64,000 nucleotides of DNA from Pseudomonas guineae. GTDB lineage: Bacteria > Pseudomonadota > Gammaproteobacteria > Pseudomonadales > Pseudomonadaceae. Below are positions 1 through 64,000 of this stretch, piece by piece. The stretch covers positions 1,674,001 through 1,738,000 of the forward strand of contig NZ_FOQL01000001.1 of NCBI RefSeq assembly GCF_900113745.1, written 5' to 3'. The notes below the pieces were generated by a model that worked only from the letters and a program-made list of their open reading frames with translations, searched no databases and was not told the origin of the DNA. Positions within the stretch are counted from its first letter, which is position 1; every line of letters starts with the position of its first letter. Both the position numbers and the translations under genes were made by a program.

Positions 1-34
1 TCGATTGATCGTTTTTTTGCCGTGCAACTGAGCC

Positions 35-116
35 CGTGGGATGGGTTAAACGTAGTGATACTCATACGGTGTAAGGCTATCGCCTGATGGGTATCGCAGG
101 CTCAACCCATCCCACG
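35..116. repeat. Inverted-repeat element, GGGATGGGTT-ended variant
   Basis: The ends CGTGGGATGGGTT (35-47) and AACCCATCCCACG (104-116) are perfect 13-base inverted repeats around about 56 bases. The element resembles the GTAGGGTGG(A/G)T-ended repeats elsewhere in the window and ends two bases before the cobJ stop codon, so it may act as a 3' hairpin of the cob transcript. Confidence 0.65.
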
Positions 117-117
117 T

Positions 118-1779
118 TTACAGCTGTGGGTAACTTCTCGGCGTGTACACCCATTCGCCTCCTTCGGCGCGCGGGAAGCGGCAGGTTTGGCTGGAGCCGA
201 TGATTACCAGGGTGCGCATATCGACCATTTCTGGCGTGAGTTCGCCGAGGGTGAGGATGCGCAGGGTTTCGCCGGGGCGGCCGATATCGCGGCCGAGCAC
301 CACCAGGGTTTCTGGCGTGCGTTGCTGACGGACGATGTCTAGGGCGCTGCCAAGCTGCCAGGGGCGGGCTTTGGAAATGGGGTTGTAGAAGGCCATCACC
401 AAGTCGGCGGCAGCGGCGTGCGCTAGGCGCTTTTCGATAATCGTCCAGGGTTTGAGGTTGTCGGACAGGGAGATCAGGCAGAAGTCATGGCCCAGCGGTG
501 CGCCGGCCTTGGCGGCGGTGGCCAGCGCAGCGGAAACGCCGGGGAAGACCTGCAAATCGACGCGCTGCCACTCGGCATCGGTCGACTCGTGCAAGGCTTC
601 CAGCACGGCGGCGGCCATGGCGAATACGCCGGGGTCGCCGGACGACACCACCACCACCCGCCGACCGCTGGCGGCCAACTCGAAGGCATGGCGTGCACGC
701 TGCATTTCTTCGCGGTTATCGGTGCAGTGGCGCACCTGCTCCGGGCGCAGCGGGCCGGCCATGTTGATATAGGTTTCGTAGCCGAGCAGGTCTTGCGCTT
801 CGTCCAGTGCCTGGCGCGCGGCAGGCACCATAAATTCGGCGGCACCGGGGCCAAGGCCGATTACCGTCAAGCGACCACGCGGGCGGCCGAGCTGGCTGGC
901 ATCGATGGCCGCAGCGGCCAGCAGCAGGCGCAGGTTGGCGTGCTGGCTGTGCAGCGGCGGCAGTTGGCTTACATCGTCAATAAAGCGCAGCGGCAGCTTG
1001 AGTTGCGCGGCGGCGGCGTGCAGTTCGGTGTTGGCCATCAACTCTGGTGCAGCCAATAGGCAGGCCAAGCTTTGCGCGGCCAGGCCACTGCTGCGTAGCG
1101 CGTGCTGTAATTCGCTGAGTAAGTCGGCGCTGACACTTTCGACCCACACGGCGACTTGTTGCGGGTGAATCAGCAGCTCATCGGCGTTAGCGGCGCGGCG
1201 GTGCGGGCTGATGTGGATAACTAGCGAGGCATGGTTATCCACAGGCAATTTGGCCTGGGCCAGCCAGGGTGCATCACCTTCGATACGCACGGCCTGGCCG
1301 CCAAGCAGATCGCTGACAAAGCCTTTGCCCTGCTCAAGATCGGCCAATACATAACCGGCCGGCGGCTCCAGCAGGCAGGTGCCGAAACGCAGTTCGCCGC
1401 TGGTGGTGATCGCCGCGCTGACGTCAAGGTGCGCGGCAACTTCGCGCGCCATACGGTTTACTCCACCCAGACCACCGAGCAGCGGCACCACGGCGCTGCC
1501 GTCTTCGGCCACCGCCAGCACCGGCGGTTCGCGGTCTTTCTCGCCCAGCACGGCGGCCAGGCTACGGATGACGATGCCGGCGGCGCACAGGGCGATGATC
1601 GGTGTACCGGCGCGGTACAACGCGCGCAGGGTGTCGCCGAAGTCTTCATAGGTGCGCTCAACGCCCTCGACCCGGCCACTCAGGCCGTGGATCTCGGCCT
1701 GGGGATACAGCGCCTGGATGCGCCGCGCGCAGGGCAGTGCAGAGGAACCGAGAATGATAATGGCGGGAGCGCTGGTCAT
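118..1779 (-). CDS. cobJ: CbiG-CobJ fusion: precorrin-3B C17-methyltransferase with N-terminal CbiG domain
   Basis: A 553-residue two-domain protein of corrin ring synthesis. Residues 1 to about 290 resemble CbiG, the protein that opens the delta-lactone in the anaerobic route. Residues about 300-545 are a SAM-dependent tetrapyrrole methylase: VIGLGPG near 307 and the later SSGDPGVFAM motif are the family's SAM-site signatures, and the domain matches CobJ, which methylates C17 and drives ring contraction. The fusion explains why it is about twice the length of a lone CobJ. It is the last gene of the leftward cobG-H-I-J set, separated from cobI by about 180 bases of stacked repeats. Cytoplasmic. 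The identity of the methylase domain is secure; whether the CbiG part is active beside an aerobic CobG is not visible from sequence. Confidence 0.93.
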   Translation of the reverse strand: MTSAPAIIILGSSALPCARRIQALYPQAEIHGLSGRVEGVERTYEDFGDTLRALYRAGTPIIALCAAGIVIRSLAAVLGEKDREPPVLAVAEDGSAVVPLLGGLGGVNRMAREVAAHLDVSAAITTSGELRFGTCLLEPPAGYVLADLEQGKGFVSDLLGGQAVRIEGDAPWLAQAKLPVDNHASLVIHISPHRRAANADELLIHPQQVAVWVESVSADLLSELQHALRSSGLAAQSLACLLAAPELMANTELHAAAAQLKLPLRFIDDVSQLPPLHSQHANLRLLLAAAAIDASQLGRPRGRLTVIGLGPGAAEFMVPAARQALDEAQDLLGYETYINMAGPLRPEQVRHCTDNREEMQRARHAFELAASGRRVVVVSSGDPGVFAMAAAVLEALHESTDAEWQRVDLQVFPGVSAALATAAKAGAPLGHDFCLISLSDNLKPWTIIEKRLAHAAAADLVMAFYNPISKARPWQLGSALDIVRQQRTPETLVVLGRDIGRPGETLRILTLGELTPEMVDMRTLVIIGSSQTCRFPRAEGGEWVYTPRSYPQL

Positions 1780-1798
1780 AAGGTGTTCCGTGGTTGGC

Positions 1799-1821
1799 GT
1801 AGGAGCGGCCTTGGCCGCGAT
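1799..1821. repeat. REP element
   Basis: GTAGGAGCGGCCTTGGCCGC is a typical Pseudomonas REP sequence: a GTAGGAGC head followed by a GCGGCC/GGCCGC stem (1805-1810 with 1813-1818). It lies between cobI and cobJ, only 20 bases upstream of the cobJ start. Confidence 0.75.
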
Positions 1822-1828
1822 CAGTCCT

Positions 1829-1850
1829 GTAGCCCGGATGTAATCCGGGG
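1829..1850. repeat. GTAGCCCGGAT-type hairpin repeat (partial copy)
   Basis: CCCGGAT (1833-1839) pairs with ATCCGGG (1843-1849) after the head GTAG. A longer relative with both GTAGCCCGG and CCGGGCTAC ends is at 46330-46397. Here the element is short and is followed within 25 bases by another repeat family. Confidence 0.6.
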
Positions 1851-1873
1851 AACCGCGATTCCTGGGTGTGTGG

Positions 1874-1942
1874 GTAGGGTGGATGACGCTTCACCCATCC
1901 ACCAATTGCGATGGTGGATGGAAAAAGCGTCATCCACCCTAC
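1874..1942. repeat. GTAGGGTGGAT-family inverted repeat, compact copy
   Basis: A 69-base element with perfect 16-base ends, GTAGGGTGGATGACGC (1874-1889) and its complement (1927-1942), and an inner pair CCATCCACC/GGTGGATGG. The whole unit can fold as one hairpin. It lies in the cobI-cobJ gap. Confidence 0.8.
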
Positions 1943-1960
1943 GGGTCTTCACGTTAGGGA

Positions 1961-2713
1961 CTACCCGCGCCATTTCTCGCCGGGGATGACGATCATCGAG
2001 AAATACGGTGAGGACATCGGCTCCACCTCATCCAACGGCACGATGCGTTGGTTTCCCATGGTGGCGCGCTCAACGTAGTGGGCGCGGTCGTCGATGCCCA
2101 GCTCTTGCAGCACGCGGCGGACTTTCTCGAAGTTGCGCCCCAGCTTCATGATCACCGCCGCTTCGGCGCTGTGCAGGCGTTGTTTGAGTTCGTCTTCGGG
2201 CAGCACGCCGGAGAGCACGCTCAAGCTCTGGTTGCGGTACACCAGCGGCGTGCCAAGCACCGAGGCGCAGCCGAGCATGGAGCACACGCCCGGTACTACT
2301 TCCACCTCGTACTGGCCGGCCAGGCGGTCGTGCAGGTACATGTAGGAGCCATAGAAGAACGGGTCGCCTTCGCAGATCACTGCTACGTCTTGGCCAGCAT
2401 CCAGGCGTGAAGCGATCTGTACCGCGCAGGTGTCGTAGAAGTCGCTGATCACATCTTCATAGCTGAGTGGCGCAGCGAGTTTTTCCGTGGTCACCGGGTA
2501 GACCAGCGGCAGGCGTTGCTGGGCGTCGGTCAGGTGCGCTTCGATGATGCCGAAGGCGTTGCCGCCCTGGCCCTTGTTGGCTTTGGCCTTGGCCACGAAG
2601 TAACCGACCACGGCAGCTGATTGCAGCAAACGCAGGGCTTTCAGGGTAATCAGCTCAGGGTCGCCGGGGCCAACGCCGATGCCGAGCAGGCGGCCTTTTT
2701 GCACAGTCATCAT
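1961..2713 (-). CDS. cobI: Precorrin-2 C20-methyltransferase
   Basis: CobI adds a methyl group from SAM to C20 of precorrin-2, the first step that commits uroporphyrinogen-derived material to cobalamin. The 250-residue protein begins with [20 protein letters not shown], the tetrapyrrole methylase N-terminal signature, and carries [14 protein letters not shown] near residue 115, which forms the SAM pocket. The reading frame stays open upstream inside cobH, but I place the start at the ATG overlapping the cobH stop (ATGATG; translational coupling); an alternative ATG is 3 bases on. Length is normal for the family. It lies between cobH and cobJ in the riboswitch-led operon. Confidence 0.95.
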
Positions 2714-3336
2714 TCCACCTCCGTGGCCAGGGCATTGACCGCCGCCACCGCCATGGCGCTGCCGCCACGCCGACCGCGGACGATCACATAGGGCACGCCA
2801 CGGCTGTCGGCCGCCAAGGCGTCCTTGGATTCCGCCGCGCCGATAAAGCCCACCGGCATGCCGATAATCAGCGCCGGTTTTGGCGCGCCGGCGTCGAGCA
2901 TTTCCAGCAGGTAAAACAGTGCGGTGGGCGCGTTGCCGATTACCACCACGCTGCCTTCCAGGTGCTCGCGCCAATGCTCCAATGCAACTGCCGAGCGGGT
3001 ATTACCCAGTGCGCGGGCCTGCTCAATTACGCCGTCGTTATGCAGGGTGCAGATCACCGGGTTATTCGCAGCCAGGCGCGGGCGGGTGATGCCTTCGGCG
3101 ACCATCCGCGCATCGCAGAGAATCGGCGCGCCCTTGGCCAGTGCGGCGCGGCCGGCAGCACCGGCACCGGCGGAGAAGCGCAGGTCCTGCACCACATCGA
3201 CCATGCCGCAGGCGTGGATGAGCCGCACGGCGAGCTTTTCCAGATCAGCTGGAATGTTGCTGAGGTCAGCCTCGGCGCGGATGGTGGCGAAGGATTGGCG
3301 GTAGATTTCCTGGCCGTCGCGGATGTAATCAAGCAT
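2710..3336 (-). CDS. cobH: Precorrin-8X methylmutase
   Basis: CobH moves the C11 methyl group of precorrin-8X to C12, forming hydrogenobyrinic acid. The 208-residue length is standard. The motif [18 protein letters not shown] around residues 38-55 contains the family's catalytic histidine, and the C-terminal half has [13 protein letters not shown] and [10 protein letters not shown] motifs typical of CobH/CbiC. It overlaps the 3' end of cobG by 8 bases and its stop overlaps the cobI start by 3, so the three genes are very probably one translationally coupled transcript. Confidence 0.95.
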
Positions 3337-4747
3337 CGCTATTTCCTGTTGCGCAGTGGGCGGCGAACCAGTCGCCGGCCTCGTCGATAGTCATGGCGCT
3401 GGCCTGTAGCTGGCCGAAACCGGCTGCCTGCGGCGTGCGTTGATAGAGTTGGTAGTGGCCGGCGCTGCTGGCCAGCAAGGTAAAGGGCGCGGTGTGCGCA
3501 GCGGCGCAGGAGCGCGGGCAGGCGCTCAGGTGTACCTGTGGACGCGCGCTGCCGGCGTGCAGACGCTTGGCTAAGTGCAGGGCATCGGCCTTGCTGTCGC
3601 TCAAGCCTTTAGCGCAGGCGGCGGAGCCGGTGCAGGCGATCAGCTGGCTTAACGGTTCTTGCGCATCGGTGAGCAAGCCGAGCTCGCCCAGCGCGTGCAG
3701 CAGTTTGTTTGCCGAGTGTTCGGGGATATTTGGCAGCAACACACCCTGCCAGGGCGTCAGGCGCAGACTGGCATCGCCATGTTGTTCAGCCAGATCGGCC
3801 AGGGCGTGCAATTGTGTAGCGTCGATTCGGCCTAGGCGCGCGCCAGCGGCAACCATGCACAGGCCGTTTTGCTGCTGTGGATAAATACCCATCGCGGCGT
3901 GCTGACTGATGGCTGTGCGTTGCCAATCCGTTGGAGCTGATTGGATGGCAAAAGGCACGCGTGCTTGCAGCTGGTGCAGCAACTGGCTGGGCGTAATCAC
4001 GCCCAATAGCTGGCGCATGCGGCTGTGCTCGCTGCCGGCCAGATCAAGAAACAGCAACAGCAGTTGTTCGATCAGCTCAGCTGCCTGCTCGACGCCGATT
4101 ACCCCGAGCGGCGTATCAGTCGGGCATCCGGCCAGGCCGAAGGCCAGCTGTGTCGACGCACCAGGCAAGGCGCTGAGCCAGATATCGTGCGGGTGTTCGA
4201 GCATCGCCAAGGCTTCGCCGCCGTCCAACTGAATGGCGAACTTGGCCGATAGCCCGTGCAGTGCCGGGGTGTTTTGCAGCAGTTCAAGCAACGCGGTAGC
4301 TAACGGCCGGGTGTCGAGCAGCGCCTGCGGGTCGAGACCGGTGGCGGGGCTGAGCAGCAGGTTGCGCACATCATCCGCCGCCGGGTTGCTGGGGCCGAGA
4401 TCGGCGGCGAGTAGACGCTCAATCAATTCGCTCTGCTGGTCAGCTAATACGCCACGAATCTGCAGATTGCTGCGGTTGGTCAGTTCCAGCACGCCGCTGG
4501 CGCAGTGTTCGGCGGCCTCGGCGATGGCGCGGGCTTGGTTGCTGCTCAATACACCGCCAGCCAGCTTGACCCGGCAGATGCCACCGTCCAGCGCCTGAAC
4601 GATACGCAGCAGGCCGGGGCACGCGCTGGGGCGTGGTAGTGACGGATCAACGGTGGTGGAATGGTCGCGCAACGGGTTCACCAACAACAAAGACGCGGCG
4701 ACCGAACCAGCAGAGCCCGCCCTAGCACAGGGGGAACTCAATGGCAT
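3329..4747 (-). CDS. cobG: Precorrin-3B synthase
   Basis: CobG is the oxygen-dependent enzyme that hydroxylates precorrin-3A and forms the lactone of precorrin-3B, so this pathway is the aerobic one. It belongs to the sulfite/nitrite reductase fold: CTGSAAC (C-x5-C) and CPRSC (C-x3-C) in the last quarter are the expected [4Fe-4S] ligands. The frame is open to 4819, but those first 24 codons lie inside the B12 box of the riboswitch. I therefore choose the ATG at 4747, giving 472 residues. First gene of cobG-H-I-J. The riboswitch ends about 40 bases upstream, so it could act on translation or on termination. Confidence 0.92.
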   Translation of the reverse strand: MPLSSPCARAGSAGSVAASLLLVNPLRDHSTTVDPSLPRPSACPGLLRIVQALDGGICRVKLAGGVLSSNQARAIAEAAEHCASGVLELTNRSNLQIRGVLADQQSELIERLLAADLGPSNPAADDVRNLLLSPATGLDPQALLDTRPLATALLELLQNTPALHGLSAKFAIQLDGGEALAMLEHPHDIWLSALPGASTQLAFGLAGCPTDTPLGVIGVEQAAELIEQLLLLFLDLAGSEHSRMRQLLGVITPSQLLHQLQARVPFAIQSAPTDWQRTAISQHAAMGIYPQQQNGLCMVAAGARLGRIDATQLHALADLAEQHGDASLRLTPWQGVLLPNIPEHSANKLLHALGELGLLTDAQEPLSQLIACTGSAACAKGLSDSKADALHLAKRLHAGSARPQVHLSACPRSCAAAHTAPFTLLASSAGHYQLYQRTPQAAGFGQLQASAMTIDEAGDWFAAHCATGNSDA

Positions 4748-4785
4748 CGGTACACCCCGCCCGATGTTGGCACTCGCGACTAGCG

Positions 4786-4945
4786 TCGTCGGCAGGTCTC
4801 CTGGCTGACAGGTCTTCATCTGCCGCGGCCTTCCCGGTTACCCAGTGGCACAGTTGCGGCAGACTCGCTGTTTACAGTTGCGGGGGCAGCTCGGTCACGA
4901 TCGGCAGATCGCTCCTGATTCCCTCTTAGGCCCTTTTTAGAGTCT
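4786..4945 (-). promoter_or_regulatory. Cobalamin riboswitch
   Basis: Read on the minus strand, the segment contains the hallmark elements in order: GGGAATCAGGAGCGATC, GCTGCCCCCGCAACTGTAA, GCCACTGGGTAACCGGGAAG, and the B12 box AGCCAGGAGACCTGCCGAC at about 4788-4806. These match the adenosylcobalamin riboswitch consensus closely. It leads cobG-H-I-J and would reduce expression when cobalamin is plentiful. The divergent cobL-cobK pair has no such leader. Confidence 0.95.
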
Positions 4946-4949
4946 GTTT

Positions 4950-5045
4950 AGGGCTAGCGAGCTAGAGCCAGGCAAGGCGGAAAGGGCTGAGAACGCGGAG
5001 TTTACAAGTAGTAAATGAGCAGTTCGAAGTCGTTTCCAACGCAGC
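4950..5045. repeat. Dispersed repeat, GTAAATGAGCAGT type, copy A
   Basis: The stretch shares, in order, AGCGAGCTAGA, CAAGGC, GACGCAGAGTT-like (here GAACGCGGAGTT) and GTAAATGAGCAGT with the reverse complement of about 41655-41770. It occupies the divergent promoter space between the riboswitch and cobL. Similarity is patchy, so it is an old or degenerate copy. Confidence 0.5.
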
Positions 5046-5174
5046 ATGGCCGACGCGCAGCAGATCCTAGACAGGCTCTCGGGCACCGACGAAGGCGCTA
5101 TTATGCCCGCTTTGCGCGCCGGCACGACAGCCAACTGGTCGGCCGACGCGACGATGACGGTTTGAGGAGCATGC

Positions 5175-6377
5175 ATGACGGCCTGGTTAACCCTGGTGGG
5201 GATCGGTGAAGACGGCTATGCCGGCTTGGGAGAGGCGGCGCGGCTAGCCCTGGCTGAGGCGCAGTGCATTGTCGGTGGCGCGCGGCAGTTGGCGCTGTTG
5301 CCGGATGATCTGCCGGCCCAGCAAGAGCTGTGGCCCAGCCCCTTTAACCTAGAGCCGGTGCTGGCGCGGCGCGGCACGCCGGTGTGTGTGCTGGCCAGTG
5401 GTGACCCGCTGTTCTACGGGGTGGGCGCAAGCCTGGCGCGGCAGCTGTCGGCCGAGGAATTGCGGGTGTTTTCGTCGCCTTCGTCGGTCTCCCTGGCGGC
5501 GGCGCGGTTGGGCTGGCCGCTGCAGGAGGTGACGGTGTTATCGCTGGTGGCGCGGCCGTTGGCGGCGCTGCAGGCGCAGCTTTTCCCCGGGGCGCGCTTG
5601 TTGCTGCTGAGCAATGACGGCGACAGTCCGGCGGCGGTGGCCGAATTGCTGCGTGCACGCGGCTTCGGCCCCAGCTACCTGACCGTGTTGGAGCACCTGG
5701 GCGGCGCTCAGGAACGGCGTATCGACGGCCTGGCCAGTGACTGGGCGCTACCACGGGTGGCCGATCTCAATCTGCTGGCGGTCGAGTGCGTGGCGGACGC
5801 CGATGCGCGCCTGCTGCCCGTCACGCCGGGTTTGTCTGATGCGCTCTATCAACACGACGGCCAGCTGACCAAGCGCGATGTGCGTGCGATCACCCTGGCG
5901 CGCCTGGCGCCGCAACCGGGTCAGCTGCTCTGGGATGTCGGCGCCGGCTGCGGCTCCATCGGCATCGAATGGATGCGCGCCCATCCGCGTTGCCGGGCGA
6001 TTGCCATCGAGGCCGACGCTGGCCGTCAGCTGCATATCCAACACAACCGCGATGCGCTTGGCGTGCCGGCGTTGCAATTAGTCGCTGGTCGCGCGCCCGA
6101 GGCACTGGTCGGGCTGGCCGCGCCGGATGCGATTTTTATCGGCGGAGGGGTGACCCTCCCTGGCGTGCTGGAGCAGTGCTGGGCCAGCCTCAAGCCGGGC
6201 GGTCGGCTGGTGGCCAATGCCGTCACCCTGCAAAGCGAAGCGGCGCTGGTGGCCTGGCGTGAGCAGGTGGGCGGCGAGCTGACCCGCATCAGCGTGGCTC
6301 AGGCGCAGCCGCTGGGCGGTTTCGACACCTGGCGCAGTGCCCTGCCGATCACCCTACTGGAGGTGCGCAAACCGTGA
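5175..6377 (+). CDS. cobL: Precorrin-6Y C5,15-methyltransferase (decarboxylating)
   Basis: CobL makes two methylations, at C5 and C15, and removes the acetate carboxyl of ring C. The 400-residue bifunctional form is seen: residues 1-200 are a tetrapyrrole methylase (CbiE-like; [11 protein letters not shown] at the start and [11 protein letters not shown] near 75), and residues about 220-395 are a CbiT-like Rossmann methyltransferase with the SAM loop [18 protein letters not shown] near 253-270. A GAGG ribosome site precedes the ATG. It is transcribed away from cobG and coupled to cobK by a GTGA overlap. In P. aeruginosa a cbiD gene lies between cobL and cobK; here it does not. Confidence 0.95.
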
Positions 6378-7108
6378 ACCCGCGCATTTTGCTGTTGGGC
6401 GGCACCACCGAAGCCCTGCGCTTGGCCCGCCGTTTAAGCTCCGATGCCATTTACAGCCTGGCGGGCTTGGGCCGCGTGCCGGATGACCTGCCGTGTCAGG
6501 TGCGTGTGGGCGGTTTTGGCGGGGCTGAAGGGTTGGCGGCGTTTATCCGCGAGCAGGGCATTGAGTTGCTGCTGGATCTGACTCACCCCTATGCTGCGCA
6601 GATCAGCGCCAATGCCGCCCGCGCTGCCGAGTTGAGCGGGGTGGCCTGCTGGGCGCTGCGTCGCCCCGGTTGGCAGGCCGGGGCTGGCGATGACTGGCGT
6701 GAAGTGAATGACTGGGCCGAGCTGGTCGTCGCGTTAGAACACTTCCAGCGGCCGCTGTTTACCCTTGGCCGTGAGCCGCTGGAGCACCTGTCCGAGATTC
6801 CCCTGCACCAGCACTGGACCGTGCGCTGCCTGACGGCGCAGCAAGCGGTGTCGCGTGCCGAGATTATCGGCGCACGCGGGCCGTTCGCGCTGGACGAGGA
6901 GCGTGCGCTGTTCGCCCGCCTGGGCATCGATGTGCTGATCAGCAAGAACAGCGGCAGCCAGTCCACCGAATCCAAGCTACAGGTGGCGCGGGAGTTGGGT
7001 TTGCCGGTTGTGCTGCTGCGCAGGCCCGAGTTGCCGAGGGTAGAGCGCGAGTTTCTCCAGCCCGACGTCCTATGGGAGGCGCTTCAGCGGCGATTGGCTG
7101 AGCCGTAG
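6374..7108 (+). CDS. cobK: Precorrin-6A reductase
   Basis: CobK uses NADPH to reduce precorrin-6A to dihydro-precorrin-6A. The 244-residue protein starts with [18 protein letters not shown], the family's nucleotide-binding N-terminus. [11 protein letters not shown] near residue 73 and [18 protein letters not shown] near 194-211 are characteristic CobK/CbiJ motifs. The GTG start overlaps the cobL stop (GTGA), so the pair is translationally coupled. A GTAGGGTGGAT-type inverted repeat follows a few bases after the stop and may form the 3' hairpin. Confidence 0.94.
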
Positions 7109-7112
7109 CCAG

Positions 7113-7195
7113 GTAGGGTGGATGGCGCTTCATCCATCCACCAGCTGCAATGGTGGATGAAAACAGCGTCAGCTACGCGCCCCGATCCACCCTAC
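7113..7195. repeat. GTAGGGTGGAT-family inverted repeat
   Basis: The element begins GTAGGGTGGATGGCGC and ends GATCCACCCTAC, with an inner CATCCACC/GGTGGATG pair. An extra AGCTACGCGCCCC near the right end is also found, in matching orientation, in the copy at 39166-39252, so these two are close relatives. Confidence 0.8.
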
Positions 7196-7270
7196 GATGT
7201 CTCATCTGACGCGCCGCCACCCGAGCAAAAAATCCCCTGTTAGACTGCCGGCCCTTTTGAGGAGGTCGCG

Positions 7271-7966
7271 ATGAACCCCACTCCATACGCCCACGTGCTG
7301 TTTATTGGTCCCGGCCTCAGCCGTGGCGCGTCGGCTGAGCGTTTGCACCAGCGGGTTACGGCGCTGTTGGGCGAGGCGTATTTGCATGACAGCGAACAGG
7401 ATCTGCAGCCGTTCTGGCAGGCGCTGGATGAGTCGCCGCGACCATTGCTGGTGGTGGATCTCGAGCCGCGTGCCGATGTTGCCCACCGTGACTGGCTGCG
7501 TGAGCAAGTTGCCGCGCGCAGCGATGGCGCGCAGGTCTTTGTGGTATGTAGCGCCCTCGAAGACGCCTGGCTCGACGGCTTGCCCGCGCTGCTTGAGCGC
7601 ACACAACTGCACATGGCCTGCAGCGATGTACCCGCCGTGCCGGCGCAGCACGCCTGGTCGCACATTCCGCCACACGCCCAGCGTCTGCTGCTGTGTAACG
7701 GCCCGCGCTGCACGCGCAAGGGCGCGCTGGGCTTATGGAAAACCCTGCGTCAGCGCCTCAAGGCCGCCGGCAAGCTGGAGTGCGAAGGCGGTGTGCATAT
7801 CACCCGCAGCCAATGCCAGTTCCCCTGCGACAGGGGACCGACCGCGAGCCTTTATCCACAGGGCGAGTGGTTCGGCATCCGTGACGAGGCGGCGGTGATC
7901 CGCCTGGTCGACGAGCGCCTGGTAGCCGGCCGCGCGGTGCCTGAGTTGCGCATCGATCAGGATTGA
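7271..7966 (+). CDS. Thioredoxin-like [2Fe-2S] ferredoxin domain protein
   Basis: A 231-residue soluble protein. Residues 136-220 carry CNGPRCTRKGA and QCQFPCDRGP, giving cysteines 142, 147, 182 and 186 in the C-x4-C...C-x3-C pattern of thioredoxin-like [2Fe-2S] ferredoxins. The N-terminal half resembles a short CbiX/sirohydrochlorin-chelatase-like fold, but I see no diagnostic motif. The start has a GAGGAGG ribosome site 7 bases upstream. Its place directly after cobK suggests electron supply to a corrin step such as cobalt reduction; that is inference. It could equally be independent of cobalamin. Confidence 0.75.
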   Translation: MNPTPYAHVLFIGPGLSRGASAERLHQRVTALLGEAYLHDSEQDLQPFWQALDESPRPLLVVDLEPRADVAHRDWLREQVAARSDGAQVFVVCSALEDAWLDGLPALLERTQLHMACSDVPAVPAQHAWSHIPPHAQRLLLCNGPRCTRKGALGLWKTLRQRLKAAGKLECEGGVHITRSQCQFPCDRGPTASLYPQGEWFGIRDEAAVIRLVDERLVAGRAVPELRIDQD

Positions 7967-8032
7967 GTGCGCGCGGCTTTTTTTCATGGCCGCTGTAACG
8001 CCAGCACCCCTCAGCGCTCTAGTTGAGTGCCG

Positions 8033-8052
8033 GCACGCAAAACCTTGCGTGC
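8033..8052. promoter_or_regulatory. Perfect inverted repeat upstream of the bufferin operon
   Basis: GCACGCAA (8033-8040) and TTGCGTGC (8045-8052) flank a 4-base spacer, 30 bases before the bufA start. There is no T-tract, so it is not an obvious intrinsic terminator of the ferredoxin gene; it could be an operator or a leader hairpin. Confidence 0.4.
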
Positions 8053-8082
8053 GGCCAACCAAAATTACCTGAGGATACGCAC

Positions 8083-8340
8083 ATGACTATGAAAACGACC
8101 GCTGCTGCTGGTGCTGCCATTGCCTTCGCAGCGGCTGCCATGTTTGCCGGTATGAGCGGGACCGTAGTGGCGGCTGAAGAAGCGGCGGTGCATTGCTACG
8201 GCGTGACGTCCTGCAAAGGCCAGAACGACTGCAAGACTGCCGAGAACAGCTGCAAAGGCCAGGCTGTCTGCAAGGGCCACGGCTTCAAAGCCATGACCCA
8301 GGCCGACTGCGATGCGGCGGGCGGTACCGTCGGCGAGTAA
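8083..8340 (+). CDS. bufA: Bufferin-type metallophore precursor (BufA2-like)
   Basis: An 85-residue exported precursor. Residues 1-31 are a signal peptide (two lysine/threonine-rich turns, an alanine-rich core, AVA-like end near 30). The mature part has six cysteines (38, 44, 50, 57, 63, 76) in repeating CKG(Q/H) and CKTA units, which is the six-cysteine bufferin pattern. Bufferins are ribosomally made peptides whose cysteines are converted to copper-binding heterocycles by a DUF692 enzyme and a DUF2063 partner; both are encoded directly downstream. Likely role: periplasmic copper sequestration. TGAGGA ribosome site 7-8 bases before the ATG; a second ATG lies 2 codons on. Confidence 0.88.
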   Translation: MTMKTTAAAGAAIAFAAAAMFAGMSGTVVAAEEAAVHCYGVTSCKGQNDCKTAENSCKGQAVCKGHGFKAMTQADCDAAGGTVGE

Positions 8341-8394
8341 ATGAGCCGGGGCGACCTTTGCGGTTGCCCCGCATCACCGCGCAAGGAGTCAGTG

Positions 8395-9240
8395 ATGAAT
8401 GCTCAACGCGGCAATCTGGGCTTTGGCCTGGGCCTGCGCAGTACCTATTACCAAGCCATTCTCGAACAACGCCCGGCGATCGACTGGTTTGAGATCGTCT
8501 CGGAAAATTACCTGGTGGAGGGCGGCAAAGCCCTCTACTTCCTCGATGCTATCGGCGAGCAGTACCCGCTGGTGATGCATGGCGTGTCGCTGTCGATTGG
8601 CGGCCCGCACGAGTTGGATCGCGATTACCTGCGTCGGCTCAAACACCTCGCGCAGCGCGTGCAGCCCGCCTGGATCTCCGATCACCTGTGCTGGAGCCGC
8701 GGCAATGCCCACCAGCTGCATGACCTACTGCCGCTGCCCTATACCGAAGAAAGCCTGCAGCATGTGGCTGCGCGGGTGCGGCAGGTGCAGGACGTGATCG
8801 AGCGGCCGCTGGTGCTGGAAAACGTCTCCAGTTACCTGCGCTGCGCCGATGATCAATTCAGCGAATGGCAGTTTCTCTCGGCCCTCAGCGAACTGAGCGG
8901 CTGCGAGCTGTTGCTGGACGTCAACAATGTCTACGTCAGTGCGCGTAACCATGGCTTTGATGCCTGGGAATTTATCAGTAGCCTGCCCAAGCAGCGTATC
9001 CGTCAGCTGCATTTGGCGGGCCACAGCGATTACGGAAGCTACCTGATCGACACCCACGATCAGCCGGTCAGTGATCCGGTCTGGCAGCTTTACCAGCGCA
9101 CCTTGCAGCACCTCGGCCCGGTGTCCACGTTGCTTGAGCGCGATGATCATTTCCCGGTGTTAGGTGAGTTGCTCGGCGAGCTGAACAAGGCCCGTCAGGT
9201 GGCTGCGGAAGCCCTTCAAGGCACTGCACGATGCGCCTGA
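8395..9240 (+). CDS. bufB: DUF692 multinuclear non-heme iron oxidase, bufferin maturase
   Basis: A 281-residue TIM-barrel enzyme of the DUF692/MNIO family. These proteins bind two or three iron ions and oxidise cysteines of a precursor peptide. Visible family motifs are GFGLGLR at the start, FEIVSENYL, MHGVSLSIGG with its histidine, ENVSSYL, DVNNVYVSARNHG and HLAGHSDYG, which supply the metal-binding His/Glu/Asp residues. The start at 8395 has an AAGGAG site; the frame is open upstream to the bufA stop but has no better start. It overlaps bufC by 10 bases. The bufA-B-C order supports its role on the adjacent precursor. Confidence 0.9.
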   Translation: MNAQRGNLGFGLGLRSTYYQAILEQRPAIDWFEIVSENYLVEGGKALYFLDAIGEQYPLVMHGVSLSIGGPHELDRDYLRRLKHLAQRVQPAWISDHLCWSRGNAHQLHDLLPLPYTEESLQHVAARVRQVQDVIERPLVLENVSSYLRCADDQFSEWQFLSALSELSGCELLLDVNNVYVSARNHGFDAWEFISSLPKQRIRQLHLAGHSDYGSYLIDTHDQPVSDPVWQLYQRTLQHLGPVSTLLERDDHFPVLGELLGELNKARQVAAEALQGTARCA

Positions 9241-10019
9241 GTGACTGGCAGCACCAGGTGCAGGAATACCTGCTGAATCCTGATGCCCAGCCGAACCCAG
9301 CGCTTCAGGCGAGCCTGTTGGGCAGCGCGGCGTTGAGTGCCGAGCAGGGCTTGGCGATTTACCACAATGCTTACCGTGCGCGGCTGCTGGAGGCGTTGCG
9401 CGGCGATTACCCGGCCGTGCATGGCTGGCTCGGTGACGAGGAATTCGACGCCCTGGTGTTGGCCTATCTCAGCGCCCATCCGTCGCAGCACTTCAGCTTG
9501 CGTTGGCTCGGTGCGCAGCTGGCGGACTTTATCGACGGCTATCTAGTGCCGGCCCAGGCGGCGCCGCTGAGTGAGCTGGCGCGGCTGGAGTGGGCGTTTA
9601 CCTTGGCCTTTGACGCCGTCGACGCTGCGCCCTTGAGCCTGGCGCAGATGGCCGAGCTGCCCGCCGAAGACTGGCCGACCCTGCAGGTACGCCTGCTGCC
9701 CAGCGTGCAGTGGTTGGTGTGTCGGCATAACAGCCTGGCGATTTGGCGAGCGTGTAAGGAGCAGAGAGAGTTCCCCGGTAGCCAGGCATTAAGCGAGGGC
9801 GAGGTCTGCCTGGTCTGGCGCGATCAATTGATAACCCGCTATCGCAGCCTGGCGGCCGATGAAGCCACGGCGTTGCAGGGCATGATCGAGCAGGGTTGGA
9901 GCTTTGCCGAGCTGTGCGGCGAGTTGGCTCATCTGGGCGAGCAGGCGCCGATACAGGCCGTGAGCTGGTTACGCCAGTGGTTGAACGACGGTGTGCTGCA
10001 GCGGTTTTATCCGGCCTGA
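9231..10019 (+). CDS. bufC: DUF2063 RiPP partner protein, bufferin maturation
   Basis: A 262-residue protein of the DUF2063 family, often named putative DNA-binding protein but shown in bufferin and related systems to act as the peptide-binding partner of the MNIO enzyme. The N-terminal part (LSDWQHQVQEYLLNP..., GLAIYHNAYRARLLEALRGDYPAVHGWLG) is the conserved domain; the C-terminal part is a helical region expected to hold the precursor-recognition fold. It overlaps bufB by 10 bases. No DoxX-type bufD gene follows; the next gene is a sensor kinase. Confidence 0.86.
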   Translation: MRLSDWQHQVQEYLLNPDAQPNPALQASLLGSAALSAEQGLAIYHNAYRARLLEALRGDYPAVHGWLGDEEFDALVLAYLSAHPSQHFSLRWLGAQLADFIDGYLVPAQAAPLSELARLEWAFTLAFDAVDAAPLSLAQMAELPAEDWPTLQVRLLPSVQWLVCRHNSLAIWRACKEQREFPGSQALSEGEVCLVWRDQLITRYRSLAADEATALQGMIEQGWSFAELCGELAHLGEQAPIQAVSWLRQWLNDGVLQRFYPA

Positions 10020-10073
10020 TCGCGACAGGTGTTTTGCCTTACCATGCAGGCTCTGCCTCGTTGCGAGCCGTGC

Positions 10074-11828
10074 ATGCCTGCCTTTTTGCTGCGTTACCGC
10101 GTTGTCCTGATTGTCTTGCTGATCCTGCTCGGCCTGCTGGCGAGCATCTGGCTGGCCGGACGTTATGCCGAGCAGCGTGCTTGGCAGGAGCGCAGCCTGG
10201 AGGCGCGCGGGCAGTTACAGCTGTATGCGCAGTCGATCCACACCCTGGTCGAGCGCTTTCGCTCGGTGCCTGAGGTGCTGGCGCTGGACAGTGATATCAA
10301 GTCGCTGCTGCGTGCCCCGGATGACAGCCTGCTGCGCCGCAAACTCAACGAGCGCCTGGAGCAGCTCAACGCCGCCGCCGGCTCCAATGTGCTCTATCTG
10401 CTTAATACCCAGGGCGAAACGCTGGTGGCCAGCAACTGGCGCGACTGGAGCAGTTTTGTCGGCAACAACTACGCGTTTCGCCCGTACTTTCAGGATGCGG
10501 TGCGCCAGTCTTCCGGGCGTTATTTCGCGGTGGGCGTGACCACCGGCATCCCCGGTTATTTCCTTTCCCATGCTGTGCGCGATGAGCAGGGCGTGGTGCT
10601 CGGCGTACTGGTGGTCAAGCTGGAGCTGGAAGAACTGCAGCGCGAATGGGTCAGCCAACCCGGCGTGCTGCTGGTGGCCGACAGCTACTCGGTGGTGATT
10701 CTTAGTAATCGCCCTGCCTGGCGTTTTCTTGCCCTTGATGGGCTGAGCGAACAGGTCCGCGCCGAGCTAGTGGAAGTGCGCAAATACGCCGAACAGGCCT
10801 TGCAGCCGTTAAGCAGTAAATTGCGCCGACAGATCGACGGCAACAGCCAGTGGCGCCGTGTCGACGGCCCGGATGGTCCGCGTGATTACCTCTGGCAGCG
10901 TCAGGCGCTGGATGACGAAGGCTGGACCCTGCACTTGCTGCATGAACCAAAAACCCTGGTTGATAGCGTACGCAGCTATCGCCTGGCCGCCGCCGGGGTG
11001 TGGATGACTTTGGCCTTTCTGCTGCTCTACCTGGCCCAGTGGCGCAAGAACCAGCGCTTGCAGGCGGGCATCCGTGAGCGCTTGGAGCGCGAGGTGGCGC
11101 TGCGCACCGCCGAATTGCGCGAGGCCCAGGATGGCCTGGTGCATGCGGCGAAGATGGCCGCGCTGGGGCAGATGTCCGCGGCCATGGCCCATGAAATCAA
11201 CCAGCCGCTGACCGCCATGCAGATGCAGTTGGGCAGCCTGCGCTTGCTGCTCGACAGCGGCCGCCAGGACGATGTGCGCGAGGGTTTACAGCGCATTGAT
11301 GGTTTGCTGCAGCGCATCGCCGGGCTTACCGGCCACTTGAAAACCTTCGCCCGTAAAAGCCCGGCCGGCCTTAGCGAGCGGTTGTGCCTGAGTGACGTGC
11401 TGGAGCAGGCCCTGCAACTGCTGGCGCCGCGCCTGCGCAGCGAGCAGGTGCAGCTGCATAGCAAGATCGACAGCCGTGCACGGGTGCTGGGGGATGCCAT
11501 TCGCCTGGAGCAGGTGCTGCTCAACCTGCTCAATAACGCCTTGGATGCCATGGCCGCTAGCGAGTCGCGGCAGCTGTATATCCGTATCGAGCAGCAGGAC
11601 GGGCAGTGCCTGCTGAGCATCACCGACAGCGGCGGCGGGATTGCCGCGGATGTGCTCGCGCATGTATTCGAGCCGTTCTTCACCACCAAGCCGGTGGGCA
11701 GTGGGTTGGGCCTGGGCTTGGCGGTGTCTTACGGCATCGTGCGCGAGCTGGGCGGCAGCTTGGAGGCGGCCAATGGCGAGCAGGGCGCGGTGTTTACCCT
11801 GCGCCTGCCGGCAGCGCCGAATGCGTAG
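10074..11828 (+). CDS. dctB: DctB-type sensor histidine kinase
   Basis: A membrane sensor kinase of 584 residues from the chosen ATG (upstream alternatives at 10044 and GTG 10029). A helix near residues 8-30 and another near 300-320 bracket a periplasmic double-PDC/dCache sensor of the DctB type. The cytoplasmic part has the H-box AAMAHEINQPLTAMQMQL with the phospho-accepting histidine, then N-box LLNNALDAM and glycine loops SGGGIAADV and GSGLGLGLAVSYGIV. It should phosphorylate the DctD regulator encoded 285 bases downstream. In the family the ligand is a C4-dicarboxylate; here the neighbouring TAXI transporter suggests the ligand may be that transporter's substrate. Confidence 0.88.
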   Translation: MPAFLLRYRVVLIVLLILLGLLASIWLAGRYAEQRAWQERSLEARGQLQLYAQSIHTLVERFRSVPEVLALDSDIKSLLRAPDDSLLRRKLNERLEQLNAAAGSNVLYLLNTQGETLVASNWRDWSSFVGNNYAFRPYFQDAVRQSSGRYFAVGVTTGIPGYFLSHAVRDEQGVVLGVLVVKLELEELQREWVSQPGVLLVADSYSVVILSNRPAWRFLALDGLSEQVRAELVEVRKYAEQALQPLSSKLRRQIDGNSQWRRVDGPDGPRDYLWQRQALDDEGWTLHLLHEPKTLVDSVRSYRLAAAGVWMTLAFLLLYLAQWRKNQRLQAGIRERLEREVALRTAELREAQDGLVHAAKMAALGQMSAAMAHEINQPLTAMQMQLGSLRLLLDSGRQDDVREGLQRIDGLLQRIAGLTGHLKTFARKSPAGLSERLCLSDVLEQALQLLAPRLRSEQVQLHSKIDSRARVLGDAIRLEQVLLNLLNNALDAMAASESRQLYIRIEQQDGQCLLSITDSGGGIAADVLAHVFEPFFTTKPVGSGLGLGLAVSYGIVRELGGSLEAANGEQGAVFTLRLPAAPNA

Positions 11829-11842
11829 GCGCTGGTAAACCC

Positions 11843-12007
11843 GTAGGGTGGGTTAGCGGCGCGGGTAGGTGGTCGTTTAGCCGCGCGCAATGGTCGTGCG
11901 CCGCGTAACCCACCAGACGATGGCGTGTGTGACACCGCTGGTGGGTTACGCCGCCCTAGGCCAGGTGCAGAGTCGGGCAATCGTGACAGGCGGCTAACCC
12001 ACCCTAC
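11843..12007. repeat. GTAGGGTGGGTTAGC inverted-repeat element, long copy
   Basis: Perfect 15-base ends GTAGGGTGGGTTAGC (11843-11857) and the complement (11993-12007) enclose about 135 bases. A second inverted pair, GTAACCCACCAG and CTGGTGGGTTAC (about 11907-11949), is nested inside, which suggests one element inside another. A further half copy ending ACCCACCCTAC lies at about 12060-12086. Together they fill the dctB-dctD gap. Confidence 0.75.
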
Positions 12008-12112
12008 GGTTTGTATTGCGACCCCGCGGGTTACGCGCCGCGCCTGTATTCAAATGGGTGGTTTTGTGGCGCTCACCCACCCTACACTGCCGCCGATTAA
12101 TCAGGAGGTTGT

Positions 12113-13465
12113 ATGACGGGGCAGGTAATAGTCGTTGACGATGAAGCGGCGATCCGCGAGGCGGTGCAGCAGTGGCTGGAGCTGTCCGGTTTTAGCGTGC
12201 ACAGCTGCGCCACGGCGCAGGCTGCGCTGGCGCTGGTCGACCGTGATTACCCCGGCATCATCATCAGCGACGTGCGCATGCCCGGCACCGATGGCCTACA
12301 GCTGCTCGACAGCGTGCTGGAGCGCGACCGCGAGCTGCCGGTGATTCTGATCACCGGGCATGGCGACGTGCCGATGGCGGTGCAGGCGCTGCGCCAGGGC
12401 GCCTATGACTTTATCGAGAAGCCGTTCACCCCCGAGCGTCTGCTCGACAGCGTGCGCCGCGCCTTGGACAAGCGCCGCTTAGTCTGCGAGAACCGTCAGC
12501 TGCGCCAGCAGTTTGCCCTCAAGGACCATATCGAGGCGCAGTTGCTCGGGGTTTCAAGGCCGATGGAAATCCTGCGCCGGCAGATCCTCGAACTGGCCGG
12601 CACCTCGGTGAATATCCTCCTGCGTGGTGACACCGGTAGTGGCAAGGAGCGGGTTGCGCGCTGCCTGCATGATTTCAGCAACCGCGCCGGCAAGCCGTTT
12701 GTTGCGCTGAACTGCGCGGCAATCCCCGAGCACCTGTTCGAGAGCGAGTTGTTCGGTCATGAGAGCGGCGCGTTTACCGGCGCTCAGGGCAAGCGTATCG
12801 GCCGCATCGAACATGCTGACGGCGGCACCTTGTTTCTCGATGAAGTGGAAAGTCTGCCGTTGGCGCAGCAGGTCAAGCTGTTACGCGTGTTGCAGGAAAA
12901 GACCCTGGAGCGCCTTGGCTCTAACCGCAGCATTCAGGTCGATTTACGGGTGATTAGCGCGGTCAAGCCGGACCTGCTCGATGAGGTCAAGGCCGGGCGC
13001 TTCCGTGAAGACCTTTACTACCGGCTGAACGTTGCGATTTTGCGCATTCCGCCGTTGCGCGAGCGCCGTGAAGACATTCCGCTGTTGTTCGAACACTTCG
13101 CTCACCAGGCCGCGCAACGCCATGGTCGCGAAACTCCGAGCCTGGCACCCGCCGAACTGACGCGCTTGCTCGCACATGACTGGCCGGGCAACGTGCGTGA
13201 GCTGATCAACGCGGCCGAGCGGCACGCCCTGGGCATCAGTGGCGGGGTAGAACCTGCGGACGCGATGCCGGTGCAGTCGCTGGCCGAGCAGATGGAAACC
13301 TTCGAGGCGCAATGCCTGCACCGTGCCCTGCAGTACTGCCAGGGCAATATCACTGAGGTGATGGCGCTGTTGCAGCTGCCGCGTCGCACCCTCAACGAGA
13401 AAATGCAGCGCCATGGCCTGCTGCGTAGCAGCTATCGCCCGGCCGGGAGCAGCGACGAGGAATAG
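12113..13465 (+). CDS. dctD: DctD-type sigma-54-dependent response regulator
   Basis: A 450-residue NtrC-family regulator. Receiver domain 1-120 has the phospho-acceptor aspartate in SDVRMPGTDG and the lysine in FIEKPF. The AAA+ domain 140-370 has Walker A GDTGSGKE, the sigma-54 contact loop ESGAFTGAQG and Walker B GGTLFLDEVES. The C-terminal Fis-like helix-turn-helix is GNITEVMALLQLPRRTLNEK. An AGGAGG site precedes the ATG. It would activate sigma-54 promoters after phosphorylation by the upstream kinase; the best candidate target in view is the promoter at 13621 ahead of the TAXI-TRAP genes. Confidence 0.92.
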   Translation: MTGQVIVVDDEAAIREAVQQWLELSGFSVHSCATAQAALALVDRDYPGIIISDVRMPGTDGLQLLDSVLERDRELPVILITGHGDVPMAVQALRQGAYDFIEKPFTPERLLDSVRRALDKRRLVCENRQLRQQFALKDHIEAQLLGVSRPMEILRRQILELAGTSVNILLRGDTGSGKERVARCLHDFSNRAGKPFVALNCAAIPEHLFESELFGHESGAFTGAQGKRIGRIEHADGGTLFLDEVESLPLAQQVKLLRVLQEKTLERLGSNRSIQVDLRVISAVKPDLLDEVKAGRFREDLYYRLNVAILRIPPLRERREDIPLLFEHFAHQAAQRHGRETPSLAPAELTRLLAHDWPGNVRELINAAERHALGISGGVEPADAMPVQSLAEQMETFEAQCLHRALQYCQGNITEVMALLQLPRRTLNEKMQRHGLLRSSYRPAGSSDEE

Positions 13466-13592
13466 ATTCGGCTGCAGCAGACTCGATCTAAGCTAACGTG
13501 GGCGAAACCGGCGGAATTTCGCTTGTGCAAGGTTTTAAAGCGGCGGATTTCCGCTGATAAGTCCCCGCCGATAGACCTGTTAAACCAGCATG

Positions 13593-13616
13593 AAGGCTCT
13601 AGCGCGGGCTTTTTTC
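13593..13616 (+). terminator. Probable intrinsic terminator after dctD
   Basis: AAGGCTC and GGGCTTT form a 7-pair stem with two G-T wobbles around a 6-base loop, followed by a T-run. It lies about 130 bases after dctD and just before the sigma-54 promoter candidate. Confidence 0.5.
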
Positions 13617-13620
13617 GTGC

Positions 13621-13636
13621 TGGCACGGCATCTGCT
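13621..13636 (+). promoter_or_regulatory. Sigma-54 promoter candidate for the TAXI-TRAP operon
   Basis: TGGCACGGCATCTGCT matches the -24/-12 consensus TGGCAC-N5-TTGC(A/T) at all but one position, with correct GG to GC spacing. It is on the strand of the transporter genes, downstream of a terminator, and the adjacent gene encodes a sigma-54 activator. Confidence 0.7.
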
Positions 13637-13702
13637 ATAGCTCTTGTCAGTCAGGCACTCGATTGCTCTGGCCACTAATAAGAAAGACAAGAGGTGAACC
13701 CC

Positions 13703-13837
13703 ATGTACTGCCCTGCATCATTCGCGCGCTCGTCGCGTCCGGCATCAACTATCCATCTCTTGTGCGCTCGACCCCGGTCGTGTGTAGGCCCTGCCTCTTT
13801 CCGTTATTTCGCTAAATCCGGCACTGCACGGCTCTAG
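13703..13837 (+). CDS. Possible 44-residue small ORF in the TAXI-TRAP leader
   Basis: An ATG preceded by AAGAGG at about 9 bases opens a 44-codon frame (MYCPASFARS...) ending in TAG. It is rich in Arg, Ser and Cys and resembles no family I know. It lies in the leader expected from the sigma-54 promoter. It may be chance; only its ribosome site and position speak for it. Confidence 0.2.
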   Translation: MYCPASFARSSRPASTIHLLCARPRSCVGPASFRYFAKSGTARL

Positions 13838-13899
13838 TGGCCGGCAACGTCTACAGTGAAATCTTTGCATAAAGCCATAACAACGACGGAGTTTCTTCC

Positions 13900-14853
13900 A
13901 TGCGAATGACTAAACGTTTCAGCCTGCTAGCTGCCGCTGCAGCTTTTACCGCGAGCACTGCCGTACTCGCCGCGCCGACCTTTATCAACATCCTCACCGG
14001 CGGTACCAGCGGTGTGTACTACCCGATTGGTGTGGGCCTGTCGCAGCTGTATAGCAATGGTATTGAAGGTTCAAAAACCTCGGTGCAAGCCACCAAAGCC
14101 TCGGTGGAAAACCTCAACCTGCTGGAATCTGGCCGTGGCGAGTTGGCCCTGGCTCTGGGTGACTCGGTAGCCGATGCCTGGAATGGCGTGGAAGAGGCCG
14201 GCTTCAAGGCGCCGCTGAAAAAGCTGCGAGCCATCGCTGGCACTTACCCGAACTACATCCAGATCGTCGCCAGCCAGGAATCCGGGATCAAGACTCTGGC
14301 TGACCTCAAGGGCAAGACCATCTCCGTGGGCGCGCCCAAGTCCGGCACCGAGCTCAACGCTCGTGCCATCTTCAAAGCGGCCGGCCTGAGCTACGACGAC
14401 ATGGCCAAGGTCGAATTCCTGCCGTACGCCGAGTCGGTTGAGTTGATCAAGAACCGTCAGCTGGATGCCACCCTGCAGTCCTCGGGCCTGGGCATGGCGG
14501 CTATTCGTGACTTGGCGGCGACCCTGCCCATCACCTTCGTCTCAGTGCCGGCTGAAGTCACCGCCAAAATTGGTAACGATGCTTACCAGCCGGCATCGAT
14601 TCCGGCCGGTACCTACGACGGTCAGGAGGCTGATGTACCGACTGTGGCCATCACCAATATCCTGGTGAGCCACGACGGTGTGTCCGAAGAAGTGGCTTAT
14701 CAGATGACCAAGCTGATGTTCGACAACCTGGAGCGCCTGGGTAACGCCCATTCCGCTGCCAAGGACATCAAGCTGGAAACTGCCGCGAAGAACCTGCCGA
14801 TCCCGCTGCACCCAGGTGCTGAGCGCTTCTACAAAGAAGCCGGCGCACTGTAA
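13900..14853 (+). CDS. TAXI-family TRAP transporter solute-binding protein
   Basis: A 317-residue periplasmic binding protein. Residues 1-25 are a signal peptide ending in VLAAP. The mature protein starts with the TAXI-family motif ILTGGTSGVYYPIGVGLSQLY, followed by TKASVENLNLLESGRGELALALGDSVADAW. TAXI proteins bind the substrate and deliver it to a fused 4TM/12TM permease, which is the next gene. A GGAG site lies 9 bases before the ATG; a second ATG is 2 codons on. The substrate cannot be read from sequence; characterised TAXI systems take up organic acids and amino-acid-like ligands. Confidence 0.92.
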   Translation: MRMTKRFSLLAAAAAFTASTAVLAAPTFINILTGGTSGVYYPIGVGLSQLYSNGIEGSKTSVQATKASVENLNLLESGRGELALALGDSVADAWNGVEEAGFKAPLKKLRAIAGTYPNYIQIVASQESGIKTLADLKGKTISVGAPKSGTELNARAIFKAAGLSYDDMAKVEFLPYAESVELIKNRQLDATLQSSGLGMAAIRDLAATLPITFVSVPAEVTAKIGNDAYQPASIPAGTYDGQEADVPTVAITNILVSHDGVSEEVAYQMTKLMFDNLERLGNAHSAAKDIKLETAAKNLPIPLHPGAERFYKEAGAL

Positions 14854-14902
14854 GGCTGTTGAAGGGTTGCAGGTGTAGGCTGAGCTGAGAACAGGAGGTC
14901 TC

Positions 14903-15012
14903 AGGATGGGTTAGCCGCGCAGCGGTGTAACCCATCAAGCGATGTCGCAGGCGTGCGCCCATACAGCATGGGTATCGCTTCGCTCAACCTACGCGGCCCG
15001 GCCCATCCTACC
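14903..15012. repeat. Degenerate GGATGGGTTAG repeat element
   Basis: The left end GGATGGGTTAGCCGCG and right end CGGCCCGGCCCATCCTAC resemble the GTAGGGTGG(A/G)T repeats, with inner TAACCCATC and CCCATACAGCATGGG segments. Ends are imperfect. It sits between the binding-protein and permease genes, so it would be transcribed within the operon and could act as a 3' stabilising hairpin for the binding-protein message. Confidence 0.5.
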
Positions 15013-15129
15013 CGGCGACCTATGCACCATTTTGTCAGTAGAGTTGCGAATAAAACCGCCGTGCGCGCCACGGCAGGTTTTGTTGGCGACTTTTGTGCCA
15101 TCGACGTTGTAATGAGAGCGTGACCTCCC

Positions 15130-17153
<2,024 letters not shown>

Positions 17154-17157
<4 letters not shown>

Positions 17158-17573
17158 TTGGTCTGTGCTTGGGCTTGGCGGGTGCGGTATGGGCCGAGGT
17201 GCCCACGCCAGCCTTCACCTTGGCCTGGACGCACACCATTGAGAAAGTTCGTTGGGAAGAGGATTACCGCGTCACGCCAGAGGGGTTGTTGCTCGGCGAG
17301 GCGCGGGTTAAAGGTTCCGGGGCCGGTATGGAAATTCCTGACGGCGCCGAACTGCGTGAAGGCAGTTGGCATTACCAGCGCCAGCTACCGCCTTTGCAAC
17401 CACTGCGCTTGGGGCGAACCCCCGAGGCAGGGGATTACCAGCTGTGTTTTAACCAGCGTTGTCACTTGATGAGTGAATGGCTCGGCCCGCCACAAGCGAC
17501 CCAGCCGGCGTTGGAAATTTGGAGCTGTGAGCTGAGCTCCCCGGCAGTTGCTGTCGGTCAGGACGAGGGCTAA
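17154..17573 (+). CDS. DUF1850 domain-containing protein
   Basis: A 139-residue protein of the DUF1850 family, whose genes regularly follow TAXI permeases. The first 15 residues are a short hydrophobic stretch (MIGLCLGLAGAVWAEV) that looks like a signal peptide. The motif FTLAWTHTIEKVRWEEDYRV, with the invariant His and Glu, and VKGSGAGMEIPDGA are typical. The function is unknown; export and genetic coupling (ATGA overlap with the permease) suggest a periplasmic accessory of the transporter. An intrinsic terminator follows 46 bases after the stop. Confidence 0.87.
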
Positions 17574-17619
17574 GGCGGCGTCCGCTCCCAAGGCCACAAG
17601 CCCTGGCGTGAAAGAGGAG

Positions 17620-17652
17620 AACCCCCATTTGGCTTGCCAGTGGGGGTTTTGT
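17620..17652 (+). terminator. Intrinsic terminator of the TAXI-TRAP operon
   Basis: AACCCCCA (17620-17627) pairs with TGGGGGTT (17641-17648), with an inner TGGC/GCCA pair in the loop, followed by further T residues. It lies after the DUF1850 gene. Confidence 0.85.
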
Positions 17653-17757
17653 TCGTTTGCATGGGCTGTTTTCAGACGATGCATTGCATTCAGCAACCCG
17701 AGACGAGGGTGACGGCTGCTGAGTGGGCGTTACGCAGGCGTCGGCGACTTGGATTTC

Positions 17758-18507
17758 TCAGGGGCCGCTGAGGGCGTCGCTGATACTGTGGCGTTCTTTG
17801 AGCTGCTGCACCCACTCGGCTTGGCTGCTGAGAAAAGCATTGAACTGCTCAATCACCTCAGGGTATTTGATGCTCGACAGGAAGTAGTGATCATTCTGGA
17901 AAGGCAGTTGAGGGTCGAACACCAAGGATTCATTTTGCTTACTGTTGTAGAGCTGGTGGCGAACCACTTGCGGGTTGAGGTACACGCCATCAACCCGATC
18001 ACTCAGTGCCATGGCCAGCAAAGAATCGATCTGGTTAGCCTGGATCAGGATGATCCGCCCCGCCTTGATGTCATCCAAATAGGGCCATGGGGTAAAGCCG
18101 CGCTGGGTGGCCAGGCGACGTAGACGAGTTTTGCCTTGACCGAGAAACTGCGGCTTGACCAGTACCCCATCGACAGAAGGTGCAGCGACTTGGCTGAAAT
18201 ACAGCGTGTGGTTCTGCTTGAGATTAGCGTTCCAGCGCGGGTTATCCGGGTATTTGAAATCCACCCGGCCGCTGAGAAAGTCGCTGAGCAGGCGTCGCAC
18301 CGGGAGTGGCTGGTAGATAAATACATGGCCTTGATGCGCGGCAAAAGCATCGAGCAGGTCACGGCCATAACCCAAGTATTGGCCATCCTGAACGTCTGAG
18401 TAGGGCATATAGGATTGCAGCTCAACACCAACCGTGAAGGTCTCCGCCTGCGCCGGCGGCAACAGCTGCAGTAATAGGCATGCCAGCAAAGGCAGCAAAA
18501 GTCTCAT
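17758..18507 (-). CDS. Periplasmic solute-binding protein, family 3-like
   Basis: A 249-residue exported protein. Residues 1-22 form a signal peptide ending in PAQA-E. The mature sequence starts TFTVGVELQSYMPYSDVQDGQYLGYGRDLLDAFAA, the usual opening of extracellular binding protein family 3, and ends in a helical region. GAGG lies 8 bases before the ATG at 18507; the frame also has a GTG three codons upstream. No permease or ATPase gene adjoins it, so it may be an orphan binding or sensing protein. The ligand is unknown. Confidence 0.75.
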   Translation of the reverse strand: MRLLLPLLACLLLQLLPPAQAETFTVGVELQSYMPYSDVQDGQYLGYGRDLLDAFAAHQGHVFIYQPLPVRRLLSDFLSGRVDFKYPDNPRWNANLKQNHTLYFSQVAAPSVDGVLVKPQFLGQGKTRLRRLATQRGFTPWPYLDDIKAGRIILIQANQIDSLLAMALSDRVDGVYLNPQVVRHQLYNSKQNESLVFDPQLPFQNDHYFLSSIKYPEVIEQFNAFLSSQAEWVQQLKERHSISDALSGP

Positions 18508-18775
18508 GGACGGCACCTCGACTGACTGTATGAGCTTAACTCAACGATAGCTAATTGCCTGGCCGAGGGGAGCTTTGCCACGCAGTAAACCTGATCTAAG
18601 TTGCCAATAAGTGTTGAATAGATGACGTTAATATCCGCCAATACTGGCTTTGCGCCTGCACGCAGAAGCCATGGCTGCTACCCTGAACGCCGCAGTCGCC
18701 GGTTTGGCGGCTGAACGAGTAGGGCAATCTTGTCCTTTTGCGCGCAACGCGTTTCACCCGATAAAGGAGTCCCCC

Positions 18776-20443
18776 ATGGGTCAAAACTCTCCGCCGGAAA
18801 TACCCCCGCAACCCACTCCGGCAGCTCATGTTGGTATTCCGGCACCTTCCGGCGAAGCCAACCTGATCGATACCGATTACGTAATCGGTCAGGACAACAT
18901 CAAAGGGCAGTTCTCATTTGCCCTGGATATCCATGGCAAGGTGTTCACCATCTCAGCACTCACCGTGGTGTTGTTTGTGGTGCTTACCCTGGCCCTGCAA
19001 AATCAGATCGAGCCTCTATTCAGCGCCATCCGTGGCTGGATCACCGGTAACCTGGCTTGGTTCTTCCTGGGCTCGGCGAATATCTTCGTTGTGCTCTGCC
19101 TCGGCCTGATCGTCTCGCCACTGGGTAAGGTGCGCCTCGGCGGTAAGGACGCCACCGCGGACTACAGCTACACCGGCTGGTTCTCCATGCTGTTTGCTGC
19201 GGGCATGGGCATCGGCCTGATGTTCTACGGCGTAGCTGAGCCGATGTCGCACTTCTCGGCGGCCATGGGCGGCGTCAACGTTGGCGCTGACGGTGTACGC
19301 ACCGACTGGGCGCCTCTGGCTGGTGCCGCGGGTGATGCTGAAGCTGCCGCACGCTTAGGCATGGCGGCGACCATCTTCCACTGGGGTCTACACCCTTGGG
19401 CCATCTACGCGATTGTTGCGCTGGCGCTGGCGTTGTTCTCGTTTAACAAAGGTCTGCCGCTGTCGATGCGCTCGATCTTTTACCCGATCCTCGGTGAGCG
19501 GGTGTGGGGTTGGCCTGGGCATATCATCGATATCCTCGCGGTATTCGCCACCCTGTTTGGCTTGGCGACATCGCTCGGCTTGGGTGCCGAGCAAGCGGCG
19601 GCGGGGCTGGATCAACTGTTCGGCATTGCCGCTACCGATCTCAGCAAGGTCTTGCTGATTATCGGCATCACCGCAGTCGCCTTGTTGTCGGTTTTGGCTG
19701 GCCTGGACAAGGGCGTTAAGCGCTTGTCCGAGCTGAACATGGGCCTGGCTATATTGCTGCTGCTGTTTGTGATCATCGCCGGGCCGACGCTGGCCATCCT
19801 GACCGGCTTTTTCGACAACCTCGGCGCGTATCTGCAACACCTGCCGGCGTTGTCTAACCCCATCGGCCGTGAGGATGCCAACTTCAGCCAAGGCTGGACG
19901 GCCTTTTACTGGGCCTGGTGGATCAGCTGGTCGCCGTTCGTCGGCATGTTCATCGCGCGCGTTAGTCGTGGCCGCACCGTGCGTGAGTTCCTGATTGCCG
20001 TGCTGTTGGTGCCGTCCTTGGTGTCGGTGCTGTGGATGACTGCTTTCGGTGGTACCGGTATCAGTCAGCTGGTCGGGGACGGCTTTACTGGCGTACAGGA
20101 TGCTGCGTTGGAGTTGAAGCTGTTCGCCATGTTGGCTGAACTGCCGTGGTCAGCGATCAGCTCGTTTATCGGTATCCTGCTGGTGATCGTGTTCTTCGTT
20201 ACCTCGTCGGACTCTGGCTCGCTGGTCATCGACACCATCACTGCCGGCGGCAAGGTCAACGCGCCCGTGCCGCAGCGGGTGTTCTGGGTGATTATCGAGG
20301 GCGTGATCGCCATCGCCCTGCTGCTGGGCGGCGGGCTTGTGGCCTTGCAGGCCATGGCGGTATCGACTGGTTTACCGTTCACCATTGTGTTGTTGGTGGG
20401 CTGTATCTCGATCGTCAAAGGCTTGATGAGCGAACCGCGCTGA
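18776..20443 (+). CDS. BCCT-family transporter (betaine/choline/carnitine type)
   Basis: A 555-residue inner-membrane transporter with 12 predicted helices. Family motifs are clear: GWFSMLFAAGMGIGLMFYGVAEP (glycine-rich helix 3), FHWGLHPWAIYAIV, and FYWAWWISWSPFVGMFIARVSRGRTVREF, whose tryptophans form the quaternary-ammonium cage in BetP-like proteins. The start at 18776 has AAAGGAG 7 bases upstream; the frame is open earlier without a better start. It has only a short C-terminal tail, so osmotic sensing of the BetP/BetT kind is not obvious. Single gene with its own terminator. The exact substrate is open. Confidence 0.93.
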   Translation: MGQNSPPEIPPQPTPAAHVGIPAPSGEANLIDTDYVIGQDNIKGQFSFALDIHGKVFTISALTVVLFVVLTLALQNQIEPLFSAIRGWITGNLAWFFLGSANIFVVLCLGLIVSPLGKVRLGGKDATADYSYTGWFSMLFAAGMGIGLMFYGVAEPMSHFSAAMGGVNVGADGVRTDWAPLAGAAGDAEAAARLGMAATIFHWGLHPWAIYAIVALALALFSFNKGLPLSMRSIFYPILGERVWGWPGHIIDILAVFATLFGLATSLGLGAEQAAAGLDQLFGIAATDLSKVLLIIGITAVALLSVLAGLDKGVKRLSELNMGLAILLLLFVIIAGPTLAILTGFFDNLGAYLQHLPALSNPIGREDANFSQGWTAFYWAWWISWSPFVGMFIARVSRGRTVREFLIAVLLVPSLVSVLWMTAFGGTGISQLVGDGFTGVQDAALELKLFAMLAELPWSAISSFIGILLVIVFFVTSSDSGSLVIDTITAGGKVNAPVPQRVFWVIIEGVIAIALLLGGGLVALQAMAVSTGLPFTIVLLVGCISIVKGLMSEPR

Positions 20444-20468
20444 TCACAGTTTTTGAGTACTACAAGAG

Positions 20469-20490
20469 CGCGCCTTCGGGCGCGTTTTTT
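20469..20490 (+). terminator. Intrinsic terminator of the BCCT gene
   Basis: CGCGCC-TTCG-GGCGCG stem-loop followed by six T residues, 26 bases after the stop codon. Confidence 0.93.
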
Positions 20491-20561
20491 ATGTGTGGAC
20501 GGTTGTGTGGGCTGACGCCGATCACCTGTTGGAGCGGGCTAATCAGCCGGCTGCAATTGCT

Positions 20562-21287
20562 TCAACTCCATAACTCACCCACCGGCGTTTCGCTTGCGAA
20601 GTGCGTGGCCACTTGCGCTTGCAGCAGTTCAGCGGTGGCCAGGGCGTCGGTCAGCGCATGGTGTGCTTGATAGGAGGGTAGGTTGTAGCGCTGGCGGCTG
20701 TCGGCCAGGCGGATGGATACTGGTTGGCGACCTAGCAGGCGATCGAACCAGCCAGGTTGGCGCTTGGGATAGAGGCGTGCTTCCAGCTGCATGGTGTCGA
20801 TCACCGGGAACTGTAACCCTTCGCCCAGTTGCTCGCGCACGGCTTGGTCGAGGAAGCTGCGTTCGATATTACGGTAATGCACCACCATCACTTTGCCGGC
20901 CATAGCCGTTAACAGCTCGTCGAGTATCTGCCCCAAGCGCGGGGCGTGGCGGATATCCGAGTGGGTGATGTGGTGGAATGTCACCGACTGGCTGCTCAAC
21001 TCGCTGGCCGGTTTGACCACCCAGTAGTGCGCTTCACCACAGCGGATACGCTTGAGGTTGAAGGGCAGCAGGCCGAGGCTGACGATGGCATGTTGGTTGG
21101 CATCGAGACCGGTGGTCTCCACATCCAGGGCCAGCAACGGTACCTGTTCCAGGGGAGTGTCGGCGGCCACGCTACCGGCTTGGTAGAAGGCTCGTAGGCT
21201 TGGGTCTTGGGCGCTGGCGGCGAGGGCGGCAAATTGCGCGGCCCAGTCCAGTGGAGCGTTGTGCAGTGCCGTGGTGAGCGCGCTCAT
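20562..21287 (-). CDS. DEDDh 3'-5' exonuclease, DNA polymerase III epsilon-like
   Basis: A 241-residue cytoplasmic exonuclease. The three Exo motifs are present: LLALDVETTGLD near residues 50-61 (the D and E metal ligands), the middle motif with VVHYRNIERSFLD near 140-150, and YQAHHALTDALATAELL near 205-222 with the catalytic His and Asp. The start ATG overlaps the stop of the upstream DUF294 gene (ATGA), so the two proteins are made together. This exonuclease/DUF294 pair is common in pseudomonads and often linked to acetate or signalling functions, but its substrate is not established. Confidence 0.88.
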   Translation of the reverse strand: MSALTTALHNAPLDWAAQFAALAASAQDPSLRAFYQAGSVAADTPLEQVPLLALDVETTGLDANQHAIVSLGLLPFNLKRIRCGEAHYWVVKPASELSSQSVTFHHITHSDIRHAPRLGQILDELLTAMAGKVMVVHYRNIERSFLDQAVREQLGEGLQFPVIDTMQLEARLYPKRQPGWFDRLLGRQPVSIRLADSRQRYNLPSYQAHHALTDALATAELLQAQVATHFASETPVGELWS

Positions 21288-23158
21288 AGGCTTTTGCCCG
21301 GCTGAGCGGGGTAGCGAAAGCGCATGAATTTCTGCGCGTTGCTGAGTACCTGAAAGGCTTCCTTAAGGTTGTGCCGATCAGTGGCAGAGACTTTTTCCGG
21401 TTCTATGTAGTTATTCGGTTCGCGGCCTTCGGCCACCGCAACAGCCTGATGGCGGATGCGTACCATGCTGAGGAACTCCAGGGCGTAGCGCAGTTGGCTG
21501 ATAGCTTCCGGCTGCAGTAGTTTGGTCTGGGCGATGGCATCCAGACGCTCCAGCGAGTTTTGCGCCTTGCTGCCGCAAGCCAGCGCGTGCACGCGGATCA
21601 GGTCGGTGAGCGGTGCGGTGCCCCGGCCTTTGAGGTTGATGATGTGCTTCTGTTGGCCGTCAGTTTCCATCACAAAGGTGCGGAAAAAGCCCAGCGGCGG
21701 CGTGCGGTTGAGCGCATTACGTGCTAGAGCGGCGAGGAAGGCCGGTGCGTTGCTGGCTTTTTCCGCGAGCAGTTCTTTGAGGTTTTCCGCCAGTTCGATT
21801 TCGCCGTGTACGCCGTCGAGGTCAAAGAAGATGCAGCTGTTGAGCAGTGTTTGCGGGTTGGGCCGGTCGATCCATTGGCTGAAATAGTCGCGCCAGACTT
21901 TGAGTGGCTGCCGCCATTGGCGGTTAGTAGCCATGATTCCGCCTTTACAGTAGGTGTAACCGCATGCGGCCAGGCCGTCGCTGACGAACGTGGCCAGCTC
22001 GGCAAAGTAGCTGTCATGCAGCTCGGGGTCGAAGCGATCATCGAGAATCAGCGCGTTGTCCTGATCGGTCACCACCAACTGTTCGTCGCGGGCCATGGAG
22101 CCGGCGGCAAGAAAGCAGTAGGGCACAGGCGGCGGTCCGAGCTTTTGTTCGGCCAGTTCGAGCAGGCGCTGGCTGAAGGCTCGGCCGATGCCAGCCATGG
22201 CGCTGCCGATCATGTGCGCGGTGGCTTGCTCGTTGGCCATGCGCACGAAGGTGCCGCGCAGGTCGGGGAGCAGGCTTTGAAGGCCGGCGACATCCGGCTG
22301 ATTGAAGATCGAGTTAACCAGGTACAGGCTGCTTTGCGACTCGTAGCGGATGATGTCGGAGAGGTTGATCATCCCGACCGGGCGGCGCCGGTTTACCACT
22401 GGTAGGTAGTGGATGTTGTGGCGCAACATGCTCAACATGGCTTCGAAAACGCTGTCATCAGCTTGAATCGTGATGGGATTAGGCGACATCACCTGGCCGA
22501 TTGTCGTGGCCGCATCCAGCCCTACCGCTAGCACCCGCGTGCGCAGGTCACGGTCGGTGAGAATACCGACCATGGCTGAGCCGGGCTCATTGCCGTCTAG
22601 GATCACCAATGACGACACGCTTTGCTCAGTCATTAGCTGCGCGGCTTGTTGCACCGGTGTGTCTTGGCTGGCGCAGACCGGCTGGCGGGAGATCAGCTTG
22701 CGCACTTTGATTTGCATCAGGTCACTGGCTTTGCCCTGGCTCTCCACGGCCGACTTGAGGCGCGACTGGCCTTCGGCCTCGACGAAGTCGGCAAAGCTGT
22801 CGTGTTGTTCACACAGCTGGGCGAACAGGGCTGCCGGGATAAAGTAGATCAAGCTGTCTTCGATGGCTCGCGCGGGGAAGCGCACCTTGTTGCTGCGCAG
22901 TAGGCCGGCTTGGCCAAAGATGTCGCCTTCGCTTAGGCGGTTATACAGCTCGCCATTGCGCCGGTAGATTTCCACCGCGCCGCTGCGCACGTAATGCAGT
23001 TCGTGGATGGCCGCGCCGTACAAAAGGATGTCGGTGCCAGCCTTGAAGTAGGCCACTTCAACCTGGCCGGCGATGCTGTCGAGGCTGTCTTCGGGCAGGG
23101 CCTCGAAAGGCGGGAAGCGATTGAGGTGATCGCGGATCTCCAGGAGTTCGATCTGCAT
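21284..23158 (-). CDS. cNMP-binding/CBS/DUF294 nucleotidyltransferase-like protein
   Basis: A 624-residue multidomain signalling protein. In order: a cyclic-nucleotide-binding fold at about 15-130, a CBS pair at about 155-275 (VGILTDRDLRTR, NIHYLPVVNRRRPVGMINLSD), a DUF294 nucleotidyltransferase-like domain at about 300-440 with GSMARDEQLVVTDQDNALI (GS...DxD pattern of the polymerase-beta fold), and a substrate-binding C-terminal domain to about 615. The architecture parallels GlnD-type regulators: a ligand sensed by the cNMP or CBS part could control nucleotidyl transfer. First gene of a two-gene operon with the exonuclease (4-base overlap). Actual ligand and target are unknown. Confidence 0.88.
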   Translation of the reverse strand: MQIELLEIRDHLNRFPPFEALPEDSLDSIAGQVEVAYFKAGTDILLYGAAIHELHYVRSGAVEIYRRNGELYNRLSEGDIFGQAGLLRSNKVRFPARAIEDSLIYFIPAALFAQLCEQHDSFADFVEAEGQSRLKSAVESQGKASDLMQIKVRKLISRQPVCASQDTPVQQAAQLMTEQSVSSLVILDGNEPGSAMVGILTDRDLRTRVLAVGLDAATTIGQVMSPNPITIQADDSVFEAMLSMLRHNIHYLPVVNRRRPVGMINLSDIIRYESQSSLYLVNSIFNQPDVAGLQSLLPDLRGTFVRMANEQATAHMIGSAMAGIGRAFSQRLLELAEQKLGPPPVPYCFLAAGSMARDEQLVVTDQDNALILDDRFDPELHDSYFAELATFVSDGLAACGYTYCKGGIMATNRQWRQPLKVWRDYFSQWIDRPNPQTLLNSCIFFDLDGVHGEIELAENLKELLAEKASNAPAFLAALARNALNRTPPLGFFRTFVMETDGQQKHIINLKGRGTAPLTDLIRVHALACGSKAQNSLERLDAIAQTKLLQPEAISQLRYALEFLSMVRIRHQAVAVAEGREPNNYIEPEKVSATDRHNLKEAFQVLSNAQKFMRFRYPAQPGKSL

Positions 23159-23244
23159 GGGTGCCTCGCCAGTTGTGGCACTACAGGATACGAGTATCCT
23201 GCCGCGATGTCCGCTTTGCTGGCGTTACTGGCTGTGCCGTGCTG

Positions 23245-23484
23245 TTACTCGGCTTTGCGGGTGGCCTGCAGCTTGGCTAACAAGGCTTCGCTTTGGGCGC
23301 GCTGCTGCGCTTCGCTGAGTTGTGGGTTTTCCAGCACGCTGTCGAGCTGTTCGATCAGCTCGCTCTGTCGGTTGATGCGCTCATCCAGTTTTTCCAGCCT
23401 GCGCTGGTTGTGCCAGCTCCACAGCGCCAAGGCGCAAGCAGCCAGCACAACGGCGGCCAACACGATCATGGTCAGGGTGTTCAT
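23245..23484 (-). CDS. Small membrane protein with coiled coil
   Basis: A 79-residue protein: one N-terminal membrane helix (residues 4-23, IVLAAVVLAACALALWSW), then a charged segment with heptad-like LEKLDERINRQSELIEQLDSVLE, likely a short cytoplasmic coiled coil. It overlaps the upstream GNAT gene by 4 bases, so it is co-expressed. I do not recognise the family; similar small bitopic proteins are common in pseudomonads. Confidence 0.65.
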   Translation of the reverse strand: MNTLTMIVLAAVVLAACALALWSWHNQRRLEKLDERINRQSELIEQLDSVLENPQLSEAQQRAQSEALLAKLQATRKAE

Positions 23485-23969
23485 CGCGGCTCCAGAGGTT
23501 TGTGCATCAACATACGCGGCAAGTTAACAGCGCCGCGCGCTACCGTCTGTGCCTGCTGCACAGAAAATTCTTGGCGGTCGAAAAACGCCTGGGCCACCAG
23601 GCTGGCCTCGGTGAATACACTGCTAACCCCGGCAGCCTGCATGCGCGTTTCGGCTGCCGCGTACAGCGCGCTGGCGACACCTTGACGCGCGTAATCGGGA
23701 GCGGTGAACAACAGGTCGATCTGGCCGTCGAGGTTAAAGCCGATAAAACCGGCGAGCTGCCCGTCGCGGTGCGCCAGTAGCACCTGCAAACCGGCCAGGC
23801 GCTCTTGCCAGGCCGGCAGATCGGCTGCCGATGGTGCCCAGGCTTGGCGCTGCGCCGCATCATAGTGAGTGGCGGCTAGATGCTGTATCGAGGCACTGAA
23901 CAGCGCCGTTACGGCGGTGAGATCGTCCGCTTGGTAGGGCCGCAGATGGATCATGGCGGTGCTGGGCAT
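23481..23969 (-). CDS. GNAT-family N-acetyltransferase
   Basis: About 162 residues from the ATG at 23969 (alternatives at 23954 and 24002). The GNAT fold is shown by the opening IHLRPYQADDLTAVTALF, the middle QLAGFIGFNLDGQIDLLFTAPDYARQGVASALYAAAE, in which the Q/RxxGxA acetyl-CoA loop is RQGVAS, and the C-terminal FTEASLVAQAFFDRQEF. It transfers an acetyl group from acetyl-CoA to an amine; the acceptor is unknown. The stop overlaps the small membrane protein gene. Confidence 0.83.
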   Translation of the reverse strand: MPSTAMIHLRPYQADDLTAVTALFSASIQHLAATHYDAAQRQAWAPSAADLPAWQERLAGLQVLLAHRDGQLAGFIGFNLDGQIDLLFTAPDYARQGVASALYAAAETRMQAAGVSSVFTEASLVAQAFFDRQEFSVQQAQTVARGAVNLPRMLMHKPLEPR

Positions 23970-24064
23970 TCGGCGCTTCTGTGGTTGTAAGTGCTTAGGC
24001 ATTGTCGGTGTGCGGCGGTGCATTGCTCAAGATGATTGAGTCGTTCTGGATGGGCTGCGCCAGA

Positions 24065-24247
24065 TCAGGGTTGCTTCTTGCGCAGGCTTTTCAGGCGCTG
24101 GCTGGCGCGCTGCACGGCGGCCATTTTTTCCGGGCGCTTCATGCGTTTCCATTGTTTGATCTCGGCTTTGCTGCGGCCGCAGCTTAGGCATAGATCACCG
24201 CTCAACTGGCAAACGGCAATACAAGGGTTGTCAATTTCCTTGGCCAT
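24065..24247 (-). CDS. DUF1289 domain-containing protein
   Basis: A 60-residue protein with the DUF1289 signature: NPCIAVCQLSGDLCLSCGRS (four cysteines, C-x3-C...C-x2-C) followed by EIKQWKRMKRPEK. The cysteines suggest a metal or Fe-S site; the function is not known. It starts 3 bases after the end of the upstream 123-residue gene, so the two form a probable operon. Basic C-terminus. Confidence 0.85.
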   Translation of the reverse strand: MAKEIDNPCIAVCQLSGDLCLSCGRSKAEIKQWKRMKRPEKMAAVQRASQRLKSLRKKQP

Positions 24248-24250
24248 GAA

Positions 24251-24622
24251 CTATCGCTTGGCCGAACGCTGGCGGGCCAGGCGTTGTTGCCAGTTGCCGC
24301 CGTCGACCCGCAGGCACTGTTGTTCATTGTCGAGGTGGACATGGGCCGCCGGCGTGTCGAGTTGAATCGCTGCTGCCTGCAAGGCAGTAGCGGTCAGTTC
24401 CTGCATTAGACGATCCTGCCCCCTGGCGATGGCGGCGTCCTGCTCTGCCTGGCTGGCGAAGACCCAGATCACGCGTAGACTGGCGGGGAAGTGTTGGTAA
24501 TCGACATCATGGGTCAGCCACTGGAAACCGACAATTTCGGCCTTGGCGGCTTCGCAGGCGTCGGTCAGGGTCGCGGCCAACGTCCGTTCAATCTGGCTTT
24601 GCTCGCGCTTACTCAGGTTCAT
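24251..24622 (-). CDS. Conserved hypothetical protein, 123 residues
   Basis: Starts at the ATG at 24622, preceded by AAGGAA; the frame is open further up without a ribosome site. The protein opens NLSKREQSQIERTLAATLTDACEAAKAEIVGFQWLTHDVDYQHFPASLRVI, a compact alpha/beta sequence with no signal peptide or membrane helix, and ends in a basic tail. I recognise it only as a small protein seen next to DUF1289 genes in pseudomonads; no function can be assigned. Confidence 0.65.
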   Translation of the reverse strand: MNLSKREQSQIERTLAATLTDACEAAKAEIVGFQWLTHDVDYQHFPASLRVIWVFASQAEQDAAIARGQDRLMQELTATALQAAAIQLDTPAAHVHLDNEQQCLRVDGGNWQQRLARQRSAKR

Positions 24623-24905
24623 GGGGGTTCCTTGTTGATGAGAGCCTACCGCGCAGGATAACGCCCAAGGCGGCGTGTTGATCCGTGCTGAGCGACGCAC
24701 TGACCAGCAACGTGCCGAACAGCTTGCGGATCAGCCTTCCGTCTGACCGGGCATGCGTGCCTCGACGATCAGACGTTCGATCAATTTAGTGGCGGTGCTG
24801 ACAATCATAAGCCTCTTCACCGCCGCCACGCGGTTGGGATCAGTGATGAATGGGCTGTACCGGGTTATAGCCCAGTCAAGCGCTGTTCCTGCTCTAGGTT
24901 GGGGT

Positions 24906-25778
24906 TCAAGGCTTAAGTGCGGCCAGTAGGGTGTCGAGGTTGTGCTTGAACATGCCCAGGTAGCTGCTGGCAGGGCCTGCGCTGGCCAGGGCATCGGAAT
25001 ACAGAGTGCCGCCGACCTTGGCGCCGCCTTCAGCGGCGATCTGCTGGATCAGGCGCGGGTCGCGGATGTTTTCAACGAACACCGCGCGCACGCCATCGGT
25101 GCGAATCTGGCGGATCAATGCTGCCACTTCGGCGGCCGAGGGTTCGTCTTCGGTGGACAGCCCCTGGGGTGCAATGAAATTCAGGCCATAGGCCTGGCCC
25201 AAATAACCGAAGGCGTCGTGACTGGTGATGATGGTGCGTTGGGCCGGCGGTAATTGGCCCAGGCTGCGGCGGGCCTCACTCAGCAGGACGCGGATCTGGC
25301 TGATGTAGGCCTCACTGCGGTAAGCGTAATACTCGGCATTGGCCGTATCGATCTGGCTCAGTGTGTTGGCGATGTTGCGCACGTAAATTTCGGCGTTGGC
25401 CAGGTTCTGCCAGGCATGCGGGTCGGCCACCCGCTGTCCCTCTTCATCAAGCATTAGCGGCAGCACGCCGGCGCTGGCATCAATGCGCTTGCCAGGAGCT
25501 TCGCTGCTGTCGATCAAGCGCGCCAGCCAGGGCTCAAAGCCCAATCCGTTGGCGATAATCAGGTCGGCCGCGAACACTGCTTTAGCATCGTCGGTGCTGG
25601 GCTGGTAGACGTGAGCATCGGCATCGGCGCCGACAAGGTTGTGAAGTTCGAGCTTATCTCCGGCAATTTGTTGGGTAATGTCGGCCAAAATGCTGAAGCT
25701 GGTAACTACCTTAAGCTTTTCATCTGCGTTAGCGAAAAGGCTAAGGCTTAGGGTTAGCAGGGCAATCAGAATGCGCAT
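24906..25778 (-). CDS. znuA: Zinc ABC transporter periplasmic binding protein
   Basis: A 290-residue cluster-9 metal-binding protein. Residues 1-18 are a signal peptide. The metal site can be read: His56 in DADAHVYQP, His121 in DPHAWQNL, His187 in TSHDAFGYLG, and an Asp near 267 in LYSDALA. This three-His set is typical of zinc/manganese binding proteins; the zinc assignment rests on the folE2/dksA2/Zur context. It lacks the long His-rich loop of E. coli ZnuA. Last gene of folE2-znuC-znuB-znuA, 9 bases after znuB. Confidence 0.9.
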   Translation of the reverse strand: MRILIALLTLSLSLFANADEKLKVVTSFSILADITQQIAGDKLELHNLVGADADAHVYQPSTDDAKAVFAADLIIANGLGFEPWLARLIDSSEAPGKRIDASAGVLPLMLDEEGQRVADPHAWQNLANAEIYVRNIANTLSQIDTANAEYYAYRSEAYISQIRVLLSEARRSLGQLPPAQRTIITSHDAFGYLGQAYGLNFIAPQGLSTEDEPSAAEVAALIRQIRTDGVRAVFVENIRDPRLIQQIAAEGGAKVGGTLYSDALASAGPASSYLGMFKHNLDTLLAALKP

Positions 25779-25787
25779 GGTTGTTCC

Positions 25788-26654
25788 TCAATGGGCGGGA
25801 GATAAATGGGGTTGGCGGCGCAGCAGGCCATTCAGTGGCCCGAGCAATACGGAGCAGACATAGGCCAGGCCGGCGAGCAACACGATGCACGGCCCGCTGG
25901 GCAGGTTGGCGTAATACGACAGCAGCAGGCCGAGCCACACGCAGACCGCGCCGGTGAGTGCGGCGAGCAGCAACATGCGCGGCAGGTGGCGGCTCCAGAA
26001 GCGTGCGGCAGCGGCCGGTAGCATCATCAGGCCGACCACCATCAACGCGCCGATGGCCTGAAAGCCGACCACCAGGTTGAGCACCACCAACGTCAGAAAC
26101 AGCCCATAGGCCAACGGTCCGAAGCGGCTGACGCCCGCGAGAAACAACGGATCGAGGCTGTCCATCAACAACCAGCGATAGATCAGGGCGAGTAGCAGCA
26201 GGCTGCCGGTGGACACCAGCAGCATGCCGTTCAGGGTGGGTGGGTCCACGGCCAGCACCGAGCCGAACAGCAGGTGCAGCAGGTCGAGTTTGTTGCCGGC
26301 CAGGCCTAGCAGTAGCACGCCGCTGGCCAGGGAAATCGGGTAAATGGCGGCCAAGCTGGCGTCTTCACGCAGGCCGGTGCGCCGCGTGACCCACGCCGCG
26401 ATACCCGCCATGCCAAGGCCTGCGACTAAGCCGCCGAGCGTCAATGCCGGTAGGCTCAGGCCAAACAGCCAGAAGCCTACGGCGGCTCCGGGCAGAATGC
26501 CGTGGGCGATGGCGTCGCCCATCAGGCTTAAACGGCGCAATACCAGAAATACGCCCAGCGGCCCGGCACTCACGGCCAGCGCCACACCGCCAACCAGCGC
26601 ACGGCGCATAAAGGCGAATTCGACAAAGGGGCTCCAGAGCAGCTCCAGGCTCAC
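25788..26654 (-). CDS. znuB: Zinc ABC transporter permease
   Basis: A 288-residue inner-membrane protein with eight to nine helices of the ABC-3 family. Typical motifs are RRALVGGVALAVSAGPLGVFLVLRRLSLMGDAIAHGILPGAAVGF near the N-terminus and VVGFQAIGALMVVGLMMLPAAAARFW in the C-terminal half. The GTG start overlaps the znuC stop (GTGA). It pairs with the ATPase and binding protein on either side to import zinc. Confidence 0.93.
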   Translation of the reverse strand: MSLELLWSPFVEFAFMRRALVGGVALAVSAGPLGVFLVLRRLSLMGDAIAHGILPGAAVGFWLFGLSLPALTLGGLVAGLGMAGIAAWVTRRTGLREDASLAAIYPISLASGVLLLGLAGNKLDLLHLLFGSVLAVDPPTLNGMLLVSTGSLLLLALIYRWLLMDSLDPLFLAGVSRFGPLAYGLFLTLVVLNLVVGFQAIGALMVVGLMMLPAAAARFWSRHLPRMLLLAALTGAVCVWLGLLLSYYANLPSGPCIVLLAGLAYVCSVLLGPLNGLLRRQPHLSPAH

Positions 26655-27322
26655 GCCACTTGCTCCAGCGATGAGCGCTGACCCACCAGCTCGCGAATAG
26701 GCGCAAAAATGCAGCCGCTGCGCGACACCAGCAAGGCGTTATCCAGGTGCTGACTCATGTTGCTGATGGAGTGGCTGACGACGATTTGCGTGCGGCCTTG
26801 TGTATGCCAACGCTGAATGTGCTGCCAGAGCAGGACCAGGCCGTGCTCATCCAGCGCGGCTTCGGGTTCGTCTAGCAGCAGCACCTGGGCGTCGGTCAGG
26901 CTCAGGCGGGCGAGCAGGGCGCGTTGTAATTCGCCACCGGACAACGCCTGCAGGCTGTGTTGTTGCAAATCGAGCAAGCCCCAGTCGGCCAAGGCTTGCT
27001 CCAGGCGCGTCTGACGCTGCTGGCGATTAAGCGGGCTGCGCCATAAACCGGCGCTGACCAGATCGTGCAGTTTGATCGGGAATTGCCGGTCCAACGCCTG
27101 CTGTTGTACCAAGTAAGCAACCCCGCCCAGACGCGGCACCGTGAGTTCGATAGCGCCGCGCAGCGGTTGCTGGATGCCGGCAATGACCTTGAGCAGGCTG
27201 CTTTTGCCGCAGCCGTTAGCGCCGATCACGCCCGTTAGGCTGGCGGGTGCTAGGTGCAGGTTTAAAGGCGGCGTCAGGGCACGCCCGCCTGGGCCCCACT
27301 GCAGGTTGTGGCAGTGGATCAT
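26651..27322 (-). CDS. znuC: Zinc ABC transporter ATP-binding protein
   Basis: A 223-residue ABC ATPase. Walker A GANGCGKSS at residues 34-42, signature ALSGGELQRALLARL near 124, Walker B QVLLLDEPEAALDEHG near 143-158 and the switch histidine in VVSHSI near 182 are all intact. Slightly short for the family but complete. It overlaps folE2 upstream and znuB downstream by 4 bases each, which couples translation of the whole operon. Confidence 0.93.
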   Translation of the reverse strand: MIHCHNLQWGPGGRALTPPLNLHLAPASLTGVIGANGCGKSSLLKVIAGIQQPLRGAIELTVPRLGGVAYLVQQQALDRQFPIKLHDLVSAGLWRSPLNRQQRQTRLEQALADWGLLDLQQHSLQALSGGELQRALLARLSLTDAQVLLLDEPEAALDEHGLVLLWQHIQRWHTQGRTQIVVSHSISNMSQHLDNALLVSRSGCIFAPIRELVGQRSSLEQVA

Positions 27323-28215
27323 GTATTGCTCCAGTTCCAGCGGCTGACAGCGACGGCATCGTGGGCGTGCAGGCTTTCGGCATGTACCACGCGCAGGTGA
27401 AAGGCGTTGAATGCAGTTTGTTCGCGCAATGCGCTGTGCAGCCGGCGGGCGGCGTCTTCACAGAACATTAGGTTTTGCCCGTTGGCCAGGGCGAAAGCCT
27501 GTTCATCGGCACGCTTTACAGCGGTTTGCACCGCGGTGCCGAGGGCCTGTTCGGCGGCGTCGATCAACTCAACCAGCGGCAGCTCAGCGCAGTCCTCGTG
27601 CAGGCGTACTTGCAGGGTGGCGTAGCTGCGCTGGCTGTGTGGGGTGGCGACGATGCCTTGGGGCGAGCCGAGCCAAGCCAGCAGGTGTGCGTGATCCAGC
27701 GGCTGGTTGGCGAAGTCCTCGATAAAGCGTTGCTGAATCAGCTGGCGCGCCAATGCGGCGGAGCAGGGGCAGGTTGATGAATAGGCCACTTCTACCTGTA
27801 GTTCCACGTGAAACCCCCATGAACCCTGACGTGCACGCACTTCGAAGGGGTAGGCCTTCCAGCCGGCGAGGGGGCTGACCAGTGCTGGACGACTGAGCAG
27901 GGTCTCGCCGCGCAAGGTAATGGAGGCTTGCTGCGACAGGCCCTGGTGGCTGTCGAGAAACTCGCCCAGCAGTTGCTGCAGCGTCGCCGGGTTCAGCGCG
28001 TTGTGCTCCAGCGCATGCAATGCCAGGTAGAGGCGCGACATATGAATGCCGCGGGCATTGCCATCATCCAAGCTGACCCCGACATCGGCGCGGGTATTGA
28101 TGCGTTGCCCGGCCAGGTTGATCGGCAGCGCTATGCCCTGCATGCCGACCCAGTCCAGAGCCTGTTCATGGGCAGGTATTTGCGTGGCTATGTCCGGCAA
28201 GGTCAGTGCGTTCAT
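27319..28215 (-). CDS. folE2: GTP cyclohydrolase I, zinc-independent type (FolE2)
   Basis: FolE2 converts GTP to dihydroneopterin triphosphate, the first step of folate synthesis, using metals other than zinc, and substitutes for FolE when zinc is scarce. The 298-residue protein has the family's [15 protein letters not shown] motif with Cys149/Cys151, preceded by the VEVAY strand, and an early RGIHMSRLY motif. It is the first gene of the leftward zinc-uptake operon; the Zur-like palindrome starts about 30 bases upstream of its ATG. Confidence 0.95.
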
Positions 28216-28243
28216 CAGAAATCTGCCGCTCGGTTATGGGTTT

Positions 28244-28264
28244 AAATGTTATGTTATAACAAGT
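28244..28264. promoter_or_regulatory. Zur-box-like operator between folE2 and dksA2
   Basis: TGTTATGTTATAACA (28247-28261) is a palindrome TGTTAT-N3-ATAACA and differs at one position from the gamma-proteobacterial Zur core TGTTATANTATAACA; the preceding AAA fits too. It is the only AT-rich palindrome in the 76-base divergent gap and can serve both operons. Zur represses when zinc is sufficient. No zur gene is in the window. Confidence 0.85.
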
Positions 28265-28291
28265 AAATTACAAAACCAGCGAATCCTGACA

Positions 28292-28715
28292 ATGATCGAA
28301 ATGCCACTCACCCACGCCGAGCTGCTCGCCCAGCCGGCGGATGACTATATGAACACCGCGCAGCAGCAGTTCTTCCGCGCGCTGCTTCTCAACCAGCGCG
28401 GCGAACTGCAAACGCGCATTGCTGACGAGTTCGAAGGCCTGCGCGAGCGCGAAACCAGCAGCGATCTCGCCGACATTGGTAGCGCCGAAGAGCGCCGCCA
28501 ATGGCAGCTACGCCTATTGGAGCGAGAAAAAAAGCTACTCGACAAGATCGACGAAGCCCTCGACCGCCTGGCCCGTGGCGAATACGGCTGGTGCCGCGAA
28601 ACCGGTGAACCGATTGGCCTCAAGCGCTTACTGCTGCGGCCCACCGCGAGCCTGTATCGAAGCCAAAGAACACCAGGAACAGCGGGAAAAACACCTGCGT
28701 CATACCGACCAATGA
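28292..28715 (+). pseudogene. dksA2: dksA2, DksA paralogue lacking the full zinc finger, with 3' frameshift
   Basis: DksA2 is the zinc-independent substitute for DksA, which works with ppGpp on RNA polymerase. Residues 1-121 read normally: helical N-terminus, coiled-coil with [18 protein letters not shown], then [24 protein letters not shown]. At about 28652-28655 the expected next residues [20 protein letters not shown] continue in another frame up to a TGA at 28713-28715. Joining LRPTASL (CTG) to CIEAKE (TGT) needs two extra bases, consistent with loss of TG from CTGTGT. As written, the frame misses the stop and runs into zigA. Either a real mutation or a sequencing error; the remaining gene is otherwise intact. 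Start has no strong ribosome site; ATG at 28301 is an alternative. Confidence 0.85.
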
Positions 28716-28729
28716 TGGAGCCTGAAACC

Positions 28730-29935
28730 ATGACCAATCGTCTTCCCGTCACCGTGTTGTCCGGCTTTCTCGGGGCCGGTAAAAGCACCTTGCTCAATGC
28801 CATTCTGAAAAACCGCCAAGGCTTGAAAGTGGCGGTGATCGTCAACGATATGAGCGAGATCAACATCGATGGCAGCGAAGTTCAGCGTGATGTCAGCCTG
28901 AACCGCGCCGAAGAAAAACTGGTGGAGATGAGCAACGGCTGCATCTGCTGCACCTTGCGTGAGGATTTGCTGGAAGAAGTCGGTCGCCTGGCTCGCGATG
29001 GCCGTTTCGATTATTTGCTGATTGAGTCCACCGGCATTTCCGAGCCGCTGCCGGTGGCCGAGACCTTTACCTTCCGTGGTGAGGATGGTCAGAGCTTGGC
29101 CGATGTGGCGCGCCTGGACTGCATGGTGACGGTGGTCGACGGGGTGAACTTCCTGCGTGATTTCCATGAGGCCGAGAGCCTGGCCAGCCGTGGCGAAACC
29201 CTGGGCGACGAAGATGAGCGCTCAATCACCGACCTGCTGATCGAGCAGGTGGAATTCGCCGATGTACTGCTAATCAGCAAGATCGACCTGATCAGCAGTG
29301 TCGAGCGCGAAGAGCTGATGGCTATCCTCAAGGGCTTGAATACCCACGCCGACATTGTGCCGATGGCCATGGGCGCGGTGCCGCTAGAAAAAATCCTCAA
29401 TACCGGCCGTTTCGACTTCGAACGTGCCGCTCAGGCGCCCGGCTGGCTTAAAGAGCTGCGCGGTGAGCATGTGCCGGAAACCGAGGAGTACGGCATCGCG
29501 TCCAGCGCCTACCGTGCGCGCAAGCCGCTGCATCCCGAGCGGTTCTTCAACTTTATCAACCGCGAGTGGAGCAATGGCCGCTTGCTGCGCAGCAAGGGCT
29601 TTTTCTGGTTAGCCAGCAAGTACCAGGAGGCTGGCAGCTGGTCGCAGGCCGGTGGCCTGATGCGTCATGGTTTTGCCGGGCGCTGGTGGCGTTTTGTCCC
29701 GAAAGACCAGTGGCCGCAGGACGATGAAGGGCTGCAGGCGATTATGAAAAACTGGCAAGCGCAGACCGGCGACTGCCGCCAGGAGCTGGTGTTTATCGGC
29801 CAGAACATCGACTTCGCTCAGTTGACCGCAGAGCTGGATGCCTGCCTGCTGACCGATGCGGAAATGGATTTGGGCGCGGACGCCTGGCGGGCGCTGCCTG
29901 ACCCGTTCGGCCCTTGGCATGAGGAGGCGGCCTGA
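28730..29935 (+). CDS. zigA: COG0523 zinc metallochaperone GTPase ZigA
   Basis: A 401-residue G3E-family GTPase. Walker [10 protein letters not shown] is at residues 12-20, the metal-binding [10 protein letters not shown] motif (CxCC, Cys71-73-74) follows Glu-rich switch [15 protein letters not shown] is the switch II region, and SKID is the base-recognition motif. The C-terminal CobW domain includes a His-rich-like [12 protein letters not shown] segment. ZigA proteins move zinc to client enzymes under starvation. In the sequence as given it can also be read as the C-terminal part of a 547-codon frame beginning in dksA2; the ATG at 28730 is the natural start. It touches the DUF1826 gene (TGATG). 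Confidence 0.93.
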
Positions 29936-30579
29936 TGCTGGCGCCTGTGTTGCGTCAGCCGTTGCAGCAGGTACGCAGCGAGCAGATTGAGGTGCTCGGT
30001 GAGGTGCTGCGTGAAGAGATCAATCTGGCGGTTTGGCAGCGCCAGTTGCCGACGCAAATCAGTGATTTCGCCAGCGCCTTATTGGCCGAAGGCGCGCCGC
30101 TGGGGCACTCCATCGTGCTGGAGCTGGCCAACCCGGAGAGCACGCCGAACCTCAGTGGCTTGGCCGATGGCTACAGCGATCTTCCGGGCCAGGCGGCTTT
30201 TGTGCAGGACGTCAGCTGGTTGGTCAGCGCCTTTGCTTGCCTGTTCGACGCCAAACGCATCGGCCTGCGCCTGCGCATTCTCGACAAGGCCATGTGCCCG
30301 CGCTTTCATGTCGACCATGTACCGGTGCGGCTGATCACCTGCTACGCCGGGTTAGGCAGTGAGTGGCTGGAAGAAGGCGTGATGGCACGCCGTCACCTCG
30401 GTGATCCGGTCGCCGAGCCCAGTGACGCCACGCTGATCCAGCGCGCTACGAGCGGCCATGTGCTGCTGGCCAAGGGCGAAAAATGGATCGGCAACGAGGG
30501 CGGCGGCTTGATCCACCGCTCGCCGCAACCACCCGCTGGTGAACGGCGCTTGTTGCTGACGTTGGATTGGTTGGCCTGA
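29935..30579 (+). CDS. DUF1826 domain-containing protein
   Basis: A 214-residue cytoplasmic protein of the DUF1826 family, regularly found after zigA/dksA2 in Zur-regulated clusters. The central motif CPRFHVDHVPVRLITCYAGLGSEWL contains conserved Cys, two His and an Asp that could bind metal, and LLAKGEKWIG...IHRSPQP near the C-terminus is also conserved. Function is unknown. The start overlaps the zigA stop by one base (TGATG). Confidence 0.88.
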   Translation: MLAPVLRQPLQQVRSEQIEVLGEVLREEINLAVWQRQLPTQISDFASALLAEGAPLGHSIVLELANPESTPNLSGLADGYSDLPGQAAFVQDVSWLVSAFACLFDAKRIGLRLRILDKAMCPRFHVDHVPVRLITCYAGLGSEWLEEGVMARRHLGDPVAEPSDATLIQRATSGHVLLAKGEKWIGNEGGGLIHRSPQPPAGERRLLLTLDWLA

Positions 30580-30714
30580 ATTGCAGGCAAAAAACAGGCT
30601 GCGGATTATGTCAGCCCTAAGCACCAGAAAAGCATGTCGGGGCGTGAGCCGGCATGCTGGGGTGAGGTATAGGGCCACTAAACATAGGAGTGATGACGCT
30701 TTGATGAAAGCTCT

Positions 30715-31071
30715 TTAGCGCGCCATCCACACCCCTCTGCTCTGTTTCTCGCAGAAGGGTTTGAGGTAGGTGGCATCACTGGCAACGCCGTAATAGTGCA
30801 CGTCTTGTTTGTACAGTGTGCCGCCGACCGTGGCGTTGCGGCAGACGCCGAAGGAGCCCATGGGGCATTGCTCGACAAACTCCACAGCGACCTTCTGGCC
30901 TTGCAGCTGCGGCTGGCAAAAGCCTGTGCGGAACAGGTTGGGCGGGATGCTGCGGTTTTGCTGGCAGACCTTCACATCCAAGCGCTCGGCCTGGCTATGC
31001 ACCACACAGGCTTCGCCCCAGGCCAGGCCGGACAGTGCAAATAGGCTCAGCAGCAGAAAAGCGCGCATCAA
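30715..31071 (-). CDS. Secreted cysteine-containing protein, conserved hypothetical
   Basis: A 118-residue protein with a signal peptide (residues 1-20, ending LAWGEA). The mature part has six cysteines (22, 36, 52, 69, 77, 107), an even number suited to three disulfides, and no recognisable domain. It faces convergently toward the DUF1826 gene and divergently from the YeiR-like gene. It is often seen beside zinc-limitation genes in pseudomonads, but a zinc role is inference. Start is either of two adjacent ATGs. Confidence 0.7.
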   Translation of the reverse strand: MMRAFLLLSLFALSGLAWGEACVVHSQAERLDVKVCQQNRSIPPNLFRTGFCQPQLQGQKVAVEFVEQCPMGSFGVCRNATVGGTLYKQDVHYYGVASDATYLKPFCEKQSRGVWMAR

Positions 31072-31210
31072 TTGACCCTCGAAAAATATGCCGGCGACTC
31101 TAGCATGCAGGGTTTAATCAGTCTGCGGGCTACGTTGGGATCGCACGCAGGCGCCGCTAGAATGGCGGCAGCCAAATTCTTCTCTCTGATAGACAGTGCA
31201 AACGCCGATC

Positions 31211-32176
31211 ATGCTGAAAAATATACCCACCCATGTGATTGCCGGGCCGCTTGGTGCGGGCAAGACCAGCTTGATCCGTAATTTGCTCGCGCAGCGCCCG
31301 CTGACCGAACGCTGGGCGGTGTTGATCAACGAATTTGGCTTGATTGGTCTGGATGCCGCGTTGCTGACCACTGATGACGATGGCGTGGCTCTCGGCGAAG
31401 TGGCCGGTGGTTGCCTGTGCTGCGTCAACGGCGTGCCGTTTCAGGTCGGGCTAAGTCGTCTATTACGCCAGGCCAAGCCGGATCGACTCTTGATCGAGCC
31501 ATCTGGCCTGGGTCACCCCCTGCAATTGCTGGAGCAACTGCGCGAAGCGCCCTGGGCTGGGGTGCTGACGGTGCAGGAACCGCTGCTGGTGCTGGACGCC
31601 CAGGCCCTGGCCGCCGGTGTTGCCCTGCCCGATAGCCAGCAGGCCACGCTTGGTCGCGCCGGCTTATTAGTGCTGAACAAGGTTGAAGGGCTCGATCAGG
31701 CCACAAAAGCGCGAATCCAAGGGCAGCTGCCGGCGCGGCCGCTGTATTGGACGAGCCAAGGCGCACTGCCGCTGGCGCAATTACCCGGCGTTAATGCTCA
31801 GGCCCAGGCGGGCAGCACCTTGGATGATTTGCCGCCCGCCGCTAAGGCATTGCCGCTGCTGTGGCGCAGCCCGAGCGAGCCAATCTGCCAGGTTCAGCAA
31901 CAGGCCGAAGGCTGGAGCATCGGTTGGCGCTGGCATCCCAGTCAGCAGTTTGAGCTGATGCGCGTGCAGCAGTGGCTGAGCAGCCTATCTTGGCGCCGCG
32001 CCAAGCTGGTGCTGCACTCCAACGCTGGCTGGCTATCCGCCAACGCCCTGAACGGTCAGGCGTTGCATTGGCAAAACAGCGAATGGCGCACGGACTCGCG
32101 GCTGGAGCTGATCTTTAACGAAGCGCAGGACATCGCCGCACTGCAGGCGGAGTTTGCCGAATGCCGTCTGCCTTGA
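31211..32176 (+). CDS. COG0523 GTPase, YeiR-like
   Basis: A 321-residue G3E GTPase, the second COG0523 member of the region. Walker A AGPLGAGKTSLI is at residues 11-22, the metal motif GGCLCCVNG (Cys68, 70, 71) and EPSGLGHP switch II follow, with LNKVE for base recognition. It differs from ZigA in size and C-terminal domain and matches the YeiR-type zinc-binding GTPases. I start at the ATG at 31211; a GTG is 15 bases upstream. Its own promoter region shows no clear Zur palindrome. Confidence 0.87.
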   Translation: MLKNIPTHVIAGPLGAGKTSLIRNLLAQRPLTERWAVLINEFGLIGLDAALLTTDDDGVALGEVAGGCLCCVNGVPFQVGLSRLLRQAKPDRLLIEPSGLGHPLQLLEQLREAPWAGVLTVQEPLLVLDAQALAAGVALPDSQQATLGRAGLLVLNKVEGLDQATKARIQGQLPARPLYWTSQGALPLAQLPGVNAQAQAGSTLDDLPPAAKALPLLWRSPSEPICQVQQQAEGWSIGWRWHPSQQFELMRVQQWLSSLSWRRAKLVLHSNAGWLSANALNGQALHWQNSEWRTDSRLELIFNEAQDIAALQAEFAECRLP

Positions 32177-32232
32177 GGTGAAAGGGCGGCGGGTGTTGAT
32201 AAACTGCGCGCACTTTTTTCTGGATAACCACC

Positions 32233-33111
32233 ATGCAGCTGCTTCCCTGGTCCCATGACTGCTCTGCCCGCTTCACCCTGCGTGGTTGGCATACACCGCC
32301 TTCGGGTAAGCCCGTGCTGCATTTTCTGCATGGCAACGGCTATTGCGGGCGGGTTTACACGCCGTTATTGCAGCGCTTGGCCGAGGATTTCGATCTGTGG
32401 CTGTGTGATGTGCAGGGCCATGGCGAGAGTGATCATGGCGGGCGTTTCCATGGCTGGAATCGCAGCGCCGAGCTGGCGGTCGAGGCCTTCGAAGCCGGCC
32501 GTGGGATATTCGGCAGCTCACCGTGCTTTGCCTTGGGCCATAGCTTTGGCGGCGTACTGACCAGCTTGATGCTGGCCCAGCAGCCGCAATTGTTCCAGCG
32601 CGCGGTGCTGCTTGACCCGGTGTTGTTCAGCCCGGCGATGATTGGGGTGATGGCATTGTCAGATGTGGTCGGCCTGAGCCGGCGCACTACCCTGGCGAGC
32701 AAGGCGCTCAAGCGCCGCAGCAGTTGGCCGGACCGCGCGGCTGCACATACTGCGCTGCACGGTCGTGGCATGTTTCGCGGTTGGACCGAAGAGGCCTTTA
32801 CCGCTTACATCCAACATGCGCTGAAAGACAGCGAGCAGGGCGTTGAACTGAAGTGCCGCACGAGCCGTGAAGCGGACATTTTTAGCTCATACCCCAAGCG
32901 TTTGTGGCTGTCCCTGGGCAAAGTAAGCACGCCGACTCAGGTGCTGTACGGCCAGCACAGTTACCCTTTTGTGGCCAAGTCAGTGGCACGCTGGTGCGCC
33001 GGCAATGGCCATGTCAGCGCCCATGTGATGCCAGGTGGGCATTGTTTTATGCAAGAGCAACCGGCAGACAGCGCCGCCCGTGTGGTGCACTTTCTGTTGC
33101 AGCGTGATTAA
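32233..33111 (+). CDS. Alpha/beta-fold hydrolase
   Basis: A 292-residue serine hydrolase. The oxyanion-loop region HFLHGNGYCGRVY is near residue 33, DVQGHGES near 58-65, nucleophile elbow GHSFGG near 103-108 (Ser105), and the catalytic histidine is probably in MPGGHCFMQEQP near the C-terminus. There is no signal peptide, so it is cytoplasmic. The substrate is unknown; the fold covers esterases, lipases and epoxide hydrolases. Likely terminator follows. Confidence 0.88.
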   Translation: MQLLPWSHDCSARFTLRGWHTPPSGKPVLHFLHGNGYCGRVYTPLLQRLAEDFDLWLCDVQGHGESDHGGRFHGWNRSAELAVEAFEAGRGIFGSSPCFALGHSFGGVLTSLMLAQQPQLFQRAVLLDPVLFSPAMIGVMALSDVVGLSRRTTLASKALKRRSSWPDRAAAHTALHGRGMFRGWTEEAFTAYIQHALKDSEQGVELKCRTSREADIFSSYPKRLWLSLGKVSTPTQVLYGQHSYPFVAKSVARWCAGNGHVSAHVMPGGHCFMQEQPADSAARVVHFLLQRD

Positions 33112-33120
33112 CCCTCGATG

Positions 33121-33141
33121 AGCGCAGAGGCTCTGCGCTTT
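33121..33141 (+). terminator. Possible terminator after the hydrolase gene
   Basis: AGCGCAG-AGGCT-CTGCGCT stem-loop, 9 bases after the stop codon, followed by a weak T-rich tract (TTTGT). Confidence 0.55.
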
Positions 33142-33199
33142 GTCGGTGCTGGCTGCCACTGAGCGGGTCTAAGCAGGCCTATCTTTTTGAGGAGTTTTC

Positions 33200-33982
33200 A
33201 TGATGCGTTGGTTGTGTGCCGCCTTGTTGTGGATGGGCGGTCAAGCTTCTGCTCTCGAATGGCTGGATAAGCCAGCAGTGGCCAAGGTATTTGAGGACGC
33301 AGGGGTGCATGGCACCTTTGTCCTCCACGAGGTGGGTAGCGAGCAGTTGCTGGGTTACAACCGCCAACGAGCCGAAACCCGCTACCTGCCAGCGTCTACC
33401 TTCAAGATCCCGAATACTCTGATTGGCCTTTCCACTGGGGCGGTCAGCAGTGTTGATGAGGTGTTCCCCTACGACGGTCAGCCTAAGTTTCTCAACACGT
33501 GGGAGCACGACATGGGCCTGCGTGAGGCGCTCAAGGTGTCCAACGTAGCGGTCTATCAGGAGCTGGCGCGGCGCGTTGGTTTAAGCAAGATGCGCAGTCA
33601 GGTCACGGCGCTGGATTACGGTAATGCTGAGATCGGCGAGCAAGTCGATCAGTTCTGGCTCAAGGGGCCGTTAGCAATCAGCGCGGTTGAGCAAACCCAG
33701 TTCCTCGCGCGCTTGGTCCAAGGTCAGCTACCCATTGCTGAGGATATTCAGGTGTCGGTGCGTGAGATCTGTTTGCTTGAAGAGGAAGACGGCTGGCGTC
33801 TGTACGGCAAGACCGGCTGGGGAACAGCACTCAAGCCGGGTACTGGCTGGTGGGTGGGCTGGCTGGAGCAAGGGGGTAGGGTCTACAGCTTTGCCCTGAA
33901 TATGCCGATGAACGATGTGCAGGATGCTGGCAAACGAGTCGAATTGGGCAAGGCCAGCCTCAAGGCACTCGGCCTGCTGTAG
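33200..33982 (+). CDS. Class D beta-lactamase (OXA family)
   Basis: A 260-residue exported serine beta-lactamase. Signal peptide residues 1-18 (ASA-L). All class D motifs are intact: Ser66-Thr-Phe-Lys69 (nucleophile and carbamylated lysine), Ser114-Asn-Val, Tyr140-Gly-Asn, Trp153 in QFWLKGPL, and Lys204-Thr-Gly. Residues and size are closest, as far as I can judge, to the intrinsic OXA-50/PoxB-like chromosomal enzymes of Pseudomonas; no integron or insertion sequence is nearby, which fits a resident gene. Ribosome site GAGG upstream; a second ATG follows immediately. The substrate range cannot be read here. Confidence 0.93.
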   Translation: MMRWLCAALLWMGGQASALEWLDKPAVAKVFEDAGVHGTFVLHEVGSEQLLGYNRQRAETRYLPASTFKIPNTLIGLSTGAVSSVDEVFPYDGQPKFLNTWEHDMGLREALKVSNVAVYQELARRVGLSKMRSQVTALDYGNAEIGEQVDQFWLKGPLAISAVEQTQFLARLVQGQLPIAEDIQVSVREICLLEEEDGWRLYGKTGWGTALKPGTGWWVGWLEQGGRVYSFALNMPMNDVQDAGKRVELGKASLKALGLL

Positions 33983-33986
33983 CGGC

Positions 33987-34391
33987 TCAGTGCGATGAAA
34001 TGTCGTCATCCGCGCGCGGATGCTGGCTGCGCCATTGCTGCATTTCGATCACCTGAGCGCTAGGCGCTGGCGGTTCGCGAAAGGGGTGGGGGGCCAGCTC
34101 AATGCGCCCTAGCTGTTTGCCAAACAAGGTGATGCTGCCGATATGCCGTTGCTCGCCCGTCACCGTGAACTCGAAGCCATAGACCCGCGCCAGGCGCTTG
34201 CGCCCGCGTGCATCAGGCAGCAAAGCGAGTCTGCGCAGGGCGACATTGCCGTCGAGTAATTCGATGTCAGCCTTGGCACAGTGCTGTTGCACCAGCTTCA
34301 ACGCCAGCTCACGCAGGCCGTGGGCATGCCACAGCCAGGCGCAGGCGGTGGCGAACAGCATCAGCAGAAATACATCGAAGAGGTCGATCAT
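33987..34391 (-). CDS. DUF3301 domain-containing protein
   Basis: A 134-residue protein with one N-terminal membrane helix (residues 4-22, LFDVFLLMLFATACAWLWHA) followed by a soluble domain of the DUF3301 family: LKLVQQHCAKADIELLDGNVALRRLALLPD and RVYGFEFTVTGEQRHIGSITLFGKQL are typical. The frame is open well upstream, but ATG 34391 is the fitting start. Function unknown. It follows the thioesterase gene in the same direction with a 28-base gap. Confidence 0.85.
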   Translation of the reverse strand: MIDLFDVFLLMLFATACAWLWHAHGLRELALKLVQQHCAKADIELLDGNVALRRLALLPDARGRKRLARVYGFEFTVTGEQRHIGSITLFGKQLGRIELAPHPFREPPAPSAQVIEMQQWRSQHPRADDDISSH

Positions 34392-34419
34392 CGCGGCTCC
34401 GGCAGCAGGGCGTTGTAAC

Positions 34420-34905
34420 TCAGCCTTCTGCTTGGTTAAGCGCCTGGTAGCGCTGTTGCAGTTCGTGACGAATCTGCCGGCGCTGCAGGCCCTGGCGTTG
34501 GCGGCGCAGGCCGTCCGGCGTGGTAGGGCTGTGGACTGGAATGACCACGGGCTTTCGACTTTCATCGACCGCGACCATGGTGAAAAAACAGCTGTTGGTA
34601 TGGCGGACTGAGCGCTCGCGGATATTTTCCGTGATGACTTTGATGCCAACTTCCATCGAGGTGCGCCCGGTGTAATTGACTGAGGCGAGGAAGGTCACCA
34701 GCTCGCCGACATGAATCGGCTCGCGGAAAATCACCTGATCCACCGACAGGGTCACCACGTAGCAGCCGGCATAGCGGCTGGCGCAGGCGTAAGCCACTTC
34801 ATCGAGGTATTTGAGCAGTGTACCGCCGTGGACATTGCCGGCGAAATTGGCCATGTCGGGGGTCATCAGTACGGTCATCGACAGCTGGGCGGTTCCGGCT
34901 TGCAT
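34420..34905 (-). CDS. Acyl-CoA thioesterase, hotdog fold
   Basis: A 161-residue YciA/BACH-type thioesterase that hydrolyses acyl-CoA. The motif MANFAGNVHGGTLLKYLDEVAYACASRYAG near residues 18-47 contains the active-site Asn/His/Asp residues of the family, and RTSMEVGIKVI follows. The C-terminal 25 residues are basic and Gln-rich, probably a disordered tail. Cytoplasmic. Confidence 0.9.
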   Translation of the reverse strand: MQAGTAQLSMTVLMTPDMANFAGNVHGGTLLKYLDEVAYACASRYAGCYVVTLSVDQVIFREPIHVGELVTFLASVNYTGRTSMEVGIKVITENIRERSVRHTNSCFFTMVAVDESRKPVVIPVHSPTTPDGLRRQRQGLQRRQIRHELQQRYQALNQAEG

Positions 34906-35286
34906 AGGGGACTCTGTGACGGGTTAATCGAGCGCGAAGGATACTGTTGCGCGCTATAAGCTCGTCACGGTACTGGTTGCGGCAAACCATAAGCAAGCGA
35001 CTTGCCGCGCCACGGTTACTCCTCAGCCGTGTAGGTTAGGGCGTAATACGTTATCAGCGCTTAGGTACATGCAGGTAAGCGGCGCTGTCGGTAGGTTGGA
35101 TTCGCTGCTAACGACGCCGCACTTTTACTCATTAGCGGGGCTGGGCTGGTGATGAGCCGATTGATAGGCTGAAGGCTAGAGCCTGAGTGGCGTGGGTAGT
35201 TAGGTCGGCAGGCAGATGGGAGCCTACAGCCTTATATTTATGGGTTAAGCAGTAGGCTCCGAGTCTATGCGTTGGCTGTTGCGGCC
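34906..35286. other. Intergenic region without recognised gene
   Basis: About 380 bases between the thioesterase and the CHASE4-GGDEF-EAL gene. No frame with a credible ribosome site was found. Segments such as GTAGGTTAGGGCG and GTAGGTTGGATTCGCTGCTAAC look like worn pieces of the GTAGGGTGG(A/G)T repeats, but no clean inverted ends are left. Confidence 0.4.
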
Positions 35287-37683
35287 TTAGATGGCTTGCG
35301 GGCTCTGCTTTGTATTAGCCGCCAGCGGCTCTTCTGGAGTGCTAGGCGCAAGCTGCCGGTATTCTGTAATCCAGCGTTTCAGGTCATCCAGAGTCAAGGC
35401 TTCGGTAAAGAAAAAACCTTGGATTTCGTGACAGCCCAAGGCCTTTAGGTGCATGACCTCAATCTCGGTTTCCGCACCCTCAGCGATTACCCGCATGCCC
35501 AGGTCGCGACCGATATGGATGATGACGCGCGCGATCAGCTCGTCACCGTGGCTCAAGGGCGCGACAAAACGTCTGTCGAGCTTGAGGGTGTCAAAAGGCA
35601 GCACCCGCAAGCGATCCAGGGATGAGTAGCCGGTGCCAAAATCGTCCAAATGAAACTTAAATCCCTGTTCTACCAGCAGGCGCATGGTCGGCAGAATTTC
35701 TGAGCTGGATTCTGCAACCATGCTCTCGGTTAATTCCAACTGCAGCGCAGTCGGCGGTAAATCATAACGCTGTAAGCAGTCGCTCAGCTCCGCCACCAGG
35801 TCGGTATCGCGGAACTGCCGGACTGACAAGTTCACGCTGCATGATAGGCCAGGGTGGTCGACACGCAGGGTGCTGAGCGCCGCCCCGACGCGATCGAAAA
35901 CCAAGCGGCCCAGCTGGGTGATTAACCCGGTTTCTTCGGCAATCTGGATAAACTCATCAGGTGGAATGAGTTCGCCAGCCAGCGACCAGCGAGACAAGGC
36001 CTCCAGCCCCACCAGTTTATTGCTGTAGGTGTCGATAATCGGCTGAAACCAAACCTCCAATTGCTCTGCCTGCAGCGCTGTTTGCAAGGCCTGTTCCAGG
36101 TAAATACGCCGTGATGCTTGAAGCAAGAAGCCGTCATTGAACACCGCGACTTGGCCTTTGCCGCGGCGTTTAGCTTCGTACAACGCCAGGTCCGCGTTAC
36201 GCAGTATGTCTTCCTTACTGAGCGTGACACCCACCTCGGTGAGGCCTGCCGAGGCGCGAACAGTGATCTTGTGGCCTTGATAGCTGATGGGCTGCTCAAG
36301 CGCCTTCAACAGGCGTTCGGCAAACGGCAGGGCTTTAAGCGGGCTGACGCCCTCAAACAAAATCGCAAATTCGTCGCCACCCAAGCGGGTGACGGTATCG
36401 TCACTTCTTACTAACTCTTGGGCGCGTAGCGCCGTTATTTTGAGGACATCATCACCGGCCTCATGACCCAGGCCGTCATTGAGCAATTTAAAACTGTCCA
36501 GGTCGAGCAACAGCAAGCTGCTGGCCGGTTTGAGTGCCGACGGTTGAGCCTGTTGCAGCGCCAGCAGGCGCGACATCAGCAAGCGTCGATTGCCGATGCC
36601 GGTCAGTGGATCATGGTCAGCGATATGGCTCAAATCGCGGTGCCTGGATTCGACTTCGTTGATCAGTTCATTGAGCGAGGTGCCTAAGTTGTCGAGTTCG
36701 TCTGCGCCCTGCACGGGCCAGCGAGTCGCTGCCTCAGGCTTACGCCGATGACGGTTGGCGAGCCTGGAAAAATGTTGTAACCGGCGCAGCAAGCGCACAT
36801 GCACGATCAGATAAACGCCCAATAATGAGCAGATCATCAGGCCAATGGCATTCGCCGCTAGGGTTTGATGGGTCAGTTGGCGTTGCACCAACAGAGCCGA
36901 TGGGCCGCCGACTCGGAGCATGGCTGAGAGATCGCTCAATTGCTTCGTCACCACCCAGTACGTACCTGTTGGTGTCTCATTGCGAGTCACTGCGAAGGCT
37001 AAGTCTGCCGGTGGCGGGGTGATGATCAGGTCAAACTGCACCGTGGTGAGCGCTTGCAGGTAATGCAGATACTGATCATCCAGGGGTCGCAGAAAATACA
37101 TCAAGCCGTTGGCCGGAAGGTTGGCTTGGGTATTCTTTATTGCAGATCGGGCAATCAGAAAAGGCTGATTGTTGATGACCTGTAAGCTAGAAGTTGGCGT
37201 ATCTGAGGTGTTTTCTGGGCCTAAGGGCGTCAGAAAGGGCTTTAGCTGTGCCAGTAAATCGTTGGGCATTGGCACGACCTGGCTCTCAGCATCCACGATT
37301 AGGCTCATCAGCGGCGAGGCGCTGGCGTCAGTAATAACAACGCCGCCTAGCCGCAGGTTACTCAGTGAGTCCAGGGTGAAATTATTGCTGACATAGTCGG
37401 GATCTTGATCCTCAATGAAGGCGCGGCTGTCATCCCAGTAGGCGTAGTCCTTGAGTGTTGCCTTCATGCTCGTCTGGCTCTGGGTAAACACCGCGTCAAC
37501 GCGAAGCAACTCTTGCCTATAACGCTCCTGGTCGAACTCATCAAAGCGTTGATCCAAGATGTAGTACGAGCCCCACAAGAAAATCCCACCGACAGCAAAC
37601 AATAAGGCACTCAGGCGCAGCAACATCCAGAGCCCAAGGCTGTCGCGCCCGAGTAACGTCTGCAACTTACGGATAGTGGCCAT
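35287..37683 (-). CDS. CHASE4-GGDEF-EAL protein (c-di-GMP synthase/phosphodiesterase)
   Basis: A 798-residue inner-membrane protein. A helix at about 22-45 and one near 270-292 bracket a periplasmic CHASE4 sensor. A GGDEF domain at about 355-515 has intact LGGDEFAILFEG, and an EAL domain at about 530-775 has EALSRW, DDFGTGYSS and KLDRRF, the residues that bind metal and substrate. Both catalytic sites look complete, so it could both make and degrade c-di-GMP, with the sensor choosing. Monocistronic. Confidence 0.92.
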   Translation of the reverse strand: MATIRKLQTLLGRDSLGLWMLLRLSALLFAVGGIFLWGSYYILDQRFDEFDQERYRQELLRVDAVFTQSQTSMKATLKDYAYWDDSRAFIEDQDPDYVSNNFTLDSLSNLRLGGVVITDASASPLMSLIVDAESQVVPMPNDLLAQLKPFLTPLGPENTSDTPTSSLQVINNQPFLIARSAIKNTQANLPANGLMYFLRPLDDQYLHYLQALTTVQFDLIITPPPADLAFAVTRNETPTGTYWVVTKQLSDLSAMLRVGGPSALLVQRQLTHQTLAANAIGLMICSLLGVYLIVHVRLLRRLQHFSRLANRHRRKPEAATRWPVQGADELDNLGTSLNELINEVESRHRDLSHIADHDPLTGIGNRRLLMSRLLALQQAQPSALKPASSLLLLDLDSFKLLNDGLGHEAGDDVLKITALRAQELVRSDDTVTRLGGDEFAILFEGVSPLKALPFAERLLKALEQPISYQGHKITVRASAGLTEVGVTLSKEDILRNADLALYEAKRRGKGQVAVFNDGFLLQASRRIYLEQALQTALQAEQLEVWFQPIIDTYSNKLVGLEALSRWSLAGELIPPDEFIQIAEETGLITQLGRLVFDRVGAALSTLRVDHPGLSCSVNLSVRQFRDTDLVAELSDCLQRYDLPPTALQLELTESMVAESSSEILPTMRLLVEQGFKFHLDDFGTGYSSLDRLRVLPFDTLKLDRRFVAPLSHGDELIARVIIHIGRDLGMRVIAEGAETEIEVMHLKALGCHEIQGFFFTEALTLDDLKRWITEYRQLAPSTPEEPLAANTKQSPQAI

Positions 37684-37758
37684 TATTTGCTGATGGATCC
37701 TTCCTAGCTCAGCACCAATGCTGGAAATTGCCCTGCATGCCTCAGCTATTAAGCTAGC

Positions 37759-39126
37759 TCACGCATGAGTTAGGTACCAGCGCCAGTCTTGTTCGCCGAC
37801 CTCGCCCATAAACTGGCGGAACTCGGCCCACTTGATCGCCAGGAACACCTTGAGGAAGTCCTCGCCCAGTGCGTCTTTGGCCCATGCTGAGTGTTCCAGG
37901 GCACGCAGGGCGGTGAGCCAGTCGGTCGGTAGAGTTTCGCAGGCCTGCTCATAGCCGTTACCGACTATGGCTGCACCTGGATCGATCTGGTTTTTGATGC
38001 CGTGATGGATACTGGAAAGGATCGCCGCCGCTGCCAAGTAGGGGTTGGCGTCGGCGCCACAGATGCGGTGTTCGACATGCCGGCTCTTGGCCGGGCCGCC
38101 CGGTACACGGAACGACACAGTACGGTTATTCACCCCCCAGCTCTTGGCCAGCGGCGCGTAGCTGTTGGCCTGGAAGCGGCGGTAGGAGTTGGCGTTGGGA
38201 CAGAAGATCGCCAGGGCGTCATTCAGCGTGGCCATCATGCCGCCGATTGCATGTTTGAGCAGCGGTGTACCGTGGGGGTCTTCGCTGGCCATCAGGTTGT
38301 TGCCTTCGGCGTCCGCCAAACTCACGTGCATATGCATGCCGCTGCCGGCCTGGTCGCCGAACGGTTTGGCCATAAAGCAAGCCTGCAGTCCGTGCTTATT
38401 GGCCACGCCTTTGACCAGGCGCTTGTAGCGCACGCCTTCATCGATTGCCTGCAGGGCATCGAAGCGGTGTTCCAGGGTCAGCTCGACTTGGCCTGGTGCG
38501 TATTCGGAAATCGCCGTACGCACCGGCAGGCCCTGTACTTCGCAGGCGGCGTAGAGGTCGTCAAGGAAGGGCTGCAGTTGTTCCAGCTCGTACACGCCAT
38601 ACACCTGCGGTGCCTGCGGGCGCACGCCGTTGGCCTGCAGCGCCGGTTGCGGACGGCCATTAGCGTCGCGGGTTTTATCCAGCAGGTAGAACTCCATCTC
38701 GACCGCCATTACCGGGTAATAGCCGTCGGCCTTTAGCCGGTCGATGGCGCGGATCAGCACATGCCTTGGATCGGCCGGCGCAGCAGGCATTCCTTGGGTC
38801 GGGTGCATGCTTACCTGCAGCTGGCCGGTCGGTGTGCTGCGCCAGGGTTGCAGGGTCAGGCTGCCGGGGATTGGGTAGGTCCAGCAGTCGGCGTCGGCGA
38901 CCTCCCAGACCAGGCCGCTTTCCTCCACGTCCTCGCCCTGGATGGTCAGCGCCAGGATTGAGCTGGGCAGCGGTCGGCCGGTCTCATAGACGGCCAGCAG
39001 TTCGTCGCGGTGCAGCAACTTGCCGCGTGGGATGCCGTTGGCGTCGATCAGCATCAGCTCAATCAGGCGCACCTCGGGGTGCTGGGCGAGGAAGTCGTGG
39101 GCTTCCTGGGGATTAGCAAATTGCAT
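37759..39126 (-). CDS. Glutamine synthetase family protein (gamma-glutamyl ligase)
   Basis: A 455-residue member of the glutamine-synthetase fold, more like the gamma-glutamylpolyamine synthetases (PuuA/SpuB-like) than GlnA. It starts with a beta-grasp domain and then carries the catalytic motifs VMAVEMEFYLLD, GSGMHMHVSL (metal ligands), NRTVSFRVPGG and RHVEHRICGADANPYLAAAAIL. It would link glutamate to an amine. It shares direction with the aminotransferase gene upstream but is separated by a repeat element, and the catabolic context (aminotransferase, SDR, GntR) suggests amine breakdown; the amine is unknown. Confidence 0.88.
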   Translation of the reverse strand: MQFANPQEAHDFLAQHPEVRLIELMLIDANGIPRGKLLHRDELLAVYETGRPLPSSILALTIQGEDVEESGLVWEVADADCWTYPIPGSLTLQPWRSTPTGQLQVSMHPTQGMPAAPADPRHVLIRAIDRLKADGYYPVMAVEMEFYLLDKTRDANGRPQPALQANGVRPQAPQVYGVYELEQLQPFLDDLYAACEVQGLPVRTAISEYAPGQVELTLEHRFDALQAIDEGVRYKRLVKGVANKHGLQACFMAKPFGDQAGSGMHMHVSLADAEGNNLMASEDPHGTPLLKHAIGGMMATLNDALAIFCPNANSYRRFQANSYAPLAKSWGVNNRTVSFRVPGGPAKSRHVEHRICGADANPYLAAAAILSSIHHGIKNQIDPGAAIVGNGYEQACETLPTDWLTALRALEHSAWAKDALGEDFLKVFLAIKWAEFRQFMGEVGEQDWRWYLTHA

Positions 39127-39165
39127 AGTCGTTTCTCACCTGGGGTGCACGCTGTGCACCGGGGG

Positions 39166-39252
39166 GTAGGGTGGATCGGGGCGCGTAGCTGGCGTTTTAT
39201 CCATCCACCAGGGGTGGTTATTGGTGGATGAAAACAGCGTCATCCACCCTAC
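39166..39252. repeat. GTAGGGTGGAT-family inverted repeat
   Basis: Begins GTAGGGTGGATCGGGGCGCG and ends GCGTCATCCACCCTAC, with inner ATCCACCA/TGGTGGAT. Read on the minus strand it aligns almost end to end with 7113-7195, including the AGCTACGCGCCCC insert. It separates the ligase and aminotransferase genes. Confidence 0.8.
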
Positions 39253-39266
39253 GTTCTGGTGTGCTG

Positions 39267-40658
39267 TTATTCGCGGGCGCCGGGAATGGCCAGCAGCTCG
39301 GTCAGGGCCTGGTCGAGCATGCTGACCAACTGGTCCACATCGTCCGCCGTGGTGCTCGGGCAGCACAGGGTCATGTTGTGGAACGGGGTGATCAAAATGC
39401 CGCGGTTGATCAGATACAGGTGCAGGGCCATCTGCAGTTCATCGTGGAATGCCGCTTCAGCCTCGGCGCCAGTCTTCGGCGATACCGGACAGAACTGAAA
39501 TTCACTGCGTGCGCCCAGCTCGGTCACCGACCATTTGAGGTCATGCTTACCGATCAGGCTGCGGAAGCCGTCGGCCAGGCGTTTGGCCAGTGGCAGCATG
39601 TGCGCGTAGGCGGTCTCGGTCATCACCTGTTCTAGGTTGGCGCGCATGCAGTGCATGGCCAGGGCGTTGGCGGAAAGCGTGGTGCCCATGCCGCTGTGGC
39701 CGTGACCGTGGCTGCCTTCACTGGCTTTTTTGCGTGCTGCGGTCATGGCCTCTGCCATCGCCTCACTGCAACCAAAGATGCCGCACGGTACGCCGCCGGC
39801 AATGGGTTTACCGACCACGAAAAAGTCCGGGTCGAGGTTCCACAGCTGGGTGCAGCCACCCCTGTCGGTGGAGATGGTGTGGGTTTCGTCGATGATCAGC
39901 AGTGCGCCGTATTTACGGGTCAGCTCGCGGCATTGCTGCATAAAGCCTGGCTCGGGCAGGACCATGCCGATATTGGTCATCGCCGGCTCGCAGAGCAGGG
40001 CGCAGACATCGCCCTGAGCCAATGCGGCTTCCAGCGCCGTCACATCATTGAACGGAATCGAGCGGCTGTGCTGGGTCAGGTCATAGGCTTGGCCGAGCAA
40101 ACCGGAGCGCGGCACGGTCTCGCCATCGCGGTAGCGCACCATCACGTCATCCACGGTGCCGTGGTAGCAACCGTCGAACACCAGCAGGGTCTTGCGCTGG
40201 GTGATCGCGCGGGCCCAGCGCAGCACATAGCGGTTGGAGTCGGTGGCGGTAGCGGTGACCTGCCAAAACGGCAGGCCGAAACGCGCGGCCAGCAGCTCGC
40301 CGCATATTACGGCGTCTTCACCCGGCAGCATGGTGGTTAAGCCGTTGTTGCCCTGCTCGGCAATGGCCTTGGCGATCGGGTCCGGCGAGTGGCCGAACAT
40401 GCTGCCGGTGTCGCCCAGGCAGAAGTCGATGTATTCGTGACCGTCGACGTCATAAAAACGTGCGCCCTTGGCGCGTTCTACAAACAGCGGTACCGGCGTC
40501 GACCAGTCAGCCATCCAGTGCATCGGCACGCCGCCGTACAAGGAGTTACGTGCGCGTTCAGCCAGGGCCACGGATTTCGGATTGCGCGCGATAAAACGCT
40601 CACGCTCGCGCTGAGCGAAAGCTTCTACGGCGGATGGGCTGATACCACTGGCAGTCAT
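39267..40658 (-). CDS. Class III (PLP) aminotransferase
   Basis: A 463-residue PLP enzyme of the glutamate-1-semialdehyde/omega-amino acid aminotransferase group. ATATDSNRYVLRWARAIT contains the cofactor-phosphate region, FDGCYHGTVDD follows, IIDETHTIS carries the Asp that binds the pyridine nitrogen, and VVGKPIAGGVPCGIFG has the Schiff-base lysine. GAGGTG lies 6-7 bases before the ATG at 40658. Its promoter faces the SDR gene across a gap holding two palindromic operators. The substrate is unknown; a role with the ligase gene downstream is inferred. Confidence 0.88.
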   Translation of the reverse strand: MTASGISPSAVEAFAQRERERFIARNPKSVALAERARNSLYGGVPMHWMADWSTPVPLFVERAKGARFYDVDGHEYIDFCLGDTGSMFGHSPDPIAKAIAEQGNNGLTTMLPGEDAVICGELLAARFGLPFWQVTATATDSNRYVLRWARAITQRKTLLVFDGCYHGTVDDVMVRYRDGETVPRSGLLGQAYDLTQHSRSIPFNDVTALEAALAQGDVCALLCEPAMTNIGMVLPEPGFMQQCRELTRKYGALLIIDETHTISTDRGGCTQLWNLDPDFFVVGKPIAGGVPCGIFGCSEAMAEAMTAARKKASEGSHGHGHSGMGTTLSANALAMHCMRANLEQVMTETAYAHMLPLAKRLADGFRSLIGKHDLKWSVTELGARSEFQFCPVSPKTGAEAEAAFHDELQMALHLYLINRGILITPFHNMTLCCPSTTADDVDQLVSMLDQALTELLAIPGARE

Positions 40659-40695
40659 GTTGAACACCTCGTTCGAATATCTGCACATGCTATTT

Positions 40696-40705
40696 TGTGA
40701 TCACA
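40696..40705. promoter_or_regulatory. Palindromic operator candidate O1
   Basis: TGTGATCACA, a perfect 10-base palindrome inside TTTGTGATCACAG, 38 bases upstream of the aminotransferase start. An identical site lies 63 bases away. Probable target of the GntR regulator encoded at 41858. Confidence 0.65.
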
Positions 40706-40758
40706 GAAAACTCAAGCATTGGTTTGATCAGGCTTTATTGCTAGATTGTTGTCATATT

Positions 40759-40768
40759 TGTGATCACA
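40759..40768. promoter_or_regulatory. Palindromic operator candidate O2
   Basis: Second TGTGATCACA, again within TTTGTGATCACAG, ending 2 bases before the first possible SDR start (40771) and overlapping its ribosome-site region. Centre-to-centre distance from O1 is 63 bases, six helical turns. Confidence 0.65.
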
Positions 40769-40779
40769 GGATGTTGAAG

Positions 40780-41553
40780 ATGGTCTTTGAGCAGCAAGTC
40801 GCGCTGATCAGTGGTGCGGGCAGTGAATCGGGCATCGGCTTGGCGATAGCTCGCCGCCTGGGCCATGCCGGTGCGCGTGTGTTGCTGACCGCCAGCAGCG
40901 CGCGGGTCGAACAACGCGCCGCCGAACTATGTGCCGAAGGCATAGACGCACGAGCCAAGCCTGCTGACCTGACTGACGAGCAGCAGGTTGCCGAATTGCT
41001 CGACTGGGCGCAGGCGCAGTGGGGGCAGATCGACATTCTGGTGAACAACGCCGGCATGGCCATGCAAGGCAGCCCCGAGCCGTTCGCCGAGCTGGCGGAC
41101 ATGGACCTGGCGACCTGGAACCTGTCCATCGCGCGCAACCTCGGCACCGCTTTTCTACTCACCCGCGCGGTGCTGGCGGGCATGCGTGCGCGCGGCTACG
41201 GGCGCATCGTCAATATCAGTTCTACCACCGGCACCCGCGGCAGCAACCCTGGTGAGGCGGCTTACAGTGCGGCCAAGGCCGGTATGCTCGGCCTCTCCAT
41301 GGGCCTGGCGCTGGAAGTGGCCAAGCAGGGCATCACGGTCAACAGCGTGGCTCCGGGGTGGATTGCTACTGGTTCCAGCACCGAGGAAGAGCGACATGCG
41401 GCGGAATACACACCTATGCGCCGTGCTGGACGGCCTGAGGAAGTGGCCGCTGCGGTGGCTTTTTTGGCATCGCGCGAGGCCAGCTATATCACCGGCGAAG
41501 TTATCGTGGTCGATGGCGGTAACTGCCTGATCGAAAACAAAGCCCCCTGCTGA
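40780..41553 (+). CDS. Short-chain dehydrogenase/reductase
   Basis: A 257-residue SDR oxidoreductase (an ATG at 40771 adds 3 residues; AGGA is better spaced for 40780). The NAD(P) loop is SGAGSESGIGLAIARRLG near residues 10-27, with a slightly unusual GAGSESGIG; NNAGMA near 88; the catalytic Ser in VNISSTTG near 140 and Tyr/Lys in YSAAKAG near 155-161. The C-terminal GEVIVVDGGNCL is typical. It reads divergently from the aminotransferase and toward the GntR gene. Substrate unknown; likely an alcohol or aldehyde of the same catabolic route. Confidence 0.9.
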   Translation: MVFEQQVALISGAGSESGIGLAIARRLGHAGARVLLTASSARVEQRAAELCAEGIDARAKPADLTDEQQVAELLDWAQAQWGQIDILVNNAGMAMQGSPEPFAELADMDLATWNLSIARNLGTAFLLTRAVLAGMRARGYGRIVNISSTTGTRGSNPGEAAYSAAKAGMLGLSMGLALEVAKQGITVNSVAPGWIATGSSTEEERHAAEYTPMRRAGRPEEVAAAVAFLASREASYITGEVIVVDGGNCLIENKAPC

Positions 41554-41654
41554 ACGGCTGCGCGTCGATCTGGCTGTGTTAAAAGCGGCTGGTGCGCCAG
41601 CCCGGTCGGAAGTCGCTTGCGGCTAACGCGCTTTAGCGCGACCCGAAGGGCGAG

Positions 41655-41770
41655 TGAAACGAGTACTGCTCATTTACAACTCGTAACTCTGCGTCCTCGC
41701 CGCTTTGACCAGCCGGAGGCTGTTACTGCGTAGCGCCTTGTCAGCTTCTAGCTCGCTCGCTCAGATGTTT
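41655..41770. repeat. Dispersed repeat, GTAAATGAGCAGT type, copy B
   Basis: Reverse complement carries AGCGAGCTAGA, CAAGGCGC, GACGCAGAGTT and GTAAATGAGCAGT in the same order as 4950-5045. It is in the 300-base gap between the SDR and GntR genes, along with flanking GGTCGGAAGTCGC and CGCTTTAGCGCG segments that may belong to the same unit. Confidence 0.5.
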
Positions 41771-41791
41771 TTACCTATTTCGGAGAACCCC

Positions 41792-41854
41792 ATGCATAAC
41801 TGCTCGTTGACCCTCGCCCAACTCCCTGCACCGCCGGCAAAAGGACGCTGCTGA
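41792..41854 (+). CDS. Possible 20-residue leader peptide upstream of the GntR gene
   Basis: ATG preceded by CGGAGA at 6 bases opens MHNCSLTLAQLPAPPAKGRC and stops 3 bases before the GntR start codon. The tight placement and ribosome site make translational coupling plausible: the regulator has no strong site of its own apart from GGACG within this frame. Too short to be recognised by homology. Confidence 0.35.
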   Translation: MHNCSLTLAQLPAPPAKGRC

Positions 41855-41857
41855 ACC

Positions 41858-42526
41858 ATGGCCGACAACTTGCAGGATCAACTCTACCAACGTATTCGTG
41901 AAGGCCTGCTTGCTGGGCGTTTCCAGCCTGGTGAGCGTTTAAAAATCCGCGACTTGGCCGCTGAATGGGGCACCAGCCCGATGCCGGTACGCGCCGCTTT
42001 GCAGCGTCTGGTCGCCGAGGGCGCGCTGGAAGGCGAGCCGCAGCGCTCTGTGCGCGTACCGCCGATGACCCGCGAACGTTACCAGAATATCTTCCAGGTG
42101 CGCATAGCCCTCGAAGGGCTGGCCGTTGAACTGGCCACGCCGCGGCTGACCCCAGCTGACCTGGCCGAGCTGCGCGGTTGTGTGACGCGCATGGATCAGG
42201 CCATCGAGCAGCGGCAGATTCAGGCCTATCTGGATGCCAACAGCCAGTTCCACCTGCACCTCTACAGCGCCTGCGGTAACCCGGTGTTGCTGCGCAGCAT
42301 CGAGTCGCTGTGGTTACAGGTCGGGCCGTTTTTCAATCGACTGTTCACCGAAGCCGACCTGTCGCTGCGCCTCAACGACTTCCATGAAGACGCATTTGCC
42401 GCTATCGCAGCCGGTGACGCTAAGGCCGCGCGTCAGGCCATGGAGCAGGACCTCAGTTACTTTGCGCGGTTTTTGCTGAACCTGCTGGATTTGGAGCAGA
42501 CCGCCAAGCGGCCTGAGCGAGCTTAA
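41858..42526 (+). CDS. GntR-family transcriptional regulator, FadR/FCD type
   Basis: A 222-residue regulator. Residues about 8-72 are the winged helix (IREGLLAGRFQPGERLKIRDLAAEWGTSPMPVRAALQRLVAEGALE); residues about 85-210 are an all-helical FCD ligand domain with FHLHLYSACGN, whose histidines and the preceding Asp normally hold a metal and carboxylate ligand. It probably controls the aminotransferase and SDR genes through the two TGTGATCACA sites; the ligand is unknown. A short upstream frame ends 3 bases before the start. Confidence 0.9.
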   Translation: MADNLQDQLYQRIREGLLAGRFQPGERLKIRDLAAEWGTSPMPVRAALQRLVAEGALEGEPQRSVRVPPMTRERYQNIFQVRIALEGLAVELATPRLTPADLAELRGCVTRMDQAIEQRQIQAYLDANSQFHLHLYSACGNPVLLRSIESLWLQVGPFFNRLFTEADLSLRLNDFHEDAFAAIAAGDAKAARQAMEQDLSYFARFLLNLLDLEQTAKRPERA

Positions 42527-42542
42527 CGGTAAGCGTGACGAT

Positions 42543-42953
42543 TTAACTCTCCAACCAAACGTCGCGCACCCAGTGCCAGACCGACTCCCAGCTTTCGTCT
42601 TCGTTGATTTCAGTGGTGTCGGCTTCCCACAGCAGTACGGTGCCGTCTTCTTCGACCACGTAGTAGTTACCGTGGTCTTCACACAGCGGCACGAACTCGC
42701 GCGGCACGCCGAGGGACCAGGCGGTGGCGGCGACTTCTGGCAGGTAGGTGTGTGATTGCGGGTCGCTGGCGGTGACCGGCTCCAGACGTCCATAGACCAC
42801 ATCGCTGACCTGCAGCAGGTACTCGCGCAGGGCGAAGGGCAGGTGGATGAGGATCTGTTCTTGGATTTCTACCAGCACTTCTTCTTCCGGAAGTTCCAGC
42901 GGCACCGGCACGGGTTCGTTGAGTTCGCGCAGTTGTTCGATGACTTCTTCCAC
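42543..42953 (-). CDS. SMI1/KNR4 (SUKH)-like protein
   Basis: A 136-residue acidic protein. LPFALREYLLQVSDVVYGRLEP and FVPLCEDHGNYYVVEEDGTVLLWEAD match the SUKH fold, in which the Trp/Asp-rich strand is conserved. SUKH proteins are often immunity proteins of contact-dependent toxins, but no toxin gene is near, and this lone chromosomal version is common in pseudomonads. It converges with the GntR gene, 16 bases apart. Confidence 0.8.
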   Translation of the reverse strand: MEEVIEQLRELNEPVPVPLELPEEEVLVEIQEQILIHLPFALREYLLQVSDVVYGRLEPVTASDPQSHTYLPEVAATAWSLGVPREFVPLCEDHGNYYVVEEDGTVLLWEADTTEINEDESWESVWHWVRDVWLES

Positions 42954-43085
42954 AGGCGTTGTCTCTTTTGCAGGTAATACGGGAGCGTCTTATACCCTAG
43001 ACGGGTCTAAGCAAAAAGCTGGCAAAGTGCTATCGTTGTGTTTAGTCAGTCCGTCAATTTTTTAACGTCATTAAATGGTCTTGTC

Positions 43086-43679
43086 ATGAATAGCTCAGCG
43101 CAAGAGTCGGAAAACGACGTACTCAGTGAGGAGCAGCGGCTACAGTTGCTGACTACGGCAGGCAAACGTAACCGCCTGTTTATTATCGGCGTGGCCGTGC
43201 TGCTCGGTACCCTCATGCTTATTTCGTCCGGGCTGAATATTTACAGCCTGTTCAGCGCCGACGATGCGCCGCGCATTGAGGTGCTGGAAAAGCAGGTAAT
43301 AAAGCTTGAACAACGACTGCTGGTGCAGCAGACCGCCCTGAGTAATCAGGAAGCGTTGCTGGCCAGCCAACAGGCTTCGCAATTGACCGGTTTGTTCGAG
43401 CGCGCGGAAAACCCGGACAGCATTGCCGAAGTTAGCAAGGTGTTGCAGGACCAAGAGCGCGACTATCAGCAGGTGATGCAGGGCCTCAAGGTGGGCATGC
43501 GCGACCTGGCTAATATGCTGCCGGGCTCACGTAGCTGGCTGGCGGATTATCAGGAAGTTATTGATCGTGCGCAGCTCAACAGTCGTAAGCGCAGTGAAGA
43601 GATTCAGGCCTGGAGCGATAAGGCCGTGCAACCGGTCCCGGCGGCCAAGTCGCCGGGCACAGCTGTCGATCCGGGTTAA
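43086..43679 (+). CDS. Membrane-anchored coiled-coil protein, hypothetical
   Basis: A 197-residue protein: an acidic cytoplasmic N-terminus (about 30 residues), one membrane helix at about 32-54 (LFIIGVAVLLGTLMLISSGLNIYSL), then a periplasmic coiled coil (IEVLEKQVIKLEQRLLVQQTALSNQEALLASQQ) and a helical C-terminus. No family recognised. The start is the ATG at 43086; the upstream part of the frame lacks support. It converges with the VOC gene. Confidence 0.65.
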   Translation: MNSSAQESENDVLSEEQRLQLLTTAGKRNRLFIIGVAVLLGTLMLISSGLNIYSLFSADDAPRIEVLEKQVIKLEQRLLVQQTALSNQEALLASQQASQLTGLFERAENPDSIAEVSKVLQDQERDYQQVMQGLKVGMRDLANMLPGSRSWLADYQEVIDRAQLNSRKRSEEIQAWSDKAVQPVPAAKSPGTAVDPG

Positions 43680-43683
43680 CGCG

Positions 43684-44052
43684 TTAGCCCATGTGGAAGA
43701 AGGCTAGCTTGTTGCCATCGTGGTCGCGGAAATAAGCGCCATAGAAGCCGGGCATGCGCTCGCCGGGTTCGCCTTCACTTACTGCGCCGAGTTCGATGGC
43801 CTTGGCATATAGCGTGTCGACACCTTCGCGCGAACCGCCGGGCAAGGCGACCATGTTGCCGTTACCAGCGGCGGGTGCTTGTTTGTCATAGGGCAGGCAC
43901 AAGGCAAACATCGGCTGGCCTTTGGCAACGCCGTAGAAAGCGGCGCGGCCAATATCCATAACAATTTTGGCGCCCATTTCGGCCAGTAACGGGGTGTAAA
44001 AGGCTTTGGCTTTTTCCATGTCGGCAGTGCCGATCATTGTGTATCCGATCAT
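43684..44052 (-). CDS. VOC-family (glyoxalase-like) protein
   Basis: A 122-residue VOC-fold protein: MIGYTMIGTADMEKAKAFYTPLLAEMGAKIVMD and GFYGAYFRDHDGNKLAFFHMG give the paired beta-alpha-beta-beta-beta units. The metal-site residues of glyoxalase I are only partly present: the first strand lacks the usual His, and the final Asp-Gly-Asn-Lys segment is conserved. Could be a dioxygenase-like or binding protein rather than a lyase. AGGA site upstream. Confidence 0.83.
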   Translation of the reverse strand: MIGYTMIGTADMEKAKAFYTPLLAEMGAKIVMDIGRAAFYGVAKGQPMFALCLPYDKQAPAAGNGNMVALPGGSREGVDTLYAKAIELGAVSEGEPGERMPGFYGAYFRDHDGNKLAFFHMG

Positions 44053-44149
44053 TGCTCAATCCTCGTGGTGGTAATGCAGTAGGCACTGCCTAGCTTGCTC
44101 TTAGAGTGCATCGGGCGCCAGCGCATATGTTTGCTGAATAATGGGCAAA

Positions 44150-44175
44150 GAAAACCCGGGCAGGCCCGGGTTTTC
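44150..44175 (-). terminator. Intrinsic terminator of the Tim44-domain gene
   Basis: AAAACCCGGG-CAGG-CCCGGGTTTT, a perfect 10-pair stem (44151-44160 with 44165-44174, extended by one G-C pair), 16 bases after the Tim44-domain stop. It can work in both directions. Confidence 0.85.
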
Positions 44176-44190
44176 TGGTTATAGCAGGTA

Positions 44191-45033
44191 TTAGCCGTTC
44201 TGGCGGATACCGGCAACCAGCCACGGCTGGTTGTCACCGGCCGCACGCTCCATGCGCCAGCTTTCGCTGAACGCTTCGCCTTGGTCAAAGCGTGAGGTCT
44301 TGGCCACGCCGGTGAAGGTCAGGGTGGCGACGGTCTTGTCGCTGAGGTCATCGACGCCATCTAGTTGCACGTCGAGATCGTCGACATAGGTAGACTGGAA
44401 GCCTTCACCCAAGTCAGCACGTTCGCGGCTGAGGAATTCCAGTAGCTGCGGAGTGACGAATTCGGCGATCTTGTCCATCTCGTTAGCATCCCAGTGCTGC
44501 TGCAGGCTGAGGAAGTGCTCACGGCCGGCGCTGACAAAGCTCTGCTCGTTAAACCAGGCCGGTGCATTGATCGCCGGCTTGATCGCAGCAGCGGCGCTGC
44601 TGCCACCAAAGATCGAGGCGGGGGCTGCGGGCATTTCACGCTGCATCGGCGCGCCGTTGGCCGTCGCTGGACCTGCCTGACGACGACGGGCGGCAAGGAA
44701 GCGGAACAGCAGGAAGGCGATCAGGCCGAAGATCATCATGTCCATGATCTGCAGGCCTTCAAAGCCATCACCCATAAACATCGACGCTAGCAAACCACCC
44801 GCCGCGAGGCCGGCCAATGGGCCTAACCAGCGCGATGCGCCGCTTGCAGCCGCCGGCTGGCGACCCGCAGCCGCTGGTGCAGCTGATTGCTGGGTCGGTG
44901 CTTGACGCGCTTGATGGCTTGGCGCGGAGCCGAAGGATTTGCTACCGCCAAAGCGCTTGGCTTCGGCGTCGAAGCTCATGGTCAGGCCGACGCTGAGGCA
45001 CATGGCCAGGGCAATGCTAAGGAAACGCTGCAT
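44191..45033 (-). CDS. Tim44-domain membrane protein
   Basis: A 280-residue protein. Residues 1-23 are a signal or first membrane helix (SIALAMCLSVGLTMSFDAEA), followed by a Gly/Ala/Gln-rich linker, two hydrophobic stretches at about 75-125 (LAGLAAGGLLASMFMGD, MDMMIFGLIAFLLFRFLAARRR) and a C-terminal Tim44-like domain (residues about 155-280; LSLQQHWDANEMDKIAEFVTPQLLEFL). In bacteria these proteins have no settled role; membrane or translocon association is likely. ATG at 45033 chosen; the upstream frame lacks a signal-like start. Confidence 0.87.
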   Translation of the reverse strand: MQRFLSIALAMCLSVGLTMSFDAEAKRFGGSKSFGSAPSHQARQAPTQQSAAPAAAGRQPAAASGASRWLGPLAGLAAGGLLASMFMGDGFEGLQIMDMMIFGLIAFLLFRFLAARRRQAGPATANGAPMQREMPAAPASIFGGSSAAAAIKPAINAPAWFNEQSFVSAGREHFLSLQQHWDANEMDKIAEFVTPQLLEFLSRERADLGEGFQSTYVDDLDVQLDGVDDLSDKTVATLTFTGVAKTSRFDQGEAFSESWRMERAAGDNQPWLVAGIRQNG

Positions 45034-45211
45034 GATTGGCTGTCTCTTGGTTATTGGATCTACGCGCGGCATCTTGCCCGGCGTGGTTAGCGCTGGCTAG
45101 CCATAGAATGTTTCCGGCTTTTGCCTTGCTGCGCTGAAGTGACGGGTGAGCTGTGGCGAAAACCGCAAGCGCAACCCAGGGGCTGCGTTTTCAGGCTTGA
45201 GATACTGGGCG

Positions 45212-46297
45212 TTAGCGCCAGTTGTACAACTCTTTCTCCGACAGCTGATGCATCAGGCTGACCTGAGCGTGGAAGGCTTGCATCGACGCCCAGATGCGTC
45301 CGTTCAGTTCGTTTTGCCCGGCCAGTTCACCGAGCACCACGGTGCTTTCGTGTTGCATGGCGGCCAGCACCTCATCGGGGAAGCGCTTGAGCAGGGTGCC
45401 TTGTTGTTTCAACTGATCCAGCGCCAAGGCGTTGTGGTAGACGTAATCGTCGAGCATGTCTTGGTTGGCCGCGCGGGTGGCTTCAGTCAGGATCGCCTGC
45501 AGGTCGGCCGGCAGGCTGTCGAGGGCCTTTTGGTTAATCAGCAGTTCGAGCACGGCCTGCGGTTCTTGCCAGCCGGGGTAGTAGTAGAACTTGGCGGCTT
45601 TATGTAGACCGAAAGCCAGGTCGTTGTAGGGGCTGACCCAGTCGGTGGCATCAATCGCGTTGGTTTGCAGGGCGGTAAACACTTCGCCGCCGGGCAGGTT
45701 GACGGTGGTGGCGCCGAGCTTACTCAGGACTTCACCGCCGAGACCGGGCATGCGGATTTTCAGGCCCTTGAGGTCATCTAGCGAGTTGATTTCCTTGTTG
45801 TACCAGCCGCCCATTTGCATGCCGGTATTGCCCACCGCCAATGGCTTTACGCCGAAGGGGGCGTAGGCTTCTTCCCACAACGCTTGGCCACCGCCCTTGC
45901 TCAACCAGGCGTTCATCTCGCTGGTGGATAAGCCAAATGGCACCGCTGTGAAGAACTGCGCAGCCGGTACTTTGCCCTTCCAGTAATACGCTGCGCCATG
46001 GCCCAGTTCGGCGGTGCCGCGTGAAACAGCATCGAACACTTCCAGTGGCGGCACCAGCTCACCACCGGCATACACCTTGATGGTCAGGCGACCGTTGCTC
46101 ATTGTCTTGACCCGTTCGGCCAAGCGCTCGGCCGCCGTGCCTAGGCCGGGATAGTTCTTCGGCCAGGCAGTAACCATCTTCCACTGGAAGCTTTCTGCTG
46201 TGTGAGTGGCTTGCGGTTCGGCAGGTTCTTCCTTGCACCCGGCCAGGCCGAGTGCGGCGAGTAGAATACTGGCGAGTAGCAGAGGGCGGCGGATCAT
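45212..46297 (-). CDS. DctP-family TRAP solute-binding lipoprotein
   Basis: A 361-residue binding protein with a lipoprotein signal: LLLASILLAALGLAGC, lipobox LAGC at residues 18-21. The mature sequence shows DctP-family features (KMVTAWPKNYPGLGTAAERLAERV, VPFGLSTSEMNAWL, GLKIRMPGLGGEVLSKLGATTVNLPGGEVFTALQTNAIDATDW), close to the tripartite binding proteins of the 2-oxo-acid/sialic-like group. AAGGAAG lies 7 bases before the ATG. No DctQ or DctM permease gene is adjacent, so the partner must be elsewhere. A membrane-anchored form is less usual. Confidence 0.88.
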   Translation of the reverse strand: MIRRPLLLASILLAALGLAGCKEEPAEPQATHTAESFQWKMVTAWPKNYPGLGTAAERLAERVKTMSNGRLTIKVYAGGELVPPLEVFDAVSRGTAELGHGAAYYWKGKVPAAQFFTAVPFGLSTSEMNAWLSKGGGQALWEEAYAPFGVKPLAVGNTGMQMGGWYNKEINSLDDLKGLKIRMPGLGGEVLSKLGATTVNLPGGEVFTALQTNAIDATDWVSPYNDLAFGLHKAAKFYYYPGWQEPQAVLELLINQKALDSLPADLQAILTEATRAANQDMLDDYVYHNALALDQLKQQGTLLKRFPDEVLAAMQHESTVVLGELAGQNELNGRIWASMQAFHAQVSLMHQLSEKELYNWR

Positions 46298-46329
46298 GTG
46301 GGCTTCCTTGTTATTTGGATGTTGATCCC

Positions 46330-46397
46330 GTAGCCCGGCTGCAATTTGCGACAACCCTCGAGGTGACTCCCGATTGCGCTGCGCTTATCCGGGCTAC
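46330..46397. repeat. GTAGCCCGG inverted-repeat element
   Basis: GTAGCCCGG (46330-46338) and CCGGGCTAC (46389-46397) flank about 50 bases containing GCAATTTGCG and CGATTGCGCTGCG. It lies between the DctP and uvrD genes, 9 bases from the uvrD stop, and may shape the uvrD 3' end. Confidence 0.7.
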
Positions 46398-46406
46398 GGT
46401 TTATTG

Positions 46407-48602
46407 TCACAGAGGTTCCAGTTTGGCGTAGCTGAGCATCAACCACTTAGTGCCCTCGCTCTCGAAGTTGACCTGCACCCGCGCCTGCGCGCCGGAACCT
46501 TCGAAATTGAGGATGGTGCCTTCGCCAAACAGCGAATGCTGCACGCGCTGGCCGAGGTTAAAGCCAGTATCGGGTACGGCGCTGCCGGCGAACATGCTGT
46601 CATTACCACCACCCATGTTGCGGCTCACCGCGCCGAACGGTCGGCTGACGCTGTTGGACAGGCGCACTTCCTGAATCAGTTGCGGCGGAATCTCGCGGAC
46701 GAAACGAGACACCTTGTTGTAGGTCTCGCTGCCGTAAAGGCGGCGGGTTTCGGCGTAGGTGATCACCAGCTTGCTCATGGCACGGGTAATGCCGACGTAG
46801 GCCAAGCGGCGTTCTTCCTCAAGACGGCCGGGTTCTTCCAGGCTCATCTTGTGCGGGAACAGGCCTTCTTCCATGCCCACCAGGAACACCTGGGGGAATT
46901 CCAGGCCTTTGGCGCTGTGCAGAGTCATCAGTTGCACGCTGTCTTCGTTTTCGGCGGCCTGGGTGTCGCCGGCTTCCAGCGAGGCGTGGCTGAGGAAGGC
47001 TTGCAGTGGGCTCAGCTCATCGTCTTCGTTGTTCTCGAAGGTCCGCGCGGCGCTGACCAATTCCTCAAGGTTTTCGATGCGCGCCTGGGCTTTCTCGCCT
47101 TTCTCGGCCTTGTGGTAAGCGATTAAGCCGCTCTGCTCGATGACCGTCTGGGTCATCAGGTGCAGAGACATGTCCAGCGCTTTGGCAGACAGGTTGTTGA
47201 TCAACTCGATAAACCCAGCCAGGGCACCCGAGGCACGGGCCGGCAGGGTTTTGGCAGCGACCATCAGGTTGATGGCGCCCCACATCGATACATCATGTGC
47301 GCGCGCATATTCGCGAATGGTTTCGACGCTCTTCTCGCCAATACCGCGTGCCGGCACGTTGATTACCCGTTCCAGCGCGGCGTCGTTGCCGCGGCCATCG
47401 AGCAGGCGCAGGTAGGCCATGGCGTTCTTGATTTCGGCACGCTCGAAGAAGCGCTGCCCGCCGTAGATGCGGTAGGGAACTTTCTCTCGCAGCAGGGCTT
47501 CTTCAAGCACCCGTGATTGGGCGTTGGAGCGGTAGAGGATGGCGATCTCACTGCGCTTGAGGCCGTCTTTGCGCAAAGCCTCTTCGATCGACTCGACCAC
47601 ATAGCGCGCTTCGTCGTACTCGTTGAACGCTGAATACAGGTTGATCGGTTCACCGTCACCGTCTTCGGTCCACAATTCCTTACCCAAACGGCCCTGATTG
47701 TTGGCGATCAGGGCGTTGGCCGCTTTGAGGATGCCGGCAGTGGAGCGGTAGTTCTGCTCCAAACGGATCACTTCGGCGTCGGCAAAGTCAGCGGAGAACT
47801 GTTGAATATTTTCGATCTTCGCCCCGCGCCAGCCATAAATCGACTGATCGTCGTCGCCCACCACCATCAAGCTGTCGCCACCCTTGGCGAGCAGGCGCAG
47901 CCAGGCGTACTGCACCGCGTTGGTGTCCTGGAACTCGTCGACCAAAACGTGGCGAAAACGCCGCTGGTAATGCTCCAGCAGGCCCGGCTTGTCGCGCCAT
48001 AAGTCGAGGGCGCGCAGCAGCAGTTCGGAGAAGTCGATCACTCCGGCGCGCGTGCAAGCAGCTTCGTAGCCTTCGTAGATTTTCAGCATGGTGGCGAGGA
48101 ACAGATCACCGCCGGGCTGGATATTCGCCGGCCGCAGGCCTTCATCCTTCTGCCCGTTGATAAACCATTGCGCCTGCTTAGGCGGCCAGCGCTGCTCGTC
48201 CAAACCAAGCTCGCGGATCACCCGCTTAACGATGCGTTGTTGGTCATCGGAGTCGAGGATCTGGAAGTTTTCGGCCAAGCCGGCTTCCTGCCAGTGCGCG
48301 CGCAGCAAGCGGTGCGCAAGACCGTGGAAAGTGCCGACCCACATGCCGGCCGGGCTCTGCCCGAGCATCTGCTCGATGCGGTGGCGCATTTCGGCGGCGG
48401 CCTTGTTGGTGAAGGTCACCGACAGGATGCTGTGCGGCGAGGCCTGCTCGATTTGGATCAACCAGGCAATACGGTGCACCAGCACGCGGGTTTTACCGGA
48501 GCCAGCACCGGCTAGCACCAGTTGGCGGCCCACGCGCGCGGCTACAGCCTGGCGCTGGGCATCATTAAGCGAAGCAATCAGGAGTTCGGGGTCATTTTGC
48601 AT
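46407..48602 (-). CDS. uvrD: DNA helicase II
   Basis: A 731-residue SF1 helicase, normal length for pseudomonad UvrD, acting in nucleotide excision and mismatch repair. Motifs are in order: AGAGSGKTRVL (Walker A, about 31-41), VTFTNKAAAEMR (Ia), VLVDEFQDTNAVQY (II), GDDDQSIYGWRGA (III), LEQNYRST (IV), MTLHSAKGLEF (V) and YVGITRA (VI). The C-terminal 50 residues form a Tudor-like segment (QRVQHSLFGEGTILNFEG) that in UvrD/PcrA contacts RNA polymerase. Single gene. Confidence 0.96.
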   Translation of the reverse strand: MQNDPELLIASLNDAQRQAVAARVGRQLVLAGAGSGKTRVLVHRIAWLIQIEQASPHSILSVTFTNKAAAEMRHRIEQMLGQSPAGMWVGTFHGLAHRLLRAHWQEAGLAENFQILDSDDQQRIVKRVIRELGLDEQRWPPKQAQWFINGQKDEGLRPANIQPGGDLFLATMLKIYEGYEAACTRAGVIDFSELLLRALDLWRDKPGLLEHYQRRFRHVLVDEFQDTNAVQYAWLRLLAKGGDSLMVVGDDDQSIYGWRGAKIENIQQFSADFADAEVIRLEQNYRSTAGILKAANALIANNQGRLGKELWTEDGDGEPINLYSAFNEYDEARYVVESIEEALRKDGLKRSEIAILYRSNAQSRVLEEALLREKVPYRIYGGQRFFERAEIKNAMAYLRLLDGRGNDAALERVINVPARGIGEKSVETIREYARAHDVSMWGAINLMVAAKTLPARASGALAGFIELINNLSAKALDMSLHLMTQTVIEQSGLIAYHKAEKGEKAQARIENLEELVSAARTFENNEDDELSPLQAFLSHASLEAGDTQAAENEDSVQLMTLHSAKGLEFPQVFLVGMEEGLFPHKMSLEEPGRLEEERRLAYVGITRAMSKLVITYAETRRLYGSETYNKVSRFVREIPPQLIQEVRLSNSVSRPFGAVSRNMGGGNDSMFAGSAVPDTGFNLGQRVQHSLFGEGTILNFEGSGAQARVQVNFESEGTKWLMLSYAKLEPL

Positions 48603-48824
48603 CGCGGCATTCTAGGGGGCTGCGCAAGGCAGGGCAAACCAGGCTGGCGTGCGGATTATTTTGGACGACTGGTGAGTCAGCTGAGCGGGCGCCGCTGGGC
48701 TGTGGCCGGACTCGGTAAAAGTCAGCTATTTACACTGTGAGTCAGTGCATATCTGGCTTGGGCGATGCGTCTAGCTCGGGTATGCTGCGCCGATATTTAG
48801 GCAACCATTATAAGAAAATCGCCT

Positions 48825-51707
48825 ATGACTGCTGCGATCTCATTTACTGACGTAAATGGCTTGAGAACGACTTCCGGGCCGGAAGTTGCTCAGCTGTTTG
48901 CTACCGATATTGCTGCCGAGCGCACCCGCATGCTCTACCAGGGCTCGCAGGTGCCGACCTTGTGCATGCTGCTCTGCGGGGTGGCCTGCGCCGTGCTCTT
49001 GTGGGATGCACTGGCGCCGCTGCTGCTGGGCGGCTGGTTGAGCTGGTTGGTGATCCTCGCGGTGCTGCGCCAGGTGCAAGTGCGTGCCTTTAATAACGTG
49101 CTGCCCAGTCGTCAGGCTGAGCACCATTGGCGGCGTCTGTTTTTGCTCGGCGCCGGGGCTTCCGGGCTGACACTGGCGTTTGCCGTGGTCGCCTTGGTGC
49201 CCGCCGATGTGTTTTATCTGCAAGCGCTGGTCTATGGCCTGATTTCAGCGGTCATCCTCTCTGCCAGCGTGGCCTATGCCATCAGCTTCTCGGCCTTTCT
49301 GGCCTTTGTATTGCCTTGCCTACTGCCTTCTGTGGGTTATTTGCTGCTAAGCGACAATTCGCTGCAACAGGGCTGGGGTCTGCTCGCCAGTATTTTGATG
49401 CTGGCTTTGCTGGTGGTCGCCTGGCAGGTTAATCGTCTGGTGCAACGCAGCTTGCTGCAACGCTTTCACAATCAGGCATTGATCAGCAACCTGCAGCACG
49501 CCAAGTTGCAGGCTGAAGGGCTCAATAGCGAATTAGCCCATGAAGTGGAACAGCGCCGCCGTGCTGAGCGCGAGTTGCGCTCGGCGCATGGTGATCTGGA
49601 AGTGCGCGTAGCTGAACGCACACTGGCGCTCGATGAAACCACCCATGCTCTAAATAAGAGCCGTGCACGCCTGACCCTGGCTATAGAAGCCAGTGAGTTG
49701 GCGCTATGGGACTGGGACCTGCAGAGTGATGAAGTGCACCACACGCGACCCAAAGAAATTTTTGGGCTGGAGTCCGATGAGGTGAAGTTGATGCTGCGCG
49801 ACCTTAAGCCGCGTCTGCACCCCGATGATCAGCCGATACTTCATCGTGCGCTGGTCGAGCATATGAAAGGGCTCAGCGAAGGCTTTCAGGTGGAATACCG
49901 CATCAAGCATGCCGAGGGCCACTGGGTGTGGATTGAAGATCGTGGTCGTGCAGTGGCGCGTGATGACGAAGGTCGGGTATTACGCATGCTCGGCACGCGC
50001 CGCGATATCAGCGAGCGCAAGGTGCATGAACAGCAACAGCAACTGGCCGCCACGGTATTCGAGGCCGCCAGTGAAGGCATCGTGATTCTTGACCCGGACT
50101 ACCGCCTGCTGTCGGTCAACCAGGCTTTCAGTGACGTCACCGGCTACCGCCAGGATGAGGTGGTCGGCAAAAGCGCCATCAGCCTGACTAACAGTGGCGA
50201 TAGCCGTCGGCAGTACCAGATGATTCGTCTGGAGCTAGAGAGCAGTGGCAGCTGGCGCGGCGAGCTAGTCGAAACGCGCAAGAACGGCGAGCTGTATCCG
50301 CAGTGGCTGCAACTCAATGTGGTGCGCGATGCGCGCGGCAGTGTCAGCCATATTGTCGGCTTCTTTGCCGACCTGTCCTCGCGGCGCGAAGCGGAAGAGC
50401 GTTTGCGCTACCTGTCGCACTATGACGAGCTCACCGGCCTGGCCAACCGCAGCCTGTTTAAGCAGCGGCTGCACGAGGCCAGCCAGCGTGCGCGGCAGAC
50501 TGGGCGTAGCATCGCCCTGCTGCATATCGACCTGGACCGTTTCAAGCAACTCAACGACAGCCTCGGCCATGAAGTGGCTGACCAGCTGCTCCGGCAAGTC
50601 AGCCGTCGCCTAACCCAAGCCGTGCCGGAGGCTGACACGCTGGCGCGTCTGTCTGGCGATGAATTTGCCATCCTTATCGACGCCTATGGCAGCCTCTCTA
50701 GCCTTGCGCGCTTGGCCAGCCGACTGCTCAGTAAGCTGCGTGTACCGATGACAGTGGGCGGCCATGAGTTGGTGGTCAGTGCTTCGTTGGGGATTAGTTT
50801 GTTGCCTGACAACGCGCGAGAAATCTCCGCGCTGATTAGCCAAGCCAATATGGCCACACAGCATGCCAAGCACCTGGGCGGCAATAGCTTCCAATTCTTT
50901 ACCGACAACCTGCAGGCCTGCACCCTAGAGCGCATTCAGTTAGAAAACCAGTTGCGCAAAGGCATCCAAGACGGTCAGTTGGAAGTGTTCTACCAACCCA
51001 AACTGTGCCTGGCCGATGACAGCCTCAATGCCGCCGAAGCCCTAGTACGCTGGCGTCATCCGGAGCTGGGGCTGGTACCGCCGAGCGACTTTATCGGCTT
51101 GGCCGAAGAAACTGGGCTGATCGGTGCGATTGGTGAGTTCGTCTTGCGTCAGGCGTGTAAACAAGCCTGTGCGTGGCGCGATGAAGGGTTGGCGCAGATT
51201 CGCGTCTCGGTGAACCTTTCGGTGCATCAGCTGCGTCAGGGCAACCTGCTCAGCCTGGTGCGTCAGGTGCTAAAGGAAACAGGACTAGCCCCGCAGTTTC
51301 TGGAGCTGGAGCTGACCGAAAGCCAGCTGCTGGATAATGTCGAAAGTGTGATTAGCACCTTCCAGCAATTGCGCGAGCTGGGCGTTAAGCTGGCGATTGA
51401 CGATTTCGGTACCGGTTACTCCTCGCTGAGCTACCTCAAACGCTTCCCCGTGGATTACGTGAAGATCGATCAGACCTTTATCCGCGACCTTACCCCCGGC
51501 AGTGAAGACGCTGCGATCACCCGCGCAATCATCGCCATGGTCCACAGCCTGGAACTCAAGGTGGTCGCCGAAGGTGTGGAAACCCAGGCGCAAATGGACT
51601 TTCTCAAAAGCCAGCACTGCGACGAAATTCAGGGTTACTTGATTAGCAAGCCAGTACCGGCCGAGCAGTTTGCGCAGTTGCTGCGTGAGCAGGACGACAG
51701 ATTTTGA
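48825..51707 (+). CDS. Membrane PAS-GGDEF-EAL protein
   Basis: A 960-residue c-di-GMP enzyme. Residues about 40-210 hold five to six membrane helices of a MASE-type sensor, followed by a coiled coil (about 220-290), two PAS domains (about 290-400 and 410-525), GGDEF (about 535-700) and EAL (about 710-950). The GGDEF motif reads SGDEFAIL instead of GGDEF; the change of the first glycine to serine is known from some active cyclases, so activity is uncertain. EAL is intact (EALVRW, DDFGTGYSS). Overall likely a phosphodiesterase with a regulatory or weak cyclase domain. Confidence 0.92.
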   Translation: MTAAISFTDVNGLRTTSGPEVAQLFATDIAAERTRMLYQGSQVPTLCMLLCGVACAVLLWDALAPLLLGGWLSWLVILAVLRQVQVRAFNNVLPSRQAEHHWRRLFLLGAGASGLTLAFAVVALVPADVFYLQALVYGLISAVILSASVAYAISFSAFLAFVLPCLLPSVGYLLLSDNSLQQGWGLLASILMLALLVVAWQVNRLVQRSLLQRFHNQALISNLQHAKLQAEGLNSELAHEVEQRRRAERELRSAHGDLEVRVAERTLALDETTHALNKSRARLTLAIEASELALWDWDLQSDEVHHTRPKEIFGLESDEVKLMLRDLKPRLHPDDQPILHRALVEHMKGLSEGFQVEYRIKHAEGHWVWIEDRGRAVARDDEGRVLRMLGTRRDISERKVHEQQQQLAATVFEAASEGIVILDPDYRLLSVNQAFSDVTGYRQDEVVGKSAISLTNSGDSRRQYQMIRLELESSGSWRGELVETRKNGELYPQWLQLNVVRDARGSVSHIVGFFADLSSRREAEERLRYLSHYDELTGLANRSLFKQRLHEASQRARQTGRSIALLHIDLDRFKQLNDSLGHEVADQLLRQVSRRLTQAVPEADTLARLSGDEFAILIDAYGSLSSLARLASRLLSKLRVPMTVGGHELVVSASLGISLLPDNAREISALISQANMATQHAKHLGGNSFQFFTDNLQACTLERIQLENQLRKGIQDGQLEVFYQPKLCLADDSLNAAEALVRWRHPELGLVPPSDFIGLAEETGLIGAIGEFVLRQACKQACAWRDEGLAQIRVSVNLSVHQLRQGNLLSLVRQVLKETGLAPQFLELELTESQLLDNVESVISTFQQLRELGVKLAIDDFGTGYSSLSYLKRFPVDYVKIDQTFIRDLTPGSEDAAITRAIIAMVHSLELKVVAEGVETQAQMDFLKSQHCDEIQGYLISKPVPAEQFAQLLREQDDRF

Positions 51708-52002
51708 GACGCTCTAAAAAGACGTCCTAACCGGGTTTAGGAGAGCGAAGAAAAGACCTCGTGATTTTGGAAAAATCCCGAATTCCACTTGCCGAGTCTT
51801 CCGAACAGTCATAGACACTACTTGGTCAGGCAAATAGATTTATTTCTAGGCGTTATCGAGTGCTGGGTTGTGTTGTTTTTTAGGTGAAGTTGCTGCTCTC
51901 ATGTTGAGAGCAGCATGCCGCTCAGCTTGGTAGTTGTCGATATTAAACGACACCAGTTTTATCGAGGAAGTAAATATTTCTATGGTTTTTATAGCGCTAT
52001 TT

Positions 52003-52443
52003 TTAGAACCAGGGTTTGGAGGCATTTACATAAGTATTTTCAAACTCATCATCCGATTTTATTAAATATATGATGAATTCAACGAATGCAATTACACCAA
52101 TCACCATCGATGGAATGCCCAGTAGGATAAAGCCGAAGATGAAAGTCAACAGCATGATCACGCCTTGCTTATTATAACCAAGGAAGAATTTATGTGCACC
52201 AAAAGCGCCAAGAAAAAACGCCAAAATAGCAGCAGGAATTTTTTTCGAAGAACCTGAAGCAGCCTGGTCTTGATAGATATCTGCGGCTGCACCTTCGTTT
52301 ACCGAGAAGTCTACCTTGGCGCCGCTCTTTGGCAGTACGCTACCTTTCCACTGACTCATATCGAAGTTATAGCGATTACCATCGTCGGCACTGATGACGC
52401 CAGTACGATTATTGCTATTGAAATCCAGAATCTTGCCTTTCAT
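52003..52443 (-). CDS. TM2-domain protein with N-terminal cold-shock-like domain
   Basis: A 146-residue protein. Residues 1-60 (GKILDFNSNNRTGVISADDGNRYNFDMSQWKG) resemble a short OB/cold-shock-like domain; residues 72-128 are a TM2 domain, two helices with the GAFGAHKFFLGYNKQGVI loop. AAGGAA lies 7 bases before the ATG at 52443. Base composition is AT-richer than flanking genes. Last gene of a four-gene operon with the vWA-like, five-helix and OmpA-like genes. Function unknown. Confidence 0.82.
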   Translation of the reverse strand: MKGKILDFNSNNRTGVISADDGNRYNFDMSQWKGSVLPKSGAKVDFSVNEGAAADIYQDQAASGSSKKIPAAILAFFLGAFGAHKFFLGYNKQGVIMLLTFIFGFILLGIPSMVIGVIAFVEFIIYLIKSDDEFENTYVNASKPWF

Positions 52444-52482
52444 GGTGCATTCCTTGTTTTGGGAGTGGATGTGACGCACAGC

Positions 52483-53316
52483 TTATTTCAGGTCGATATT
52501 CAAACTGGGTGAACCAAAAGCTACTAGGTTGGCGTTAGAGCCTTCGAAGTAGCCTTTCCAAAAGCTATGTAGCAACTCCATGGTTTTACCAGAGCGATAG
52601 GCTTGCTTAACATCTTTGGTTACTAAGCCTGCTCCGGCGACATAGACCCTCGCACCCTGTAGGTCAGCAAACAGTTGCTTGTCGCTAACCCGTCTCAGCT
52701 CGCCCTGCGGTTGCAAATCGCGGATACGGTTGTTGGCGTAGAAACTGCCGAAATCACTGTTTTCCAACATGTCAGAGAGCAGCAGGATTACCCGTTCTTC
52801 GGCCGGTTGGCGCGCCAGGTCTTCGCCTATGTCGCGCAAGGAGTGGAAGATCTCACTGCGCGGAATATCTTCCGATGCTTCGCGCAGGCTGCTGACGAAG
52901 GCCTGGCCAAACTTCTTGCGAAAGAAGGCTTGCTGCTCTGCTACGCACTTATCGAAACTACGCAGTGATTGCATGCCGATGCTGTCGCGCACCTTGCCTT
53001 CGAGCGGCTGGTTCAGCTCTCCGGCGAAACGCAGTTGCATAAATTGGTTAGGTAGAAAGGCCGAAAAGCTGTACAGGCGAACTCTATCGCCAGGTACAAC
53101 AAAGCGATTGATCTGTCCCCATGCGGCTTTCTGGATACTGTCCGGCATTGGAATGGTTTGATCGACTATTACCGTCAGTTCGCGGCCTGAGCCTCGTTGG
53201 CGAAACTCTTTAACTTTGGCATAGCCATAGCAATCGGGAATGTCGTTGCGCTCGCCGCCTGCCTGCACGAGTGCAGGTAGGCAAAGGAGCAAGGCGGAAA
53301 GAGCCTTGAGTTTCAT
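52483..53316 (-). CDS. Exported vWA-like protein, unknown function
   Basis: A 277-residue protein with a signal peptide (residues 1-19, LPALVQAG). The mature part looks like a von Willebrand A fold: ELTVIVDQTIPM (strand with degenerate metal-site Asp-x-Thr), and later VILLLSDMLENSDFG with an Asp after a hydrophobic strand, then VYVAGAGL. The DxSxS motif is not complete, so metal binding is doubtful. Two cysteines (about 29 and 123) may form a disulfide. It begins directly at the stop of the upstream membrane gene (TAAATG). No family name recalled. Confidence 0.7.
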   Translation of the reverse strand: MKLKALSALLLCLPALVQAGGERNDIPDCYGYAKVKEFRQRGSGRELTVIVDQTIPMPDSIQKAAWGQINRFVVPGDRVRLYSFSAFLPNQFMQLRFAGELNQPLEGKVRDSIGMQSLRSFDKCVAEQQAFFRKKFGQAFVSSLREASEDIPRSEIFHSLRDIGEDLARQPAEERVILLLSDMLENSDFGSFYANNRIRDLQPQGELRRVSDKQLFADLQGARVYVAGAGLVTKDVKQAYRSGKTMELLHSFWKGYFEGSNANLVAFGSPSLNIDLK

Positions 53317-54921
53317 TTAGACCTCTTCAAAGTCTTTCAACAGTTGTTGTTCGGCCCTTAGCGCCAGTACGGCATCCAGGTCATAGCCTTTGGCCCGGCA
53401 GATGGTGCCCAGCTGCTCGTTGTTGTAGGCGGTCAGATCTTTACTGCGCAGCGCATTGTGGTCAGCCGCCTGGGTTGCTTCGACTGCTGGTGCGGGGCTC
53501 TCCGCCTGTATTTCAGGCACTGCTGGTGTGGGTTGGGCTATTGCTGCCGGGGTTGCAGTTGGCTGTGCCGGAGGGCTTATTGGCTGGACTTGGGCAGCGC
53601 TTGGCAGGTTCGGTTGTGCTTGTGATCGATGGGTACCAGCCTCTTCCTGCATGCGCAGTACATAGGCATTGAAGTCGCGGCCGTGAGCGCCTTTGAGGGC
53701 TGCTTGTACATTGCTGTCTGTGGTTGTGCGCTTGGATAGCTTCATTTGCAGCATGCGTAGCTTGTGGTCGGCATGGGCCGCGATTTTGCCGCGTTGGTTT
53801 TCCATCCAGCGCTCAAGCTCAACGGCGTTGTTGAATTTGTGGGTGTATTCCCAGGCCTTCTTCGATTCGACCCCGGCGAAGCCGAAGATCGACGCTAGCC
53901 AGACGCTGACTGCCTGGATGGCGACGTAGATGACCGAGAGCACCACAAAGGTGATCAGCGAGGCGCTGCGAATCGCATCCATTTTGTCAGTCAGGGTGCT
54001 GTCGCTGGCTTCCTGGTTTACTGCTGCGGAGTCCTCCGGCAGTTCAAAGGGGCTGGCGCTGCTTTCGTAGCTTTGCTCGGCAAACACGCTCGGGTTGCCA
54101 ACCATTTCGGTTTCGATGCTCTTGAGCTGATAGGCGCGTATACCGAATGCTGCACAGGCCATGATCATGACCACTAGGGCGCAGCCGACGATCCAGCCAT
54201 GCCGTGGGGTTACGGTTTGATTGGTAACGATGCGCGCCAGAATACGGTTGTAGTCCTTTCCGCCTTCGTCCTTCTCGGTTTCTTTGATACGTACACCAGG
54301 TTGCACTTGTTTCAGTGGAGTGACTTTATTCTCATCCTGATCGCCTTCCCACCAGTGGCGAGCCTTGTTAACCAGTGAGTTGTGATGGATTGCCCGGCCT
54401 GCAGCTTCAGCAAAGCCTGCGGAGATAATCGACAGGAGAAATGCGGCCATCCAGCCCAGATAGGCTTGGTCATTGGATGACAGGTTCTGGTTAATAAAAG
54501 GCACCAGTACATAGGCGAAACCTACGGCTTCAAAGAGAATCAGCAGAAAGATCAGCACCAGCACCCAGATCGGGCGCTCACGGCGGTCTCCTTCACCGAT
54601 AGTGTCTAGGTAGGACTCGCACTTGTTGTAGTAGTCGGAGCTTTTATCCCCAACGTCCTGGTAGTAGTCGTAGTAGTTGTTGCACAGCGAGGCTTCGCTA
54701 AGCAGCCACTTCTTGTGGTCGGTGCTGGTACTGCTACTGGCCAGACGCGCGACGGTGCCGATCACTGGGGTGCCGTGCCATACACGCATCAGAAAATAGC
54801 CGACTTTGTCCCAGTAGACCTTGATCAGAAGTGCCGAGAGCAGGGTGGTGATCACCGCACCTGTCACCAGTTTGTTGGCCAGGGCCAAAGCCATCAGCGC
54901 ATTGAAGCTGAAATCTTCCAT
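53317..54921 (-). CDS. Five-helix membrane protein with Pro/Ala-rich tail, unknown function
   Basis: A 534-residue inner-membrane protein. Predicted helices lie at about 18-38, 118-142, 155-176, 243-264 and 318-345. A soluble segment between helices 1 and 2 has Tyr-rich NNYYDYYQDVGDKSSDYYNK; after helix 5 comes a basic, helical segment, then a Pro/Ala/Gln-rich linker (about 440-490) and a short helical C-terminus (NNEQLGTICRAKGYDLDAVLALR). It lies 21 bases after the OmpA-like gene and runs directly into the vWA-like gene. Not recognised as any transporter or motor family. Confidence 0.72.
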   Translation of the reverse strand: MEDFSFNALMALALANKLVTGAVITTLLSALLIKVYWDKVGYFLMRVWHGTPVIGTVARLASSSTSTDHKKWLLSEASLCNNYYDYYQDVGDKSSDYYNKCESYLDTIGEGDRRERPIWVLVLIFLLILFEAVGFAYVLVPFINQNLSSNDQAYLGWMAAFLLSIISAGFAEAAGRAIHHNSLVNKARHWWEGDQDENKVTPLKQVQPGVRIKETEKDEGGKDYNRILARIVTNQTVTPRHGWIVGCALVVMIMACAAFGIRAYQLKSIETEMVGNPSVFAEQSYESSASPFELPEDSAAVNQEASDSTLTDKMDAIRSASLITFVVLSVIYVAIQAVSVWLASIFGFAGVESKKAWEYTHKFNNAVELERWMENQRGKIAAHADHKLRMLQMKLSKRTTTDSNVQAALKGAHGRDFNAYVLRMQEEAGTHRSQAQPNLPSAAQVQPISPPAQPTATPAAIAQPTPAVPEIQAESPAPAVEATQAADHNALRSKDLTAYNNEQLGTICRAKGYDLDAVLALRAEQQLLKDFEEV

Positions 54922-54942
54922 CTTGAGTTCCTTGTACTTGTA

Positions 54943-56463
54943 TTAGGTACGAACCGGAATGAACCGGGCGCTGTAGGCTTCGCCATTGTTTTTCGGATAG
55001 AAGAGCATGCCGTCTGTTGCTTGTGAGTTGCCTTTACTGAACACCACATCCAGGCAGGAAACTGGTTCTTGCGGGTTGCTTACGAATACGCGATAGAGCA
55101 CACGGTCTTCGCCTTCGTATGTGTTAGCGATGGCGCTGGCCTTGACCTGGGCTTTGCGATTGCCGGTATCGTAGTTCGGCACTACTTGTACGAAGGGCTG
55201 GCGATCTACTGTGGCGGCGTCGCGCAGTATGGATACGGGGGAAATCGTCACTAGGTGGCCATTGACTGTCTGCGCCCATACGCGGTTGTTGTAGCCTGGT
55301 AGGTAATCGGTGGTGGCATGGGTTTCCAGGGCTTTGCCGCTGGCCAGGTTGAACACCTCGCCACTTTGGCGCGGCTTATCGCTTTCGCAGCTGCTCATGG
55401 GGATGTCAGCCGCATTTGCCGTAGAAATCAGGGCGAAACCGCCACTTTTCGGCGTGATGGCCTGGCCTAGCGTCCAGTTGTTGACAATCGCAGGCTGGCC
55501 GCCAAAGTCGATCACCTTACCTTTGTGCGCGCGTGTTGCAACGCTGCCCGAGGGGCTTGTATTGCGGGTGCTTTGAGCAATTGCCGTATCCTTGCTCGTA
55601 GCCGGTTTGGTGGCGGCGTCTCTCGTTGAGGCCTTGATCGATAACGGCGCAGTTGCTTCAGTCGAGGTGCCGTGAACGAGATATTTGGGGTTGTTCTGTT
55701 CAGCATTGACCCGCTTTACCAGGGTTGTTCGGTCGTTGACTTCGACTATCTCGACGCGACGATTCTTACCGCGTTGCAGGCTGTCACTGTTGTCGGCGAT
55801 TGGCCTGGAAGCACCTGCCCCCTGAAAGAACATACGTTCACGATCAATGCCCTGTTCGGCCAGGATACTTGCTACAGCCTTAGCGCGGCGTTCAGACAGT
55901 TGCTGGTTGCCTTGCGCGCTGCCGGTGGCGTCGGTGTGGCCAACTACCAGAATCGCCGAGTTTTTTGGCTGACCGGGTAGGGGGGCAAAGGCACTCGCCA
56001 GCTTGCGTACTTGGCGTTGCCCATCGCTGCTGAGCGTGGCGCTGCCTACAGGAAACATGCCCTGATCTTCAATTTGCGCGACTATGCCAGCATCCTCAGG
56101 TGCCGCGCTGGTTGTGCTGCTTGAGGTTTGAAGAGTTTCGAGCTGTATCTTGAGGTTTTCTTCGCGCGCCAATTGCTCCAGCTTATTCAGGCGGTTTTTG
56201 TACATCATTGCCAAGCCGCAACCAGCGGCAGCGCCGATAACGGCGCCACCTATGATGGCGCCACTGTCACCTTTGGTTGCGGCCCCGACTGCAGCCCCAG
56301 CGACTGCACCGAACAAGCCGCCGGCCATGCAGTTGATGTTGGCGCTGTTGTTTTTGGCGAAGTTATCGATTGTTGCGCAACTGCTGGTGCCTAAGCTGAT
56401 GGCGATGGCTAGAGCCGTGATGCGTAATGCGGGCGAACACCGGGTATGCAAGGCGATGAACAA
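54943..56463 (-). CDS. OmpA-family protein with glycine zipper and extra C-terminal domain
   Basis: About 506 residues from a TTG start at 56463 that has AGGAG at 8 bases; the frame is open to an ATG at 56586, but that start lacks a ribosome site. Residues 1-30 are a signal (ALAIAISLGTSSCA, a poor lipobox), then a glycine-zipper segment (GGLFGAVAGAAVGAATKGDSGAIIGGAVIGAAAG) and a coiled linker. A complete OmpA/MotB peptidoglycan-binding domain follows (GHTDATGSAQGNQQLSERRA... GKNRRVEIVE). Unlike usual OmpA proteins, about 250 residues follow it, with cysteines and no known motif. First gene of the four-gene operon. Confidence 0.8.
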   Translation of the reverse strand: MFIALHTRCSPALRITALAIAISLGTSSCATIDNFAKNNSANINCMAGGLFGAVAGAAVGAATKGDSGAIIGGAVIGAAAGCGLAMMYKNRLNKLEQLAREENLKIQLETLQTSSSTTSAAPEDAGIVAQIEDQGMFPVGSATLSSDGQRQVRKLASAFAPLPGQPKNSAILVVGHTDATGSAQGNQQLSERRAKAVASILAEQGIDRERMFFQGAGASRPIADNSDSLQRGKNRRVEIVEVNDRTTLVKRVNAEQNNPKYLVHGTSTEATAPLSIKASTRDAATKPATSKDTAIAQSTRNTSPSGSVATRAHKGKVIDFGGQPAIVNNWTLGQAITPKSGGFALISTANAADIPMSSCESDKPRQSGEVFNLASGKALETHATTDYLPGYNNRVWAQTVNGHLVTISPVSILRDAATVDRQPFVQVVPNYDTGNRKAQVKASAIANTYEGEDRVLYRVFVSNPQEPVSCLDVVFSKGNSQATDGMLFYPKNNGEAYSARFIPVRT

Positions 56464-56802
56464 TAGAGACGCTCCTGAAGCTTGTGGGCACTTCAGGGCA
56501 GGCACATTGAGCGCAGGGGCAAAATGTTCATCCGTGAAGCCTTGGTCTTTCGTTCGCAACCTTGCGAACTTCGTTAATTTCATCACAGTAATGATGGCGA
56601 TTCAATGGCGCCAATAAGCTGTTGGATGCATTCCTAAGCCGCTCTGGCGCTTTTATTAACGACCGCAGGCTTATGACGTTATTCAGGGGTCGTGTTTGGC
56701 TGAATCGGTATGCAGCTGAAATTGCTTGGGTATGAGGGCTGATATTTGTGTAATGCAGTGGCCTTCGCTATTGTCGCGCGTTCTGTGAGTTGAGGATTGC
56801 CG

Positions 56803-58062
56803 ATGCTGCAGGCTAATAGTCGCCCAGCCAATGCCACCCTAATCCTATTGGCCTCGCTCTACTGTGCCCAGGGCCTACCCTCCGGCTTGTTGGCCCATTC
56901 GTTACCAGTGCTGCTGCGTCAGCACGGTGTTGATCTGGCGTTGATCGGCCTGCTCAAGTTGCTGGCGTTGCCGTGGCTGCTCAAGGTGCTCTGGGCGCCT
57001 TGGGTGGATCGCTTGGCATCGCCGCGGCTGGGCCATCACCGGGGTTGGATTCTGCCGTTGCAGATGACTGTTATCGCCATCGTCACGGGCTTGGCGCTGA
57101 TCAATCCCGAGCGCCTGTTCGACAGTCACTTCCTGCTGCTGATCGGCCTGTTACTGCTGGTCAATTTGGCCGCCTCGACCCAGGATATTGCCACCGATGG
57201 TCTGGCCGTGCGCCTATTGCCGGAGCGCTGGCGTGGGCTGGGTAACAGCCTGCAGGTCTGCGGTTACAAGGTCGGCATGCTAGTCAGTGGCAGTGGTCTG
57301 TTGTTGGCGATGGATACCTTGGGTTGGTACCTCAGTCTTGCTCTGGTGGCAGCGCTGCTGGTGCTCATGACGGTGCCGATTTGGCGCTTTGCCGAGCGGC
57401 GCGAACTGCCGTTCCTGCCGGAGCAGGCCGAGCCGGCCGGCCCCGGACTGCTGCTGCGGCACTACCGTGGCTTGCTGATGCAGCCCGGCATGCTCTTTTG
57501 GCTGGCGGTGCTGTTGAGCTTCAAGCTGGGTGATGCGCTGGGCTCGCCGATGATCAAGCCGATGCTGGTGGATCAGGGTTGGAGTAATACCGAGTTGGGG
57601 CAGTTAACCTTGATCAGTAGTCTGGTCGGGATCGCTGGAGCGTTTATCGGGGGGCTGCTGTATGCACGGATCGGTGCGCTGCGTGCACTGCTCGGGTTCG
57701 GTCTGTTGCAGGCTGTCGGGATTGCAGCCATGGCCCAGCTGGTGCATGCCGGTGGCAACAGTGCGCTGGTGTACTCAGTGGCGTTGTTTGAGCAGGCCGC
57801 CGATGGCATGTCCACGGTCGCTTTGTTTGCCGTCATGATGCGCCAATGCCGGCCCGAGCATGAGGGGGCGGACTTTACCCTGCAGGCCAGTGTGCAGCTG
57901 TTGCTGGCCGGCCTGGTGGGCGCCAGCAGTGGCTTGCTGGCTAAGTGGTTAGGTTACGAGGCGTTGTTTGTGGGGGCCGGCGTCCTAGGCCTGCTGGCGT
58001 TGCCGCTGGTACTGCTGTACTTCCGCCGGTCGCAGCTTGCGGCCTTGGTCCACGCTCAATAG
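56803..58062 (+). CDS. Major facilitator superfamily transporter
   Basis: A 419-residue inner-membrane protein with 12 predicted helices, in two halves. The first loop has LLKVLWAPWVDRLASPRLGHHRGW, close to the AmpG/PAT-type MFS proteins, and ASTQDIATDGLAVRLLPERWRGLGNSLQVCGYKVG follows, a motif seen in AmpG-like muropeptide and siderophore-exporting families. GAGG lies 7 bases before the ATG at 56803. The substrate is uncertain. It converges with zwf. Confidence 0.88.
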   Translation: MLQANSRPANATLILLASLYCAQGLPSGLLAHSLPVLLRQHGVDLALIGLLKLLALPWLLKVLWAPWVDRLASPRLGHHRGWILPLQMTVIAIVTGLALINPERLFDSHFLLLIGLLLLVNLAASTQDIATDGLAVRLLPERWRGLGNSLQVCGYKVGMLVSGSGLLLAMDTLGWYLSLALVAALLVLMTVPIWRFAERRELPFLPEQAEPAGPGLLLRHYRGLLMQPGMLFWLAVLLSFKLGDALGSPMIKPMLVDQGWSNTELGQLTLISSLVGIAGAFIGGLLYARIGALRALLGFGLLQAVGIAAMAQLVHAGGNSALVYSVALFEQAADGMSTVALFAVMMRQCRPEHEGADFTLQASVQLLLAGLVGASSGLLAKWLGYEALFVGAGVLGLLALPLVLLYFRRSQLAALVHAQ

Positions 58063-58082
58063 TCAGCACTGCAGTTGTTGGG

Positions 58083-59525
58083 CTATTCCATCCACTGCCG
58101 TTCATGGCGTTCCAGCAGGTTGCTGGCTTGCTCCGGACCGTCGCTGCCGGCCGGGTAAGGGCGCGGGCTTTGGTAGTGCTGGTGCCAGCCTTTGATGATC
58201 GGGTCGACCCAGTTCCAAGCCGCTTCGACCTCATCACGGCGCATAAACAGCGTCGAGTCACCCTCAATCACATCCAGCAGCAGGCGCTCGTAAGCATCCC
58301 AGCGGCGCTGCTTGTGAAAGGCATCGGCCAGGTTGAGGTCGAGCTCCACCGGTTGCAGGTGCATGCCCTTGCCGGGGCTCTTGCCCATCAGTTGCAGGCT
58401 GATGCGCTCTTCCGGCTGCAGGCGGATCAGCAGGCGGTTGGCCTCGCCGCCACCAAACAGCTGGTGCGGCACCGGCTTGAACTGGATGAGAATTTCCGAC
58501 GTCTTGTGCCCCAGGCGTTTGCCGGTGCGCAGGTAGAACGGCACGCCGGCCCAGCGCCAGTTATCGATCTCGGCCTGCACGGCGACAAAGGTCTCGGTGT
58601 CGCTGTCGTTATCGACGTTCTTTTCGAAGTAGTAGGCCGGCACTTCCTGGCCGCCGATCTTGCCGGCGGTGTACTGGCCGCGCACGGTTTTATCTTGCAC
58701 GTCGAGGCCGGTGATGGGTTTCAGCGCCTCGAGAATTTTCACCTTCTCGTTGCGCACGGACTCGGCATCGAAGCGCACGGGTGCCTCCATGGCCACCAGG
58801 CAGAGCAACTGCAACAGGTGGTTCTGGATCATGTCGCGCATGGCGCCGGCTTTTTCGTAATAGGCGCCGCGGTTTTCCACGCCGAGGGTTTCGCACACGC
58901 TGATCTGCACATGGTCGATATGCCCAGCGCGCCAGATCGGCTCGAACAGCGCGTTAGCGAAGCGCAGCGCCATCAGGTTTTGTACGGTTTCCTTGCCCAG
59001 GTAGTGATCAATGCGGAACACCCGCGACTCATCAAACACCGCGCCGATGGCAGCGTTGATTGCCTGCGCTGACTGCAGTGAGTGGCCGATAGGTTTTTCC
59101 AGCACGATGCGCGCCTTGGGCCCGGCCAGGCGGGCGATCTTCAGGTGCGAGGCAATGTCTTCGAACAGGTCGGGCGCGGTGGCCAGGTAATAAATGCGTA
59201 CGCGCTCATGGTCTTCGCCCAAGCGTTTGCCCAGGCGGCCAAAGTCTGCACTCTGGCTGGCGTCCATGGCGAAGTAGTCGAGGCGCGCAGCAAAGCTAGC
59301 CCAGGTTTCATTATCGAAGTCGTTACGCGCCACTTGAGCGCGGCAATGGCGCTCAGCCAGGGCTTGATAAGCGCTGCGGCTGTGGGCGCTGCGGGCCAGG
59401 GCAAGAATACGCGTATCGACGTGTAGACGACCGGCGCGATGCAGGTGATAGAGCGCTGGCAGTAGTTTATGCAGGGCCAGATCGCCGGTGCCGCCAAACA
59501 CCAGCATGTCGCAGGGAATGCTCAA
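58083..59525 (-). CDS. zwf: Glucose-6-phosphate 1-dehydrogenase
   Basis: Zwf oxidises glucose-6-phosphate to 6-phosphogluconolactone, feeding the Entner-Doudoroff and pentose phosphate routes. FGGTGDLALHKLLPALYHL is the NADP loop near the start, FRIDHYLGKETVQNLMALRF holds the catalytic histidine, and WAGVPFYLRTGKRL the substrate pocket. The frame extends to an ATG at 59570, but that codon abuts the HexR box and has no ribosome site. I prefer the TTG at 59525, preceded by GGAG at 7 bases, which gives 480 residues beginning MSIPCDMLVFGG, similar to other Pseudomonas Zwf N-termini. No pgl/edd genes follow here. Confidence 0.93.
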   Translation of the reverse strand: MSIPCDMLVFGGTGDLALHKLLPALYHLHRAGRLHVDTRILALARSAHSRSAYQALAERHCRAQVARNDFDNETWASFAARLDYFAMDASQSADFGRLGKRLGEDHERVRIYYLATAPDLFEDIASHLKIARLAGPKARIVLEKPIGHSLQSAQAINAAIGAVFDESRVFRIDHYLGKETVQNLMALRFANALFEPIWRAGHIDHVQISVCETLGVENRGAYYEKAGAMRDMIQNHLLQLLCLVAMEAPVRFDAESVRNEKVKILEALKPITGLDVQDKTVRGQYTAGKIGGQEVPAYYFEKNVDNDSDTETFVAVQAEIDNWRWAGVPFYLRTGKRLGHKTSEILIQFKPVPHQLFGGGEANRLLIRLQPEERISLQLMGKSPGKGMHLQPVELDLNLADAFHKQRRWDAYERLLLDVIEGDSTLFMRRDEVEAAWNWVDPIIKGWHQHYQSPRPYPAGSDGPEQASNLLERHERQWME

Positions 59526-59569
59526 GGTGGGAACTCCGACTCGGTTTAGCAGTGCGGCAGCGGCGGTCA

Positions 59570-59584
59570 TGTAGTATAACTACA
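59570..59584. promoter_or_regulatory. HexR operator
   Basis: TGTAGTATAACTACA fits the HexR consensus TGTARTWWWWYTACA exactly. It lies between zwf and hexR, so HexR can repress zwf and its own gene; KDPG releases HexR in other pseudomonads. Confidence 0.93.
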
Positions 59585-59680
59585 AGACCACTACAACCGT
59601 CGTATGCCGATCATAACCGAGTCAATACTCAGATGCGGCGTGCTTGATGGATTCGTTAGCCAAATGTCGAGCCTAAACCT

Positions 59681-60547
59681 GTGAACCTGTTGCAGCACAT
59701 TGCCCAATCGCGTCATCTCCTCCGCAAATCAGAACTTAAAGTCGCGGATCATGTTCTGCTCGATCCGGCCTCGGTCATGCACAGCTCCATGGCTGAGTTG
59801 GCGCATAACGTGGGGATCAGCGAGCCGACTATCGTGCGCTTCTGCCGGGCGATTGGCTGCACCGGGTTTCAGGATCTCAAGCTCAAGCTGGCGCAGAGCC
59901 TGGCGGCCGGTGCCAGTTTCGGTCAGTTTGCCATTCATGAAGACGACTCGGTCGCCGACTTCAGCCTGAAGATCTTCGACACCACCCTGCACACCCTGAT
60001 TGAGGTGCGCGAGAAGCTCGACACCCAGGCTCTGCAGCAAGCCATTGCCGCCATCGCCAACGCCCAGCGCGTCGAGTTTTACGGTTTTGGTGCGTCCGGT
60101 GCGGTGGCCGCGGATGCCCAGCACAAGTTCTTCCGTCTGCTGCTGACAGCCGCGGCTTATTCCGACCCGCATATGCAGGCGATGAGCGCAGTGACCTTGA
60201 AGCCGACTGACGTGGCCATCTGCATCTCCCAGTCCGGGCGTTCTAAGGATTTGCTGATTACCGCCAACCTAGTGCGTGAAACCGGTGCGACGCTGATTAC
60301 CCTGTGCCCGAGCCAGACGCCGCTTGCCGACTTAGCCACGGTCAACCTGGCCATCGACGTACAGGAAGACACCGAGATCTACACCCCGCTGACTTCGCGT
60401 ATCGCCCACCTGGTGGTGATCGACGTACTCGCCATGGGTGTGGCCATGGCCCGCGGACCGGGACTGGTCAACCACCTCAAGAGCGTTAAGCGCAGTCTGC
60501 GCAGCCTGCGTCTGTCGCCGAAGTCGCATAAGAGCAGCGAAGACTAA
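59681..60547 (+). CDS. hexR: HexR, RpiR-family regulator of central carbon metabolism
   Basis: A 288-residue repressor: N-terminal RpiR-type helix-turn-helix (residues about 1-77; SMAELAHNVGISEPTIVRFCRAIGCTGFQDLKLKLAQ) and a SIS sugar-phosphate domain (about 120-260; FYGFGASGAVAADAQHKFFRL, CISQSGRSKDLL). It binds the palindrome upstream of zwf and is relieved by 2-keto-3-deoxy-6-phosphogluconate. The GTG start gives the standard N-terminus. Divergent from zwf as in other pseudomonads. Confidence 0.95.
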   Translation: MNLLQHIAQSRHLLRKSELKVADHVLLDPASVMHSSMAELAHNVGISEPTIVRFCRAIGCTGFQDLKLKLAQSLAAGASFGQFAIHEDDSVADFSLKIFDTTLHTLIEVREKLDTQALQQAIAAIANAQRVEFYGFGASGAVAADAQHKFFRLLLTAAAYSDPHMQAMSAVTLKPTDVAICISQSGRSKDLLITANLVRETGATLITLCPSQTPLADLATVNLAIDVQEDTEIYTPLTSRIAHLVVIDVLAMGVAMARGPGLVNHLKSVKRSLRSLRLSPKSHKSSED

Positions 60548-60730
60548 GTCCGTTCTGGATCAACTGTGCGTCGGCGACACGCGGGGTTAAGTGAGCCTTG
60601 CTCTGGCTCGTGAGCGACTGAAGCTGGGCTCTGCGTTACGAATGTCATCGCCCCGTTATCGCGTGGCCATCAAAGCGTCATATCCAGAGTCGATGCTGGT
60701 ACTCCCTTATTCAGCTTGGGAGTTGCCCCT

Positions 60731-60955
60731 ATGTCTGGTTATCTGGATAAACCGCAGTCTCATGAAAATAGCGACGCCAAAGCACGGCGCAAGCTGCTGG
60801 ATCAACGCCGCATGGAATACCGTCGCGCCATCGAGGCGCATGCCGAGCAGCGCCGGTTACAGCAGCAGTGGGTGGATTACCCTGAGCTGATTGCCGCTAA
60901 CTACCTGGCTGGGAAGCAGACGACGGCTCAGCGAAACGCTCCGCCAGGGCGTTGA
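60731..60955 (+). CDS. Small charged protein, conserved hypothetical
   Basis: A 74-residue, strongly charged and mostly helical protein (DAKARRKLLDQRRMEYRRAIEAHAEQRRLQQQWVDYPELIA). No signal or membrane helix. Its last 59 bases overlap the convergent pycR 3' end. Similar small genes are seen next to pycR in pseudomonads. Function unknown. Confidence 0.6.
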   Translation: MSGYLDKPQSHENSDAKARRKLLDQRRMEYRRAIEAHAEQRRLQQQWVDYPELIAANYLAGKQTTAQRNAPPGR

Positions 60956-61838
60956 TCAGGCTACGTTGATCGCGCACGAAGGCGAAAAACGCCTGGGCCA
61001 CCGGTGACAGGTATTTACCGCGCGGGTGCACCAGGCACCAGCTGCGCAGCAGCGGCAGCTCTGCCACCGGCAACTCACGCAGGGCGCCGCACTCCAGCTC
61101 GCGGCGCACCGCATGGCGGGGTAGCAGCGCCAGGCCGAGGCCGGCGATCACCCCTTCACACTGTCCTTCTATAGATCCGACTTCCAGGGTCTGGGCGAAG
61201 TGCGCGCGCTTCTGGTGGCAATACTCTTCGCAGGCCTGGCGGGTGCCCGAGCCTGCTTCGCGGATCAGTAGCGGGAAGGGTGTGAGATCCGGCAGGCTCA
61301 GGGTGCTCTGGTTGCACAGCGGATGATCGGGGGGCGCTACGGCGATTATCGGGTTATTCAGGAAGGGCAGAAACTCCAGGTTCATATCCGTGGGCACCCG
61401 CGACATGATCAGCAAATCATCGCGATTGGCGTTCAGGCGCTTGATCGCCTGGCTGTGATTGGTCACCACCAGCTGTAAGTTGACTTCCGGGTATTGCCGG
61501 CGAAAAGCGGCGAACAGGTGCGGAATGAAGTACTTGGCGCTGGATTCTACGGCAAGGCTCAATTGCCCTTGCAGTGAGCCTTGCAGGTCGGAGAGTTGCA
61601 TGTCGAAGCTTTCCAGGCGCCCGAAAATATCCGCGCTGGCGCGTTGTAGGGCTTCGGCGGCCTCGGTCAGGTAGAGCTTCTTGCCGACGTAATCAAACAG
61701 TGGTTGGCCGATCAGCTCCTCCAGTTGGCGAATCTGCAGGCTGACCGCGGGCTGGGTCAGGGCCATCTCCTCAGCCGCACGACTATATGACAGGTGGTTG
61801 CACACTGAGCGGAAGACCCGAAGCTGACGAAATGTCAT
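60897..61838 (-). CDS. pycR: LysR-family regulator of pyruvate carboxylase genes
   Basis: A 313-residue LysR regulator. The N-terminal helix-turn-helix is TFRQLRVFRSVCNHLSYSRAAEEMALTQPAVSLQIRQLEELIGQPLFD (residues 2-49), followed by a linker helix and an effector domain. The order pycR, divergent pycA-pycB matches P. aeruginosa PycR, which controls the pyruvate carboxylase genes. ATG at 61838 chosen; the frame also allows 61895 without ribosome site. Divergent promoter region of about 210 bases to pycA. Confidence 0.92.
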   Translation of the reverse strand: MTFRQLRVFRSVCNHLSYSRAAEEMALTQPAVSLQIRQLEELIGQPLFDYVGKKLYLTEAAEALQRASADIFGRLESFDMQLSDLQGSLQGQLSLAVESSAKYFIPHLFAAFRRQYPEVNLQLVVTNHSQAIKRLNANRDDLLIMSRVPTDMNLEFLPFLNNPIIAVAPPDHPLCNQSTLSLPDLTPFPLLIREAGSGTRQACEEYCHQKRAHFAQTLEVGSIEGQCEGVIAGLGLALLPRHAVRRELECGALRELPVAELPLLRSWCLVHPRGKYLSPVAQAFFAFVRDQRSLINALAERFAEPSSASQPGS

Positions 61839-62048
61839 ACGCAGCAATGACTTACGCACGATTATAACCTGCTGTGCTGATGATTTATCAGACAACTATA
61901 AGTCTTAACTAATACTAAACCCAATAAATACTGATTTTGGTTATTCACCCCGCCGGCGTAGTTTGAACGCCTGACTGCGGTTGCTGCCGCGCTTACACGT
62001 CGACCGCTGTTGTCGGTTGCCTGCTCACGTGATCGAGGATGCTGGCTC

Positions 62049-63464
62049 GTGATCAAGAAAATCCTGATAGCCAACCGCGGCGAGATTGCCGTACGCATTG
62101 TGCGAGCCTGTGCCGAAATGGGTATTCGCTCGGTGGCGGTGTATTCCGATGCCGATCGCCATGCTTTGCATGTCAAACGGGCCGACGAGGCGCATGGCAT
62201 TGGTGAAGACCCGCTGGCCGGTTATCTGAACCCGCGCAAACTGGTCAACCTGGCCGTAGAAACCGGCTGCGATGCCCTGCATCCGGGCTACGGTTTTCTC
62301 TCGGAAAACGCCGAATTGGCGGATATTTGCGCCGAACGCGGGATCAAGTTCATCGGTCCCAGCGCTGAAGTGATTCGCCGCATGGGCGACAAGACCGAAG
62401 CCCGGCGCAGCATGATCAAGGCCGGCGTACCGGTCACACCCGGCACTGAAGGCAACGTGGCGGATATTGCCGAAGCCCTGCGCGAGGGTGACCGCATCGG
62501 CTATCCGGTGATGCTCAAGGCCACTTCTGGTGGTGGCGGCCGCGGTATTCGCCGCTGCAACAGCCGTGAAGAACTCGAACAAGCCTACCCGCGAGTGATT
62601 TCCGAGGCGACCAAGGCCTTTGGCAGTGCCGAAGTGTTTTTAGAAAAGTGCATCATCAATCCCAAGCACATTGAGGCGCAGATTCTCGGTGACAGCTTCG
62701 GCAATGTGGTGCATCTGTTCGAGCGCGACTGCTCGATCCAGCGGCGCAACCAGAAGCTCATCGAAATTGCCCCCAGCCCGCAGCTGACCCCGGAGCAGCG
62801 CGCCTATATCGGCGACCTCGCCGTGCGTGCGGCCAAGGCGGTGGGTTACGAGAACGCCGGCACCGTGGAGTTCCTGCTCGCCGAAGGCGAGGTGTATTTC
62901 ATGGAGATGAACACCCGGGTGCAGGTGGAGCACACCATCACCGAGGAAATCACCGGTATCGACATCGTCCGCGAGCAGATCCGCATCGCCTCGGGCCTGG
63001 AGCTGTCGATCAAGCAGGAAGACATTATTCACCGCGGTTTCGCCCTGCAGTTTCGTATCAACGCCGAAGACCCGAAGAACAACTTCCTGCCCTCGTTCGG
63101 CAAAATCACCCGCTACTATGCCCCCGGCGGCCCCGGCGTGCGCACCGACACGGCGATCTACACTGGCTATACCATTCCGCCGTACTACGACTCCATGTGT
63201 TTGAAGCTGGTCGTCTGGGCGCTGACCTGGGAAGAAGCCTTGGCTCGTGGCTTGCGCGCGCTGGATGACATGCGCGTGCAGGGGGTGAAGACCACCGCGG
63301 CCTATTACCAGGAGATTTTGCGCAACCCGGAGTTTCGCAGCGGTCAGTTCAACACCAGTTTCGTCGAGGCGCATCCGGAACTGACCGAGTACTCGATCAA
63401 GCGTAATCCGTCGCACCTGGCCATCGCCATCGCCACCGCCATTGCTGCCCACGCTGGCCTGTAA
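62049..63464 (+). CDS. pycA: Pyruvate carboxylase biotin carboxylase subunit
   Basis: A 471-residue biotin carboxylase. IKKILIANRGEIAVRIVRAC at the start, ATP-grasp loop KATSGGGGRGIRRC near 158-171, catalytic CSIQRRNQK, EMNTRVQVEHTITEEITG and the final C-terminal domain match AccC-like subunits; PycA is 471 residues in P. aeruginosa. It loads CO2 on biotin for the carboxyltransferase PycB encoded 16 bases on, replenishing oxaloacetate. The start is GTG; upstream codons in frame are not homologous. Confidence 0.95.
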   Translation: MIKKILIANRGEIAVRIVRACAEMGIRSVAVYSDADRHALHVKRADEAHGIGEDPLAGYLNPRKLVNLAVETGCDALHPGYGFLSENAELADICAERGIKFIGPSAEVIRRMGDKTEARRSMIKAGVPVTPGTEGNVADIAEALREGDRIGYPVMLKATSGGGGRGIRRCNSREELEQAYPRVISEATKAFGSAEVFLEKCIINPKHIEAQILGDSFGNVVHLFERDCSIQRRNQKLIEIAPSPQLTPEQRAYIGDLAVRAAKAVGYENAGTVEFLLAEGEVYFMEMNTRVQVEHTITEEITGIDIVREQIRIASGLELSIKQEDIIHRGFALQFRINAEDPKNNFLPSFGKITRYYAPGGPGVRTDTAIYTGYTIPPYYDSMCLKLVVWALTWEEALARGLRALDDMRVQGVKTTAAYYQEILRNPEFRSGQFNTSFVEAHPELTEYSIKRNPSHLAIAIATAIAAHAGL

Positions 63465-63480
63465 GGGAAGAATCAGAATA

Positions 63481-64000
63481 TGAGCACGCCTGTTTCGCCT
63501 AAAAAAATCACCGTCACCGATACCGTCCTGCGCGATGCCCACCAATCGTTGTTGGCCACGCGCATGCGCACCGAAGACATGCTGCCGATCTGCGACAAGC
63601 TCGACCAGGTCGGTTACTGGTCGCTGGAAGTCTGGGGTGGCGCGACCTTCGATGCGTGCATCCGCTTCCTCAAAGAAGACCCGTGGGAGCGTCTGCGCAA
63701 GCTCAAGGCGGCGCTGCCCAATACCCGTCTGCAGATGCTTCTGCGTGGGCAGAACCTGCTCGGTTATCGCCACTACAGCGACGATGTGGTCAAAGCCTTC
63801 GTGGCCAAGGCGGCGGTGAACGGTATCGACGTGTTCCGTATCTTCGACGCGATGAACGACGTGCGTAACCTGCGCGTATCGATCGAGGCGGTGAAAGCCG
63901 CCGGTAAACATGCCCAGGGCACCCTGAGTTACACCGTCAGCCCGGTGCACACGGTCGAGGCTTACGTGAAGCAGGCCAAGGCCATGCAAGCCATGGGCAT
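63481..64000 (+). CDS. pycB: Pyruvate carboxylase carboxyltransferase/biotin subunit (partial)
   Basis: The first 173 codons of PycB/OadA, cut by the window end. [60 protein letters not shown] and [12 protein letters not shown] are the conserved metal and pyruvate binding segments of the carboxyltransferase TIM barrel. GGGAAG ribosome site upstream; 16 bases after pycA, so one transcript. The biotinyl domain would be near the C-terminus, outside the window. Confidence 0.95.

What the first reader, a model, noticed from the sequence alone, without database searches (positions are those of the whole stretch)
51708..56600. Four-gene OmpA / five-helix / vWA-like / TM2 operon, possible undescribed envelope system
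Seen: four leftward genes spaced 21, 0 and 39 bases apart: an OmpA-domain protein with glycine zipper and about 250 extra C-terminal residues; a 534-residue membrane protein with a Pro-rich tail; an exported vWA-like protein; a TM2 protein with a cold-shock-like domain. The AT-richer DNA suggests transfer. Known: an OmpA domain binds peptidoglycan; Zorya and Mot systems pair OmpA-type proteins with membrane proteins. Inferred: a cell-envelope complex, perhaps defence or stress. I know no named system of this composition.
Basis: partly seen in the sequence, partly recalled or inferred. Interest (0 to 1): 0.75.

Follow-up and report, generated by a model that had tools for sequence, protein, structure and literature searches.

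The report
Undescribed three-gene cell-envelope cassette in bacteria
Three neighbouring genes that travel together between Gram-negative bacteria appear to build an unnamed protein bridge across the cell wall, from outer membrane to inner membrane; what the bridge does has not been shown, so it is a well-defined new target for experiments.

Summary
The four genes are real, but the conserved unit is three: an OmpA-domain lipoprotein with an unassigned C-terminal region, a five-helix inner-membrane protein of no known family (here MEM), and a secreted protein with a von Willebrand A fold. Genes for all three lie in the same order in 78 of 79 loci found with the vWA protein, and MEM and vWA searches return the same 20 plasmid records. 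Hosts span gamma-, beta- and alphaproteobacteria and one Campylobacterota plasmid; among relatives it is sparse (5 of 115 genomes, own included). The TM2 gene is an accessory. MEM and vWA match no family convincingly, and nine term searches found no paper on the operon. Further findings: invariant glutamate inside MEM helix 2, outside-in topology, a tail that differs between lineages, and an RsmA/CsrA-type GGA site in 28 of 42 Pseudomonas leaders. The OmpA gene probably starts at TTG 56463, not GTG 56586. Best reading: a trans-envelope tether that relays envelope state to the cytoplasm; function is inferred, not shown. Defence is not excluded, with only weak hints.

The parts
54943..56463 (-). 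Gene 1: OmpA-family lipoprotein, 506 aa from TTG 56463: signal with invariant lipobox Cys, glycine zipper, peptidoglycan-binding OmpA domain, then an unassigned C-terminal region with two invariant Cys
   Evidence: PF00691 in 52 of 52 members; C28, C358, C469 invariant in A6; PDB sequence matches (YiaD, YfiB and others) lie over the OmpA part. Start codon inferred
53317..54921 (-). Gene 2 (MEM): five-helix inner-membrane protein, inferred N-terminus out and C-terminus in; invariant E131 in TM2, R262 in TM4, Q336 in TM5; Pro/Ala-rich linker and small terminal module
   Evidence: pLDDT 81.5, pTM 0.64, no PDB or viral Foldseek match at E<=0.001, no family
52483..53316 (-). Gene 3: secreted protein with vWA fold; signal peptide by eye, invariant D52-x-T54 and S181-D182 (reduced MIDAS-like), invariant C29 and C124
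   Evidence: pLDDT 87.2, pTM 0.87; Foldseek best E 1.3e-5; the 50 VIA-align rows shown have Z 10.3-11.8, mostly vWA/I-domain-type chains
52003..52443 (-). Accessory gene: TM2-domain membrane protein with an N-terminal cold-shock-like stretch; not part of the conserved unit
   Evidence: directly after vWA only in the window and L013; of 7 of 115 relatives with a homologue only the window's own genome also has MEM
56577..56605 (-). Promoter-like element: TTGAAT, 17 bases, TGAAAT
   Evidence: Invariant columns in 17 aligned Pseudomonas leaders (coordinates read); the generic scan does not list it
56527..56538 (-). TTCACGGATGAA: RsmA/CsrA-type GGA site (CANGGANG) in the 5' leader
   Evidence: consensus quoted in PMC6692469 (passages)
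56472..56497 (-). Possible hairpin pairing CCTGAAGT with GCTTCAGG over the Shine-Dalgarno sequence
   Evidence: helix p 0.020 in the window; 8 of 31 leaders individually p<0.05, so suggestive only

Best explanation
A horizontally spread three-gene module encodes a trans-envelope complex. Gene 1 is an outer-membrane lipoprotein that grips peptidoglycan; gene 3 is a soluble periplasmic vWA protein that bridges, perhaps in a metal-dependent way; gene 2 sits in the inner membrane. Proposed working (inferred): a change in the distance or integrity of outer membrane and peptidoglycan, or binding of a ligand, moves the vWA protein on the periplasmic loop of MEM (residues about 265-317); MEM carries the change through the buried E131/R262/Q336 set to its long cytoplasmic helices and a tail module that recruits a cytoplasmic partner differing between lineages. 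In Pseudomonas production is probably kept low by a non-ATG start and by RsmA/CsrA-type binding to the leader. Shown: the unit and its synteny, the conserved residues and leader motif; predicted: vWA fold and topology. Inferred: complex formation, sensing and relay, Gac/Rsm control.
For: Synteny: 78 of 79 loci (in L020, L040 and L069 one gene is split into two ORFs and in L067 it is cut by the contig end); 84 of 84 loci (these 78 and 6 from the plasmid collection) same strand and order, MEM-vWA gap within -120..30 in 82, -4 in 29 and 0 in 18 by first start codon. Reciprocal searches: the same 20 plasmid records; in 398 genomes of the phylum MEM in 10 and vWA in 11, 9 shared, the unshared weak or partial. 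Of 11 regions fetched around MEM hits 10 hold all three genes, among them the distant G443, G363, G329, G708, G779; the marginal hit G201 has no vWA. Lipobox Cys, OmpA domain and C-terminal Cys pair kept in 52. vWA fold. Charges: K+R 15.7, 16.5 and 15.5% in the inferred cytoplasmic parts, 5.4% in the inferred periplasmic loop; E131, R262, Q336 each 52 of 52. Tails: double zinc ribbon in L008, HTH_17 in L084, other tails.
Against: No complex was modelled or measured; no phenotype is known. The C-terminal region of gene 1 was not folded. The vWA metal site is reduced (third MIDAS position Pro in the window, Ser in L009), so metal binding is a guess. In G443 the vWA gene lies about 1 kb from MEM. 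A buried glutamate is also expected of an ion-driven machine. The GGA site is absent from 14 of 42 Pseudomonas leaders and from all 39 others scored, so this control is not a property of the system as a whole.
Confidence: 0.45

Rival explanations
1. Anti-phage defence: an envelope sensor of phage attack (as Zorya is) whose MEM protein is the effector, for example by depolarising the inner membrane.
For: Patchy presence (5 of 115 genomes incl. own), plasmid copies (20 records), GC below the window mean. PycTM, a membrane-effector model, matches 7 of 52 MEM members, best E 4.7e-5; in the window protein E 0.0063 over TM5 and the next helix. PADLOC ZorB models match gene 1, best E 5.5e-14.
Against: The ZorB match covers the OmpA region, which also matches many other OmpA proteins. 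vWA matches no PADLOC model below E 0.018 in any of 54 members. Recurrent neighbours read as regulators, chemoreceptors, ABC transporters and metabolic genes (my reading, not every neighbour annotated). Only one ZorA hit in 52, E 0.0012.
Confidence: 0.2
2. An ion-driven force transducer, like the TolQ plus tethered-vWA pairs described in PMC12204202: ion flow at E131 moves the vWA protein, which pulls on the peptidoglycan-bound lipoprotein.
For: Invariant glutamate within TM2 and invariant Gln in TM5; a vWA partner and an OmpA-domain partner as in motor systems; precedent read in passages of PMC12204202.
Against: The vWA protein here shows only a signal-like N-terminus, no pore helix with an Asp (sequence and model); MEM has one weak ZorA hit in 52 members, no motor family among the 25 Pfam families shown, and no Foldseek match at E<=0.001.
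Confidence: 0.15
3. A static structural brace or an assembly/secretion device for a surface vWA protein (adhesion or gliding-like), with no signalling.
For: vWA proteins are often adhesins (recalled); weak GltJ gliding-model hits in 5 of 52 MEM members, best E 0.0027; many host names are of plant-, soil- or water-associated genera (names, habitats recalled).
Against: Strongly conserved buried polar residues and lineage-specific cytoplasmic tails are more than a brace needs; no export machinery in the unit.
Confidence: 0.15
4. A reduced form of the FtsZl1/vWA/OmpA membrane-remodelling operons of Makarova and Koonin 2010.
For: That system also joins vWA and OmpA-domain proteins with uncharacterised membrane proteins (PMC2875224, abstract and passages); its supplementary list of associated families was not seen.
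Against: Tubulin_2 (PF13809) absent from 16 of 16 cassette genomes tested; around 2 Tubulin_2 genes examined no MEM or vWA homologue, only an OmpA domain in one.
Confidence: 0.03

Closest known systems
YiaD-type glycine-zipper / OmpA lipoproteins
   Same: Gene 1 has lipobox, glycine zipper and OmpA domain (NCBIfam YiaD model 133.3 bits; YiaD domain is the best PDB sequence hit, E 8.2e-26)
   Different: Below the NCBIfam cut-off (175 bits); carries an extra conserved C-terminal region and lies in a fixed operon
Tethered vWA force transducers with TolQ-like motors (PMC12204202, passages seen)
   Same: vWA domain in the periplasm paired with an inner-membrane protein and a buried acidic residue
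   Different: There the vWA is tethered by its own helix and the partner is TolQ; here vWA looks soluble and secreted, and MEM has five helices and no Foldseek match at E<=0.001
FtsZl1 / vWA / OmpA operons (PMC2875224, abstract and passages seen)
   Same: Envelope-associated operons with vWA and OmpA-domain proteins
   Different: No Tubulin_2 gene in 16 cassette genomes; MEM and this vWA not found around the two Tubulin_2 genes examined
Zorya (ZorAB) anti-phage systems (PMC11890865: search listing and start of abstract only)
   Same: OmpA-type peptidoglycan-binding domain next to an inner-membrane protein
   Different: Gene 1 has a lipobox; MEM is not MotA-like by the models searched; nothing resembling ZorC/ZorD is in the conserved unit (Zorya composition recalled)
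Tol-Pal (recalled)
   Same: Outer-membrane OmpA-domain lipoprotein linked to an inner-membrane complex through a periplasmic protein
   Different: No match of MEM or vWA to Tol proteins in the libraries searched; patchy rather than near-universal

Membership tests
vWA fold superfamily | Rossmann-like vWA/I-domain fold | tested here: met
   Predicted model pLDDT 87.2; Foldseek best E 1.3e-5 (4jdu); VIA-align Z 11.8, rmsd 3.1 over 157 residues (8s05_B); rows shown are mostly vWA-type folds
vWA fold superfamily | Intact MIDAS motif DxSxS | tested here: not met
   D52-Q-T54-I-P56 in the window; D52, T54, S181, D182 invariant in 54; third position Ser in L009. A reduced MIDAS does not exclude the fold
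OmpA-type peptidoglycan-binding lipoproteins | PF00691 domain over its curated cut-off and a lipobox Cys | tested here: met
   PF00691 77.1 bits against 27.2; matched by 52 of 52 members; C28 invariant. Lipidation itself not tested
YiaD family (NF053611) | Score over the curated cut-off of 175 bits | tested here: not met
   133.3 bits
Zorya | ZorA: MotA/ExbB/TolQ-type inner-membrane protein | tested here: not met
   The window MEM matches no ZorA model at E<=1; 1 of 52 members at E 0.0012
Zorya | ZorB: membrane-anchored OmpA-domain stator | tested here: inconclusive
   ZorB models match gene 1, best E 5.5e-14, over the OmpA region; gene 1 has a lipobox Cys
FtsZl1/vWA/OmpA operons | Tubulin_2-type FtsZl1 gene with the operon | tested here: not met
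   0 of 16 cassette genomes
TolQ/ExbB/MotA motor proteins | MotA_ExbB fold | tested here: inconclusive
   No Foldseek match at E<=0.001 and VIA rows Z<=7.7; absence from such a list excludes nothing
RsmA/CsrA-regulated leaders | (A/U)CANGGANG(U/A) in the 5' leader | tested here: met
   Window and 28 of 42 Pseudomonas leaders (L075 moved to Pseudomonas); shuffled mean 0.33 of 41, maximum 4; leaders are related, so not independent
RsmA/CsrA-regulated leaders | GGA in the loop of a local hairpin | tested here: inconclusive
   Local hairpin in the fold of L015, not in the window's
RsmA/CsrA-regulated leaders | RsmA/CsrA binds and represses | not testable with these tools
   Needs gel shift or reporter

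The most novel reading that the evidence does not exclude
A new kind of modular trans-envelope signalling machine: a constant outer part (PG-bound lipoprotein, soluble vWA bridge, five-helix membrane core with a buried acid) joined to an exchangeable cytoplasmic tail (zinc ribbon, HTH or other small modules), so that one envelope sensor is rewired to different cytoplasmic partners, under Rsm-type control in Pseudomonas.
Probability: 0.3. Interest if true: 0.85.

Novelty: categorically new. Interest (0 to 1): 0.62.

Why it matters
Two of three core proteins match no family convincingly in Pfam, NCBIfam, PHROGs or PADLOC as searched here, yet they occur together in 78 of 79 loci and in two phyla. 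If the complex is real it adds a spanning system next to Tol-Pal, Ton and Zorya-like machines, and gives a clean three-gene target for asking what soluble periplasmic vWA proteins do. The conserved buried glutamate, the differing tails and the leader site give specific mutations to test.

Tried and rejected
TM2 as a fourth member: rejected. FtsZl1 link: rejected, though the paper's supplementary family list was not seen. Rfam: no leader family (one chance-level microRNA match elsewhere, E 0.35). Generic promoter scan: does not list the conserved element, so the promoter claim rests on conservation only. Shine-Dalgarno hairpin: only 8 of 31 leaders individually below p 0.05, and 11 of the 42 Pseudomonas leaders gave no Shine-Dalgarno call and were left out; kept as suggestive. 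Local GGA hairpin: in the window's fold the site does not form a local hairpin. Empty insertion site: in the closest relative G014 homology to the window stops at 56765 and the GGDEF/EAL gene was not found in the 19 kb fetched, so the site was not resolved. Fold of MEM: no Foldseek match at E<=0.001 in PDB or viral models; VIA rows are receptor and ABC-transporter helices up to Z 7.7, not meaningful. MEM and vWA by sequence in PDB: vWA none, MEM best E 0.47. E. coli genomes: no DNA match to the Enterobacter copy. Phages: none for MEM and vWA; viral contigs scanned for vWA only: none. Papers: nine term searches of the PMC library, seven aimed at the operon, one at the RsmA motif, one at six tags or accessions of relatives (0 papers); no paper on this operon was found, but most subscription journals and preprints are not held. 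Whether a defence island surrounds the cassette was judged only by reading recurrent neighbours, where one of the top clusters is an antisense artefact of the core.

Rows dropped: A4-A6 start from 56 of the 79 loci (23 dropped as 92% or more alike in vWA), without the loci L001-L011; then L041, L046, L055, L069, L088 were left out of A4, L041, L055, L069 out of A5, and L041, L055, L067, L069, L088 out of A6; four non-Pseudomonas loci without a recognised lipobox (L076, L079, L081, L082) were not scored; the 17 leaders were chosen after the GGA site had been seen in them, so invariance of the GGA columns is partly by choice; that of the promoter columns is not. In one search the L004 protein was cut at the match end.
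Full report
What is there. The window holds four leftward genes with gaps of 21, 0 and 39 bases. Pfam gives OmpA (PF00691, E 1.4e-21) for the first and TM2 (PF05154, E 6.8e-13) for the fourth; the 534-residue membrane protein (MEM) and the 277-residue secreted protein match no Pfam, NCBIfam, PHROG or PADLOC family convincingly (member-wise scans of MEM and of vWA). The genome is 4.15 Mb in 10 contigs; the nearest relatives of the vWA protein are from Pseudomonas, so I take the window to be Pseudomonas (inference).

The unit is three genes. A scan of genome contigs with the vWA alignment confirmed 140 stretches and kept 79 loci. Of these 79, 78 hold OmpA, MEM and vWA genes side by side in the same order; in L020, L040 and L069 one gene is split into two ORFs, and in L067 the first is cut by the contig end. 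The exception, L088, is a metagenome bin in which an ORF runs from an OmpA-like N-terminal part into a MEM-like tail. With six loci from the plasmid collection, 84 of 84 have the same strand and order; the MEM-vWA gap is within -120..30 in 82, -4 in 29 and 0 in 18, by first start codon. Searching plasmids separately with MEM and with vWA returned the same 20 records of 72,556; six were opened and hold all three genes. One, a 4.9-Mb Aeromonas 'plasmid', is more likely a chromosome (inference from size). In 398 genomes of the phylum MEM was found in 10 and vWA in 11, 9 shared; the unshared G554, G542 and G596 are weak or partial. In a class sample 5 of 369 had a MEM match, own genome and the marginal G201 included. 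Of 11 regions fetched around MEM hits 10 hold all three genes; G201 lacks vWA, and in G443 vWA lies about 1 kb from MEM.

The fourth gene is not part. Directly downstream of vWA the TM2 protein was seen in the window and L013 only; a homologue lies 8.6 kb away in L034. Among relatives it is found in 7 of 115 genomes, of which only the window's own has MEM. Elsewhere the next gene is something else: a LemA-family protein in three betaproteobacterial loci (Pfam on one of them), a NYN-domain protein in the Aliarcobacter plasmid, a mechanosensitive-channel-like protein in several Pseudomonas (my reading of one sequence; not run against Pfam).

Spread. Hosts include Pseudomonas, Stutzerimonas, Aeromonas, Pantoea, Erwinia, Pectobacterium, Lonsdalea, Enterobacter, Halomonadaceae, Frateuria and several betaproteobacteria, plus plasmids of Acidiphilium and Aliarcobacter. 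In the midpoint-rooted vWA tree Aeromonas lies inside a Pseudomonas-dominated group (100/99), and Pseudomonas falls into several groups. GC of the four genes is below the mean of 35 other window ORFs, but OmpA and MEM lie within their range. Among relatives 5 of 115 genomes have MEM, own included. No phage record matched MEM or vWA and no viral contig vWA. This fits an accessory module moved horizontally.

Gene 1. Lipobox Cys invariant in 52 members, a glycine zipper (34 of 52 match PF13488 at E<=0.05), an OmpA domain in 52 of 52, and a C-terminal region with invariant C358, D361, C469, D471. PDB sequence relatives cover the OmpA part. Outer-membrane placement is inferred from lipobox and family.

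Gene 2. The AlphaFold model (pLDDT 81.5, pTM 0.64, 52 sequences) shows long helices, five of them hydrophobic. Charges fit N-terminus out and C-terminus in: K+R 15.7%, 16.5% and 15.5% in 37-117, 175-241 and 343-434, 5.4% in 265-317. E131 (TM2), R262 (TM4) and Q336 (TM5) are invariant in 52 of 52. No solved or viral structure matches at E<=0.001. After a linker, often Pro/Ala-rich, the tail ends in modules that differ between lineages: double zinc ribbon in L008, HTH_17 in L084, Rho_N in two members, best E 0.0019.

Gene 3. The model (pLDDT 87.2, pTM 0.87) has a vWA fold: Foldseek best E 1.3e-5, VIA-align Z up to 11.8. D52, T54, S181, D182 and the pair C29/C124 are invariant in 54; the classical DxSxS is not kept. 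A signal peptide is visible in the sequence (recalled rules, no predictor run).

Leader. TTCANGGANGAA occurs in 15 of 88 leaders against 2 other hits in 2.96 Mb on both strands of the same loci. The RsmA/CsrA consensus (A/U)CANGGANG(U/A), quoted in PMC6692469 (passages), is met in 27 of 41 Pseudomonas leaders, shuffled mean 0.33, maximum 4; L075, counted among others there, is Pseudomonas too, so 28 of 42, and 0 of the remaining 39 scored. The leaders are related, so the shuffles overstate significance. All 14 misses lie in one 20-row branch of the tree. In an alignment of 17 Pseudomonas leaders that carry the site (chosen after seeing it) the invariant columns fall in the GGA site and in a TTGAA...TGTGATGAAAT-like promoter element. 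By a heuristic start/Shine-Dalgarno choice 26 of 31 leaders start with TTG or GTG. This points to post-transcriptional control of the Gac/Rsm type in part of Pseudomonas (inference).

How it may work. Lipoprotein, periplasmic bridge and inner-membrane core make a tether across the envelope; buried polar residues and differing tails suggest that it passes information or force inward rather than merely bracing. This is a proposal. Defence is open: the PycTM-like weak similarity of MEM (7 of 52) is the main hint, and recurrent neighbours do not read like defence islands.

Known systems. It shares parts, not membership, with Zorya, the vWA force transducers of PMC12204202 (passages) and the FtsZl1/vWA/OmpA operons of PMC2875224 (abstract and passages); Tubulin_2 is absent from 16 of 16 cassette genomes. 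Nine term searches gave no paper on this operon (listed under tried and rejected).

Verdict. Observation confirmed with two corrections. A real, conserved three-gene envelope module that I found unnamed; its composition appears new, its function is open.

Noticed in passing
window 56472-56605 (-) and leaders of 28 of 42 Pseudomonas cassettes: Conserved promoter-like element and RsmA/CsrA-type GGA site upstream of the OmpA gene, with a non-ATG start; possible masking hairpin at the ribosome site.
   Followed up: partly
L084 7317-8813; L008 7947-9551; A4 members: Cytoplasmic tail of the membrane protein ends in lineage-specific small modules (HTH_17, double zinc ribbon, other tails).
   Followed up: partly
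L076 9842-10669, L081, L088: LemA-type gene 26, 292 and 67 bases downstream of vWA in three betaproteobacterial-type loci (Pfam run on L076 only).
   Followed up: partly
L008 10692-11474: NYN-domain protein with an OST-HTH domain next to the cassette on an Aliarcobacter plasmid.
   Followed up: no
L088 8459-9004: OmpA-like N-terminal part running into the membrane protein's tail: internal deletion or assembly error in a metagenome bin.
   Followed up: no
window 56765: Homology with the closest relative (G014) ends just outside the MFS / glucose-6-phosphate dehydrogenase / RpiR-type regulator block (56797-60547), which suggests a variable site there.
   Followed up: partly
NZ_AP026896.1: Plasmid record of 4.9 Mb from Aeromonas caviae with 18 annotated features; probably a chromosome labelled as plasmid.
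   Followed up: no
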